Source of the DNA: Fidelibacterota bacterium
GTDB lineage: Bacteria > Fidelibacterota > UBA8477 > JABMPR01
Length of the DNA stretch: 50,519 nucleotides
Assembly (NCBI GenBank): GCA_018650445.1
Contig: JABIFX010000111.1
Coordinates: 1-50,519 of the forward strand
Reading direction: 5' to 3'
Shown here: piece after piece, positions 1 through 50,519 of the stretch
How the letters are laid out: each line of letters begins with the position of its first letter
Numbering within the stretch: the first letter of the stretch is position 1
Notes under the pieces: model-generated
Seen by the model: only the letters and a program-made list of their open reading frames with translations
The model's database searches: none
Told to the model about the DNA's origin: nothing
Made by a program: the position numbers and the translations under genes

Positions 1-54
1 ATAGCCCATTTAAGTGCTTAATATTGTATTGAAATGATGGACGATTCTAGATAC

Positions 55-87
55 AAAAAACCCCAGGAACCTTTGTGGTACTGGGAT
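55..87 (-). terminator. Rho-independent terminator after tRNA-Phe
   Basis: On the minus strand an imperfect stem (CCCAG-TACC with GGTTCCTGGG, loop ACAAA) is followed directly by six T residues. It lies 11 bases past the tRNA 3' end, as expected for a tRNA transcript terminator. Confidence 0.6.
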
Positions 88-97
88 TTGAGGGATG

Positions 98-170
98 TGG
101 CCAGGGACGGAATTGAACCGCCGACACGGGGATTTTCAGTCCCCTGCTCTACCGACTGAGCTACCTGGCC
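98..170 (-). tRNA. tRNA-Phe (GAA)
   Basis: The reverse complement folds as a full 73-base cloverleaf. It has a 7-bp acceptor stem GGCCAGG/CCTGGCC with discriminator A, D-arm GCTC-AGTCGGTA-GAGC, anticodon stem GGGGA/TCCCC around loop CTGAAAA (anticodon GAA, phenylalanine), variable loop GTGTC and T-arm with TTCAATT. The 3' CCA is not encoded (the next bases are CAT), so it must be added by the CCA-adding enzyme. Two short hairpins (171-184 and 185-203) sit just 5' of the tRNA, between it and the upstream protease gene, and may be leader or processing structures. Confidence 0.97.
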
Positions 171-240
171 CACTTTTCAAAGTGGCTCATCCTTAAAATG
201 AGCGCGCAATAATAAGATATGAGTCCCCTCACCACAATAG

Positions 241-1062
241 CTAAATTTTGCTAAGGCTATCCAGAGTATAAAATGGTATATCAGACATATGAAAAATGTA
301 GTGCCAACCCATTACATTTCTCGTTCTGCTGATTGAACTGAACAAACCAATGAGCCGCCCATCTTTACTGAGGACCGGAGCACCACTCATTCCCCTCACG
401 GGAATGGCTCCCACTTTTGGCGAGAGAAGACTTGGCCTGGTGAGTGAACGCTCACAGATCACCGCCAGGGGATACACCTCGCCCTCCTCAACTTCAAGGG
501 CATGCACAATTCGATTACTATCATTCAAACCCATGGCACCAGGAAAGCCAAGTAAGTAGACATCTTTACCTGAGTGTCCAGTGGGATCAATTTCTAAGCT
601 TTTTGTCCGGCGTGGGTTAACCGGTTGCAGAATTGCCCAGTCTTGTTTTGAATATTCATCCCGGGTATTTTTCAAAGCTACGACATTAAGAGCGAGCTTC
701 TGACGAGATATGGTTAGAGCTTCTAAGTCAACCAGCTTTCCTGAGTCCACAAAAAATCCATGACCAGCAGTCAGAATAAATTGGCCGCCTGAAATGAAGC
801 TCCCACTCTGCTGAACCCGCTCCTTTTCACCATCTTCGTATTCTATAGTAAGGGTGATAAGGACTGTAGCTGCTAGATTGCTATCCAGCATTTTTCCCAG
901 GGCAGGTTTCGTGTGTAAGACGTACTCAAGCTGTTCATGCCCTGCCGAATACAAGTCACTGATCTCGATTAATTTTTTTTCTTCATCTATACCATCTTGC
1001 CTCGACGGAATTGAACTGCATGCCACCAGTATGAATAAACCCAGGAAAACCAATTTCTGCAT
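241..1062 (-). CDS. Trypsin-like serine protease, predicted lipoprotein
   Basis: This 273-residue protein has an N-terminal lipoprotein signal with a lipobox LVAC (Cys15). It is therefore probably exported and lipid-anchored, then acts in the periplasm or at the outer membrane. The catalytic triad of the chymotrypsin/trypsin fold is visible: His101 in LTAGH, Asp141 in QDWAIL and Ser226 in GMSGAP. There is no PDZ domain, so it is not a Deg/HtrA protein. The start at 1062 gives the intact signal peptide and has GGGGAG upstream; the open frame extends further to 1125 but those residues would spoil the signal. It lies 2 bp downstream of the stop of the membrane-protein gene 1065-1517, so the two are probably co-transcribed. 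The substrate is unknown. Confidence 0.8.
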   Translation of the reverse strand: MQKLVFLGLFILVACSSIPSRQDGIDEEKKLIEISDLYSAGHEQLEYVLHTKPALGKMLDSNLAATVLITLTIEYEDGEKERVQQSGSFISGGQFILTAGHGFFVDSGKLVDLEALTISRQKLALNVVALKNTRDEYSKQDWAILQPVNPRRTKSLEIDPTGHSGKDVYLLGFPGAMGLNDSNRIVHALEVEEGEVYPLAVICERSLTRPSLLSPKVGAIPVRGMSGAPVLSKDGRLIGLFSSISRTRNVMGWHYIFHMSDIPFYTLDSLSKI

Positions 1063-1064
1063 CT

Positions 1065-1517
1065 CTAAAACTTCTCCCCTCGCTGCTCGCGAATTTGACT
1101 TCCTACCGGTCTGATACGTCCCCAAAGACTATAGACCAGGACAATACTTGCTACCACCTGAAACACAGAACACCAGAATCCAGCCTGAGTTGCCATGCTC
1201 TGAGGATAAAACCCCTGTAGAATTTCAACAATGAAGCGCAGGAGGGTAGCCACAGTGAAAACATAGTAACTGGTACGAATAAATGTGGGGTTATAGCTTT
1301 TATCATCCTTTTTGGCTCTGGGGAAAAACCAAACTGCTACACCCAGTATCATCATGAACACGCCACCCATAAGTAAGACATGGGTATGGGCTTGAATCAT
1401 GGTAAACGGCATTGACCAACCAAATGCCCTGGAACCATACATATATAAGCCAGAGAGAAGCCCAAGGACAAAAAATCCGAAAGCTGTTTTTATAAAATAT
1501 CGAGCATTGGTAAACAT
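1065..1517 (-). CDS. Small 4-TM membrane protein resembling heme-copper oxidase subunit I
   Basis: About 150 residues with four hydrophobic segments (roughly 8-28, 40-62, 80-100 and 110-132). The second begins with a histidine pair in QAHTHVLLMGG, followed by VAVWFFPR. This resembles the first helices of cbb3-type oxidase subunit I and NnrS-like proteins, where such histidines bind heme. The length is far below a full oxidase subunit, so it cannot be a complete oxidase. The start at 1517 is preferred because GGAG lies 9 bases upstream; an ATG at 1538 in the same frame has no ribosome site. It is followed after 2 bp by the lipoprotein protease and is divergent from rlmN. Heme binding is inferred from the motif only. 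Confidence 0.6.
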   Translation of the reverse strand: MFTNARYFIKTAFGFFVLGLLSGLYMYGSRAFGWSMPFTMIQAHTHVLLMGGVFMMILGVAVWFFPRAKKDDKSYNPTFIRTSYYVFTVATLLRFIVEILQGFYPQSMATQAGFWCSVFQVVASIVLVYSLWGRIRPVGSQIREQRGEKF

Positions 1518-1625
1518 TTGATGGTTCTCCAAATTCATCGGTTTGAGAGTCTAGCTTTAAAATAGACTTATTTCTCGAATAAAAAGAAGATGTTTCACTC
1601 CTCAACACATCGTGTATTTTCCTGC

Positions 1626-2666
1626 ATGGATAACGAAAAAATTATTCTCAAGAATTTGAGTCAAGCTGAGATGGAGGAATGGGTCCAATCCTTAGGACAC
1701 AAAGCTTTTCGTGGACGTCAATTGTTCCAATGGATCTGGGAAAAAGGGGTCCATAATTTTTCAGAAATGACCAATCTATCCAAAGATTTTATTCAAGAGC
1801 TGGAAGCAAGTAGTCAGCTTGAGCTAACCACCATCCATCAGGTCCAGACCTCAGAGTCCCAGGGAACCTCAAAATTTTTAATTCGTCTAGGTGATGGAAA
1901 ATTCGTTGAAGCTGTCCTCATTCCTGAAGCCAGGCGCGCCACAGTTTGTCTTTCATCACAGGTGGGTTGCGCCCTGGATTGTGACTTTTGTGCCACAGGT
2001 AAAATGGGTTTAAAACGTAATCTCACCTCTGGAGAAATTACTGACCAACTCCTCCATGTCAGACGCTTTAGTGATCGACCCATTACCAATATTGTCTTTA
2101 TGGGTATGGGGGAGCCCTTTCATAATTATGACCAGGTCATCAGAGCGGCAGACATTCTTAATTCAGAATCTGGGTTCTCACACGGCGCCAGGAAAATCAC
2201 TATTTCCACCAGTGGGTTGGTGCCCCAGATTCGTCGCTTTGCCGATGAAGGACACCGCTATAAACTGGCTGTGAGTTTAAATGCCTCTGATGATGAAAGT
2301 CGGACACAAATTATGCCTATCAATAAAAAATGGGATATCGCCGAATTGGTAAAAGCCTGCAAGTACTATACTGAGCTATCCAAGAATATGCTGACCTTCG
2401 AATACGTGCTGATGCAAGGGGTCAATGATGGTATGGGAGATGCCAGGCGTCTGTTGAAAATTGCCAATCAGGTTTTCTGCAAAGTGAATGTGATACCCTA
2501 CAATGAAGTTGCTGAAGGATATTTAAGACCCTCAAAAAAACGAATTGAGAGTTTTCTGGAGGTTCTTGAAGGGGCACGCTTTGGTGTCACCGTTCGCTGG
2601 AGCCAGGGTGATGATATTGATGCAGCCTGTGGTCAATTGAGTACGGCAGCAGTGAGTGAAAATTAA
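1626..2666 (+). CDS. rlmN: Dual-specificity 23S rRNA A2503/tRNA A37 C2-methyltransferase RlmN
   Basis: This is a radical-SAM enzyme that methylates C2 of adenosine 2503 in 23S rRNA and, in many bacteria, A37 of tRNAs. The iron-sulfur motif CX3CX2C is Cys115, Cys119 and Cys122 (CALDCDFC), numbering from the ATG at 1626. The N-terminal helical domain (ELFQW-like RQLFQWIWEKG) precedes it. The C-terminal cysteine in DAACGQL is the methyl-carrying residue of the family. SAM-binding GMGEPFHN and the SLNA strand are also present. Length about 346, normal for RlmN. The frame is open back to an ATG at 1590, but the family N-terminus matches the 1626 start; neither has a clear ribosome site. Confidence 0.95.
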   Translation: MDNEKIILKNLSQAEMEEWVQSLGHKAFRGRQLFQWIWEKGVHNFSEMTNLSKDFIQELEASSQLELTTIHQVQTSESQGTSKFLIRLGDGKFVEAVLIPEARRATVCLSSQVGCALDCDFCATGKMGLKRNLTSGEITDQLLHVRRFSDRPITNIVFMGMGEPFHNYDQVIRAADILNSESGFSHGARKITISTSGLVPQIRRFADEGHRYKLAVSLNASDDESRTQIMPINKKWDIAELVKACKYYTELSKNMLTFEYVLMQGVNDGMGDARRLLKIANQVFCKVNVIPYNEVAEGYLRPSKKRIESFLEVLEGARFGVTVRWSQGDDIDAACGQLSTAAVSEN

Positions 2667-2760
2667 CCAGACTAGAATGAGATAGTTTTTGAAATACCGA
2701 CAATCCAAATTTATCTCCCTCGCGAAGACTTGAAATGAAAAATTCCTACAAGGTATACGA

Positions 2761-3555
2761 ATGAATAGCCAAAAAATAAAAGCAGCAGTTGCATCAATTC
2801 GCGAAAAAGGTGAATTCAAAGCCGAGATTGCACTGGTACTGGGGTCAGGGCTGGGAAACTTTGTGGATGCACTATCCAATACAACACGCATTCCGTTTGC
2901 CGATATTTCTGGTTTCCCAATCTCCACAGTTGAAGGCCATTCTGGTGAATTGGTACATGGCTTTCTGGGGGAAGTTCCAGTACTGGTGAATTCAGGAAGA
3001 GTCCACTTTTACGAAGGCTATACACTGGAACAGGTCATTTACCCAATTCAGATCCTGAAGGCCCTGGGTGCCAGCACCATCATTTTAACAAATGCCGCTG
3101 GAAGTATCCGAGAAGACTACGCCCCAGGAGATCTCATGCTCATTACAAAACTGCTGAACCAGACCGGATATTCCGTCTACCCGTCCAATACAGAACCAGC
3201 CAATATTTTTAGCCCTGAGCTTATGGATACAGTCAAACAGGTGGCCCAGCGAGCTTCTGTTCCCTTGAAAATAGGCTCTTATGCCGGATTGAATGGGCCG
3301 TCCTACGAGACACCTGCTGAAATTCGCTTTCTAAGGATGAAAGCAGCAGATGCTGTGGGCATGTCCACTGTCCACGAAAGTATGGCTGCCATACAGCAGA
3401 ACATGCAGGTTCTGGGGATCAGTTGCCTCACCAATTATGCTGCTGGAATTTTGGATCAACCCCTGAATCATGAAGAGGTCATGGATACTGGTATTCGAGT
3501 GCGTGAAGATTTTGCTAAATTACTCAGCGAATTGGTTCAAGAATTAAGCATTTAA
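2761..3555 (+). CDS. punA: Purine nucleoside phosphorylase (trimeric PNP type)
   Basis: This enzyme splits purine nucleosides with phosphate into base and ribose-1-phosphate, for purine salvage. Family landmarks run in order: phosphate-loop GSGLG near residue 29, GHSG, the RVHFYEG motif, NAAGS, the base-site GPSYETPAEIRF and VGMST, and a TNYAAG segment. The 264-residue length matches the homotrimeric inosine/guanosine class (PunA/XapA). The canonical MSTVPE is MSTVHE here, a small change beside the active site. AAGG precedes the ATG by 9 bases. It stands alone on the plus strand between rlmN and the PDZ-barrel gene, with a strong inverted repeat about 100 bp after its stop. Confidence 0.93.
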   Translation: MNSQKIKAAVASIREKGEFKAEIALVLGSGLGNFVDALSNTTRIPFADISGFPISTVEGHSGELVHGFLGEVPVLVNSGRVHFYEGYTLEQVIYPIQILKALGASTIILTNAAGSIREDYAPGDLMLITKLLNQTGYSVYPSNTEPANIFSPELMDTVKQVAQRASVPLKIGSYAGLNGPSYETPAEIRFLRMKAADAVGMSTVHESMAAIQQNMQVLGISCLTNYAAGILDQPLNHEEVMDTGIRVREDFAKLLSELVQELSI

Positions 3556-3657
3556 ATTCATGAGTTAATTCTTCACCAATAGCCCAGTAGTCAAGCGTTT
3601 CCGAGCTTTTACCACTCCAAATAGAGTAAAAGAATTTCTAATTAAAAACAGGCGCAT

Positions 3658-3689
3658 ATCATTCTGATATGGCGCTATATCAGAATGAT
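3658..3689. repeat. 13-bp perfect inverted repeat with 6-base loop
   Basis: The arms ATCATTCTGATAT (3658-3670) and ATATCAGAATGAT (3677-3689) are exact complements around GGCGCT. No T-run follows on either strand, so it is not a standard rho-independent terminator. It could be a dyad operator for the downstream PDZ-barrel gene or a 3'-end stabilising stem for the nucleoside phosphorylase mRNA. Confidence 0.85.
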
Positions 3690-3870
3690 GCTAAATTGAT
3701 CCCATGATACCTGACAAAATGTACTCATTCTGGAAGTATAAGAGACTAATATTACTGCGACTTATCGTATGTTCATTTCATTGTGGCATGGCAATTGTCC
3801 TTAAGGTGAGCAATTGAAAATGGAAGAATCAATGAAAATGAAAAACGATAGATTAGAAAGGACCCCGAAA

Positions 3871-5193
3871 ATGACTAAAACGACAGATCATCTGGCAGCC
3901 TGGAGTAACCTCTCCGGAACATTGATCGCCTTAGGAAGCCGTGGAGCTTTGGCGATAGTGATGACATTTGCAGTCTCACTACTGATCGCAAGCCCCGCTT
4001 TTGCAGAGGGTGGAACCAAAATCAAAATCGACATAGGTCAAGACCTGGAAGAGGAGCTTGAAGATGTGGCCATGGAGGTGCAAGAAGCCCTCGATGAAAT
4101 TGGCGTGGAGACAGGCATCATGATCCACATCGATGATGACAATGAATCACGACCAAAATTGGGCGTTTATTTGAGTGACATGGATTTCGAAGATGCCTAC
4201 AAAATGCGCTACCCATATGCCCATGGCGTATTGGTAAATGGTACCGTCAATAATGGAGCCGCAGATAAAGCAGGGATGATCGAAGATGATATCATCATGT
4301 TTTTTGACGGATCCAAAGTACGCTATGAGGATCACCTCGTACGTTTAATCCGCAGCAAGGATTTTGGCGATAAGGTAAGTGTGGTATACTGGAGAGATGA
4401 AGCCATCGATTCTACAGTAGCAACATTTGTAGCACCTGTGAAGAAAGAAAAAGAAGCTCAGTTGAAAATGACTGGCAAAGATAAAAAAGAGAAAAAACGT
4501 AAAAACTCCCGTGGCTATGGCGGTGGTGGTTTCACTCCCATGCTGGTTCAGGATGAGTTTGTAGACGTTGCTACGCTTATGACCGAACTTGGTTTGACCT
4601 CGACACCTTTCCGCTCTGAAGGCATCGTGTTGTGGGGTGGCTCAGGTCAAGGTTATGTTGGAAACGGTTGGTTTCTGGGTGGATTCGGTAATGGTGGTGG
4701 ATTAGCCAATACTGTGAGCTATCCATTAAATGATGGTACAACCAACACAGTTGATCGCGATATTACTTTCGCCATGGGTTTTGCTGGACTGACAATTGAA
4801 AAAAGACTTGCTCCTTTTTCATGGGCAGTTCTTGGTGGAGGAGTTGGAATCGGTGGAGGTGGAATCGATTTAAGCGTCACACAGCGTGATGGAGAATTTA
4901 CCTGGGTAGGTCTTGGAACAGAACTTTTGAATACCAAAAGTACCACAGTGAATTTTTCAAAGAACTATGCCATTGTTCATCCCCGAGCCAGTGTTATGTT
5001 CAAATTGACCAGCTGGATGAGATTGAAAGCTGAATATGGCTACCTGTATGGATATGCTTTCACTGACGGTTGGAAAACAACCCTGGGTGGTGGTAATCTA
5101 GATGAAAGAGATAATGCCTATGAATTGGTAGGCAGTCCTGACACTGAGTTGCAAGCAAGTACGCTCTCACTAGGTCTCTGGTTTGGTTTCTAA
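3871..5193 (+). CDS. Exported PDZ-domain protein fused to a C-terminal beta-barrel
   Basis: The protein has a hydrophobic export segment ending ASPAFA. An acidic helical stretch, rich in E and D, follows. Next comes a PDZ domain (about residues 94-186: LGVYLSD, then GTVNNGAADKAGM and DIIMFFDG), a lysine-rich linker (about 190-213) and roughly 220 residues of glycine- and aromatic-rich alternating strands. The chain ends LGLWFGF; a C-terminal aromatic is the usual outer-membrane beta-signal. I infer an outer-membrane protein with a periplasmic PDZ domain; there is no protease triad. The start at 3871 has AAAGGA 8 bases upstream. The frame is open to a TTG at 3814, itself preceded by AAGGTGAG, so an extra 19 residues are possible. 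No precise family is recognised. Confidence 0.7.
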   Translation: MTKTTDHLAAWSNLSGTLIALGSRGALAIVMTFAVSLLIASPAFAEGGTKIKIDIGQDLEEELEDVAMEVQEALDEIGVETGIMIHIDDDNESRPKLGVYLSDMDFEDAYKMRYPYAHGVLVNGTVNNGAADKAGMIEDDIIMFFDGSKVRYEDHLVRLIRSKDFGDKVSVVYWRDEAIDSTVATFVAPVKKEKEAQLKMTGKDKKEKKRKNSRGYGGGGFTPMLVQDEFVDVATLMTELGLTSTPFRSEGIVLWGGSGQGYVGNGWFLGGFGNGGGLANTVSYPLNDGTTNTVDRDITFAMGFAGLTIEKRLAPFSWAVLGGGVGIGGGGIDLSVTQRDGEFTWVGLGTELLNTKSTTVNFSKNYAIVHPRASVMFKLTSWMRLKAEYGYLYGYAFTDGWKTTLGGGNLDERDNAYELVGSPDTELQASTLSLGLWFGF

Positions 5194-5216
5194 GCTGAAC
5201 TAAATAATTGAATCTC

Positions 5217-5257
5217 ATGATGCCGATATCTAAGCGATGTCGGCATCATGGTTTTTT
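5217..5257 (+). terminator. Rho-independent terminator after PDZ-barrel gene
   Basis: A long stem (ATGATGCCGATAT with ATGTCGGCATCAT) closes a short loop and is followed by GG and six T residues. It lies 24 bp after the stop codon and separates this gene from the downstream small secreted protein. Confidence 0.9.
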
Positions 5258-5273
5258 ACAATAGGCAGAAAAT

Positions 5274-5618
5274 ATGAAAATGATATTCAGAAATATTGGT
5301 TTGATGCTCCTGGTGGTTTCACCATTATTTTCAGCCCTGCTTACCAATGATCTGGAAGTGATATCTCCAACCGGGATACCCCTGTCACGGGATTATTGTA
5401 AACAAATGTTCTTCACGCCTAGCTCAAGCTATTCAATTACCATTCGCTTCATCGAGACACCGATGGGCGTTTTACTTGTTAGGGAACACAGGAAGGGTGG
5501 GATCGTACAGCAATCTCACTCCATCATTAACCCTGCGACAAGTCTAGTTATTTTTAAATCTTCCTCAGGAAATGTACATGAAGAAGATATTACCAAAAAG
5601 AATGTAAATCTGGAATAA
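5274..5618 (+). CDS. Small secreted protein, unknown function
   Basis: 114 residues. The first 20 or so form a signal peptide (MKMIFRNIG, then a hydrophobic core LMLLVVSPLFSA). The mature part is mixed beta-rich sequence with one cysteine and no motif I recognise. AGG lies upstream of the ATG. It starts 17 bp after the preceding terminator and ends 76 bp before the DUF4390-like gene, so it may open the operon containing the two-component pair. No function can be assigned. Confidence 0.6.
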   Translation: MKMIFRNIGLMLLVVSPLFSALLTNDLEVISPTGIPLSRDYCKQMFFTPSSSYSITIRFIETPMGVLLVREHRKGGIVQQSHSIINPATSLVIFKSSSGNVHEEDITKKNVNLE

Positions 5619-5694
5619 CCAGTAAACCCAAGTAGGCGACATCAGACAATGACACTCACGATGCACCTCAAGCTAGATCTACAGAAAGACCTTC

Positions 5695-6267
5695 ATGTTT
5701 CAGTTTCTATCTGAAAAACTGGGTGCTGGTGCACTCATTGTTTCTCAGCTGTTGCTGACGGCATTTGTTGGAACCGATCCCTACTTTCAGGATGTGAATC
5801 TTGAAGTCAAAGGTGATCGGCTTTTCTGTTCTGCGACACTCATGGAAAGTTTTACTCCAGATCTTGATATGCTGCTCCAATCTGGTGATACGGTCATTAT
5901 TCATTTTGAGATAGATTTGGTGAATGCATCAAATGACTCTATCGTAGCAATGGCTAACTGGCAGCACCACTTCCGCTATTCGCTTCTAGAAGATGATTAT
6001 GACGTCTACCGTAGCGAGGTTGATGAAACCCTGCAGGTTTACTCACTGGAAGCAGCAAAAGAGGAGTGGATTAAAATTGAAAATGCTTTATTCTGTAGGA
6101 TGCGAGTAATGGAAGATGACCAGTTCTATTACTTGAGGATTTCTGCCTTTATGGAGGAAATGGATATGCCTGGCATTACAGACCGAATTAATCTCATGTC
6201 ATTTTGGAATCGAATCAAACCCATTCATATCTCTGAACGTTTTGAGAAAAGGCAGTTGGTGCTGTGA
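5695..6267 (+). CDS. DUF4390-like exported protein
   Basis: 190 residues with a hydrophobic N-terminus (about 8-25) that could be a signal peptide or anchor. A beta-rich body follows, with paired aromatic and charged positions (HHFRYSLLEDDYDVYR) and a conserved-looking LMSFWNRIKP segment near the end. The overall shape and the position directly before an NtrY-like kinase fit the DUF4390 family. In proteobacteria that family precedes NtrY/NtrX-type pairs. Its stop codon overlaps the GTG start of the kinase, implying translational coupling and a linked role, perhaps in sensing at the envelope. The family assignment is moderate; no biochemical role is known to me. Confidence 0.6.
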   Translation: MFQFLSEKLGAGALIVSQLLLTAFVGTDPYFQDVNLEVKGDRLFCSATLMESFTPDLDMLLQSGDTVIIHFEIDLVNASNDSIVAMANWQHHFRYSLLEDDYDVYRSEVDETLQVYSLEAAKEEWIKIENALFCRMRVMEDDQFYYLRISAFMEEMDMPGITDRINLMSFWNRIKPIHISERFEKRQLVL

Positions 6268-7484
6268 AATTTAAAGCGCCCTCATTCAGGATCCAGATTA
6301 TGGTTCTAGTCAGCCTGGTAACATTAATTGCGGCCATGCTTTTGCGGGACTTTTTCATCAGCAATCTCGCCTCATATCAGGATCAGATTACCGATTTGTC
6401 CACCAAGGAAAAAGTCCGAGAAATACATAAATCTTATAGCACCATCCTTGATTCCACCACTCTCGTTGTTTTCAATCAAGAGATTGAAGGCGTACTCAGG
6501 GATTTGCATAAAATTGATATTGCTGGTGATTTTTATAGTCGGGATATCAAACGATACTCCATTGGTATCGTCATCGTCATGATCATCCTCACGGGAAGTA
6601 TCTTCCTGTTTCTATTTATGATAATTACACGTCCCTTGACACGTCTACTTTCAGCTACTGAACAGTTGAAGGGGGGAGACTTTAATTTTAAAATAAAAGA
6701 GAGTGCTTACTCCCCATTGAATGGCCTTATCATCGCATTCAACAACATGGTTTTTGAACTCAATCAAAGTAAAGAACGCTTGATCGAGGCTGAGAAACAG
6801 ACGATCTGGCAAGAGATGGCCCAGGCCATGGCTCACGAAATAAAAAATCCTTTAACACCTATTCGTCTGGCTGCTCAACGGCTGGAAATGAAGTATTATG
6901 AAAAAGCTGAAAACCTCCCCGAAATACTGGAAAAATCATTGAGGATCGTCAATGAAGAGGTGGACAATCTTCAATCTTTGGTAAATGCCTTCTCTGGCTT
7001 TGCAAAAATGCCTGAGGCACAATTTGATAACTATGACCTGAATCAACAATTACGCGATATCTCTGATCAGTACTCCGATGATGCTACAATTGATCTGAAT
7101 CTGGATGAAAATCTGAGGGAGGTCTTTGCTGATACCATGCAGATGAAGCAAGTACTGGTGAATTTGATCCAGAACGCCATTCAAGCCTGTGATGAAGAGC
7201 CCCATATTGAAGTCTCCACAATGGTTCAGAACCTATCCTGTACCATTGGTATTAAGGATCATGGCAAGGGGATTTCTGAGATTGATCTTACCAAGATATT
7301 TGAGCCTTATTTCACCACCAAGAAAAAGGGAACTGGTCTTGGATTGGCGATAACTCGGCGCATTATGAGACAACATGGCGGTGACATAACAGTGACCAGT
7401 GTTCTCGGTGAGGGCTCCACATTTTTGATTAGTTTGCCCTGTAACAGGGAAATCGAGCAACAATTAACCAAGGGAAATGGATAG
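6264..7484 (+). CDS. NtrY-like membrane sensor histidine kinase
   Basis: This is the membrane kinase of a two-component system. TM1 is about residues 10-28, a short periplasmic loop follows, and TM2 is about 97-119. A HAMP linker begins ITRPLTRL. The HisKA domain carries phospho-acceptor His191 in AMAHEIKNPLTPI, and the ATPase domain has the N-box NLIQNAIQA, DHGKGIS and GTGLGLAITRR. Unlike classic NtrY there is no PAS domain and the sensor loop is short. The start is GTG at 6264, overlapping the stop of the DUF4390-like gene. The 3' end overlaps the regulator gene, so the three genes form one coupled unit. The signal sensed is unknown. Confidence 0.88.
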   Translation: MKFKAPSFRIQIMVLVSLVTLIAAMLLRDFFISNLASYQDQITDLSTKEKVREIHKSYSTILDSTTLVVFNQEIEGVLRDLHKIDIAGDFYSRDIKRYSIGIVIVMIILTGSIFLFLFMIITRPLTRLLSATEQLKGGDFNFKIKESAYSPLNGLIIAFNNMVFELNQSKERLIEAEKQTIWQEMAQAMAHEIKNPLTPIRLAAQRLEMKYYEKAENLPEILEKSLRIVNEEVDNLQSLVNAFSGFAKMPEAQFDNYDLNQQLRDISDQYSDDATIDLNLDENLREVFADTMQMKQVLVNLIQNAIQACDEEPHIEVSTMVQNLSCTIGIKDHGKGISEIDLTKIFEPYFTTKKKGTGLGLAITRRIMRQHGGDITVTSVLGEGSTFLISLPCNREIEQQLTKGNG

Positions 7485-8859
7485 TAAAATGGCTGACCAC
7501 AAAATCAAAATCTTAATCATTGATGATGAAAAAAATATTCGTTTAACTCTCAGAGATATTCTAGAAGATGAAGGTCATCATGTGTTGGAAGCTGGAACCG
7601 GTGAAGATGGGCTCGCACTCCTGAAGAATGAAAATGTTGATCTGGTTCTGCTGGATGTCCGTTTACCAGGCATGGATGGGATCGAAGTCCTGAAAGGGAT
7701 TCGTGAAATAGATGAAACCCTCGATGTCATCATGATCTCTGGTCATGCTACGGTTGGGACCGCCGTTGACGCCTTGAGAATTGGCGCCTACGATTTTCTT
7801 GAAAAACCACTCTCACTGGCCCGCGTTAAATTGGCTATTCGCAATCTTTCAGAAAAACAAACCCTGGCCAAGAGATCCGCAGTCATTCAGCAAACACAGA
7901 AGGACAAGTACCGTCTGGTTGGCACTTCTCCTCAGATAGAGCAAGTTCTGGAAACTGCTCGTCGTGTTGGACCTACTTCAGCCAAAGTACTTATTAGAGG
8001 CGAAAGTGGCACGGGTAAGGAACTGGTTGCGCATGCCATTCATGCCGCCAGTCCCAGGGCAGAGGATGCCTTTGTAAAGTTCAATGCTGCCGCTATTCCA
8101 TCAGAGTTGGTTGAAAGTGAGCTGTTTGGACACGAGAAAGGCGCCTTTACTGGAGCCGTTGGCCAGAAGAAAGGTAAAATCGAGATGGCCAATAGTGGGA
8201 CTCTATTTCTTGACGAAATTGGAGATATGAGTCTTTCAGCCCAGGCTAAAATCCTCCGTGTTCTGGAAGATGGTAAATTTGAACGTGTCGGTGGAACTCA
8301 GACACAGTCAGTTGATATTCGACTCCTAGCGGCCACCAATAAACACCTTGAGGAGATGGTCTCTGAAGGAGGATTTAGAGAGGATCTATTTTATCGTCTC
8401 AATGTGGTCCCAATTAATCTGCCTCCACTCCGTGAAAGAGAAGGCGATATAAAAACCCTCCTCAATCACTCTCTGGCGCACTACGCCGCTGAATTAAATC
8501 TGTTCCCTAAACAATTTTCCCGGGATGCCATGAACATGCTGGTTGGTTATCCTTTTCCTGGAAACATCCGCGAGTTGAGAAATCTTATCGAGCGTCTATA
8601 TATTCTGAGTCCCAATGATGAGATCGATCTACCTGAAGTAAAACCCCACTTGAATCAAGTTGTCTCTGCAGAAGGAGATGCTGCAATTTTTGCTGAGACA
8701 CGTCCGTTTGCTGAGGCAAAAAGGATGTTCGAGGAACGCTTTCTGGAGTCACAACTTCGTCAGCATGCCGGAAACATTAGTCGGACTGCCAACAGTCTAG
8801 GTATGCAGCAATCTAATCTCTCTCGGAAGTTAAAAGAGTTGGGGCTAGGCAAATCCTGA
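7477..8859 (+). CDS. Sigma-54-dependent response regulator, NtrC/NtrX family
   Basis: The protein has three domains. The receiver (about 8-125) has the DD acidic pocket and phospho-acceptor Asp60 in LLDVRLPGMDG. The AAA+ domain has Walker A GESGTGKE, the sigma-54-contacting GAFTGA loop, Walker B LFLDEIGD and the R-finger region. A Fis-type helix-turn-helix ends the chain (QQSNLSRKLKELGL). When phosphorylated by the upstream kinase it should activate sigma-54 RNA polymerase. The ATG at 7477 overlaps the kinase gene by 8 bp; an in-frame ATG at 7489 (MADHK) is the alternative and gives a more typical N-terminus. The only strong sigma-54 promoter seen here lies 2.6 kb downstream, before nfnA, and is a natural candidate target; this is inference. 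Confidence 0.93.
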   Translation: MDSKMADHKIKILIIDDEKNIRLTLRDILEDEGHHVLEAGTGEDGLALLKNENVDLVLLDVRLPGMDGIEVLKGIREIDETLDVIMISGHATVGTAVDALRIGAYDFLEKPLSLARVKLAIRNLSEKQTLAKRSAVIQQTQKDKYRLVGTSPQIEQVLETARRVGPTSAKVLIRGESGTGKELVAHAIHAASPRAEDAFVKFNAAAIPSELVESELFGHEKGAFTGAVGQKKGKIEMANSGTLFLDEIGDMSLSAQAKILRVLEDGKFERVGGTQTQSVDIRLLAATNKHLEEMVSEGGFREDLFYRLNVVPINLPPLREREGDIKTLLNHSLAHYAAELNLFPKQFSRDAMNMLVGYPFPGNIRELRNLIERLYILSPNDEIDLPEVKPHLNQVVSAEGDAAIFAETRPFAEAKRMFEERFLESQLRQHAGNISRTANSLGMQQSNLSRKLKELGLGKS

Positions 8860-8894
8860 CGTATTCCTTTCAATAAATAGAAAAGAGCAAATAA

Positions 8895-11342
8895 ATGAGT
8901 TACAGTAGAGCCCTGACGCTGGGTATATTGTTTATAATAAGCACCTCCAACGCACAAGAGAGAAAAAGTATTATCACCTCCAAAACGACGGTGATACCCA
9001 AGATTGATGGTCGCATAGAGGAGCCTGTCTGGGAAACTGTAGATCCTGCGACAGACTTCTTTCGCTTTCAACCAGAGGGTGGAGGAAAAGCTCCGGTAAA
9101 AACAGAAGTTCGTGTACTATATGATGATGTTGCCCTCTATGTAGCTCTTAAAATGTACGACCCTGATCCCTCAAGTATCCTATCCCAACTAGGGAAAAGA
9201 GATGATTGGGATGTGGTGGCTGACTGGGTCGGCCTCTGGATCAACCCTTTTGATGATGGTGCCAATGAACTCACCTTTGTGATCACATCAGCAGGAGTCC
9301 AGATCGATTTAAAATTTAGCCCAAATGGAAACGATAGTAACTGGAATCCTGTTTGGGAAAGTGCTGCAAGAATCGATGCAGAGGGTTGGTCGGCCGAGAT
9401 GGCTATTCCCTTTAGCCAGATGCGGTTTCCAAGCAAGGATATTCAGAACTGGGGCTTTAATGTTGGCCGGCATACTGCGGCTGTACGGGAGATGTATACC
9501 TGGACTGAGCTTGATAAGGAGAAGGGCAATTATGCACAGCAAACAGGCTTGCTAAAGGGAATTGAAAATATCGAAACACCATTGCGCCTTTCACTCACAC
9601 CCTATGCTTCTGCTTCATCTGATCAATATCCCGTGGATGGGCAAATGGTATCTTCAACTTCTTATCGTGGTGGTATGGATCTCCAGTATGGAATTAATGA
9701 AAGTTTCACCCTTGATATGACTCTGATTCCAGATTTCGGCCAGGTACAATCAGATAATATCGAACTCAATCTTTCCCCTTTTGAAATACAGTACAATGAA
9801 CATCGCCCTTTCTTCACCGAAGGGACTCAATTGCTGCAAAAAGCTGGTTTATTCTACTCCAGACGCGTGGGTTCAGAACCTGCTCGGTACTGGCAGGTGG
9901 CTGATGAAGAGATTCTGGAACAGGGAGAGACTATCAAATCTAATCCCGATGTTACCCAGCTCATCAATGCCACGAAAGTAACTGGGCAGACCAATAGTGG
10001 GCTGGGTCTCGGCTTGTTTAATGCCATCACAGCTCCTATGCATGCGGTCATTGAGGATTCTCTCGGCCAGGAACGTGAATATCTTACGAACCCGGCAACC
10101 AATTACAATCTGGTTGTTCTGAGCAAAAACCTCCAAAACGGATCTGAGATTAGTATCGCCAACACCAATGTTAAGCGATTTTCCGGCGATGATTCAACCA
10201 ATGATTTTCGAGATGCAAATGTAATTGGATATGAGACTCGGTTATTTACAAAGGATTCCAAGTGGCGCTTTCAATCCTCTGGAGCCTACAATCACTTGAG
10301 TTATCCAGATAGCTTTTCCACTGGCTTTAAATACTCATTAAGTGTAGCTGAGGTACAAGGCATTGTAAAATATGGAGTTGGGCATTCCGTAGAGAGTGAG
10401 TATTACGATCCAAACGACTTGGGCTTTCTGCGACAACCCAACGAGGTTGGACACTTTGGATGGGTAGAATTTCAAACCATTAATCCAGTATGGAAAATAA
10501 ATGAAGGCAGGATGGAGATTAGTGCCAACTATTCGAGGCTATTCAATCCAGACGTGTATACTCACTTTGGCATTCGGGCAGACTATAATGTGACGTTCAG
10601 GAATTACTATTCAGCGGGAGGAGGAACCTCGTGGAACCCACGTGAAGGACACGATTACTACGAAACCCGTGTAGACAATCGCTATTTTACAACACCCAAA
10701 GCCTTTGATACTCATTTGTGGATAGCATCCAATTTTAACAAACCCTTCTCAATGAGTGGCTGGACGGGTATTTCATCTAAAACCAGACGAGGTAGTCGCT
10801 GGCAAGGTGGTGGGTTGAATCCGAAATGGCGTGTCAACAACCAATTCATGATTGAGTATGAACTGGATATACATCGCCGTTCAAATAACCATGGCTTTGC
10901 AGAATTTGACGATAACGATGAACCCATATTTGGAAAGCGGGACCATTTCACAACAACCAATGCAATATATACTCAATATATCTTTAGTAGAAATCTTGAG
11001 TCTGACATTCGATTACGCCACTATCGATCAACAGTGGAATACAAGGAGTTCTTTGACCTCATGGAGGATGGAAACCTATCTCCAAGTAGTTTTGATGAGG
11101 ATCAAAATACGGTCTTTAATGCATTGACTATCGATGCCGTCATGACCTGGCGTTTTGCACCGGGGAGCGAATTGACTTTTTCCTGGAAGAATGCCATATA
11201 CTCAGACGGAGACACTGATGATCTGGACAAAAGTTACTTCGAGGACCTTCAGGAAGTATGGAATCAGGATCAGAGTAATAGCATTTCTGTTAAACTATTA
11301 TACTATGTTGACTCCTGGGCTCTGAGACATCGCCTAAAATAA
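8895..11342 (+). CDS. DUF5916 outer-membrane protein with CBM9-like N-terminus
   Basis: 815 residues with a signal peptide ending STSNAQ. Residues about 30-200 resemble the family-9 carbohydrate-binding-like module (IDGRIEEPVWE near the start, then DDVALYVALKMYD and FVITSAGVQ). The rest matches the DUF5916 pattern: many amphipathic strands and the FSPFEIQYNEHRPFFTEG-type segment followed by FYSRRVG. Such proteins are common in Bacteroidota and relatives and are predicted outer-membrane barrels; their substrate is not established. It starts 35 bp after the regulator, with no terminator between, so it may be cotranscribed with or controlled by the kinase/regulator pair. A terminator follows its stop. 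Confidence 0.85.
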   Translation: MSYSRALTLGILFIISTSNAQERKSIITSKTTVIPKIDGRIEEPVWETVDPATDFFRFQPEGGGKAPVKTEVRVLYDDVALYVALKMYDPDPSSILSQLGKRDDWDVVADWVGLWINPFDDGANELTFVITSAGVQIDLKFSPNGNDSNWNPVWESAARIDAEGWSAEMAIPFSQMRFPSKDIQNWGFNVGRHTAAVREMYTWTELDKEKGNYAQQTGLLKGIENIETPLRLSLTPYASASSDQYPVDGQMVSSTSYRGGMDLQYGINESFTLDMTLIPDFGQVQSDNIELNLSPFEIQYNEHRPFFTEGTQLLQKAGLFYSRRVGSEPARYWQVADEEILEQGETIKSNPDVTQLINATKVTGQTNSGLGLGLFNAITAPMHAVIEDSLGQEREYLTNPATNYNLVVLSKNLQNGSEISIANTNVKRFSGDDSTNDFRDANVIGYETRLFTKDSKWRFQSSGAYNHLSYPDSFSTGFKYSLSVAEVQGIVKYGVGHSVESEYYDPNDLGFLRQPNEVGHFGWVEFQTINPVWKINEGRMEISANYSRLFNPDVYTHFGIRADYNVTFRNYYSAGGGTSWNPREGHDYYETRVDNRYFTTPKAFDTHLWIASNFNKPFSMSGWTGISSKTRRGSRWQGGGLNPKWRVNNQFMIEYELDIHRRSNNHGFAEFDDNDEPIFGKRDHFTTTNAIYTQYIFSRNLESDIRLRHYRSTVEYKEFFDLMEDGNLSPSSFDEDQNTVFNALTIDAVMTWRFAPGSELTFSWKNAIYSDGDTDDLDKSYFEDLQEVWNQDQSNSISVKLLYYVDSWALRHRLK

Positions 11343-11365
11343 ATACTTACATAAAACGAATTACC

Positions 11366-11403
11366 AGAGGGGTACTCAAGTTTTGGGTACCCCTCTTCTT
11401 TTA
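11366..11403 (+). terminator. Rho-independent terminator after DUF5916 gene
   Basis: AGAGGGGTAC pairs with GTACCCCTCT around a T-rich loop, followed by TCTTTT. It isolates the upstream operon from the sigma-54 promoter region of nfnA. Confidence 0.85.
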
Positions 11404-11462
11404 ATACTCAAGCCACTCCTTCAGTTATCAATCTAAAAATCATCTAGCCATAATACATAATA

Positions 11463-11477
11463 TGGCACAAAGCTTGC
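11463..11477 (+). promoter_or_regulatory. Sigma-54 (-24/-12) promoter of the nfnAB-ferritin operon
   Basis: TGGCAC, five bases, then TTGC gives the invariant GG and GC elements at the exact sigma-54 spacing. Transcription would start near 11489, leaving a leader of about 20 bases before the ATG at 11509. The gene for an NtrC-type activator lies 2.6 kb upstream in this window. No clear activator-binding dyad is seen between the terminator and the promoter, only TACTCAAG twice (near 11372 and 11404). Confidence 0.75.
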
Positions 11478-11508
11478 CTCAAGCAGGGATTGAAAACAGG
11501 AGTGAGAA

Positions 11509-12381
11509 ATGTATAAAATTATTAAGGCTGAGTTCATTGCACCCAATGTGAAAAGTTTCATTCTGGAAGCACCTCACATCGCTAAAAAGCGTCAGGCTGG
11601 TCAGTTCATTATTTTACGTGTTCATGATAAAGGTGAACGTATCCCGATTACTATTGCCGACTCAAATGCTGAAGAGGGTTGGATTAATATCATTGTCCAG
11701 GGCTTGGGGAAAACGAGTGCTCATTTAAATACACTTGAAACAGGTGACTCTTTGCAAGACCTGGTGGGTCCTCTGGGCCTACCCACCCACATTGAGAATT
11801 GGGGCACCCTGGTCTGTATGAGTGGTGGCGTCGGTACCGCCGAAGCGCTTCCCATTGCAGCTGCCGGAAAAGCCGCTGGTAACAGAGTGATTTCAATTAT
11901 TGGTGCCCGCAATAAAGACTTAATAATCGCTGAGGATAAAATGGCTGAAGTGGTAGATGAGGTGAGGATTTCTACGGATGATGGCTCTGCTGGACGTCAT
12001 GGGTTAGTCACCGATGTATTACAGGATCTCATTGATGAAGGTATCAAACCTGATATGATCGTTGCTATTGGGCCGCTCCCCATGATGGCTGCAGTGTCCA
12101 ATCAGACTAAAGAAATAGGTATTCCCACCATGGTCAGCTTAAATGCCATCATGGTTGATGGTACCGGTATGTGTGGTGCCTGTCGAGCTACCGTCGGTGG
12201 CAAAACGGTCTTTGTCTGTGTTGATGGACCAGAATTTGATGGCCATCAAGTCGATTTTAAAGAATTGGGTAGCCGCCAGAAAATGTACAAGAAACAGGAA
12301 GAAGAATCTCATAAATGTTTCCTGGAGCGACAGATGAAAAAGATGAAAGCTGAGCAAATGAAAGAGGAGGTCTCCGCATGA
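11509..12381 (+). CDS. nfnA: NfnA-like FAD/NAD-binding subunit (NADH-dependent ferredoxin:NADP oxidoreductase, small subunit)
   Basis: The protein carries a ferredoxin-reductase-type FAD domain (about 1-95, with RIPITIAD), an NAD-binding domain (SGGVGTAEALPIA) and a C-terminal [2Fe-2S] site: GMCGACR plus a further cysteine in FVCVDGPEFDGHQ. This matches the small subunit of NfnAB, which bifurcates electrons between NAD, ferredoxin and NADP, and of the related sulfide dehydrogenase SudB. A lysine-rich tail (about 265-290) extends the core. The stop overlaps the next start as ATGA (12378-12381), and AGGAGG lies in its last codons for the partner. Sequence alone does not separate NfnA from SudB; the tight pairing favours a heterodimer either way. 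Confidence 0.88.
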   Translation: MYKIIKAEFIAPNVKSFILEAPHIAKKRQAGQFIILRVHDKGERIPITIADSNAEEGWINIIVQGLGKTSAHLNTLETGDSLQDLVGPLGLPTHIENWGTLVCMSGGVGTAEALPIAAAGKAAGNRVISIIGARNKDLIIAEDKMAEVVDEVRISTDDGSAGRHGLVTDVLQDLIDEGIKPDMIVAIGPLPMMAAVSNQTKEIGIPTMVSLNAIMVDGTGMCGACRATVGGKTVFVCVDGPEFDGHQVDFKELGSRQKMYKKQEEESHKCFLERQMKKMKAEQMKEEVSA

Positions 12382-13835
12382 AACGTGAGCGTCCCCAATC
12401 ATTTAATACGGTTCCCATGAAGGAACGTATGATTATCCCTCGTCAGGATATGCCAGAACAGGATGCAGGTCTCAGAAGCACAAATTTTCTTGAAGTAAAT
12501 CTAGGTCTTAGACCAGAACAGGCTGTCGTTGAAGCACAGCGTTGTATCGAATGTAAGAGTCCTACCTGTATGGATGGCTGCCCGGTCAACATCAAAATCC
12601 CTGATTTCATTCAGTTGATCTGCAAAGAGGATTTTATCGGTGCTGCTAAAAAAATTAAAGAAGATAATTCGCTCCCTGCCATCTGTGGTCGCGTATGTCC
12701 TCAGGAAACCCAGTGTGAAGAAGTCTGTGTCATGGGGAAACGCTTTGAACCTGTTGCCATTGGCCGCCTTGAGCGATTTGTGGCTGATTATGCCATGCAA
12801 CATGGGAACGGTTCGGTAGAGAGTTTCGAAAAACCAAAATCGACAGGACAAAAAATAGCCATTGTTGGCTCGGGACCTGCTGGCCTCGCCGTGGCAAGTG
12901 ATCTTATTAAGGAAGGTCACGAAGTCACCGTCTTTGAAGCTTTGCATGAGTTTGGTGGTGTGCTGGTATACGGTATTCCTGAATTTCGACTCCCTAAATC
13001 CATTCTGCGTGAGGAAGTAGCTACACTCGAAGCAATGGGTGTAAAATTTGTAAAGAACTTTATTGTTGGCCGTACCATGACCATACAGGAACTCATGGCA
13101 GATGAAGGTTTTGATGCCGTCTTCCTGGGTTTGGGTGCCGGCTTACCACGTTTTATGAATATCCCGGGTGAAAACCTGAATGGAGTTTATTCAGCCAATG
13201 AATTTTTAACCCGCTCAAATCTCATGCGTGGTTATGAATTTCCAGAATGGGATACACCACTTTATCGCGCAAAACATGCCATTATAGTTGGTGGTGGAAA
13301 TACGGCCATGGATGCCGTCAGAACTGCCAAGCGTCTTGGTGCTGATGAGGCTTCCATTGTATATCGTCGTTCTGAAGAGGAAATGCCTGCCAGAAATGAA
13401 GAGATTCATCACGCCAAGGAAGAAGGCGTTAAATTTATGAACTTGGTTAATCCCATTGAGTTCATCAGTGATGATCAGGGGAGTGTGGTAGCCGCCAAAT
13501 GTCTTCGCATGGAGCTAGGTGAGCCCGATGAATCTGGTCGTCGCCGTCCAGTACCTATGGAAGGTTCCGAATTCGTCATGGATGTGGATATGGTGGTTAT
13601 TGCAGTAGGAAATGGATCGAACCCATTGATCTCACAGACCACACCGGAAATAGAAACCAACAAATGGGGCAATATTGTTGCTGATGAAGATGGTAGAACC
13701 TCTATGGATGGGGTGTTTGCTGGAGGAGATATTGTTAGTGGTGGAGCCACTGTTATTTTAGCCATGGGTGCAGGTCGAAAATCAGCCATTGCGATAAATG
13801 AATATTTGAAAGCCAAGGTAGGGAGTTCAACATGA
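12378..13835 (+). CDS. nfnB: NfnB-like / glutamate-synthase small-subunit family oxidoreductase
   Basis: 485 residues. The N-terminal domain holds two cysteine clusters for [4Fe-4S] centres (CIECKSPTCMDGCPV and CGRVCPQETQCEEVC). An FAD fold follows (VGSGPAGLAVAS), then a NADPH domain (VGGGNTAMDAVRTAKRLGA with YRRSEEEMPAR) and the closing FAD segment FAGGDIVSGGATV. This family includes GltD, NfnB and SudA. Pairing with the NfnA-type gene by ATGA overlap points to NfnAB (reversible NADH/ferredoxin/NADP transhydrogenase) or SudAB rather than glutamate synthase, since no large glutamate-synthase subunit is nearby. A strong AGGAGG sits 7 bases before the ATG. Its own stop overlaps the ferritin-like gene by the same ATGA device. 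Confidence 0.9.
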   Translation: MKRERPQSFNTVPMKERMIIPRQDMPEQDAGLRSTNFLEVNLGLRPEQAVVEAQRCIECKSPTCMDGCPVNIKIPDFIQLICKEDFIGAAKKIKEDNSLPAICGRVCPQETQCEEVCVMGKRFEPVAIGRLERFVADYAMQHGNGSVESFEKPKSTGQKIAIVGSGPAGLAVASDLIKEGHEVTVFEALHEFGGVLVYGIPEFRLPKSILREEVATLEAMGVKFVKNFIVGRTMTIQELMADEGFDAVFLGLGAGLPRFMNIPGENLNGVYSANEFLTRSNLMRGYEFPEWDTPLYRAKHAIIVGGGNTAMDAVRTAKRLGADEASIVYRRSEEEMPARNEEIHHAKEEGVKFMNLVNPIEFISDDQGSVVAAKCLRMELGEPDESGRRRPVPMEGSEFVMDVDMVVIAVGNGSNPLISQTTPEIETNKWGNIVADEDGRTSMDGVFAGGDIVSGGATVILAMGAGRKSAIAINEYLKAKVGSST

Positions 13836-14296
13836 ACCTAAAAGATCAAATCAGGTCAATGGATATGGATAATATTGTTGAAATGTGCATTAATCAAGAA
13901 CAGCAGGCCATTGATCTATATACCCTTGCCAGAGATCAGGCCAAAGACGATACCTCCCGCCAGAAATTTCAAGAACTCGTCGATATGGAGACTGTCCATA
14001 AAGTCTCTCTGAAAAATTTTGAAATCGAAAATTACCTTGAGCTTCCACCAGCTGATCTGAAAATTACGGATTATTTGATGGACCCCGTACTGAAGGACAA
14101 CATGACGATTCAGGAGATCATCATTCTGGCTGCCAAACGTGAAGATAAAACAGCTCGTATGTATCAGGATTTAGCAGATCATTTCCACTTTGATAAAAAG
14201 TTGAATACCTTTTTTCAGATGATGGCAGACGAAGAACTACGTCACAAACATGATCTTGAAACAGAATACGAAAACGAGTTTCTCCAGGAAGGCTAA
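13832..14296 (+). CDS. Ferritin-like diiron protein (rubrerythrin-type, no rubredoxin domain)
   Basis: 154 residues predicted as a four-helix bundle. Candidate iron ligands occur as in the rubrerythrin/ferritin-like superfamily: Glu23, Glu53 with His56 (ExxH), Glu104, and Glu135 with His138 (second ExxH). No rubredoxin CXXC pairs are present, so it cannot receive electrons by that domain. The ATGA overlap with nfnB makes it the third gene of the sigma-54 operon. A role in peroxide or iron handling supplied with reducing power by NfnAB is plausible, but it is inference. Confidence 0.85.
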   Translation: MNLKDQIRSMDMDNIVEMCINQEQQAIDLYTLARDQAKDDTSRQKFQELVDMETVHKVSLKNFEIENYLELPPADLKITDYLMDPVLKDNMTIQEIIILAAKREDKTARMYQDLADHFHFDKKLNTFFQMMADEELRHKHDLETEYENEFLQEG

Positions 14297-14318
14297 AATT
14301 ATTTTTCCAATGGATGAA

Positions 14319-14349
14319 AAAAAAGGCTGCCTGAAAAGCAGCCTTTTTT
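14319..14349. terminator. Bidirectional rho-independent terminator
   Basis: AAAAAAGGCTGC and GCAGCCTTTTTT form a perfect 12-bp stem around CTGAAAA. The A- and T-runs serve both the plus-strand ferritin-like gene and the minus-strand argS operon, which converge here. Confidence 0.93.
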
Positions 14350-14376
14350 AATTCTAATAAATTATAAATTTCTGGT

Positions 14377-16008
14377 TTACATCTGTTCTGGCGCTGAGAT
14401 TCCCAATATACGTAGACCATTTCTCAACGTGATTTGAACTGCTTCAAGCAGGGCTAATCTGGCCTTGGACAACTCGGGTGCGTCAAGATCAATCACCTTA
14501 TACTCCGTGTAAAACTTATGTAGGGCTGTAGCCAGGTCGAAGAGATAGCTGGGTAAGTGGTGTACCTCAAGGGCACGACGACAGTGATCAATGACTTCGG
14601 AAAATTCAAGAGTCTTATTGATCAGCGCAACCGTAAACTCCTCATTCAGAAGAGATAAATCAGCGTTCTCGGTATCTGAAACCAAACCCCGTTCCTGGGC
14701 ACGTCTAAAAATGCTCGAAATTCTGGCGTGGGCGTATTGTAGATAGAAAACCGGATTTTCTTCAGTCTGGCGCTTGGCCAGATCGAGATCAAAATTGAGA
14801 TGGCTGGAAGCGCTGCGCATAATGTAGAAATAGCGGACCACATCAGTACCCACTTCATCAATAAGCTCGTCCAAAGTCACAAAATTTGCTTTTCTGGTGG
14901 ACATTTTGACAACCTCACCAGAACGCAGAAGGGTGACAAATTGATGGATAACCACTTGGATATGCTCATGCTTCAAGCCCATTACTTTTAAGGCTGAGAG
15001 TACATCAGGATAGGCATCGATATGATCAGCCCCAAAAATATCGACAATCAGATCAAATCCCCGCGCGACTTTTTCGCGATGGTAAGCAATATCCGGCAGC
15101 CGATAAGTCGGCTCACCACTTGATTTCACCAATACACGATCTTGCTCAATACCCAATTCACTGGTTTTAAACCAGGTTGCCCCATCCTTGTCGTAGAGTA
15201 AGCCCTTCTCGCGCAGGATGTCCAATACTTCATCAATTTTCCCAGCTTCATAAAGTGAGCGTTCATTATAGAACACATCATGGACCACGCCGATTCGTTC
15301 CAGACTGGATTTGATGATGGCAAAAATCGATTCTTCCGCATAGGTCTTAAAAATATCAATCTCATCTGAATCAGTCAGATCTGGTTGCTCAGACATGAGA
15401 GCCTTAGCCACATCAATCAGGTAAGCCCCTTCGTAACCACCATCAGGTAGGGTGATAGACTCACCCTTCAATTCCATATAGCGTGCCTTCAGGGATTCAC
15501 CGAGAAGACGCATTTGACGACCCGCATTGTTAAAATAATACTCCCGGGTGACATCGTATCCTGACCAGCTTAAAATATTGGCCAGAGTATCGCCTAGAAC
15601 AGTCTGTCGCCCATGTCCAACTGTGAGCGGACCTGTGGGATTGGCACTGACAAACTCAACCTGAGCAGTTTTACCATTTCCAAAATCACCTTTTCCATAC
15701 TCATCTTTTTCTTTGAGGATGTTGCGAACCTGGGCAGTGAGATAGTCAGCTGATTGGAAAAAATTAATAAAGCCGGGATTCAAAATTTCAAATTTTTCAA
15801 CAATACTTGAATCCAAAGATAGGCCATCCATGAGCTCTTCTGCAATCTGCATGGGTGCTCGTTTCAAATCACGCGCCAGAGCCATGGCTATATTGCAGGC
15901 CCAATCCCCATTTTCAGCTTTTTTGGGTCGTGATAGCTGGAGTCGATCCGTTGGCCAGCCCAATTCCTCTAGTCTAGCAGTGAGCTGCGATGTTAAGTAT
16001 TCAAACAT
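14377..16008 (-). CDS. argS: Arginyl-tRNA synthetase
   Basis: This class I synthetase charges tRNA-Arg. The chain starts with the family's additional N-terminal domain. The HIGH-type signature follows in ANPTGPLTVGHGR, then the DVTREYYFNNAG segment, a KMSTRKAN loop in place of KMSKS, and a C-terminal anticodon-binding helical domain. Length 543 is near the normal range. The ATG at 16008 is preferred; the frame is open to a TTG at 16020, adding four residues. It is the last gene of the seven-gene minus-strand run and lies 19 bp after rsfS. Confidence 0.97.
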   Translation of the reverse strand: MFEYLTSQLTARLEELGWPTDRLQLSRPKKAENGDWACNIAMALARDLKRAPMQIAEELMDGLSLDSSIVEKFEILNPGFINFFQSADYLTAQVRNILKEKDEYGKGDFGNGKTAQVEFVSANPTGPLTVGHGRQTVLGDTLANILSWSGYDVTREYYFNNAGRQMRLLGESLKARYMELKGESITLPDGGYEGAYLIDVAKALMSEQPDLTDSDEIDIFKTYAEESIFAIIKSSLERIGVVHDVFYNERSLYEAGKIDEVLDILREKGLLYDKDGATWFKTSELGIEQDRVLVKSSGEPTYRLPDIAYHREKVARGFDLIVDIFGADHIDAYPDVLSALKVMGLKHEHIQVVIHQFVTLLRSGEVVKMSTRKANFVTLDELIDEVGTDVVRYFYIMRSASSHLNFDLDLAKRQTEENPVFYLQYAHARISSIFRRAQERGLVSDTENADLSLLNEEFTVALINKTLEFSEVIDHCRRALEVHHLPSYLFDLATALHKFYTEYKVIDLDAPELSKARLALLEAVQITLRNGLRILGISAPEQM

Positions 16009-16027
16009 ATTTGGATTCAATCAATTC

Positions 16028-16429
16028 TTATAGGTTATCGAAGAGGGGCGTATCTGCATTGGGGGCATTCTCATCTTCACTGAGTTCGGTGATCTCAGCA
16101 TCGATCCAGAGGCGCTCGAGGTCATAAAAATCTCGACTGGCTTCATGGAAAACATGGACGACAACATTGATGTAATCAAGGAGGACCCATTCACGTGTAT
16201 CATAACCTTCCTTGTTAAAGGGGCGCTCCACCTCTGCTATCTCATCCTCTATATGATCAATGATTGCCTTCACCTGAACATCTGAGTTACCGGAGCAGAT
16301 CACAAAAAAATCGGTCATTGAGGTAATTTTGTGTACATCCAGTATTTTTACACGATTTGCTTTTTTTTGAAGGGCGAGTTCACCGATCTTAAAAGCGAGT
16401 TGCTTTGAATCTGAGTAATTATCAGGCAT
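16028..16429 (-). CDS. rsfS: Ribosome silencing factor RsfS (Iojap family)
   Basis: 133 residues. RsfS binds ribosomal protein uL14 and blocks subunit joining when nutrients are short. The family hallmarks are seen: VKILDVHKITSMTDFFVICSGNS, then REWVLLDYINVVVHVFHEASRDFYDLERLW with the near-invariant D-WVLLD and FYDLE-LW pieces. The acidic C-terminal tail is extra. It sits between the LytR_C-like gene and argS; RsfS is often next to a LytR_C protein in other phyla. Confidence 0.95.
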   Translation of the reverse strand: MPDNYSDSKQLAFKIGELALQKKANRVKILDVHKITSMTDFFVICSGNSDVQVKAIIDHIEDEIAEVERPFNKEGYDTREWVLLDYINVVVHVFHEASRDFYDLERLWIDAEITELSEDENAPNADTPLFDNL

Positions 16430-16486
16430 AGATCATTTCAATTTTTTGATTATTGAGGGCTGGGCTAAGGAGCACAAGGGCAATAC

Positions 16487-17053
16487 TTACGACTTTTTCT
16501 CTTTATAGGCTGGTATCGACTTATAGTCGTGACCAATTATCATGGTGATATCCACAGAAAGACTGGCATCGGTCTCGAGGCTGACATGTTCACGACTGAT
16601 ACCCAATTCTTCGGCGAGCTTGAAGGCTGTGTCGATATTATCGGTTCTGGCAATAATGAGTGTGTTTTCATAGTGAAAATGAGCAGCATTCTCCGTATTT
16701 AAAACGTCAAAAGTCTTTTCATGTACGATGTCTTTATAAAGGGCTGCAACACCACCGATACCACACCCATTGAGGATTTCAACACTGACCTTGGTATACT
16801 TTTGCTTAGCAATCAGAGTCTCAGGGGTGGCTTCATCAGGAATCTCAGCATAGTAGCGCATCTCTTCAGCCACATTTCGGTTATTTGTGTGACGATTCCA
16901 AAATGACCAGATAAAAGTCAGCACCAGCACTGAAAGTGCCAGCATCAACACATTTACCAGCATATCAGCAGATTGGGCTGGTCGTTTTTTGCGATTTTTT
17001 TTGGTTGCTCGTCTAGACTGTTTGGAAGATTTGCTGTTAAGGACTTTTGCCAT
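16487..17053 (-). CDS. Membrane-anchored LytR C-terminal-domain protein
   Basis: 188 residues. A basic N-terminus (KSSKQSRRATKKNRKKR) is followed by one TM segment (about 30-50), giving an N-in orientation with a periplasmic body. The C-terminal 95 residues match the LytR_C domain: VEILNGCGIGGVAA, a helix, then FDVLNTENA and TLIIARTDN, ending in DITMIIGHDY. The catalytic LytR-CpsA-Psr domain is absent, so this is not a wall-polymer ligase. Upstream of rsfS this arrangement is seen in several phyla. Function is unknown beyond envelope localisation. Confidence 0.75.
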   Translation of the reverse strand: MAKVLNSKSSKQSRRATKKNRKKRPAQSADMLVNVLMLALSVLVLTFIWSFWNRHTNNRNVAEEMRYYAEIPDEATPETLIAKQKYTKVSVEILNGCGIGGVAALYKDIVHEKTFDVLNTENAAHFHYENTLIIARTDNIDTAFKLAEELGISREHVSLETDASLSVDITMIIGHDYKSIPAYKEKKS

Positions 17054-17059
17054 GAAAAA

Positions 17060-17563
17060 TTAGTATCCCAATCGTCTGTAAGGGGTGGGTGAGTAATATC
17101 GATTATAGGTGTTTGCCGGCATTCTGCTAAACCCAATCTGGAATGACATATTTTCTTTGGGTTTATACGTGACTTCACCACTATAGAAAATGTTATCAGC
17201 ACTGAAACCATTTAGAAATGAATACTGCTCATTCATTGGCGTAATGCTTGAAAAAGGCGAGTGCATAAGACCAACAGATCCTTGAAAACTTATCTGTGGA
17301 TTAATGCTATACTCGAAACTTGTTTTGAGGAGGCCCATGGCTACAGCATCATTGCCAAAAGAGCTTACTTGCATTGAGTAGCTGTGTTGAAAATTGATCT
17401 TGGACAGATCGATTCCAAAAAAGGACGGAGAGCCATGTACAGTTCGAGTATTTAGACCGGGAATGTTTGGAATTTCGGCTTTGAATTGCGCTTGAACCAA
17501 TAGGGGTAATATCAGAAATATGATAAATATGGCAGTAATATATGGTCTTCTAACAACGTTCAT
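17060..17563 (-). CDS. Small exported protein, probable outer-membrane beta-strand protein
   Basis: 167 residues with a clear signal peptide (hydrophobic core ITAIFIIFLILPLLVQAQ). The mature part shows alternating strands such as SMQVSSFG, FEYSINPQISFQGSVGL and FQIGFSRMP, typical of short barrels or barrel-edge proteins. AGGAG lies 6 bases before the ATG. It is 3 bp downstream of the glmU-like gene and 6 bp before the LytR_C gene, so it is in the operon. I do not recognise a family. Confidence 0.6.
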   Translation of the reverse strand: MNVVRRPYITAIFIIFLILPLLVQAQFKAEIPNIPGLNTRTVHGSPSFFGIDLSKINFQHSYSMQVSSFGNDAVAMGLLKTSFEYSINPQISFQGSVGLMHSPFSSITPMNEQYSFLNGFSADNIFYSGEVTYKPKENMSFQIGFSRMPANTYNRYYSPTPYRRLGY

Positions 17564-17566
17564 GGG

Positions 17567-18313
17567 TCACTCCTGCGAGGCTAAAATCTTCGCTTCCACT
17601 GTTTTTAATTCGTCTACAGTGTTGATACCCTGAATTTCAGAAAAAGTTTCGCAGATTTCAACCCCTACCTTTGCACCTGCCTTTTGAAGAAGGGGAAGGA
17701 CATCAGGGAGATAATATTCGCCCTGAGCGTTGCTGTTCCCCACTTTGATTAATTCAGCGAAGAGTTTTTGGCCATCAAAGACATAGATGCCAGAATTAAT
17801 TTCAGCGATGCTAAGTTGTTTTTCAGTCGCATCCTTGTGTTCCACGACCTGATCGAAGTAATCTTCCTTGGTGCGAACAACCCGTCCATATCCAGTAGGA
17901 TTTTCTGCTATGGCAGTCAGTACAGTTGCCACAAAATTGCCAGAGTGATGTTTAGCCAGTAAGGCACGAAGCGTACTCTCTTTTAACAGGGGGACATCTC
18001 CAGATAAAACGATAACATCGCCGTCGAAATCAGTGAGAAGTTCAGCAGTTTGAAGGACGGCATGACCGGTCCCCAATTGTTCGAGCTGTTCAGCAAAAAG
18101 GACAGGTTCATCTTTTAACACTTCTCGCACAATTTCCTGCTTATGTCCAACGATGCAGATAATTTTTGTGGCAGATAAACTCTTGGCCTGATCCACAACA
18201 TACTGGATCAATGGCTTATTTAAGATGAGATTGCAAACCTTGGGGATATCATCCCGCTTCATACGGGTACCCTTTCCCGCTGCCATGATCACTACTGCTA
18301 ATTCTTGAGACAT
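17567..18313 (-). CDS. GlmU-type nucleotidyltransferase lacking the acetyltransferase domain
   Basis: 248 residues matching the N-terminal pyrophosphorylase half of GlmU: AAGKGTRMKRDDIPKV nucleotide loop, QLGTGHAV, LSGDVPLL and YGRVVR, and EINSGIYVF. The product would be UDP-N-acetylglucosamine or a similar nucleotide sugar. The left-handed beta-helix acetyltransferase half is absent: the next gene begins 3 bp later and is unrelated. The genome must supply the acetyl step elsewhere, or this enzyme acts on an already acetylated or different sugar phosphate. The ATG at 18313 (GGA upstream) is preferred to the ATG at 18325. Confidence 0.85.
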   Translation of the reverse strand: MSQELAVVIMAAGKGTRMKRDDIPKVCNLILNKPLIQYVVDQAKSLSATKIICIVGHKQEIVREVLKDEPVLFAEQLEQLGTGHAVLQTAELLTDFDGDVIVLSGDVPLLKESTLRALLAKHHSGNFVATVLTAIAENPTGYGRVVRTKEDYFDQVVEHKDATEKQLSIAEINSGIYVFDGQKLFAELIKVGNSNAQGEYYLPDVLPLLQKAGAKVGVEICETFSEIQGINTVDELKTVEAKILASQE

Positions 18314-18384
18314 ATTCGTTTCCATCCAAGTTTATCGTGTTTCAATTTAAGAGACTTATAATGAAGTGGTACGGAATTCAATCT

Positions 18385-19488
18385 TTAAACTGAATTAATG
18401 ATACCACCGCCAACCACAGCGTCACCATGGAAAAAGACAGCAGATTGTCCCGGAGTAATTGCGTTTTCCGGCGTCTCAAAGATGACTTGTACCTCATCGT
18501 CTGATATGCGTGAAATCCTGGCGGGCTTGGCCGCATGATTATAGCGAATCTGGACATCAAGCTTTTGGTCGAAAATGAATGCTTCAGGGATGAGCCAGTT
18601 ACATGAATTCACGGTGAAGTTGGTTGCTTCTGCATCTGCTTTACTCCCAACATGAACCGTGTTGGATTCAACATCAATCTTGTTTACAAAGATACGTTCG
18701 CCAGTAGCCAGGCCTAAACCTTTACGTTGACCTACCGTGTAGTTGTGAATCCCCTGATGCTCACCAATGACCTCACCCTGGGAGTTAACAAATTCCCCCT
18801 TGGGGGCAGCCTCAATAACTTCGGGATACTGTTCGGAAAGGAACCGTCTATAGTCATTGTCCGGCACAAAACAGATTTCCATGCTTTCTGGAGTTTCAGC
18901 GGTTCTCATGTCAGCTTTGGCAGCTTGTTTACGAACTTCCTGCTTGGAGAGATCTCCCAGAGGGAAAAGAGTTCGATCAAGCTCCTCAGGACGAATACCC
19001 CAGAGCACATATGCTTGATCTTTAGCTTGATCCTTGCCTCGACCTACTACCCATTTCCCAGAGGCTTCGTGCTTTACTTTCCTGGCATAGTGTCCAGTTG
19101 CCAGATATTGAACCCCCAGATCATCAAGCTTGTTAAGAAGTGCATGCCATTTGATTTCAGTGTTGCATATGATACATGGATTGGGTGTTCTGCCAGCCTT
19201 GTATTCAGATACAAAATTCTGAATCACAATCTCTTTGAATTCTGCTGACATATCCAGCGTATAGTGGGGGATACCCAATGATGCACACTCAGCTTTGGCA
19301 TTGTTGATATCATCCAGTGAACAGCAGTTACTATCGTGGGTAGGTCGTCCGCCGGTGTCGATATAGCCCCAAAGCTTCATGGTGACACCTATAACATCGT
19401 AACCCTGATCCACCAATAATCTGGCTGCCAGGGAACTGTCCACACCGCCACTCATGGCGATGACGACTTTTTTACCTCTTGATGCCAC
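18385..19488 (-). CDS. mnmA: tRNA-specific 2-thiouridylase MnmA
   Basis: MnmA makes the s2U34 modification in tRNAs for Lys, Glu and Gln, using ATP and a persulfide. The PP-loop SGGVDSS (13-19) and the two catalytic cysteines are visible: Cys105 in NPCIICN and Cys206 in ESMEICFVPD. The TGHYAR and QRKGLGLATG motifs confirm the family. The start codon is GTG at 19488 and shares one base with the stop codon of the upstream desulfurase, an overlap implying coupling of sulfur donor and acceptor. Length 367 is normal. Confidence 0.97.
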   Translation of the reverse strand: MASRGKKVVIAMSGGVDSSLAARLLVDQGYDVIGVTMKLWGYIDTGGRPTHDSNCCSLDDINNAKAECASLGIPHYTLDMSAEFKEIVIQNFVSEYKAGRTPNPCIICNTEIKWHALLNKLDDLGVQYLATGHYARKVKHEASGKWVVGRGKDQAKDQAYVLWGIRPEELDRTLFPLGDLSKQEVRKQAAKADMRTAETPESMEICFVPDNDYRRFLSEQYPEVIEAAPKGEFVNSQGEVIGEHQGIHNYTVGQRKGLGLATGERIFVNKIDVESNTVHVGSKADAEATNFTVNSCNWLIPEAFIFDQKLDVQIRYNHAAKPARISRISDDEVQVIFETPENAITPGQSAVFFHGDAVVGGGIINSV

Positions 19489-20642
19489 TATTTTGAATCT
19501 CTATATATTGAAGTGACGATCTGCTTGAGTTCTCCGCAGAAGTCATCTATTTCATGTCTGCTTGATTCTATTCCCATGGAAATGCGTAAGCTCGCCTGGG
19601 CTAGATTTTCATCAAATCCCAGGGCAGTCAACACGTGTGATGGTGCCTGTGAGCCAGTGCTGCATGCAGCCCCATTTGATACAGCAATATTTTGCATATC
19701 CAGTCTTATAAAAAGTGCTTCACCATCAAGATGTCTAAATGAGCAGCTTAATATGTTGGGTGTGTATTGTTTACCCTGCCGATTGATCTGGATTCCTGGC
19801 AACGTTTTCAGCTGATTTTGAATGTGGTCTGATAGCTCTACATACTTTTTAGTATTTACATCTAGATGTGTAGTATGGTATTGAATGGCCGTGGCCAGTG
19901 CTGCTGCACCTATATGGTTCTGAGTACCTGCTCGCACATTTTGCTCCTGACTTCCACCAAAACTCTTTCTAGAGATAGCGCGCCCTTTTCTCAGATAGAG
20001 GACACCTATTCCTGCCGGGGCTCCAAGTTTGTGACCCGAAAGAGCTAACGAGTCTATCCCCGAGTTTTGCATCTGCATCGGGATATGACCAAATGCCTGT
20101 ACGGCATCACAATGGAATCTGATTCCCCGGTCGCGGGCTATTGCAGCAAGTTCTTCAATGGGATGCATGAGTCCGGTCTCGTTGTTTACCCACATGAAAC
20201 TGGCCAGAATGGTGTCATCTGTTATACTGGCTCTAAATTCCTCAGGGTCAACATCGCCGTTTTTATCGCCTTTGAGATAGGTGACCTGAAATCCATTTTT
20301 CTCAAGAGTTTTATGGCTCTCTAAAACTGAGGGATGTTCAGTTACGCAGGTGATGATATGTAGACCTTTATCCCTGAGTGCTTCTGCCGTTCCCATAATG
20401 GCCAGGTTGTTGGCTTCAGTAGCTCCTGATGTAAACAGAATTTCGCTGGGTTTGCATCCCAACACCTCTGCTATACTCGTACGAGCCTCATCGAGATCTG
20501 CGGCCGAGCGACGACCTTCCTGATGTATGCTTGAGGGATTTGCCACATCTGAATCGAGCCATTCCGAGATACGGCGTTTTACTTCTGGGAGCAGATTGGT
20601 TCCCGAAGCATGATCCAGATATATTGTGCTACTTCTTCTCAT
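19488..20642 (-). CDS. Cysteine desulfurase, NifS/IscS family
   Basis: This PLP enzyme takes sulfur from cysteine and passes it as persulfide. Landmarks: His103 in TEHPSV, PLP-lysine Lys205 in LSGHKLGAPAG, and catalytic Cys327 in NGAACSTGS. GATEANN and FGGSQEQNVRAGT are also present. It overlaps mnmA by one base; together they form a sulfur relay for tRNA thiolation. No iscU or iscR is beside it, so an Fe-S cluster role is open. It is the first gene of the minus-strand operon and is divergent from mgtE. Confidence 0.95.
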   Translation of the reverse strand: MRRSSTIYLDHASGTNLLPEVKRRISEWLDSDVANPSSIHQEGRRSAADLDEARTSIAEVLGCKPSEILFTSGATEANNLAIMGTAEALRDKGLHIITCVTEHPSVLESHKTLEKNGFQVTYLKGDKNGDVDPEEFRASITDDTILASFMWVNNETGLMHPIEELAAIARDRGIRFHCDAVQAFGHIPMQMQNSGIDSLALSGHKLGAPAGIGVLYLRKGRAISRKSFGGSQEQNVRAGTQNHIGAAALATAIQYHTTHLDVNTKKYVELSDHIQNQLKTLPGIQINRQGKQYTPNILSCSFRHLDGEALFIRLDMQNIAVSNGAACSTGSQAPSHVLTALGFDENLAQASLRISMGIESSRHEIDDFCGELKQIVTSIYRDSK

Positions 20643-20806
20643 CGTCTGAACATAGTTGAAAGGGAGGCCTGAGGGAATAAAGAATGAATGTGTTATGATG
20701 CAGAAAAAAAGGGGTCATTTAGAAGTGGCAAAAAATCATCAATCCCATTTTTCCTCGTTTTCCTCCTTCTTTAAACTTCAATCCCGCTTAATTTCAACGC
20801 ACTGAA

Positions 20807-22180
20807 ATGAAAGATCTCCACCTCCATATTGACACCGTAAGACGCCTGATTCGTCGCCATGCCAAGAGCAATCTTGAGAATATGCTGGCCAAGATGCACG
20901 CCGCTGAATTGGCTCTGATATTTCGCCACATCAGTCCAGAAGAGCGTAATGAAGCTTTTCTAACCATTGCTGACGTAGATCACGCGGCAGCGGTTATGTC
21001 CGAGATGGACGAGCACCTCATCGAAGAGTTGATTACAGAACTTCCCATCGAAAAAACCATGCTGCTCATGAAGGCAATGTCACCAGATGATGAAGCCGAT
21101 ATCCTGCAATTACTCCCGGAGGAGTTAGCAGAAGACATTCTGAATCGTCTGAAATCCAGTGAGTCGGAAGAGATTGAATCGCTTATGGCGTATCCTGAAA
21201 ACTCGGCTGGTGGTTTGATGATTCCAGATGTTTTTGCTCTCCACGAAGATATTCCGGTAGGGGAGGCCATTGCTTCTATTCAGAATCAGGATGAACAGGA
21301 GATGGTATTCTACCTCTATGTGGTGGATGATCGTCAACATCTTGTGGGCGTCATATCTTTACGTGATTTGATTACCTCTAAACCAAAGAAGAAGCTGAGC
21401 GAGATGATGATCACTCGGGTCCATTCTGTGAATCCCTTGACGGATCAGGAAGAAGTAGCTCAGATCGTTTCGCGTTACAATATTCTGGCTGTTCCCGTTG
21501 TGGATGAAGCGAATAAACTCATGGGTATCATTACTGTCGATGATGTCATCGATGTCATTCGTGAAGAAGCCACAGAAGACTTCCTGCAAATGGCTGGAGC
21601 CGGTCGTGACCGCGATATTCTCATGAAAAGCGTACTCTCAAACGCCAAGACGCGTGTGCCCTGGCTGTTTGCCAGTTGGATGGGTGGTATGCTGGTAGCC
21701 AGTATTATTACAACCTACGAGGATACGCTGGGACAGGTGCTAGCCCTGATGGCATTTTTACCCATAATTATTGGTATGGCTGGTAATGTAGGAACTCAGA
21801 CAGCAACGATTATAGTCCGTGGAATTGCCACAGGACGTGTTTCAACCACGAATGCGCTGAAGCTGGTGTTTAAAGAATTGCAGGTAGGTTTTCTACTGGG
21901 TGGACTTTACGGATTGCTCCTGGGTGGCGCTGGCTATTTGCTAAGTTCTATTGGCTATATGGACATTGGTGTGATGACCTCAATTGAATTAGGTGTGACC
22001 GTTGGACTGGGCATTATTCTATCCATGGCAACGGCAGCCTTTGTAGGTGCTCTGGTTCCTGTTCTGCTTCATCGGATTAACCTGGATCCAGCCGTTGCAA
22101 CCGGCCCCTTTGTTACAACCAGTGTTGATATCCTTGGTGTCGTTGTCTACTTCATTGTTGCTGGATTTTTTATACTCTAA
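20807..22180 (+). CDS. mgtE: Magnesium transporter MgtE
   Basis: 457 residues. The N-terminal helical domain (about 1-125) is built of repeats of the ...LPEELAEDIL... kind. Two CBS domains follow (about 130-250), then five TM helices, with the ATGPFVTTSVDILGVVVYF pore segment near the end. Cytoplasmic domains gate the channel by Mg level in the characterised Thermus protein. No Mg-sensing M-box riboswitch is seen in the 160-bp leader. No Shine-Dalgarno is obvious before the ATG. The next gene starts 5 bp downstream. Confidence 0.95.
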   Translation: MKDLHLHIDTVRRLIRRHAKSNLENMLAKMHAAELALIFRHISPEERNEAFLTIADVDHAAAVMSEMDEHLIEELITELPIEKTMLLMKAMSPDDEADILQLLPEELAEDILNRLKSSESEEIESLMAYPENSAGGLMIPDVFALHEDIPVGEAIASIQNQDEQEMVFYLYVVDDRQHLVGVISLRDLITSKPKKKLSEMMITRVHSVNPLTDQEEVAQIVSRYNILAVPVVDEANKLMGIITVDDVIDVIREEATEDFLQMAGAGRDRDILMKSVLSNAKTRVPWLFASWMGGMLVASIITTYEDTLGQVLALMAFLPIIIGMAGNVGTQTATIIVRGIATGRVSTTNALKLVFKELQVGFLLGGLYGLLLGGAGYLLSSIGYMDIGVMTSIELGVTVGLGIILSMATAAFVGALVPVLLHRINLDPAVATGPFVTTSVDILGVVVYFIVAGFFIL

Positions 22181-22185
22181 AATCA

Positions 22186-23286
22186 ATGTCCCTCTTTATA
22201 GGATTTCTGCTGATTCTCGGGGCTATTCCTTATTTCACATTTGTGATTATCATGATCCTGGGTCTTCGAAAAGCAAGACCGACACATCAGTCAAGTAATT
22301 TGCCCAGAGTTGCTGTCATCGTGGCAGCCCGTGATGAGGCACCCAACCTTCCAGAGCTCCTTGATAATCTCCTTGCTCAAAATTATGCCGGAGATCATTC
22401 CTTTATTATCGCGGATGATCGCTCAATCGATGATACCTGGAGTATCATTCACAAGTTCAGTAAAGCACATTCTCAATTTACTGCGGTTCGTATTGTAGAA
22501 GAGTCTTCAGAGATGACGGGCAAGAAAAATGCACTCACCCAATGCATTAAAAACACGACAGCATCCCTACTCATTGAGACAGATGCAGACTGCCGTATGG
22601 GTCCTGATTGGATAAGCTCCATAGTATCAGAGTTTGACGAGGACACAGGAATCGTCGTTGGTTTCTCCAGCGTTAGAAAGAGATCCGTTTTTGCTATTTA
22701 TCAGGCTTTAGACTTTTTGGGAATCATGATGACCAACGCTGGTATGTTGCAGCATGGGAAAGCCTGGAGTGGGTCTGGACAGAACCTGGCCTTTAAAAGG
22801 GTTCATTTTACTACAATTGGTGGATTTACTGGAGATCCAAACCAGAGTATTGGCGATGACTTTTACCTCGTTCAAAAGATTGGCAAGCTTAGAGGTGTCA
22901 AGGCAAAATTCTCCTGGAATCCCAAAAGCTTTGTGACGACTGCTCCATCAGAGTCTATAAGTGCTTTTTATCGACAGCGAAAACGATGGGCGTCTGATTC
23001 GCGAGGACTCCATCGCAAAGATCCACTCTTCTTTGTATTTCTCGCGTCAGCTTTTGTTTTAAATACAGCAATTCTGCTGCAATTAATGAGTCTGCAGTTA
23101 TCTCCTTTGTTCTTATCGATTGTCGGGATAAAATTTTGCATAGAAATCATCATTGTTTTAATTGGTCTTCAAAAAATGAATCGATTATCTGATGTTGGAG
23201 TGTTTCCGTTGTGGTTCATGCTCCAGCCCCTCTACATCCCCATCATGGGTATCTCAGGCCTGATTGGCAAGGTATCCTGGAAATGA
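22186..23286 (+). CDS. Membrane-bound family 2 glycosyltransferase
   Basis: 366 residues with an N-terminal TM helix, a GT-A catalytic domain and two or three C-terminal TM helices. Catalytic-type motifs are VIVAARDEAPN, the DXD-like ETDADC, IGDDFYLVQ and RQRKRWASD (QxxRW-type). The layout resembles processive synthases and hopanoid or carotenoid-linked transferases. Acceptor and donor are unknown. It lies between mgtE (5 bp) and a DUF3108-like gene with which it overlaps by ATGA. Confidence 0.85.
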   Translation: MSLFIGFLLILGAIPYFTFVIIMILGLRKARPTHQSSNLPRVAVIVAARDEAPNLPELLDNLLAQNYAGDHSFIIADDRSIDDTWSIIHKFSKAHSQFTAVRIVEESSEMTGKKNALTQCIKNTTASLLIETDADCRMGPDWISSIVSEFDEDTGIVVGFSSVRKRSVFAIYQALDFLGIMMTNAGMLQHGKAWSGSGQNLAFKRVHFTTIGGFTGDPNQSIGDDFYLVQKIGKLRGVKAKFSWNPKSFVTTAPSESISAFYRQRKRWASDSRGLHRKDPLFFVFLASAFVLNTAILLQLMSLQLSPLFLSIVGIKFCIEIIIVLIGLQKMNRLSDVGVFPLWFMLQPLYIPIMGISGLIGKVSWK

Positions 23287-24038
23287 GAGGAATCGAGTTT
23301 GTGAAGCCTTCCACACGATTTCTTATGGCTGTTCTACTCATGATGGGTCTCAACTCAGGCGGCTTTGCAGGTGAGAAAACAGTTATCCCCTATGAGGCTT
23401 CTTATATGGGTATTGCTCTGCTGAATATGACGTTGACCTGGGAGGAGCTGGATAGTACGATTCAGATCACTTACAATAATCAGCTTAAACCGTTTATCGC
23501 CTACTTCCATCCCATTCATAATATTTACCGAGTTCATTTTAATAAAGAGAGCTATGAACCCCTATTCTGGTCAAAAAAGGTCTCCGAGGGCTCCATGAAT
23601 TTTCTACTGGAAGCAATTCGGTCAGATGATGGTCTGAATGTGCAATATTCAAATGGTGAACTCAGATCCTTTCCAGCCGATGCACTTACGGTTTTTTCGG
23701 CAACGCATTTCCTGGCATCCAAAGCCAATACCCCTGGCTTTTTCCCAAGAATTCTGAAGGTATATATTGATGGTGAAATATGGAATGCCAAAGCCACCCG
23801 CTATTCTGTAACTCACCCACATCCTGAAATCAAACTCGCCCCCCAGCAGGTATTAATCCAGACTGATCTTCACTATCTAGAGGGGGACAGGGTCATGGAT
23901 GAAAATGATATCCTCATGGATGTCATCGCAAACGAAGGGACACAATTCATGCTCTGGGTGGAGCGAGATGGCAGCTATAGCAAAGCTCAATTTGGTAAAT
24001 TCCCCAGGGCCGTGGTTTTAAAACGCCTAAAGAAATAA
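23283..24038 (+). CDS. DUF3108-like exported protein
   Basis: 251 residues. Signal peptide (hydrophobic core FLMAVLLMMGLNSGG, then FAG). The mature chain is beta-rich with TLTWEELDSTIQ, YRVHFNKESYEPLFWSKKVSEG and a C-terminal FGKFPRAVVLKRLKK, as in DUF3108. The ATG at 23283 overlaps the glycosyltransferase stop as ATGA; the longer open frame back to 23211 lies within the upstream gene and would destroy the signal peptide. DUF3108 proteins are periplasmic and of unknown function. Confidence 0.7.
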   Translation: MRGIEFVKPSTRFLMAVLLMMGLNSGGFAGEKTVIPYEASYMGIALLNMTLTWEELDSTIQITYNNQLKPFIAYFHPIHNIYRVHFNKESYEPLFWSKKVSEGSMNFLLEAIRSDDGLNVQYSNGELRSFPADALTVFSATHFLASKANTPGFFPRILKVYIDGEIWNAKATRYSVTHPHPEIKLAPQQVLIQTDLHYLEGDRVMDENDILMDVIANEGTQFMLWVERDGSYSKAQFGKFPRAVVLKRLKK

Positions 24039-24135
24039 CACTTTTGATCCATGGGGAAACAGACATCCTATCAATTTGGACATGTTTGACTGCTCAAAAA
24101 TAAGTGATCGTCAATCTTTCGTGATCTCAAATATT

Positions 24136-24163
24136 TTGACTTCACAACAGGTCAGGTTATCTT
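24136..24163 (+). promoter_or_regulatory. Candidate sigma-70-type promoter of the metalloprotease gene
   Basis: TTGACT, a 16-base spacer, then TATCTT. The gene starts 36 bases after the -10 box, behind a ribosome site AGGAG. Confidence 0.35.
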
Positions 24164-24199
24164 GCAGTTCTAAAATGGACTATTACTTAGGAGCTATAA

Positions 24200-25879
24200 A
24201 TGTTAAATAGATTATTAATTATTATCTCATTGCTGGTCACAGGAAATCTTTTAGCCTCGACCACGTTGACTGCGATCGAGGAGGCCTTTGAACGCGGTGA
24301 GTTGACTCAGGATGAGAGAATTTTGAATAAGGTTTATGCAATGCTTGAACCTGAGCTCCTTGATCCTCGATTTCAGGAAATTGAAATTGGAACAATTAAA
24401 TGTGGAACCCCCATTTTAATTGAGTATGAAGCTTTGCAACCTCAGCTGTCTCAAACCACTATCGATATTATTGAAGGACTCCTGCTACCAAGTGTTGATG
24501 GACTGCGTGAGACCTTTTTCAGTCCAGGAGGTCACTTTTCTTTTAACTACGCCACCACAGGGATAGACGCAGTTCCAGCTACAGATTCAGATGCCAGTGG
24601 TGTCCCCGATTTTGTTGAATGGGCAGCCACTTATCTGGATTATACCTGGGCTCAGGAAGTCGACAGTGCTGGATTTGCTGGACCAAATCACGCTGGCGGT
24701 GATGGCTTCTATAATGTCTCCTTCGAAAGCATGGGTCCCTATGGATATTGTACAACCAGCGGTCTTGATGTTGGTGCTACAGAACTTACACGCCTGGTAT
24801 TGCATAATTCGTACGTTGGCTTTGGGGCCAATCAGGATCCAGAAGGTAACGTCAAGGGTGCCATGAAGGTAACCTGTGCCCATGAATTCAAGCATGCAAG
24901 TCAGCGTTCGGAGTCCAGTTGGTCAGAAGATGGCTGGGTGGAATTGGATGCTACCTGGGCTGAAGAGTTTGTCTACAACTATGTCAATGATTCCATGCTC
25001 AATTTTATGGGCTCTGGCGACCCTTACTCACATCCACATTGGGGTCTTGATCATGGCGGTACGGGTTCATATGAAGATTATGCCTGGGAGGATTTCATGC
25101 ATCAAAGGTTTGATGCAAATTCATATACTACAGCTCCTATCCTGGAATATTTCTGGGACTGGCGTCAAACCCATACAACCCAGAATGTTATGACTAGCTA
25201 TGCACAGGCATTAACCCAATATGGTAGCTCACTCCCAGAGGCTTTTGCTGAATATGTAGTCTGGAATTTTTTCACAGGCTCTCGTGCAGTAATAGTCGAT
25301 GGAATCAGTCAGTTCGGCTATGATGATGCTGGAGTCAATGGGTATCCAACAGCCACATTAACATCCACACATAATAGCTATCCGGTATCTTCAAGTGTGA
25401 CCGGGATCGAGAATTTAGGATCAAGAATGATCCGTTTGAATACCTCTAATCAACTTGGCCTGGAGATCGAGTTTGACGGTCAGGATGGCGTGGAAATGTC
25501 CGCGATGTGGGCTATTCGACAGGATGATAATACGGTTGATTGGGGCTCCATAGATTTGGATGGCAGTAACGATGGTTCAATCGTATTGGATGTCAGGGAT
25601 GCTACGATGGCGGCCCTGATTCCTGTGGTCACTCAAATAACAGGGACTACTTATGGAGCCAGCTATAGTATTGAACTAAATTCACTGGCTGAATGTGATC
25701 CAGGAGATATCGATGATAGTGGCATTATCGATGTCACTGATCTGGTTCGGCTCGTGGCCATAATTCTTGGGAATGGTGCCCCTGCCAATGATGTGGAATT
25801 ATGTGCTGCGGATGTAAATGACGATGGTCAACCAAATATTCAGGACGTAATAACACTCGTTGATCTCATCCTGCAGTAG
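24200..25879 (+). CDS. Secreted putative metalloprotease (MXAN_6640-like) with C-terminal dockerin-like repeats
   Basis: 559 residues. Signal peptide (MLNRLLIIISLLVTGNLLAS). Zinc motif HEFKH (His228, Glu229, His232) in CAHEFKHASQ, with a likely third ligand glutamate in ATWAEEF downstream; this pattern fits the MXAN_6640 family of putative metalloproteases. Residues about 498-559 hold two calcium-loop repeats (DIDDSGIIDVTDLVRLV and DVNDDGQPNIQDVITLV) separated by a linker, as in type I dockerin domains. No cohesin gene is in the window, so the tail may instead be a calcium-stabilised or sorting domain. AGGAG precedes the ATG. Confidence 0.8.
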   Translation: MLNRLLIIISLLVTGNLLASTTLTAIEEAFERGELTQDERILNKVYAMLEPELLDPRFQEIEIGTIKCGTPILIEYEALQPQLSQTTIDIIEGLLLPSVDGLRETFFSPGGHFSFNYATTGIDAVPATDSDASGVPDFVEWAATYLDYTWAQEVDSAGFAGPNHAGGDGFYNVSFESMGPYGYCTTSGLDVGATELTRLVLHNSYVGFGANQDPEGNVKGAMKVTCAHEFKHASQRSESSWSEDGWVELDATWAEEFVYNYVNDSMLNFMGSGDPYSHPHWGLDHGGTGSYEDYAWEDFMHQRFDANSYTTAPILEYFWDWRQTHTTQNVMTSYAQALTQYGSSLPEAFAEYVVWNFFTGSRAVIVDGISQFGYDDAGVNGYPTATLTSTHNSYPVSSSVTGIENLGSRMIRLNTSNQLGLEIEFDGQDGVEMSAMWAIRQDDNTVDWGSIDLDGSNDGSIVLDVRDATMAALIPVVTQITGTTYGASYSIELNSLAECDPGDIDDSGIIDVTDLVRLVAIILGNGAPANDVELCAADVNDDGQPNIQDVITLVDLILQ

Positions 25880-25908
25880 AAATGTCCAGTGATGATCGGA
25901 AGGCATAA

Positions 25909-26463
25909 ATGAAAGAAAAAGCTAATATCTCCTATCCACTATTTGAGAGTTTTAAGGACAAGTTGAAGCCAAAACGTAGCCAGGCTCAAATGGCGCTTTC
26001 TCAAGTCAATGTGTTCAGCCGCTTATCGTGGCAGGAAATAAAAATTGTCGAGAATGCCGTGCATATTCGGAATTATGCCCCAGGGGAACCTGTCTTTAAG
26101 CAGGGTGATCCCGGGAGTGGCATGTATATCATCATTGAGGGGAGCGTTGGCATCTTTTTAGACATCCCTCAACAAGCTCCTAAACAACTTTCAAAACTGA
26201 GTGATGGTGATTTCTTTGGTGAGATAGCTTTGCTTGATGAATCTCCAAGAACTGCTGCTGCAACAGCTATTGAGAATAGCACTATTATTGGGTTTTACCG
26301 ACCTGATCTCATGGATATTTTGAAGACAAAACCAGCACTGGGTGGTAAGATTCTATTAGCGCTCTCTGAAGTTTTGGCTGTTCGATTACGAAGTACCAAT
26401 GGTGAGCTGGTCAAAGTGTCTCGGAAACTTGAATCCGTTTTAGAATCTGGGGCAAATGAGTAA
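25909..26463 (+). CDS. Stand-alone cyclic-nucleotide-binding-domain protein
   Basis: 184 residues holding one CRP-type cNMP-binding domain (about 33-155): NVFSRLSWQEI, then YAPGEPVFKQGDPGSGMYIIIEGSV, and the phosphate-binding cassette FFGEIALLDESPRTAAATA, in which the glutamate and arginine that contact the cyclic phosphate are kept. There is no helix-turn-helix, so it is not a transcription factor. The last codons overlap the ATG of the permease gene by 8 bp, which suggests regulation of that permease by the binding protein. GGAAGG precedes the ATG. Confidence 0.85.
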   Translation: MKEKANISYPLFESFKDKLKPKRSQAQMALSQVNVFSRLSWQEIKIVENAVHIRNYAPGEPVFKQGDPGSGMYIIIEGSVGIFLDIPQQAPKQLSKLSDGDFFGEIALLDESPRTAAATAIENSTIIGFYRPDLMDILKTKPALGGKILLALSEVLAVRLRSTNGELVKVSRKLESVLESGANE

Positions 26464-27580
26464 CACCGATTCAGTCACCATCGCACCCCAGTCAGTGCGA
26501 TTATTTTTCCAGAGTTTCTTTAAAACTCTGGTTTACTTCTTTATACTTGTTTTGGTTCTAGCAGGTGCTTACAAGGCTTTTCCTCTGGTTGTTGATGCCT
26601 TATTTCTTATTGTCATCGCAGCTATACTTACAGCCGTATTCAATCCCCTGGTAGATCGGCTGGAATCTTCTGGATTAAGGCGAATCTACGGCACCTTGTT
26701 GATGTTTGGTGGAATATTTGGTATGGTAGCGCTGGGAGTGATTAAAGGTATTCCTACCTTACTTAATGAAGTCAGCCGCATCAAAGATGTTATTCAGGAA
26801 AACTCAGCAACCGAATCCCTCAATTCGGTCATGGGAGATATAAACTCCAGAATTGCCGAATATATACCTGGATTTCAGTTGGATTTAGATCTCATCACCA
26901 GCCTTTCATCTCAATTCTTTGGCCAACTCGGTTCCGTCCTTGCAGGAGCCCTGGACACTCTTGCTACCATCATTTTCATCCTGATTATAACCATGTTTTT
27001 TCTCGTAGATGGGAAACGTATGACCAAACAGTTGATCGGGATGGTACCCAATCGATATTTTGAAATGTCTTTGAATATTACTTACAAAACCAAACGGCAG
27101 TTGACTAATTTTCTGCGTGGTCAGTTGTTGGCTGCATTAGGTGTAGCCATACAGTCCTTTATTGGCCTCAGCTTGTTAAACTGGATTTTTGATACCAATA
27201 TTTCAGGGGTTCTGCTCATTAGCACCATTGCCGGCATGGCCAATATGATTCCCTTTGTGGGACCATTTATGGGCATGGTACCGGCTATTATCGTGAGTTT
27301 ATTTAATAACCTTGGTGATCCGGTGGCGGCTTCACATTTTTACTTTATTCTACATATCATTGGTATGTTTCTCATCGTCCAAATGATCGACAACAATATC
27401 ATCTCACCCATTGTGGTTTCTGGATCCATGGAAATGCACCCACTCACAGTGATTTTACTTATCCTGGTCGGCTCACAAATTGGGGTGTTGGGGATGTTTC
27501 TAGCAGTTCCTGCCTGGGGTATTTCAAAAGTTGTTATTCAAGAAGTGTATCAGGGGTTAAAAGGTCACCACCTGATCTAG
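26456..27580 (+). CDS. AI-2E family transporter (PerM-type membrane protein)
   Basis: 374 residues with about eight TM segments and an alpha-helical loop (about 100-150). Family features are PLVDRLESSGLRR, the FLRGQLLAALGVAIQS motif and IPFVGPFMGMVPAIIV. The ligand of such permeases varies and is not fixed by sequence, though some export autoinducer-2 or other solutes. It is coupled to the cNMP-binding gene by an 8-bp overlap. Its stop TAG abuts the stop of the converging 27581 gene with no spacer. Confidence 0.85.
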   Translation: MSNTDSVTIAPQSVRLFFQSFFKTLVYFFILVLVLAGAYKAFPLVVDALFLIVIAAILTAVFNPLVDRLESSGLRRIYGTLLMFGGIFGMVALGVIKGIPTLLNEVSRIKDVIQENSATESLNSVMGDINSRIAEYIPGFQLDLDLITSLSSQFFGQLGSVLAGALDTLATIIFILIITMFFLVDGKRMTKQLIGMVPNRYFEMSLNITYKTKRQLTNFLRGQLLAALGVAIQSFIGLSLLNWIFDTNISGVLLISTIAGMANMIPFVGPFMGMVPAIIVSLFNNLGDPVAASHFYFILHIIGMFLIVQMIDNNIISPIVVSGSMEMHPLTVILLILVGSQIGVLGMFLAVPAWGISKVVIQEVYQGLKGHHLI

Positions 27581-30046
27581 CTATTTCTTCTGCTTGTTCT
27601 GATATTCTATTTTCTCAATACTTCCATCTTTCAAATACAACCAGATCTCGACGGATTTGGATTTAGGATAAACGTAAAGCTCGTATTCACCCTCCTTAAA
27701 TTTCCGTTCAGGGGGACCAATATATCGGATGATGAGTGATCCCTTCATACCCAGCTTAGGAATAAAATTTTCGGGATTCAGATTTTCAACATCATCCATC
27801 AAGTTATCCAGAGCCATGCGCTTCATGGGGGCGATCTGCTGCTCATCGGCATATTGAATAGCCCGTTCTAAATCCTTCAAATGTTCATCTACAATTTCAG
27901 ATAACACAGGATTCAGATTCTTGGCGTCCTTCATGGATTCATACACCATTTGGCGGTCTTCTTTCAGTATGCCTTCATTGGCGTCATCAAGACGCCCATC
28001 TCCAACCTTCTGGCGAAGCTCAGCTGTTACCATTCTGTATCGATCAGTAAGCCCGTCGGCCTGTTTGAGCCAATATAAGCTTCGACCATAGACACCAGAT
28101 TGATATAAAACGGTAGCTCGAATGATGTATGACCGAGCGAGGAGAACTTTGGCAATGGCGTAGGAGGAGGGATCACTTTTAAGTGCAAGCAGAATGAGAT
28201 CTTCGGCCAGTTCATAATCCAGCATCTTCAATGCCTCTGATACACCTTCCAATGCACGATCTGTAATTTCCACTTCCATATTCTGGACTGCTCTTTGAAC
28301 AGCTTGACTGGGTGGTACTTCACCCTGTTGAATGAGCGCATGGGCATCTCCAATTTTGCCCTGTGAAAGAATGGTACGGACATCACGGTAGTATCTGGTT
28401 ACCAGGGAATCCTCTACCAGCTGCTTTTGTATTAGCACCGCGTCCTTATTGTGATGATTTGGTGAGAACTGCAGGAGGTCGTGCATCAATTCGAGGGAAC
28501 TGGTAAAGTGTTTGTCCTTAAATGCTTCGAAGGCTTTCATTGCAGCATTTGGGTATCCGCCGAATATCAAACCAATATTCAGCGAGACAAGAGGTTGACT
28601 CAGATCGATATATTTAATGGGGATAAGTTCACTTGGATCCACGGCAGAGAGATTTGATGCACTCATGTCAATCTCAAAGGCTTGATGCACATATTCCAGA
28701 TTAATCCCGAATGTTACCCTTGAGCTCCCGTCTCCTTTGATAGTATAACCTACCCCTGATCCAATATGCCAGGTGAGACCACTGGCATCGATTAATCTGT
28801 TCAAACCCTCGTTTTCGTACAAAGTCATGGTGGCAAATCCAGTCCCGCCTCGAATTCTTGTGAATAATTTTGGTCCCAATGGATATATAATTTCGTGATC
28901 AAGATAGATATCATAAACTCGGGGAGAAAAGGTCAAATTATTAAAAGTGCTGCTACCATCAGATAGGCTACGAGCCCACCCTGAGGGGAGTGTGGTTGGG
29001 GTTGCCATTTTCCAGAGACGCACACCTATACCGCTAAATACATCAATATTAGCCTGACGAATGAAGTGGAATGGCCAGTTGTATTTAAAGATTTGAAGAT
29101 CATAGTTTTGACTAATGGAGGATGTGAATGGAATGCTCAATTCGGTTCCAACAGAATCATAGTGAATGGAGACGCCTGTTTTAAGGGTGAGGAGCCCAAA
29201 TCCTGTACTGATGTTGAGCAATCCTAATTTGAAGGGGTCACGGAAGGGCGTATAAGCTCCAAAGAATACCTCCCCAAGTTCCAATGTCACATTTAAATCA
29301 GGTGTACTGAGTGAAAGTGACTGAATGGGTGAAACTGCCCCCGTTCCACCACCTGGTAAAATTAAGCTTTCTCCTTGATCAGCTAGATCAAAACCTTCCA
29401 ATGTATAACCCAGATCAACACCTACACGAAATCGTTTTCCCAAACGACCAAAGAGGGTGGTCTTCCAGCCAATTCCAAAACTGACGTGATAGCCATTTGA
29501 TTCCAGAACACGGACACCCTTAGAGTTTTTGTATAAAGTGAGGTGAGAAAGCCCCAAACCAATCTGTGCATGAAGACTTCCTCTCCGGCTATAATCGTAG
29601 ACAAAATAGTTACCCAGTGAAAACCCACGAATCAGCATATTCATGGTGAACGTTGATATATCTGTACCATTCACTTCCAGAGCAGATGGATATCCTGAGG
29701 GAAGATTGATATTTCCAATCTGATTGCGAATGGTATAATGCAAGCTGGAGTAGGCATCAAATTTTGATGCTGGCTGGAAATGATCCCACCAACGGTAGCG
29801 CAAAATTTCTAAATCCACGGAAGCAAGAACGCCCCGTAGAGTATCTGCGATAGTCCAGCCTCCAGGTACAGAAGTGACTTCCATGTTCTGAGTCGGCTTG
29901 ATAGAGAAATATGATAAGCCTGTTTTGATGCCAGGGAAGGGTAGCAAATGGGGAGAAACAATAGGAATTTCTTGACCAAAAGCCAGCACGGCGACTATAA
30001 GTCCCGCTTGTGTAATCCTCCTGAGTAAATCACGAATCATGTCCAT
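27581..30046 (-). CDS. Exported protein with two tandem beta-barrel modules, helical domain and C-terminal beta domain
   Basis: About 820 residues. A signal peptide (LIVAVLAFGQE) is followed by two related barrel-like modules at about 29929-29258 and 29185-28556. Matching landmarks sit 238 residues apart: DLEILRYRWWDHF/DLQIFKYNWPFHF, LPSGYPSAL/LPSGWARSL, LTLYKN/MTLYENE and GVDLGYTLEGFDL/GINLEYVHQAFEI. Next comes a TPR-like helical region (about 28550-27740), then a C-terminal beta piece with GPPERKFKEGEYELYVYPK. I infer an outer-membrane or envelope-scaffold protein; no family is recognised. Start: ATG 30046 gives the signal peptide; a TTG at 30067 is possible. No ribosome site is clear. A terminator sits directly upstream. 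Confidence 0.65.
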   Translation of the reverse strand: MDMIRDLLRRITQAGLIVAVLAFGQEIPIVSPHLLPFPGIKTGLSYFSIKPTQNMEVTSVPGGWTIADTLRGVLASVDLEILRYRWWDHFQPASKFDAYSSLHYTIRNQIGNINLPSGYPSALEVNGTDISTFTMNMLIRGFSLGNYFVYDYSRRGSLHAQIGLGLSHLTLYKNSKGVRVLESNGYHVSFGIGWKTTLFGRLGKRFRVGVDLGYTLEGFDLADQGESLILPGGGTGAVSPIQSLSLSTPDLNVTLELGEVFFGAYTPFRDPFKLGLLNISTGFGLLTLKTGVSIHYDSVGTELSIPFTSSISQNYDLQIFKYNWPFHFIRQANIDVFSGIGVRLWKMATPTTLPSGWARSLSDGSSTFNNLTFSPRVYDIYLDHEIIYPLGPKLFTRIRGGTGFATMTLYENEGLNRLIDASGLTWHIGSGVGYTIKGDGSSRVTFGINLEYVHQAFEIDMSASNLSAVDPSELIPIKYIDLSQPLVSLNIGLIFGGYPNAAMKAFEAFKDKHFTSSLELMHDLLQFSPNHHNKDAVLIQKQLVEDSLVTRYYRDVRTILSQGKIGDAHALIQQGEVPPSQAVQRAVQNMEVEITDRALEGVSEALKMLDYELAEDLILLALKSDPSSYAIAKVLLARSYIIRATVLYQSGVYGRSLYWLKQADGLTDRYRMVTAELRQKVGDGRLDDANEGILKEDRQMVYESMKDAKNLNPVLSEIVDEHLKDLERAIQYADEQQIAPMKRMALDNLMDDVENLNPENFIPKLGMKGSLIIRYIGPPERKFKEGEYELYVYPKSKSVEIWLYLKDGSIEKIEYQNKQKK

Positions 30047-30069
30047 GAAATTAGCTTTGATGAACAAAT

Positions 30070-30098
30070 AAAAAAGCCGAATCCTTGGATTCGGCTTT
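30070..30098 (-). terminator. Rho-independent terminator between Reeler-like and tandem-barrel genes
   Basis: AAAGCCGAATCC and GGATTCGGCTTT pair perfectly over a two-base gap and, on the minus strand, are followed by six T residues. It ends the upstream Reeler-like gene's transcript, so the barrel gene depends on read-through or an internal promoter. Confidence 0.9.
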
Positions 30099-30115
30099 CA
30101 ATGGTGAAGAACCAA

Positions 30116-30688
30116 TTATTTTTTTGCAGGAGCTACTGTCACGGAGCGAGTGTAAATATAATCCCCGGTTTTTTTCTTGTTCCCGTTGCCAGCATTAAAC
30201 GCAAAATAGAAGGATGAGCTCGATACCACCTCATCTGGTGCCTGCCACTGGAAGGTCCAGATCTGGGATTTCCCCTTTTCAGATCTTTTATTGCCCTTCA
30301 GAGTATGAGAAATATAGCGACGGGAAGTGCGCGACTTGGTCTTTGTGTCTGCAATGAGTTGGGTGGGTTGGTGCTTTAATGAAATCAAAGTCCCCTGTGC
30401 ATTTCCATCTTCATCAGCCACGGTAGCCACGAAACCGAAAGTTTTGGCCCCTGCCTGTTGAAGACTGAGAGTGATGTCATAGATTTCATTGGGCTCATAA
30501 ACCTTGGGGAGACCTTGAATGGAAATCTCAGCCTTCCCAGAGTTTAGATCATTCCCGGCGTGACATTTACTGGTATGACAGGTTCTGTCCCCAGGTGCAC
30601 CAGAGGTCATAGGAGGAGCCCCTTTTTTCTTTGCACTGAGTGAGACAGTAAGGAAGAGGGACAAAGCAAATATTAATATGTGACGCAT
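30116..30688 (-). CDS. Exported Reeler-like (choice-of-anchor V-type) protein with CX4CH motif
   Basis: 190 residues. Signal peptide MRHILIFALSLFLTVSLSA. Just after it lies GAPGDRTCHTSKCHAG, a CX4CH sequence where the family usually has CXXCH; CX4CH can bind heme c in some cytochromes. The body is a beta-sandwich resembling the Reeler domain (YEPNEIYDITLSL, FGFVATV, WTFQWQAP, FYFAFNAGNGN). The start at 30688 is set by AAAGGA 7 bases upstream; the longer frame to 30757 is not needed. Function unknown; surface or periplasmic. Confidence 0.7.
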   Translation of the reverse strand: MRHILIFALSLFLTVSLSAKKKGAPPMTSGAPGDRTCHTSKCHAGNDLNSGKAEISIQGLPKVYEPNEIYDITLSLQQAGAKTFGFVATVADEDGNAQGTLISLKHQPTQLIADTKTKSRTSRRYISHTLKGNKRSEKGKSQIWTFQWQAPDEVVSSSSFYFAFNAGNGNKKKTGDYIYTRSVTVAPAKK

Positions 30689-30755
30689 AGTCGAATCCTT
30701 TCGTTTGGAATTGGAATATTGCTGGAAAAATAAGGTGTGGCGCTGGAGATGAAAC

Positions 30756-30783
30756 AAAAAACCCCGCGTTTCCAGGGGTTTTT
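30756..30783 (-). terminator. Rho-independent terminator (first of twin pair)
   Basis: AAAAACCCC pairs with GGGGTTTTT around GCGTTTCCA, with six T on the minus strand. It lies 68 bp upstream of the Reeler-like start and ends any transcript coming from the 74-bp interval 30784-30857. Confidence 0.7.
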
Positions 30784-30857
30784 AGCAAAAGTGGGGGAAG
30801 CGTGTTGAGCCTTCAGCTCATGTCTAACTTGCTAGTCTTGCTGCACGTCATATAAAT

Positions 30858-30885
30858 AAAAAAACCCCGCGTTTAGCGGGGTTTT
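30858..30885 (-). terminator. Rho-independent terminator after TPR lipoprotein gene (second of twin pair)
   Basis: AAAACCCCGC pairs with GCGGGGTTTT around GTTTA, with seven T on the minus strand. It is 21 bp past the TPR lipoprotein stop and shares the sequence AAAACCCCGCGTTT with the terminator 100 bp further on. Confidence 0.93.
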
Positions 30886-30906
30886 AAAGATTGATGGAAC
30901 TAAGAT

Positions 30907-31956
30907 CTATTTAAGGCTTTTCTCGATTGCTTCCATCTCTTTGAACTTCTTATCATTCGTGCCATAAAGTTGGTAGTAAGTCATTTTCAATTCATGAACT
31001 ACATCCAGGCTTTCAGGAGTGAGTTCGTAAGCCAGTTCAAGATACTTCTCCCCGTCTTTGAACTTTTTCATACGACCAAATGCAAGTCCGGCATTGAATA
31101 ATGCATCAGCTTCTACTGGTGAAATTTCAGTAACTCTGATGAACTCATTTGCAGCATCCTGCCATTTCTCCTGTTGGAAATACAGAACACCAAGGTTGTA
31201 ATGGAGATCAGTACTGTTTGGGTCCATTTCGATGGCATTAATGTAAGCAGTGGCGGCAGTTTCTTTCTCACCTTTGGCATCATAAACAAATGCGATTTGC
31301 TTGATGGCATTCAGGTTTGTAGGATCTACCTCAAGAGCGCGTTCCATGTAAACGAGAGCATCATCATAACTTTCCTCGCGGAAATATACCAGCCCCAGGT
31401 TTACCAGAGAAGTTATGTCTTTAGGGTTCTTCTCTACGGAAAGGACCATATACTCCTTGCCCTTTTCAAATTCTTCTTTGAAAAGATAGACTTGAGCAAG
31501 TGTGCTATATGCTTCAGGTTTTTCAGGGTTTAATGAGATACAATTTATAAAGGCTTTCTCAGTAGAAGCATAAAGTGCATCTTCATCTTTAGCCTCACCT
31601 TTGATGAGGGCATTGTAGCCTTTGGCACCAAAGTTAAAATTGTCAACCCAGTATTTTTCGCGGGCGTGTTTGATCTTTTCTGCAAATTTGGCATCAATTG
31701 AGGCTGACTTATTCAGGAACTCAGAAACTTTGTCCCAAGTTTTAGTGCGGGAGTAGATCTCCGTTGCCAAGAGGAATGAGGGTTCTGAATTCGTTGGCTC
31801 TTTGTCAGTCGCAGCCAGCAGCATTTCTTCTGCTTTTTCATAGTTTTTTTGTTGTAGGTAAACTTTGGCTGAGGTCATATCTGTAGAATCACATCCCAGA
31901 ATGGTCAGCAGCAAGAGCCCTACAACCCAGATCATTAGGTTTCTTGATTGTTTCAT
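30907..31956 (-). CDS. TPR-repeat lipoprotein
   Basis: 349 residues. Lipoprotein signal with lipobox LTILGC. About seven tetratricopeptide repeats follow (for example PEAYSTLAQVYLFKEEFEKGK, split by the pattern at 34-residue steps; then LVNLGLVYFREESYDDAL and LHYNLGVLYFQQEKWQDAA). TPR lipoproteins usually scaffold protein complexes in the envelope, as BamD-like or PilF-like proteins do; the length and repeat number fit neither closely. AAGGAG lies 5 bases before the ATG. It is divergent from the phosphoesterase gene. Confidence 0.85.
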   Translation of the reverse strand: MKQSRNLMIWVVGLLLLTILGCDSTDMTSAKVYLQQKNYEKAEEMLLAATDKEPTNSEPSFLLATEIYSRTKTWDKVSEFLNKSASIDAKFAEKIKHAREKYWVDNFNFGAKGYNALIKGEAKDEDALYASTEKAFINCISLNPEKPEAYSTLAQVYLFKEEFEKGKEYMVLSVEKNPKDITSLVNLGLVYFREESYDDALVYMERALEVDPTNLNAIKQIAFVYDAKGEKETAATAYINAIEMDPNSTDLHYNLGVLYFQQEKWQDAANEFIRVTEISPVEADALFNAGLAFGRMKKFKDGEKYLELAYELTPESLDVVHELKMTYYQLYGTNDKKFKEMEAIEKSLK

Positions 31957-32198
31957 TGAATCTCCTTGTATAGATATAATGGCTTAATTTTGGATGTCGG
32001 TTTCATGCAGGCGCAAATATATTCGCGGGGCTTACTGAAGGCAACTATTTCAAAAGCTCTTAATCAAGAATATGATATATATCCCACTCATTTAAAAGCA
32101 GTTGGATTTTGCTGCCAACAGTGAGATATTTGTGCCTCAATATTAAGGAGTTAGCACGCACTGTAGATATTACCATATGCGAATCCGGGATTTGACTC

Positions 32199-32996
32199 AT
32201 GCCTGAGGGTAACAGTAAGGCAACCTCATTTGCCATTGTTACTGATATTCATGGGAATATTCATGCTCTGGATGAAGCGGTTCGACTCATCGAGGAACGC
32301 CCAGATATAGATAAGATTATCTGCCTGGGTGACAATTTTTCACTGGGTTCAGCACCTGTGAAGGTGCTGCATAAGCTACAATCCCTGTCCAACACCATTT
32401 TTATTCGCGGGAATCATGATCGTTACATTGTGGAGCGTATTTGGGAATACGAGCGACCAACCATTGAAGGAATGGACCCTGATGATCCAGTCTGCATTGA
32501 TATTGTCGCCAATGAGAAATGGACAGCTGAGCAAATTGGGGATGAGGGCAAAGATTTTATCCGCAATATGAAGATGTCCCATTTTGTAAATACAAATGGC
32601 GTATATGTGGAATTCACCCATGCCTGGTTTGGTCGAGACGATTCGCCACCAAGTCTTGCTGAGGCGAAAAAGTGGCGTGATCATGAGCAATTAAAACATG
32701 TCGAGGCCAAAACTTTCGTGTTTACCCATGGACATACTCACATCCCTCGTCATGATCTCTTTGGTAACTTGAGAGTGCTTTGTCCCGGTTCAACTGGCCT
32801 CCCCTTCGATGAGGATAAACGCGGTGTGGTAGCGTTTCTAAAATTAGAAAATGGTACTGCTCATTGGGAAGTTGAACGCTTTGATTATGATTTTGAAGCG
32901 GCCCTTGAGCATATAAAGAAGGTGCAACCACCTTTTTATAAGAATCTTCTTTCAACATTGAAGTATGCCAGCATCCGCAACGATCTTGTAGAATAA
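32199..32996 (+). CDS. Calcineurin-like metallophosphoesterase
   Basis: 265 residues. The di-metal site is complete: DIHGN near residue 16, LGDN, GNHD, a later histidine in FTHAW and GHTH near the C-terminus. The layout matches the phosphodiesterase/YfcE-type and Ap4A-hydrolase-type branches of this superfamily. The substrate cannot be told from sequence. GGGA lies before the ATG. Stop and the converging glycosyltransferase gene are 20 bp apart. Confidence 0.87.
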   Translation: MPEGNSKATSFAIVTDIHGNIHALDEAVRLIEERPDIDKIICLGDNFSLGSAPVKVLHKLQSLSNTIFIRGNHDRYIVERIWEYERPTIEGMDPDDPVCIDIVANEKWTAEQIGDEGKDFIRNMKMSHFVNTNGVYVEFTHAWFGRDDSPPSLAEAKKWRDHEQLKHVEAKTFVFTHGHTHIPRHDLFGNLRVLCPGSTGLPFDEDKRGVVAFLKLENGTAHWEVERFDYDFEAALEHIKKVQPPFYKNLLSTLKYASIRNDLVE

Positions 32997-33016
32997 TTAT
33001 ATAGCCAAATGGGATA

Positions 33017-33859
33017 TTAACGTTTTCCAGGATTCAATATTTTCTGGATGTTTTGTTGTTTTTCAAGGTAGAGAGCGGCAGTCTCCAGGTTGCTCCGCTT
33101 TTTTGCTCCTGCAGCCACCACCCCACATTTAAACTCAAGTTCTTTCAACAAAGTTTTCGTCCAGACTGGATTTATATCGCGGTCTATATGTTTTTCCATT
33201 GCAGTAATCCTGAATCTGTCCATACCCCAATATTTACGACTTAACTGGTCCTCGTGACCCCCATAGCGGGTCACCAATTTTTCATCAAGGAGTCCTATCT
33301 CATAATGGGGCGCAATTCGAAGCCAGAGATCGTAGTCTTCACATGCGGGAAAATTAACATCAAATAATCCCACATTTTCAAAAATGCTTTTATGAATGAT
33401 CACGGCGCTGGGACTCACAATACAAAGGGGAACACAGGCCTCGAATATCCACCCACCTCGCTTGGCGTGCTTATCCATTGGGTTGACCCTCACACCATTC
33501 CGAATCCAAATTTCATCACATTGGCTGATCAACTCCCCAGGATGAGCATCATGATATTCTTTTTGCTTTTCCAGTTTATACGGATCCCATTGATCGTCTG
33601 AATCCAGAAAGGCTATCCACTCACTCCTGGCAATCTGAATACCTGTATTTCTAGAGTATGAAACCCCCGAATTTATGCTGTTGGTGATGATGTTTATCTT
33701 GGACGAATATTTTTCCAATATTTCTGCTGTGTTATCAACTGAGGCATCATCGACCACGATGATCTCTTGAGCTGGATATGTTTGGTCTAAAACCGATTGA
33801 AGGGCACGCTCAAGAGTAGCTGCTCTGTTGAAGGTGGGAATGATGACAGTGATGTTCAT
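33017..33859 (-). CDS. Family 2 glycosyltransferase
   Basis: 280 residues, soluble, GT-A fold. N-terminal PTFNRAATLERALQSVLDQT, the VVDDASVDNT nucleotide-binding loop, the DXD-type FLDSDDQWD, and a later ACEDYDLWLRI. This matches single-sugar transferases of surface polysaccharide synthesis. It is 5 bp past the nucleosidase gene, with which it probably shares a transcript. Sugar and acceptor are unknown. Confidence 0.87.
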   Translation of the reverse strand: MNITVIIPTFNRAATLERALQSVLDQTYPAQEIIVVDDASVDNTAEILEKYSSKINIITNSINSGVSYSRNTGIQIARSEWIAFLDSDDQWDPYKLEKQKEYHDAHPGELISQCDEIWIRNGVRVNPMDKHAKRGGWIFEACVPLCIVSPSAVIIHKSIFENVGLFDVNFPACEDYDLWLRIAPHYEIGLLDEKLVTRYGGHEDQLSRKYWGMDRFRITAMEKHIDRDINPVWTKTLLKELEFKCGVVAAGAKKRSNLETAALYLEKQQNIQKILNPGKR

Positions 33860-33864
33860 GAGTA

Positions 33865-34476
33865 TTATGGCAACCGTGTCAGGATATTTTTCAGCATGTA
33901 CTTCTGTAGTGTCTGAGAAGCCTGGGAGTAATTCTGCTTAAATTCTTCAGGCGTAGAAGCACCGGCACGATCCGAAATACATCGTATTGCCAGGAGCGGA
34001 AGATTCCATGTCTGACAAAATTGGGCAACAGAGTAAGACTCCATATCCACGGCTTTTGCACCTGCAGCTCTAGTTGATTCCCTTGTACTTTCATCTGTAA
34101 CGGGTTTGAGGCTGGAGTAGAAAGGTGACTTCGGAATACTCATATCTCCAAATATCTCAGGGGGAATTAGCTCAATATCAGGCTTGCCCGCGCGTGAAAA
34201 TTTTGTGCCCTGGATGATTTGCAATAAAGAGAGATCATCGGATAAAGAGCCACTGACGCCAAAATGAATGATAAAATCAAATTTGTCGGGGTCCACATGA
34301 GTGGCCATGGCCATTTCACTGAGTTCTAAACCCATCCCCGTCCTAAGTAGATGAAGGTTCCTGTCTAGTTGAATCAGTTCCTGGCCGCTCTCTCGAGTCA
34401 AAGTCTTTGCCTGGGGGTAGAACTGCCTGATGGTTCCAGCTTCTGATTTCAGAGCGTGGGCTAATAAAATCTGCAT
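33865..34476 (-). CDS. Nucleoside phosphorylase/nucleosidase family (MTA/SAH nucleosidase-like)
   Basis: 203 residues from the ATG at 34476. The PNP_UDP_1 signatures are VDMESYSVAQFC and the catalytic region RCISDRAG with its key aspartate. The compact length and the Met-Glu pair (ME) suggest MTA/SAH nucleosidase or futalosine hydrolase rather than a trimeric phosphorylase. The frame extends to an ATG at 34509 without a ribosome site; the family N-terminus fits 34476 better. Which substrate it uses is open. Confidence 0.75.
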   Translation of the reverse strand: MQILLAHALKSEAGTIRQFYPQAKTLTRESGQELIQLDRNLHLLRTGMGLELSEMAMATHVDPDKFDFIIHFGVSGSLSDDLSLLQIIQGTKFSRAGKPDIELIPPEIFGDMSIPKSPFYSSLKPVTDESTRESTRAAGAKAVDMESYSVAQFCQTWNLPLLAIRCISDRAGASTPEEFKQNYSQASQTLQKYMLKNILTRLP

Positions 34477-34573
34477 GCCGAAATCTAGTTTCCAGTCCCT
34501 TGAATCCATGAATTAATTCATGTCGGTATAGTAATTTTATTGAAAAGTGTGTATAGATAGGGCAAAACTATGA

Positions 34574-34590
34574 TTAATGAGATTCATTAA
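34574..34590. repeat. Short inverted repeat upstream of ppdK
   Basis: TTAATGA, GAT, TCATTAA is a perfect 7-bp dyad in the region between the divergent nucleosidase and ppdK genes. The size suits a repressor site, but no regulator is identified. Confidence 0.4.
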
Positions 34591-34726
34591 AACGACTAAA
34601 AATTGTGGCAAATCGTAATGAAAAGGGTTTAATTCAGCGCATGGCAATACGTCACTCTGATCTGAGACACGATTCAATATTTACCCTACTATTATATATA
34701 TTTTGATTTGAAAGGATGATTTAATC

Positions 34727-37435
34727 ATGACAAAACGCGTTTACACATTTGGAGGTGGAAAAGCCGAAGGAGATGCTTCGCATAGAAATCTTCTTGGCGG
34801 CAAAGGTGCCAACCTGGCTGAAATGAGTGGCTTGGGCATTCCTGTTCCTGCGGGATTCACTATCACTACAGAAGTTTGTACAGAGTATAATAAAGTTGGT
34901 CTAGACAAAACTGTTGAGCTCATCAAAGCAGAAGTTGAAGCTGCGGTAAAAGAAGTTGAAGCGGTCATGGGCGCAAAATTTTGCGATGAAGAAAACCCAC
35001 TGCTACTGTCAGTTCGCTCTGGTGCCCGTGTTTCCATGCCTGGTATGATGGACACGGTTCTGAATCTGGGGCTCAACGACAGTGCTGTTGAAGCACTGGC
35101 AAAAAAATCAGGTAACGAGCGATTTGCCTGGGATTCATACCGACGATTCGTACAGATGTACGGTGATGTTGTATTGGGTATGAAGCCAGAATCCAAAGAA
35201 GATATCGATCCCTTTGAAGAGATCATGGAAGAGATGAAAGAGACCAAGGGATATGAGTTGGATACAGAGTTCAATGTTGATGATCTAAAAACACTGGTAT
35301 CACAATTTAAAGCAGCTGTTACTAAAAAGACGGGTCACAGTTTTCCTGACAATCCCTGGGATCAGCTCTGGGGCTCAGTTATGGCTGTGTTTGACTCATG
35401 GGAAACTCCCCGTGCTGTCTATTACCGCATGTTGAACAAAATTCCTGGTGACTGGGGCACTGCTGTCAACGTTCAGGCCATGGTTTTTGGGAACATGGGA
35501 GAGAACTCTGGTACTGGAGTAGCATTTACTCGTGACGCCGGAACCGGCGAGGATCAGTTCAACGGTGAATACCTCATCAACGCCCAGGGTGAAGATGTGG
35601 TTGCAGGTGTTCGTACTCCTCAGCAAATCACCAAGATTGGTTCCGAACGTTGGGCCGTTCTGGCTGGCGTTTCCGAAGAAGAGCGCCAAAGGGATTTCCC
35701 TTCATTGGAAGAACTGATGCCTGAGATCTATGCAGAACTACACGATATCGAACAGAGACTTGAAGACCATTACAAAGATATGCAGGACATTGAGTTTACC
35801 ATGCAAGATGGCAAATTGTGGATGCTCCAGACTCGTAGTGGCAAGAGAACTGGTTTTGCCATGGTACGTATTGCCATGGAACAGCTGGAAACCGGAGAGA
35901 TTGATGAAAAAGAAGCTCTCATGCGCGTCGAACCCAATAAATTGGATGAACTCCTTCACCCCGTTTTTGATAAAGAAGCCATGGCTTCTGCTCGAGTTCT
36001 GACCAAAGGGTTGCCAGCATCACCTGGTGCCGCCACTGGACAGCTCGTTTTTCATGCTGATGAAGCCAATAAATATGAAAATTCTATCCTGGCTAGAATT
36101 GAGACCTCCCCTGAAGATCTAGAGGGTATGAACATTGCCAACGGAATCCTGACTGCCCGTGGTGGTATGACCTCTCACGCTGCTGTTGTTGCTCGCGGAA
36201 TGGGAAAATGCTGTGTCTCCGGAGCCGGTGAGATCAAGATTGACTACAAAGGCAGAACTTTGACCGTTCAAGGTGATGTTTTTAAAGAAGGTGACTGGGT
36301 CTCCCTGAATGGATCTACTGGTGAGATATATGAAGACAAAATCAAAACCATTGATCCTGAAGTAAGTGGTGATTTTGGAAAACTCATGGAGCTTACCAGC
36401 AAATTTACCAGAATGTATGTTCGCACCAATGCAGATACACCTCGCGAGAGCAAGATCGCCAGAGAATTTGGCGCCAAGGGTATTGGGCTATGTCGTACTG
36501 AGCATATGTTCTTTGAAGGCGACAAGATTGTTGCTATGCGTGAAATGATTCTTGCTGAGGACCAGGCAGGTCGGGAAGCTGCTCTAGAAAGACTTCTGCC
36601 CATACAGCAGAAAGATTTTGAAGGTATCTTTGAAGCCATGCAGGATCTACCTGTGACAGTTCGTCTTCTGGATCCACCATTGCATGAGTTCGTTCCACAT
36701 GATGAAAAAGGTCAGCAGGAAATGGCTGATGTTATGGGCGTCGAGTTGAAAGTTATTGCAGAAAAAGTTGAAGACCTGGCGGAGTTCAATCCCATGCTGG
36801 GACATCGCGGTTGTCGTTTGGGTAATACATACCCTGAAATCACCGTGATGCAGACCAAGGCTATTATGGGTGCTGCACTTGCCCTCAAAGCAAAGGGAAT
36901 TGTTGCCAAGCCAGAAATTATGATCCCACTTACTGGAACCTTAGCTGAGATGGAACTTCAAGAGAAGATTGTTCGTGAAACAATCAAAGACTTGTTTGCA
37001 GAGGTTGGAGATTCAGTAGATCATCTGGTTGGAACTATGATCGAGATTCCTCGTGCGGCATTGACTGCTGACAAAATCGCTACCAGTGCAGAATTCTTCT
37101 CATTTGGTACCAATGATCTAACTCAGATGACTTTTGGTTACTCCCGAGATGATGCTGGTAAATTCTTGCCTGTTTATTTGGAAAAGGGTCTCTTAAAGAA
37201 TGATCCTTTCGAAGTACTTGATCAGGAAGGTGTTGGCCAACTGGTTGAAACTGCCTGTAGATTGGGAAAAGAGACTCGACCTGATATCAAACTGGGTATC
37301 TGTGGAGAACATGGTGGTGAGCCAAGTTCAGTTGAATTCTGTCACAGAGCTGGTCTCGAATATGTGAGTTGTTCACCTTTCCGCGTGCCTATTGCAAGAC
37401 TGGCTGCAGCACAAGCTGCTGCTCGCGAATTATAG
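34727..37435 (+). CDS. ppdK: Pyruvate, phosphate dikinase
   Basis: PPDK interconverts pyruvate, ATP and phosphate with phosphoenolpyruvate, AMP and pyrophosphate. The 902-residue length is typical. Domains in order: the ATP-grasp part (LLGGKGANLAEMSGLGIPVP; ARVSMPGMMDTVLNLG), the phosphohistidine domain with His484 in GGMTSHAAVV, and the PEP-binding barrel with GTNDLTQMTFGYSRDD and catalytic Cys859 in GICGEHGG. AAAGGA lies 10 bases before the ATG. It is monocistronic, with its own terminator. It could run in the gluconeogenic or the pyrophosphate-using glycolytic direction. Confidence 0.98.
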   Translation: MTKRVYTFGGGKAEGDASHRNLLGGKGANLAEMSGLGIPVPAGFTITTEVCTEYNKVGLDKTVELIKAEVEAAVKEVEAVMGAKFCDEENPLLLSVRSGARVSMPGMMDTVLNLGLNDSAVEALAKKSGNERFAWDSYRRFVQMYGDVVLGMKPESKEDIDPFEEIMEEMKETKGYELDTEFNVDDLKTLVSQFKAAVTKKTGHSFPDNPWDQLWGSVMAVFDSWETPRAVYYRMLNKIPGDWGTAVNVQAMVFGNMGENSGTGVAFTRDAGTGEDQFNGEYLINAQGEDVVAGVRTPQQITKIGSERWAVLAGVSEEERQRDFPSLEELMPEIYAELHDIEQRLEDHYKDMQDIEFTMQDGKLWMLQTRSGKRTGFAMVRIAMEQLETGEIDEKEALMRVEPNKLDELLHPVFDKEAMASARVLTKGLPASPGAATGQLVFHADEANKYENSILARIETSPEDLEGMNIANGILTARGGMTSHAAVVARGMGKCCVSGAGEIKIDYKGRTLTVQGDVFKEGDWVSLNGSTGEIYEDKIKTIDPEVSGDFGKLMELTSKFTRMYVRTNADTPRESKIAREFGAKGIGLCRTEHMFFEGDKIVAMREMILAEDQAGREAALERLLPIQQKDFEGIFEAMQDLPVTVRLLDPPLHEFVPHDEKGQQEMADVMGVELKVIAEKVEDLAEFNPMLGHRGCRLGNTYPEITVMQTKAIMGAALALKAKGIVAKPEIMIPLTGTLAEMELQEKIVRETIKDLFAEVGDSVDHLVGTMIEIPRAALTADKIATSAEFFSFGTNDLTQMTFGYSRDDAGKFLPVYLEKGLLKNDPFEVLDQEGVGQLVETACRLGKETRPDIKLGICGEHGGEPSSVEFCHRAGLEYVSCSPFRVPIARLAAAQAAAREL

Positions 37436-37461
37436 AGGTCTAGCAACACGAGATTGATAAA

Positions 37462-37499
37462 CTGCCCTCTCAGAGTTTCTGAGAGGGCAGTCTTTTTTT
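37462..37499 (+). terminator. Rho-independent terminator after ppdK
   Basis: CTGCCCTCTCAG and CTGAGAGGGCAG form a 12-bp stem around a short loop, followed by TC and seven T residues. Confidence 0.95.
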
Positions 37500-37805
37500 A
37501 TGCCGTTTGATTGTATTAGGAGCTGCGGTACCACGATTTAAGATTCGCTCAAGACACTATGTGTAAAGGGATTTAGACTGATTCATGGTTTGAAACATGG
37601 CAATCGGGATTACTTTAGAAGATTGAGCAAATATTAGCTGTACATTTCACAGAATTGGACTTAAAATAATTGCTTGATAGAGTTTCATCATATATACATA
37701 CATGGTTGAAGCTCCAAATAGTTAAATAATATCAATGCTTTTGTTGCTGATAATTAGGTAAATAGAATAGACTATGAATGACTTCTCAATAGCGCTGGTA
37801 ACATT
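37500..37805. other. Gene-free interval upstream of the tandem kinases
   Basis: About 306 AT-rich bases between the ppdK terminator and the first cNMP-kinase. Apart from a possible promoter at 37670-37698 I see no RNA gene, repeat or open frame of note. Confidence 0.6.
37670..37698 (+). promoter_or_regulatory. Candidate promoter for the tandem kinase genes
   Basis: TTGCTT, 17 bases, then TATACA resembles a sigma-70-type promoter and would give a leader of about 100 bases. Confidence 0.3.
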
Positions 37806-39044
37806 ATGAAACAGATTAAAAAGCCCAGCCTGAACTCGCTGAAAAAATGGAAAATATTTGAGCATATTCCGGATAATGAGCTCAAACAAATTCACTCAAA
37901 AATTGAGTTTTGTCATTATGACCATGAAGAATCCATTATTCATGAAAATTCAATTGGTGATCACATTTTTATTTTGGCCTCTGGTAAAGTGAGAATTGAG
38001 AAACAAGTCAGAGAAAATGAATCTGAAGTCCTGGGATTCTACGATGAGGTTGGAGGTCTTTTTGGGGAAATGGCCCTTCTGGAAGACAAACCGCGTAGTG
38101 CAGGGATGATTGCAGATAGTGATTGTGAGGTCCTGGCCGTCTCAAAGGAAGATTTCCTTGAGCTTGTTCATTCTGTCCCTCTTTTTACTCTATCTGTTGC
38201 CAAGAACATTTCCCAGTTCCTGAGAGAAACAGATGAACGGCTCATCAATAAATTAAGAAAAGAAAATGATGAGTTACGTCATATGAATTACCGTCTGCAG
38301 GAAACGCAGGAAGAGCTCATCGGCAAAGAGCGTCTATCACTGATTGGACGCATGGCCTCAACCATTTTGCATGATATGAAAAATCCCATGTCTACCATTG
38401 GTGGCTATGCCCAATTGATTAAGATGAAAAAGCATAGTAGTGACCAACTTGCGAAGTATGCAGACATTATAGCCAAACAGGTTATTCAATTCACAACCAT
38501 GACCCAGGATCTCCTTTCCTTTGCCCAGGGTGGAGAGCAGATGCGCCTGAGGTCAGTACAAATGGCTGGTTACCTCCAGGAATGTTGCGACTCTCTCATC
38601 TTGAAATTTGAAGAGCGTGGCATCTCCTTTGTCAGAGACCTGCATTTTGATGGAGAAGCTAGAATAGACAACGGTCGTTTCTTTCGGGTCTTGGAAAACA
38701 TCGCCAACAACGCTCTGGATGTACTAGACACAGACGGAACCTTTTCAGTTCACAGTATGGAGGTAGAAACAGGTATCCGCATCATTCTGGAGGATGATGG
38801 TTTTGGAATGTCTGATGAAGTCAAGGAAAACGCATTTAAAGAATTCTATACCCACGGAAAACGCAAGGGGACAGGACTGGGGTTAGCCATTGTGAAGCGT
38901 ATCGTTGATGAACATGATGGGCTGATTAATATTGAGAGTGAAGATGGGGTTGGAACCAAATTTATTATTGATTTACCAGCAGTAGGATACAATCTCTTGC
39001 CAAAATCTAAACATCAGATCCCCATCCCATTTGAGGGCGACTAA
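37806..39044 (+). CDS. Soluble histidine kinase with cNMP-binding sensor domain (paralog 1)
   Basis: 412 residues with no TM segment. Residues about 15-135 form a CRP-type cNMP-binding domain with cassette LFGEMALLEDKPRSAGM, keeping Glu and Arg. A coiled coil follows (about 148-175), then a HisKA domain with His189 in STILHDMKNPM, and an ATPase domain with NIANNALDVL, DDGFGMS and GTGLGLAIVKR. A short tail ends SKHQIPIPFEGD. It is followed after 16 bp by a full-length paralog. No response regulator is adjacent. I infer a kinase controlled by a cyclic nucleotide; the ligand is not shown. Confidence 0.88.
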   Translation: MKQIKKPSLNSLKKWKIFEHIPDNELKQIHSKIEFCHYDHEESIIHENSIGDHIFILASGKVRIEKQVRENESEVLGFYDEVGGLFGEMALLEDKPRSAGMIADSDCEVLAVSKEDFLELVHSVPLFTLSVAKNISQFLRETDERLINKLRKENDELRHMNYRLQETQEELIGKERLSLIGRMASTILHDMKNPMSTIGGYAQLIKMKKHSSDQLAKYADIIAKQVIQFTTMTQDLLSFAQGGEQMRLRSVQMAGYLQECCDSLILKFEERGISFVRDLHFDGEARIDNGRFFRVLENIANNALDVLDTDGTFSVHSMEVETGIRIILEDDGFGMSDEVKENAFKEFYTHGKRKGTGLGLAIVKRIVDEHDGLINIESEDGVGTKFIIDLPAVGYNLLPKSKHQIPIPFEGD

Positions 39045-39060
39045 TTAATAATTTTTAGCC

Positions 39061-40248
39061 ATGCGCATTCTTGACCCACCTCCCATACCGCTTTTACAAG
39101 GATTAGAACCCTTCTCAGGCATAAATCCAAAAGAATTAGAGAAAATCAGCAGTCTGATGCAGCGGCAACTGTTTGCTCCTGGGGAAGTGCTCATTGATGA
39201 AGGAGCGGTTGCAACCAAGTTCTTTGTCATGATTAAGGGGCAGCTGGAAGTCGTCAAATCCACTGAGGGTGATGACCATGAAGTGTTGAATATCATCGAT
39301 CAGTCTGGTGAACTCTTTGGTGAAATGGCTCTGGTGGAAGACACAGTCCGCAGTGCTGGTATTGTGGCCAGGAAAGAGAGTGAGGTCCTGGTTGTTCAGA
39401 AAGAAGGCTTCCTGGAGCTGGTCAATCACTTTCCGCAATTCACCCTTGAAGTTGCCAGGAGCATCTCTCACTATCTACGCAAAACAGATTCAACACTCAT
39501 TAGCACCCTTGAGCTAAAAAATCGAGAACTCAATAGCATCATTGAGGAACTTAATGCAACACGAGAGGCGCTTGTGGATAATGAGCGCTTATCCATTGTT
39601 GGGCGGATGGCCTCAACGATTTTGCATGATTTGAACAACCCAATGACAACCATTGCCGGGTTTGCACAAATCATCGGTTCAAAAGAAATGCCCTACGAGG
39701 ATGTGGTTAAATATACCAGGATAATTTCACAGCAAGTTAATCAGTTCAATACCCTGGCTCAGGAGCTCCTGGCCTTTGCTCAGGGGAGCTCAACTCTACA
39801 GTTACAAGAATTGAATTTCCCGGTCTGTTTTGGGGATTCAGCAGCCAGTATTAACCATAATCTGGAGCAGCAAGGCATGCAACTTGTGACTGATTTTAAG
39901 GGTGAAGCACTAATCCACGTTGACCCGAATCGATTCTATCGAGTTTATGAGAATCTGGCCAACAATGCCATAGAAGCCATGAGCTCTGGTGGTACGCTTA
40001 GCATTTCCAGCCGGGTAAAAGCTGATCGTCTCATAATGACCATAGCAGATACAGGTCACGGGATGGAAGCAGAGGTGCTTTCCAAAATTTTTGATGAATT
40101 CTTTACTCACAAAAAACACGGGGGTACGGGATTGGGTCTGGCGATTGTAAAGAGTATCATCACTGATCACAATGGCGAAATATCAGTGGAAAGCGTCCTG
40201 GATCAGGGCACAACCTTTACCATTACACTGCCAATAATTAAAACCTGA
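39061..40248 (+). CDS. Soluble histidine kinase with cNMP-binding sensor domain (paralog 2)
   Basis: 395 residues with the same order of domains as the preceding gene: cNMP-binding domain (cassette LFGEMALVEDTVRSAGI), coiled coil, HisKA with His189 in STILHDLNNPM, and ATPase domain with NLANNAIEAM, DTGHGME and GTGLGLAIVKS. The phospho-acceptor has the same residue number in both proteins, so this is a gapless tandem duplication up to there. It lacks the extra tail of paralog 1. The two may form heterodimers. The end converges with yaaA 8 bp away. Confidence 0.88.
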   Translation: MRILDPPPIPLLQGLEPFSGINPKELEKISSLMQRQLFAPGEVLIDEGAVATKFFVMIKGQLEVVKSTEGDDHEVLNIIDQSGELFGEMALVEDTVRSAGIVARKESEVLVVQKEGFLELVNHFPQFTLEVARSISHYLRKTDSTLISTLELKNRELNSIIEELNATREALVDNERLSIVGRMASTILHDLNNPMTTIAGFAQIIGSKEMPYEDVVKYTRIISQQVNQFNTLAQELLAFAQGSSTLQLQELNFPVCFGDSAASINHNLEQQGMQLVTDFKGEALIHVDPNRFYRVYENLANNAIEAMSSGGTLSISSRVKADRLIMTIADTGHGMEAEVLSKIFDEFFTHKKHGGTGLGLAIVKSIITDHNGEISVESVLDQGTTFTITLPIIKT

Positions 40249-40256
40249 TTTGGTGT

Positions 40257-41033
40257 TTAATCGGGACGGGGTCGGGTGAACACCCAGTTTGAATCCCCTG
40301 AATCATTTTTGGAAAATTTATACTCAGATAAATCGAATGTTTTGAGTTGCTCAGGCTCATTCAGATTATTTTGAATGATATAGTCAGCCATCATCCCCCG
40401 GGCCCACTTGGCAAAAATGGCTATGACCTTGGCTTTACCATTTTCAACTTCCTTAAAATCAATATTGAAGACAGGTGCCTTGATAGCCTTAAAATCCACA
40501 ACCCGGGCATATTCCTTGGAAGCCAAATTTATAATTGCAGGGGAAGAGTCGGTTTTTAACTGATTGTTTAATGCTCTGGTAATTCTTTTATCCCAGAACT
40601 GATACAAATTATCTCCACGCTTAGTTTTTAAAGGCGTTTTCATTTCCAGGCGATAGGCTTGAATCAAATCGAGTGGACGTAGATAGCCATAGAGTCCTGA
40701 AAGAATCCTCAAATGATTTTGGGCAAATTGAAGTTTCTCAGAATCATAGGTATTCATACGCATATGTCTATACACATCGCCTGTAAATGCGAATAGTGCC
40801 TGCTTGGCATTTTCTAGATTAAAGGGAGGTTTGAAGTCTTTATACCTGGGAATATTGAGATCAGCGAGACTCTCACTGATAGACATAAGTTCCATCAGCT
40901 CAGGTTTTTTTATTCGCTTCAACTGTATAATGAGCTGTTTACTCTGACTTAACAAATCAGGAGTTGTAAATAGTTCAGTAGGGGCTGGGTCGCTAAAATT
41001 GACACTTTTTGCAGGTGAAATGAGAGTAATCAT
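40257..41033 (-). CDS. yaaA: Peroxide stress protein YaaA
   Basis: 258 residues, the normal length for the YaaA/DUF328 family, which lowers intracellular free iron and protects DNA during peroxide stress in E. coli. Hallmarks: ITLISPAKSV at the N-terminus, AFTGDVYR, LSGLYGYLRPLDLIQAYRLEMKTPL and, late, FAKWARGMMADYII with NDSGDSNWVFTR. GGA lies a few bases before the ATG. Downstream of the corrinoid pair on the same strand, separated by 38 bp. Confidence 0.95.
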   Translation of the reverse strand: MITLISPAKSVNFSDPAPTELFTTPDLLSQSKQLIIQLKRIKKPELMELMSISESLADLNIPRYKDFKPPFNLENAKQALFAFTGDVYRHMRMNTYDSEKLQFAQNHLRILSGLYGYLRPLDLIQAYRLEMKTPLKTKRGDNLYQFWDKRITRALNNQLKTDSSPAIINLASKEYARVVDFKAIKAPVFNIDFKEVENGKAKVIAIFAKWARGMMADYIIQNNLNEPEQLKTFDLSEYKFSKNDSGDSNWVFTRPRPD

Positions 41034-41071
41034 ATTTTTCCAGTTTATTAAATGTCTTTGAAGTGGATTTT

Positions 41072-41707
41072 CTATTGCCCACAGAAATGTTGGACTTGCT
41101 CAATAGCTGCCGGTGCTGTTGGTGCATACCCATCCGCGCCAATATTTTGTGAGAACTCGCGACTTACCGGAGCACCGCCAATGAGAATTTTAGTGTCCTT
41201 CAGGTCTGCGTGATTTCTAAAAGCCTGGACAACTTCCCGCATATTGTTCATGGTCGATGACAATAGTGCAGAAAGACAGACAATAGCTGCTTGATGTTTC
41301 AGGCTTTCATCTAAAAAGCGTTGAGCTGGTACATTTACACCCAAATCAATCACCTCAAATCCGGCTCCGATAAGCATGATTCGAACCAGGTTTTTACCAA
41401 TATCATGCATATCACCCTTCACAGTTCCAATAATCACTGTTTCACGATGACGAGCTTCTGGATTTCCTGAAAGATGGGGTTTCAGGATATCAATGGCAGT
41501 CTGCATGACCTGGGCCGACATGAGAACCTGGGGTAAAAACATTTCATTGCGCTTAAAACGCTCACCCACAATGGCCATTCCGGGGAGCAGCTGCTCATCT
41601 AGAATCTTTTGACTGTTGACCCCTTCACTGAGCAATTGGTTTACATCAGCGGAAATTGAGGCCACATTTCCCATAATAATAGCTTGTTGAATGGAATCAG
41701 AAGGCAT
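41072..41707 (-). CDS. Corrinoid (B12-binding) protein of a methyltransferase system
   Basis: 211 residues: an N-terminal helical cap (about 1-85) and a B12-binding Rossmann domain with the base-off ligand motif D99-M-H101-D-I-G104 (GDMHDIGKNLV) and LSALLSSTM. This is the MtbC/MttC/MtaC-type shuttle that carries a methyl group on cobalamin between two methyltransferases. AAGGAG sits 9 bases before the ATG, inside the end of the upstream gene. The partner URO-D gene ends at the base before this ATG, so the two are translationally coupled. The methyl donor is not evident. Confidence 0.92.
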   Translation of the reverse strand: MPSDSIQQAIIMGNVASISADVNQLLSEGVNSQKILDEQLLPGMAIVGERFKRNEMFLPQVLMSAQVMQTAIDILKPHLSGNPEARHRETVIIGTVKGDMHDIGKNLVRIMLIGAGFEVIDLGVNVPAQRFLDESLKHQAAIVCLSALLSSTMNNMREVVQAFRNHADLKDTKILIGGAPVSREFSQNIGADGYAPTAPAAIEQVQHFCGQ

Positions 41708-42763
41708 TTACTTCAACTCCTTATGGGCGACGGCATACATCGCCTTCAAGTTTTCAGGTTGACAGTATGAGGCGACCACATTGCTGGTACCCAAAATAAA
41801 CCCACCCTCACTTCTTGCATCATTGATCAGGTTCCGTGTCGTATTCTCAACTTCGACTACGTGGCCGTTGGCAAGCAAATCTACATCGATGTTACCCATA
41901 AATGCTAGATCTTGACCATATTCCCTCTTAAGCGTGGGGATATCCATATTAGCATTGGGATCACATGATTGTAAAACATCAATACCGCAATCTATGAGAT
42001 CGGGAATGACGTTCCTTAAATCTCCATCAGAATGAAAGAAAACAGGTAGCCCTTGCTTCTTTATTTCAATTACCATGCGCTTTAGAATGGGAAAATAGTC
42101 ACTTCTTAAATAGTTCGGGTCAACAAAAGTACCTGTGTTAAAAGCCAGGTCATCGGCTATCAGTATGGCATCGGCACCTGCTTCCGCACTCATCATTGCC
42201 AGAGTTAAATTTGTTTCAATGAGTTTTTCGTAATACTGTTTCATTGTGTCGCGAGCTTGAATAGTCCACATCATAAAGCGCTCGAAGCCCAGCAGTTCAT
42301 AACCCAGGTCGAAACCTGCATTCAAAGTTGCCAACACAAAAAAATCGGTATTATTTTTCCACCTGCTTATTTGCGAGGAGTCAAAATCCCCGACATCCGG
42401 GGGTCTCCAGGACTCAAGCTCTTCGGGGCTGTTGGCAATAGGTTCAACAAGTTGAACCGTAGCATCAGGGGGTTGCGTGTGGGTAGCTCCCCAGTAGTCT
42501 CTAAACGTTTCAGTGCCCCAATCTTCATGAATTCCCACCATCTCTACCGGAGGTCCTGTGACTCGGGCACCTACAATATCTGCCCCCAGGATTTCACGTA
42601 TTCTTTGATGATTCAAAAAATATGCATCTGGACCAAGATCATATTTATCACCTAATACTGCCTGAATTATGACATCCGTATAGCCACCACCGATCTCACC
42701 AATGGGAACCCTTGATGTCTCAATCCTTTTGAGCGCGGATAAAACTCTGTCTCTTCCAGTCAT
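41708..42763 (-). CDS. Uroporphyrinogen-decarboxylase-family methyltransferase
   Basis: 351 residues of the URO-D fold. Features that suggest a cobalamin-dependent methyltransferase (MtaA/MtbA/CmuA-like) rather than heme synthesis are the adjacent corrinoid gene, FFHSDGDL with a possible metal histidine, and cysteines in LQSCDP and SYCQPENL that could complete a zinc site. The decarboxylase PGE motif and its arginine pair are not seen in usual form. Role inferred: moves a methyl group to or from the corrinoid protein; substrate unknown. A methylation-reactivase (RamA-type) gene is not in the window. Confidence 0.88.
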   Translation of the reverse strand: MTGRDRVLSALKRIETSRVPIGEIGGGYTDVIIQAVLGDKYDLGPDAYFLNHQRIREILGADIVGARVTGPPVEMVGIHEDWGTETFRDYWGATHTQPPDATVQLVEPIANSPEELESWRPPDVGDFDSSQISRWKNNTDFFVLATLNAGFDLGYELLGFERFMMWTIQARDTMKQYYEKLIETNLTLAMMSAEAGADAILIADDLAFNTGTFVDPNYLRSDYFPILKRMVIEIKKQGLPVFFHSDGDLRNVIPDLIDCGIDVLQSCDPNANMDIPTLKREYGQDLAFMGNIDVDLLANGHVVEVENTTRNLINDARSEGGFILGTSNVVASYCQPENLKAMYAVAHKELK

Positions 42764-42771
42764 GGGAGCAA

Positions 42772-42791
42772 ACTAATTAAAAAGAATTAGT
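42772..42791. repeat. Short inverted repeat at the corrinoid operon start
   Basis: ACTAATT, AAAAAG, AATTAGT, a perfect 7-bp dyad 8 bp before the URO-D start codon. It could be an operator or an mRNA leader stem. Confidence 0.4.
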
Positions 42792-43022
42792 GGGGATAGT
42801 AGATAGTTAATGCAAGATTAGTCGAGCAGAACACCAACAGGGATATCCAATTTTCATGATGTAGTGCATCTCCTGAACGAGGTAGTAAAAACTTTACGTG
42901 CTCTACTTCTATAAAAATGATAGATTTCATTATTTAGCTGACTCGGTGGATCAATTAAAAAATTATATGAAACCTTTCATTTCATCCGGCATAAAAAGCT
43001 TTGTCAAATAAATGGAGACCAC

Positions 43023-44456
43023 ATGAAAAAACATATGCTACTATTTACACCCTTAATTTTAATCACTCTATTGCTCCCTGCAGATTTGAATGCATCTGAT
43101 ATTGGTGTGGCAAAAGCGTTAAGCAATGCCTTTGCAGATATTGCTGAAGATGTCTCTCCCTCGGTTGTGACCATCACCAGTGAGCATGTTTATAAACATC
43201 CCGCCCTAGATCAGTACAAGGGTTTCCAGGAGATGTTTCCCAAACAACTCTGGCCCTTTCTGCCTGATGGTAACCGCGAAATGAAAAGCACTTCTCTGGG
43301 CTCAGGGATAATCATTAGTAAGGATGGCTACATCCTCACCAATAATCATGTCGTCGAAAAAGGTGAAAATATAAAAGTCCAATTCTCGGACAATAAGGAA
43401 TATGATGCAGAAGTAATTGGAGCAGACCCTAAAACTGATGTTGCCCTGATTAAAGTCGATGCAAAAAATCTAAAACCCATAAAAATGGGAGACTCGGACA
43501 AAATCAGAGTCGGTGAATGGGTTCTAGCTATTGGAAGTCCCTTTTCCGGGAGTTTGTCGCAGACAGTTACCCAGGGCATAGTCAGTGCTACAGGTCGTTC
43601 TTCTGTAGGGCTCAATGACTATGAGAATTTTATTCAAACCGATGCCGCCATCAACCCCGGAAACTCTGGAGGAGCGCTGGTGAACCTGGATGGTGAACTG
43701 GTTGGTATGAATTCAGCAATTGCCTCAAGAAGTGGTGGCTATCAGGGAATTGGGTTCGCAATTCCTATTAATCTCGTGAACCGAATTGTGGAAGATCTAC
43801 AAGCCAATGGACGCGTGACTCGAGCCTGGCTGGGAGTTTATGTTCAACCCGTGAGTGCGGCCATGGCCAAAACGCTGGGTATGGATATTGCCAAGGGAGC
43901 CCTGGTACAACAAGTAGTAGATGGTAGTCCTGCCGATGATGCAAACTTAAAACAGCTTGATGTCATAATTGAATTCGATGGCCATGAGGTAGAAAATTCT
44001 CGAAAATTGCCCATTCTAGTATCCACTCAGCGCCCAAATGAAAAGAAGAAGCTGAAAGTTTTAAGGGAAGGTAAAATAAAGACCATTACCGTCAAATTGG
44101 GTGAACTACCAGACGAGGTGACAGCCGCAGGACCCCTTGAAGTGGAAAAATCTGATATTGGTCTCACAGTAGAAAACTCAAGTGCTGAGCGCTTACGATT
44201 TTACAATCTAGCACCAGGCAGTGAGGGAGTACTGGTTACTTCAGTCGAAAGAGATAGTGAAGCTTATGAAAAAAATATTCGTGCAGGTTATCTCATCCAA
44301 AAGATGGGTCCCAATGTGAAAAATTTATCAAAGGTCACTACATCTAGAGCCTTTGAGAAAAACCTGCAGGCTTACAACCCTGATGACACCATCTTGCTAT
44401 TGGTAAGACGAGACAACGCCAATACTTTTTTTGTCGCACTCACCATCCCTGATTAA
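43023..44456 (+). CDS. degP: Periplasmic serine protease DegP/HtrA (Do family)
   Basis: 477 residues. Signal peptide (LLFTPLILITLLLPADLNA). Protease domain with His109 in TNNHVV, Asp139 in KTDVALIK and Ser215 in GNSGGAL. Two PDZ domains follow (about 255-350, with SPADDANL; and about 385-477, with AYEKNIRAGYLI). It is a full-length chaperone/protease of the envelope. GGAG lies 5 bases before the ATG. It is monocistronic with a terminator after it. Confidence 0.97.
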   Translation: MKKHMLLFTPLILITLLLPADLNASDIGVAKALSNAFADIAEDVSPSVVTITSEHVYKHPALDQYKGFQEMFPKQLWPFLPDGNREMKSTSLGSGIIISKDGYILTNNHVVEKGENIKVQFSDNKEYDAEVIGADPKTDVALIKVDAKNLKPIKMGDSDKIRVGEWVLAIGSPFSGSLSQTVTQGIVSATGRSSVGLNDYENFIQTDAAINPGNSGGALVNLDGELVGMNSAIASRSGGYQGIGFAIPINLVNRIVEDLQANGRVTRAWLGVYVQPVSAAMAKTLGMDIAKGALVQQVVDGSPADDANLKQLDVIIEFDGHEVENSRKLPILVSTQRPNEKKKLKVLREGKIKTITVKLGELPDEVTAAGPLEVEKSDIGLTVENSSAERLRFYNLAPGSEGVLVTSVERDSEAYEKNIRAGYLIQKMGPNVKNLSKVTTSRAFEKNLQAYNPDDTILLLVRRDNANTFFVALTIPD

Positions 44457-44509
44457 AGAGGATACCTGGATAGATTTTTTACGAAACAAAAACTTTCCTC
44501 CAAACCCCC

Positions 44510-44550
44510 GAGACCCCAGATACATCTAGAGTATTTTGGGGTCTCTCTTG
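44510..44550 (+). terminator. Rho-independent terminator after degP
   Basis: GAGACCCCA and TGGGGTCTC pair across an AT-rich loop; the T-run (TCTTGT) is weak. Confidence 0.65.
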
Positions 44551-44641
44551 TATCCGATAATTCGTCTGTTATCTGGAATTACCGTCCAAATTCAACAAAA
44601 ATAATAAATAGAAAGTAGTTCACAGAATTAAGGGGATAATA

Positions 44642-44671
44642 TTGACTTGGCGAAAATGCGGCGATTATATT
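44642..44671 (+). promoter_or_regulatory. Candidate promoter and leader of ileS
   Basis: TTGACT, 18 bases, TATATT (or 17 bases to TTATAT) is a good sigma-70-type match. The leader holds a small stem ATAGC-GGCGAAA-GCTAT (44696-44712) just before the ribosome site. No T-box features are seen. Confidence 0.45.
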
Positions 44672-44723
44672 GCGCGGCTAAAAAAGGATTGAATGATAGC
44701 GGCGAAAGCTATTGGAAATTAAG

Positions 44724-47700
44724 ATGGGAAAAGACAGAACAATGATGAAGGAAGTATCCAGCAAAGTAGATTTTATCGCCCTGGAACACGACATGCTCAA
44801 GCTTTGGGAAGATGAAGATATTTTCAATAAACTCAAGGCACAGAACGCTGGGAAGCCACGTTGGTCATTTCTTGATGGTCCCATTACCGCTAATAATCCC
44901 ATGGGTGTTCACCACGCCTGGGGTCGTACATATAAAGATCTTTTTCAGCGCTATCATGCTATGTTGGGAATGGAGTTGCGCTATCAGAATGGCTTTGATT
45001 GTCAGGGCTTGTGGGTAGAAGTTGAAGTCGAAAAGGAACTTGGTTTCAAATCCAAAACTGACATTGAAGAATACGGAATAGAAGCATTTGTAAATAAATG
45101 TAAAGAACGTGTCCATAAATTTTCAGCCATTCAGACCGAACAGTCCAAACGCATGGGCTACTGGATGGATTGGGACAATTCCTATTACACCATGTCTGAT
45201 GAGAACAATTATACCATCTGGGCTTTTCTTAAAAAATGTTTTGACCGTGGATTTATTTACAAGGGCTACGATGTCATGCCCTGGTGCACCCGCTGTGGCT
45301 CTGCTCTTTCTGAGCATGAAATCGCAACTGAAGGGTATAAAGAGCTTACTCATACCTCAATTTATTTGAAATTTCCGCTCAAAGATCGTGATAATGAGTC
45401 TTTACTGGTATGGACTACCACACCCTGGACGCTTTCATCCAATATTATGGCTGCAGTTCATCCCGACCTCGATTATGTCAAGGTCAAGCAGGGTGATGAT
45501 ATCTACTACCTCGTGCAGGGTCGCCTCTCCATTTTGCAGGGTGATTACGAAATCCTTGAAACCCTCAAGGGCAAAGACATGCTGGGCTGGGAATATCATG
45601 GACCATATGATGAACTACCTATCCAGAAAGATATCCATCATGCCATTATCTTTTGGGATGAGATTTCTGAAAACGATGGTACTGGGATTGTTCATATCGC
45701 CCCTGGTTGTGGTAAAGAAGATAATGCCCTGGCCAAGGAACTCGGTTTCCAGGTTATCAAGCCCATTGATGAATTTGGTGCCTACTTGGAAGGTTTTGGC
45801 GAGTGGACCGGAAAAAATGTTATGGAAATCGGTGACGCTGTCATTGATGATCTGTCCCAAAAAGGATTACGATATAAGCGTGAGCCCATTACTCACAGAT
45901 ATCCCTGTTGCTGGCGCCATGGTACCGAACTGGTTTTTCGCCCGGTTGATGAATGGTTTATCCGCATGGATGAACTCAGGGGCGAGATCGCTGAAGTAAC
46001 TAAAAAAGTGGATTGGATTCCATCCTACGGCAAAGAACGCGAGCTGGATTGGCTCAAGAATATGCATGACTGGATGATTTCCAAGAAACGCTATTGGGGT
46101 CTTGCTTTGCCCATCTGGACCTTTGAAGATGGTTCTTTTTATGTGGTTGGTTCAGAAATCGAATTAAAAGAGTTGGCTGTGGAAGGTTGGGAAGATTTTG
46201 AAGGACAAAGTCCTCATAAACCCTGGATTGACCATGTAAAAATAAAGCATCCTGAAACGGGTCTCATTGGAACCAGGGTGCCTGATGTGGGTAACCCCTG
46301 GCTTGATGCTGGAATCGTGCCCTATTCTACTTTAGAATATAGGAATGATCCTGATTATTGGGAAAAATGGTTTCCTGCAGATTTCATTGTAGAATCACTC
46401 CCCGGACAATTTCGCAACTGGTTCTACGCCATTCTTGCCATGAGCACGGTAATGGAAAAGAAGCCCCCCATTAAAACCATTATGGGACATGCACTCGTCA
46501 AAGACGAACATGGGGACGATATGCACAAATCGGCTGGCAATGCAATCTGGTTTGAAGATGCCGCCGAAAAAATGGGTGTAGATGTCATGCGCTGGATGTA
46601 TGCCTCCCAGGTACCGGTCAACAATTTAAATTTTGGCTACCATGCTGCTGATGAAGTACGTCGCAAAGTACTTACTTTGTGGAATACCTACTCCTTCTTC
46701 GTGACCTATGCACGCCTCGACAAATTTGATCCCATGTCTGCTTTGAATGAATCAACTCTGACGGAATTAGATCGATGGATTCTGGCCCGTTTGAACCAGC
46801 TGGTTGGTCAGGCTCGTAAAGATTATGATAGCTATCAGGCTGATAAGCTCATGCTCAAGATTAATCGTTTTGTAGATGAACTCTCCAATTGGTATGTGCG
46901 TCGGTCCAGACGTCGTTTCTGGAAAAGTGAAAATGATACAGATAAATGGGCAGCCTATCATACGCTTTATCAAGCTCTGGTTACGCTTTCAAAATTAATT
47001 GCTCCGATCTCTCCATTCTTCACTGAGGCTCTCTATCAGAATCTGGTTGTTGCTCTGGATCCTGAGGCACCTGGAAGTATTCATCTTTGTAGTTTTCCTG
47101 AAGTGGACGAACGACGGTTAGATGATGAATTGCTACGACGTGTGGATGTGGTCATCAAAACTGTTGAGCTGGGAAGAGCCGCCAGGAATAAAGCCAACCT
47201 GAAGGTTCGTCAGCCCTTGGCTAATATCTCAGTATACTTTCCAGGTGAGCAAGACAGGGCTTTTGCCAGTGATCTTCAAGGTCAGATTCTGGAAGAGTTG
47301 AATATCAAGACATTGACAGTGGTTGAGAATGCTGATGATCTCGTCCAATACGATATCAAGCCAAATCTAGGTCTACTCGGGCCAAAATATGGTAAAGATA
47401 TGGGTTTGATCAGAAATCTCATCAATGCTGTTGAACCTCAAGAGCTTCTCAAGCAATCCAAAGCAGGTGACAGCATTCACTTGAGCGATGGAGACAAAAC
47501 ATTTGAGCTGCTTCCAGAAGAACTGTTCGTATCCACTATTGAACCTGAGGGGCAGGCCGTGGTTGAAGAAGCTGGTGTTGTGGTTGCAGTGGAAACAGAA
47601 CTCTCTGAGGCTTTGATCAGCGAGGGTATGGCGAGGGATTTTATTCGTAATGTTCAAAACATGCGAAAAGATGCCGAATTTGATGTTTCTGACAGGATTA

Positions 47701-47873
47701 GCATTTTTGTTGAGGTAGATGAATCACTCAAAAAAATGATTCTGGAACATCAAGAATATATCGCCAATGAAACCCTGGCAGAGGAAATTAATTTTGCCAA
47801 AAAAGAGGGTACCTTTCAGGCTGAATCCAAAATTGGAAAAAGTACCTTTACAGTAGGAATCAAACGCTATTAA
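44724..47873 (+). CDS. ileS: Isoleucyl-tRNA synthetase, divergent signature loop
   Basis: About 1049 residues, class I. The HIGH-type signature is PMGVHHAWGRTYKD. The editing domain includes WTTTPWTLSSN; there is a zinc-like CTRCG; and the C-terminal anticodon domain is present. The KMSKS loop is replaced by DDMHKSAGN (Met600, His601, Lys602, Ser603). The overall architecture is IleRS rather than ValRS or LeuRS. The start at 44724 has GGA 7 bases upstream; a TTG at 44712 in frame overlaps a hairpin. lspA follows after 4 bp, a pairing seen in many bacteria. Confidence 0.93.
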   Translation: MGKDRTMMKEVSSKVDFIALEHDMLKLWEDEDIFNKLKAQNAGKPRWSFLDGPITANNPMGVHHAWGRTYKDLFQRYHAMLGMELRYQNGFDCQGLWVEVEVEKELGFKSKTDIEEYGIEAFVNKCKERVHKFSAIQTEQSKRMGYWMDWDNSYYTMSDENNYTIWAFLKKCFDRGFIYKGYDVMPWCTRCGSALSEHEIATEGYKELTHTSIYLKFPLKDRDNESLLVWTTTPWTLSSNIMAAVHPDLDYVKVKQGDDIYYLVQGRLSILQGDYEILETLKGKDMLGWEYHGPYDELPIQKDIHHAIIFWDEISENDGTGIVHIAPGCGKEDNALAKELGFQVIKPIDEFGAYLEGFGEWTGKNVMEIGDAVIDDLSQKGLRYKREPITHRYPCCWRHGTELVFRPVDEWFIRMDELRGEIAEVTKKVDWIPSYGKERELDWLKNMHDWMISKKRYWGLALPIWTFEDGSFYVVGSEIELKELAVEGWEDFEGQSPHKPWIDHVKIKHPETGLIGTRVPDVGNPWLDAGIVPYSTLEYRNDPDYWEKWFPADFIVESLPGQFRNWFYAILAMSTVMEKKPPIKTIMGHALVKDEHGDDMHKSAGNAIWFEDAAEKMGVDVMRWMYASQVPVNNLNFGYHAADEVRRKVLTLWNTYSFFVTYARLDKFDPMSALNESTLTELDRWILARLNQLVGQARKDYDSYQADKLMLKINRFVDELSNWYVRRSRRRFWKSENDTDKWAAYHTLYQALVTLSKLIAPISPFFTEALYQNLVVALDPEAPGSIHLCSFPEVDERRLDDELLRRVDVVIKTVELGRAARNKANLKVRQPLANISVYFPGEQDRAFASDLQGQILEELNIKTLTVVENADDLVQYDIKPNLGLLGPKYGKDMGLIRNLINAVEPQELLKQSKAGDSIHLSDGDKTFELLPEELFVSTIEPEGQAVVEEAGVVVAVETELSEALISEGMARDFIRNVQNMRKDAEFDVSDRISIFVEVDESLKKMILEHQEYIANETLAEEINFAKKEGTFQAESKIGKSTFTVGIKRY

Positions 47874-47877
47874 ACAG

Positions 47878-48399
47878 ATGCTGAAATTTCTGAGTATCAG
47901 TGCCATCCTCGTTGTGCTGGATCATGCCACGAAATATTGGGCTATTGTTGCCTTAAAGGGCAAGCATTACTGGCCAGCGAATGGTGAACTCTTTCGTCTG
48001 GACTATGCCGAAAACTATAATATGATTTTTAGTCTGACCTTTATTCCTATGCCCCTGGTAAATGTCATGGCTATTTGTGCCATCTTTCTGCTTTTCTATC
48101 TGCTCTATCAGTATAAAGACCAGCACGTATTACCCAGTGTGGGCCTTGCATTTATCCTGGGGGGTGCTTTCGGTAACATACCTGAACGATTGATTCGCGG
48201 TTACGTCGTTGATTTTATCAGTTTCGACTGGCCGGACTGGTTCTTTTTTACCCGCTGGCCAACTTTTAATATCGCTGACAGTGCAGTTAATGTTGGAATG
48301 ATACTCTATCTGGGCTACGTCTTTTTTATTGAAGGAAAAGAAGAGAGCCTTGATCCTGTCGACAAGACGATTGAGACTGAAGAATCATCTACTTCGTAA
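47878..48399 (+). CDS. lspA: Lipoprotein signal peptidase LspA-like (divergent)
   Basis: 173 residues, four TM segments. The two catalytic aspartates are in GYVVDFIS and FNIADSAVN, as in signal peptidase II. Other family motifs are altered: the usual N-terminal VRNTGAAFS region reads AENYNMIFSL, and GNLIDR-type reads GNIPERL. The lipoprotein substrates in the window (lipoprotein protease, TPR lipoprotein) show it is needed. It starts 4 bp after ileS. The C-terminal tail is acidic. Confidence 0.85.
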   Translation: MLKFLSISAILVVLDHATKYWAIVALKGKHYWPANGELFRLDYAENYNMIFSLTFIPMPLVNVMAICAIFLLFYLLYQYKDQHVLPSVGLAFILGGAFGNIPERLIRGYVVDFISFDWPDWFFFTRWPTFNIADSAVNVGMILYLGYVFFIEGKEESLDPVDKTIETEESSTS

Positions 48400-48644
48400 C
48401 CAAAAATTCAATTAAAAGTATTCGCTCAATAATCTTTCTATTCTGAAGCCTGCGCGCTATATTTGCCAAAGCGATTTCTAAGTGCAAATATTGAAAATAT
48501 CCACCTCCATAATACCCACTCAATTTCAAAACTAATTAGGAATGAGTAAAGCTGATTAATCAGACTGATCAACGCAGTTCGACCAATGAGACTTTTGAGG
48601 TAATCATAGACAACTTCCAAAGGCCTGTCCGCATTGATAAATTT

Positions 48645-49559
48645 TTGTCAAGTCGCTTGCCTACGCACATCACCCGGAATCAGGTTCAGAAATTACTTAA
48701 ATCTGGTAAGATTCAGGCTGATGGGAAACCGGTTAAGGCCAGTCATCTTGTTGGACCTGGTGAGCACATTACTGTTGAGTATGAGATGCAATATTCTCCG
48801 ACTCTGTACGCTGAAAACATCGCATTGGACATCATATATGAGGATGATTATCTCATTGTAGTGAACAAACAACCCGGTCTCATTGTGCATCCAGGTGCAG
48901 GAAATTCAACCGGTACTCTGGTTAATGCCCTGATTTATCATTGCGAACACCTCTCAAATGACAACGGATTACTACGTCCTGGAATCGTTCATCGTCTGGA
49001 TAAGGATACCTCAGGGTTACTCATCTCAGCCAAAGACAATAGCATCCATGGCAATCTCAGATCTCAATTTTCAAAACGTACTATAGAAAAATATTACTAC
49101 GCACTTGTGTGGGGAAGATTTGATGAGGATGAGGGTGAAATCAATGCCCCCATTGGTCGATCTCCAAAGAACAGAAAAAAATTTACTGTGATTGATACGG
49201 GCAAGGCTTCTCTATCACTATATGAGGTAGTCGAACGATTTGAGTTCCTGACCCTTATGAGAGTCAAACTTGAAACAGGTCGCACACATCAGATCAGAGT
49301 GCACATGACCCATGTAAACCACCCAATTTTTGGTGACCCCTACTATGGGGGACGTAATTCAAAAATTATTACTCTGAACATGCGTAACAGACAACTGGCA
49401 GCCAGACTCCTGGGAATGCTCAATCGTCAGGCTCTACACGCTCGCCGATTAATATTTAAACATCCCATATCAGATGAGGTTATGGATTTGCGAGCTCCCA
49501 TGCATGATGACTTTGAGCAGGTCTTAAGCGTTCTGAGAGAAGAAAGTCAGTACGTATGA
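48645..49559 (+). CDS. rluD: Pseudouridine synthase RluD family; start unresolved
   Basis: The family is clear: S4 domain (SRLPTHITRNQVQKLLKSG), catalytic motif HRLDKDTSGLL with its aspartate, and ETGRTHQIRVH. These enzymes make pseudouridines in 23S rRNA helix 69. The conventional start is a TTG at 48645, but the S4 domain clearly begins earlier: codons from 48627 read VRIDKFL, matching the usual RLDKFL. The frame is open back to a TGA at 48543-48545 and contains no ATG, GTG or TTG before 48645. Either a rare codon such as ATT (48555) is used or a single-base error shifts the true start. The next gene overlaps by ATGA at 49556. Confidence 0.85.
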   Translation: MSSRLPTHITRNQVQKLLKSGKIQADGKPVKASHLVGPGEHITVEYEMQYSPTLYAENIALDIIYEDDYLIVVNKQPGLIVHPGAGNSTGTLVNALIYHCEHLSNDNGLLRPGIVHRLDKDTSGLLISAKDNSIHGNLRSQFSKRTIEKYYYALVWGRFDEDEGEINAPIGRSPKNRKKFTVIDTGKASLSLYEVVERFEFLTLMRVKLETGRTHQIRVHMTHVNHPIFGDPYYGGRNSKIITLNMRNRQLAARLLGMLNRQALHARRLIFKHPISDEVMDLRAPMHDDFEQVLSVLREESQYV

Positions 49560-50479
49560 GTTCAGTTTTGAATACTCAAAGCGACCATTTCTTAGCATGG
49601 ATTGAGGTGGAGAAACGCTATTCCCCTGAAACGTTAAGGGGATATCAGATTGATCTCACTCAATTTTGTCAATTCCTATCAAACTATGATGTGGAATGTC
49701 TGAAAAAGCCGAATCAGATAAACCGAGGCGTCATTCGTAGTTTTTTGGGCTATTTATCAGGAGAATTAAATCAGCAGCCCCGGTCTGTTGCGAGAAAGCT
49801 GGCTGCGCTCAAATCATTTTTCAAATATATGCATCGCGAAGGTGTTGTGACATTGAACATTGCAGCTTATGTGCATACACCCAAACTTCCAGGAGTTATC
49901 CCAAGCTATTTGTCAGAGAATCAAATTGTGGCTGTTTTAGACAAGTTGGGAGCCTCAGATAGTTGGATGGGGAAGCGCGATCTGGCCATCGTTGAATTGT
50001 TTTATTCTACTGGAATGCGTATTTCCGAGTTGACCGGTCTCAAAACTGGTGACTTGAATATTCAGAAAAGCACAGTCACTGTACTTGGAAAAGGTTCAAA
50101 ACAACGAGTAATCACCGTAGGGCAATATGCCTGGGAGGCAATTGAAAATTATCAATATGCCACCAAACATAAATTTGGAGAGAGAAAGAGAGACGGAGCT
50201 CTGTTTTTAGGAAAGAATGGATCACCGCTGGGCAATGATGGAATACGCCGACGGGTAAAAAAAGCCATTCAAGCAATTGCTGAGTTAAAAAAGATGAGCC
50301 CCCACGTCTTGCGACATACTTTTGCCACGCATCTTTTAAATGCAGGAGCTGACTTAATGGCTCTTAAAGATTTGTTAGGTCATGCGAACTTGTCAACCAC
50401 TCAGGTGTATACACATGTACAAGTTGACAAAATGAAGAAAGCTTTCCAAATGGCCCATCCACGGGCAGGGAAAAAATAG
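49556..50479 (+). CDS. Tyrosine recombinase XerC/XerD
   Basis: 307 residues. N-terminal SAM-like DNA-binding domain (about 5-90), catalytic domain with the full set: Arg155 in TGMRISEL, Lys182 in GKGSKQR, His250 and Arg253 in HVLRHTF, His276 in LLGHANL and Tyr285 in YTHV. The length and housekeeping context favour the chromosome-dimer recombinase over a phage integrase. The start overlaps rluD by ATGA. Which of XerC or XerD cannot be told. Confidence 0.93.
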   Translation: MSSVLNTQSDHFLAWIEVEKRYSPETLRGYQIDLTQFCQFLSNYDVECLKKPNQINRGVIRSFLGYLSGELNQQPRSVARKLAALKSFFKYMHREGVVTLNIAAYVHTPKLPGVIPSYLSENQIVAVLDKLGASDSWMGKRDLAIVELFYSTGMRISELTGLKTGDLNIQKSTVTVLGKGSKQRVITVGQYAWEAIENYQYATKHKFGERKRDGALFLGKNGSPLGNDGIRRRVKKAIQAIAELKKMSPHVLRHTFATHLLNAGADLMALKDLLGHANLSTTQVYTHVQVDKMKKAFQMAHPRAGKK

Positions 50480-50514
50480 TATGTTAACATCACACCATAA
50501 AGCAGGAGGAGCCA

Positions 50515-50519
50515 ATGAA
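50515..50519 (+). CDS. Start of a further gene, cut by the window edge
   Basis: AGGAGG lies 6 bases before ATG at 50515, 35 bp after xer. Only the first codon and two bases are present, so nothing can be said of the product. In several related phyla a ribosome hibernation factor gene follows xer; that is only a guess. Confidence 0.4.

What the first reader, a model, noticed from the sequence alone, without database searches (positions are those of the whole stretch)
27581..30046. Exported protein with two tandem barrel modules at a fixed 238-residue offset
Four separate landmark pairs in the N-terminal half repeat at exactly 238 residues: DLEILRYRWWDHF/DLQIFKYNWPFHF, LPSG/LPSG, LTLYKN/MTLYENE and GVDLGYTLEGFDL/GINLEYVHQAFEI. 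This means an almost gapless internal duplication of a barrel-like module of about 200 residues, then a TPR-like periplasmic part. Two barrels in one chain attached to a helical scaffold is an unusual outer-membrane architecture, and I recognise no named family.
Basis: partly seen in the sequence, partly recalled or inferred. Interest (0 to 1): 0.7.

Follow-up and report, generated by a model that had tools for sequence, protein, structure and literature searches.

The report
Twin-barrel outer-membrane scaffold protein
This marine bacterium's gene encodes a predicted outer-membrane protein whose small barrel domain was duplicated in one genus, giving two barrels in front of a helical scaffold, while the relatives examined in the same phylum carry only one barrel.

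Summary

Single-module homologues exist. The family is in 188 of 245 searched genomes of the phylum Neomarinimicrobiota/Fidelibacterota. All 116 distinct non-genus genes that I read have one module; 18 of 18 readable genus genes have two. Module 1 is the derived extra copy, under purifying selection. Asn323 and Gly339 are invariant in 116 of 116 non-genus rows and in module 2 of 18 genus genes, but absent from module 1 of all 18.

Most likely role (inferred): an OmpA-like anchor that holds a periplasmic docking scaffold at the outer membrane. Multi-barrel proteins are a published class, so I rate it a new variant of a known kind.

The parts
29975..30046 (-). signal peptide, residues 1-24 (predicted by eye)
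   Evidence: Basic start, hydrophobic stretch and AFGQ; helix 2-22 in the model. The cleavage rule is recalled, not computed.
29273..29974 (-). module 1, residues 25-258: derived 8-stranded outer-membrane barrel
29228..29272 (-). junction, residues 259-273; its TPFRDPF equals the mature N-terminus of single-module relatives
   Evidence: Alignment A1: 4 of 4 single-module rows have Q[WF]TP[FY]RDPF right behind the signal peptide.
28556..29227 (-). module 2, residues 274-497: ancestral 8-stranded barrel
27776..28555 (-). TPR-like helical solenoid, residues 498-757
   Evidence: Helices 501-752; TPR and BamD-like matches in relatives.
27584..27775 (-). BamE-like C-terminal domain, residues 758-821
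   Evidence: One helix and four strands; family profile against E. coli BamE E 7.9e-5, controls 0.078 or worse; BamE profile hits the C-terminus of 6 family members, all outside the genus.
27581..27583 (-). stop codon
30072..30099 (-). terminator-like hairpin between the upstream gene and this gene
26456..27580 (+). convergent neighbour: AI-2E family transporter gene
   Evidence: PF01594 E 1.7e-45; beside the family gene in 20 of 25 loci examined
25909..26463 (+). neighbour: cyclic-nucleotide-binding domain protein
   Evidence: PF00027 E 2.1e-21

Best explanation
It is an outer-membrane protein made of signal peptide, two tandem 8-stranded beta-barrels, a TPR-like periplasmic solenoid and a BamE-like C-terminal domain. 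The widespread form of the phylum has one barrel. In the ancestor of one genus the barrel-coding segment was duplicated in tandem, in frame, right behind the signal peptide. The barrel next to the solenoid (module 2) kept the ancestral sequence features. The new first barrel (module 1) kept the fold but lost two phylum-wide invariants, N323 in the first periplasmic turn and G339 in the strand that rises from it, as expected if it no longer packs on the solenoid. Mechanism (inferred): like OmpA or OprF, the small barrel is a membrane anchor rather than a channel. The working part is the periplasmic solenoid plus BamE-like domain, which dock a partner at the inner face of the outer membrane. The second barrel widens the membrane footprint and offers a new surface for a lipid or protein partner. 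Shown by computation: duplication, single-module relatives, conservation, fold prediction. Inferred: membrane insertion, orientation, anchoring role, partners. My separate guess that the partner belongs to outer-membrane protein assembly (BAM-related) is about 0.3.
For: Duplication. One against two modules: 116 of 116 distinct non-genus genes have one, 18 of 18 readable genus genes have two; a 19th is a fragment. Same locus: the AI-2E gene lies beside it in 20 of 25 loci, single- and two-module. Fold: for the window protein; for a single-module relative (8 long strands; OmpA TM 0.66 and NspA TM 0.69 by target length). Purifying selection on both modules: dN/dS 0.10-0.14 for module 1 and 0.06-0.18 for module 2, window against 6 relatives. 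N323 and G339: 116 of 116 non-genus rows and 18 of 18 genus module 2 copies keep them; at the equivalent places module 1 has R (16) or H (2), and S (18 of 18). BamE-like domain. BamD-like solenoid. Modules 1 and 2 and the order's single modules form one side of the tree, support 95/89.
Confidence: 0.7

Rival explanations
1. The two modules form one large (about 16-stranded) barrel, a porin or exporter channel, with a periplasmic TPR part.
For: Foldseek's best matches to the whole model are larger barrels (CymA, TodX, OmpF, EspP, AlgE) with alignments running through both modules.
Against: Those matches have rmsd of about 20 A or more, TM about 0.1 by query length and at most 0.28 by target length (top 50), while each half alone superposes on closed 8-strand barrels at 2.5-3.4 A for the best rows. 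The single-module relative is by itself a complete 8-strand barrel.
Confidence: 0.08
2. The protein is a BAM-complex accessory subunit of this phylum: the BamD-like solenoid and BamE-like domain bind BamA, and the barrel sits beside BamA in the membrane, as the transmembrane subunit BamG does in Bacteroidota.
For: BamE-like domain; 11 of the 50 listed structural matches of the single-module model are, by their titles, BamD or BAM-complex chains (a 12th, 5ayw, from memory). Bacteroidota BAM has a transmembrane OMP subunit, BamG, and BamG and BamH are conserved in six of the seven other FCB phyla (PMC12611786, passages read); NCBI places this phylum in the FCB group.
Against: BamG is a FadL-type barrel, not an OmpA type (passages); a separate BamD exists; the usual neighbours are an AI-2E transporter and a cNMP protein; 57 of 245 genomes of the phylum, many incomplete, had no match.
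Confidence: 0.3
3. It is a component of a type IX secretion system of this phylum.
For: SprA, the T9SS translocon, is found in 59 of 60 relatives; one member hit the PorP/SprF model at E 0.057.
Against: PorP similarity is generic: family members score E 0.03-0.04 at best, far below cut-off. 14 of 60 genomes had no match to the window protein and all 14 have SprA matches.
Confidence: 0.08
4. Module 1 is a lipid-modifying enzyme of PagL type.
Confidence: 0.03

Closest known systems
Multi-barrel outer-membrane proteins (Solan et al. 2021), for example GfcD and YjbH
   Same: More than one barrel domain in one chain.
   Different: GfcD has a 12- and a 13-stranded barrel connected by a periplasmic domain (PMC11494523 passages). 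Here two 8-stranded tandem duplicates directly follow each other, with the periplasmic part behind them. Solan et al. is not held; I saw it only as cited.
OmpA / OprF
   Same: 8-stranded N-terminal barrel followed by a periplasmic part.
   Different: The periplasmic part is TPR-like plus BamE-like, not an OmpA peptidoglycan-binding domain (no such Pfam hit); two barrels in the genus.
BamE (SmpA/OmlA) lipoprotein
   Same: C-terminal domain with G-M-T...G-x-P...W-x-Y pattern.
   Different: Here it is the tail of an 8-strand-barrel protein, not a small lipoprotein; scores stay below the Pfam cut-off.
BamD (YfiO)
   Same: TPR solenoid of similar shape.
   Different: No lipobox cysteine; below the NCBIfam cut-off; a separate BamD match passes the curated cut-off in 57 of 60 genomes.
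PgaA / BcsC / Slam type TPR-plus-barrel proteins
   Same: Barrel and TPR part in one chain.
   Different: In those the TPR part precedes one larger barrel (recalled); here small barrels precede the TPR part.

Membership tests
Multi-barrel outer-membrane proteins | two or more separate beta-barrel domains in one chain | tested here: met
   8 + 8 long strands, each half superposes on closed 8-strand barrels; prediction only.
Multi-barrel outer-membrane proteins | homology to one of the published multi-barrel clusters | not testable with these tools
   The paper (PMC8346858) is not held.
Multi-barrel outer-membrane proteins | insertion of both barrels in the outer membrane | not testable with these tools
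   Needs fractionation or structure.
OmpA-type proteins | 8-stranded N-terminal barrel | tested here: met
OmpA-type proteins | C-terminal OmpA-like peptidoglycan-binding domain | tested here: not met
   Pfam at E up to 1 lists no such domain in the window protein or 8 relatives.
BamE | BamE domain | tested here: inconclusive
   hhalign E 7.9e-5 but probability 61; 6 of 24 whole-genome BamE hits lie in family C-termini, none of those 6 over the cut-off and none in the genus.
BamE | lipoprotein signal with cysteine | tested here: not met
   No cysteine in the N-terminal 60 residues.
BamD | score over the NCBIfam TIGR03302 cut-off | tested here: not met
   5 of 11 members hit weakly, best E 0.0068; a separate match is over the cut-off in 57 of 60 genomes.
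PorP/SprF (T9SS) | TIGR03519 score over cut-off | tested here: not met
   Only one gene in 60 genomes passes, and it is not this family.
TPR-plus-barrel exporters (PgaA, BcsC type) | TPR part N-terminal to one large barrel | tested here: not met
   Order is reversed and the barrels are 8-stranded; the definition is recalled.

The most novel reading that the evidence does not exclude
A phylum-wide outer-membrane assembly factor of Neomarinimicrobiota that carries its own OmpA-type anchor, a BamD-like solenoid and a BamE-like domain in one chain; in one genus its barrel was duplicated into a twin-barrel subunit whose first barrel gained a new role beside the machine.
Probability: 0.22. Interest if true: 0.75.

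Novelty: new variant of a known kind. Interest (0 to 1): 0.5.

Why it matters
Outer-membrane barrels are thought to have grown by duplication (recalled). A case in which one-barrel and two-barrel counterparts sit at the same locus in related genera, with the copy that keeps the ancestral residues identifiable, is a clean natural experiment on how multi-barrel proteins arise. The family is found in 188 of 245 searched genomes of a marine phylum that is largely uncultured (recalled), and the window protein has no Pfam match. Its mix of an OmpA-type anchor with BamD-like and BamE-like parts gives a testable lead on outer-membrane biogenesis there.

Tried and rejected
PorP/SprF kinship: rejected as generic barrel similarity. 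BamD replacement: rejected, a separate BamD is present. Another barrel gene as the source of module 1: in 60 relatives no other gene matches the module 1 profile better than this family's own modules; the best hits outside the genus are single-module members (E 6e-12 to 0.008), then hits of E 0.02 or worse elsewhere. A 787-aa frame in G230 looked like a possible second two-module lineage; it is a single module with an open 5' extension. Coevolution analysis (mean-field DCA, 136 rows, effective number 93) gave no usable strand ladder and was dropped. Sequence searches of the PDB at E up to 0.01 found only BamD, TPR and designed-repeat chains (7 distinct sequences; looser lists). An amphipathic-peak count (16 and 15 peaks) was not decisive. 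Literature searches for barrel-plus-TPR proteins and for outer-membrane proteins or T9SS of this phylum gave nothing specific in the rows listed. An error of mine found on checking: the 118 rows called non-genus include two genus genes (L066, L067), which also stand twice in the alignment used; one search repeats the count without them (116 rows). On that recount R269, Q331 and S442, which looked conserved in the small set, are not phylum-wide, and I do not rest on them; G496 is invariant but lies at the end of the module alignment, so its loss in module 1 is unsure.

Full report
WHAT IS THERE. The gene runs from an ATG at 30046 to a stop at 27581 on the minus strand and encodes 821 residues. 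Pfam names no domain in it at E up to 1; NCBIfam gives only a RutD match at E 0.031, far below its cut-off.

THE REPEAT IS REAL. Modules 27-262 and 263-505 align with a local score of 180; 2000 shuffles gave mean 35.1, sd 5.8, maximum 67. Offset 238 is the best of all ungapped offsets from 30 to 399 (47 identities in 282 positions; next best score -78). Profiles of the two modules match at E 3.8e-18. The 238-residue spacing of the YxW landmark is the same in 18 of 18 genus sequences long enough to show both copies, although these are as little as 51% identical to the window protein.

WHOSE GENE. Related contigs in the named genome collection are titled Candidatus Neomarinimicrobiota, Marinimicrobia or, for one, only 'bacterium' (18 loci); NCBI's phylum name is Fidelibacterota, in the FCB group. 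The window protein finds a match in 46 of 60 genomes, own included; a family profile finds one in 188 of 245 genomes of the phylum, 74 of 84 genera. Other phyla were not searched systematically.

ONE BARREL OR TWO. Outside the window's genus the proteins align with the window protein only from about residue 250-315 on. I counted modules with profiles in 135 distinct genes: 116 of 116 non-genus genes have one module; of 19 genus genes, 18 have two and one is a 197-residue contig-end fragment. The listing was truncated, so the remaining genomes were not read. A profile of module 1 finds it in 19 of 19 genus genomes (one partial); its next best hits are module 2 of the genus proteins and then single-module members. 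In 4 of 4 single-module rows of the family and order the signal peptide is followed directly by Q[WF]TP[FY]RDPF, which in the window protein stands at the junction of modules 1 and 2. The extra module therefore sits exactly between signal peptide and old N-terminus. The AI-2E transporter gene lies beside the gene in 20 of 25 loci: 12 of 13 in the genus, 3 of 4 in family and order, 5 of 8 further off. It is missing beside L044, a single-module relative of the same family; L045 also shares the two upstream genes.

WHEN AND HOW. The tree groups modules 1 and 2 of the genus with the single modules of family and order (95/89; one truncated row left out). Within that group the best tree puts module 1 outside, on a long branch, but a sister relation of modules 1 and 2 is not rejected (p-AU 0.29). 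A duplication on the stem of the genus, followed by fast change of module 1, is the simplest reading. Both modules are under purifying selection (dN/dS 0.10-0.14 and 0.06-0.18 for the window against six relatives; the helical part 0.03-0.09 where it could be computed, 4 of 6).

WHAT CHANGED IN MODULE 1. Of 28 columns conserved in at least 85% of module 2 plus single modules (20 rows; one truncated row dropped), module 1 (11 rows) keeps P271, G403, Y410, G431, G447, Y452, F457 and P476 in all rows, but has none of R269, N323, Q331, G339, W357, G364, P375, T425, S442 and G496. A recount on the whole family separates what is general: N323, G339, G447 and G496 are present in 116 of 116 non-genus rows, W357 in 98 and P375 in 97, while R269 (60), Q331 (45) and S442 (16) are not general. 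At the N323 and G339 places, which lie in an ungapped part of the repeat, 18 of 18 genus module 2 copies keep N and G, while module 1 has R (16) or H (2), and S (18 of 18). G496 lies at the end of the module alignment, so I do not count it. By strand order N323 lies in the first periplasmic turn and G339 in the strand that rises from it; this topology is inferred from the N-terminal start and the helices after strand 8, not seen. So the copy joined to the solenoid kept these residues and the free copy lost them. I read this as loss of a scaffold-facing contact.

MECHANISM. Best reading: an OmpA-like anchored scaffold. The barrel or barrels hold a solenoid plus BamE-like tip at the inner face of the outer membrane, where they dock a partner. 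In the genus a second barrel was added in front. Anchor, orientation and partner are inferred. That the partner is the outer-membrane assembly machinery is a guess of about 0.3. It rests on the BamD- and BamE-like parts and on the fact that Bacteroidota BAM complexes include an extra transmembrane protein, BamG, conserved in six of seven other FCB phyla (PMC12611786, passages only). Against it: BamG is FadL-like (PMC12578637, passages), and a separate BamD is present.

KNOWN OR NEW. Multi-barrel outer-membrane proteins are a published class. I saw this in passages of PMC11494523 and PMC9603273; the founding paper is not held. My paper searches listed no description of this family or of tandem 8-stranded barrels with a TPR part, by title and start of abstract; the list was cut at 10 of 19, and the library lacks most subscription journals. 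I file it as a new variant of a known kind.

Noticed in passing
30072-30099, minus strand: A terminator-like hairpin with T-run lies between the upstream choice-of-anchor V gene and the start codon of this gene, 25 bases before the ATG.
   Followed up: no
L034 / L009 (G004): In one genus member the gene is split by a frame shift near its 3' end into frames of 719 and 127 residues; it could be an assembly error.
   Followed up: no
24200-25879, plus strand: MXAN_6640-type putative metalloprotease (NF045524, E 1.4e-41) with a dockerin-like C-terminal repeat seen by eye; it follows a gene at 23289-24038 without a Pfam hit at E up to 1e-5.
   Followed up: no
30116-30757, minus strand: Choice-of-anchor V protein (NF041895, E 1.6e-26) directly upstream, found there in 12 of 13 genus loci and in one order member (L045).
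   Followed up: no
60 related genomes, including G000:C125: The T9SS translocon SprA has a match in 59 of 60 genomes searched in this phylum, 58 over the cut-off, so type IX secretion seems general here.
   Followed up: no
genus g8 genomes (G027, G045, G051, G082-G086): The 8 listed small genomes of this genus (0.4-1.0 Mb) lack the barrel family, although the three tested (G027, G045, G051) have SprA and BamD.
   Followed up: no
8895-11342, plus strand: DUF5916 protein with a CBM9-like domain (PF19313 E 9.6e-179).
   Followed up: no
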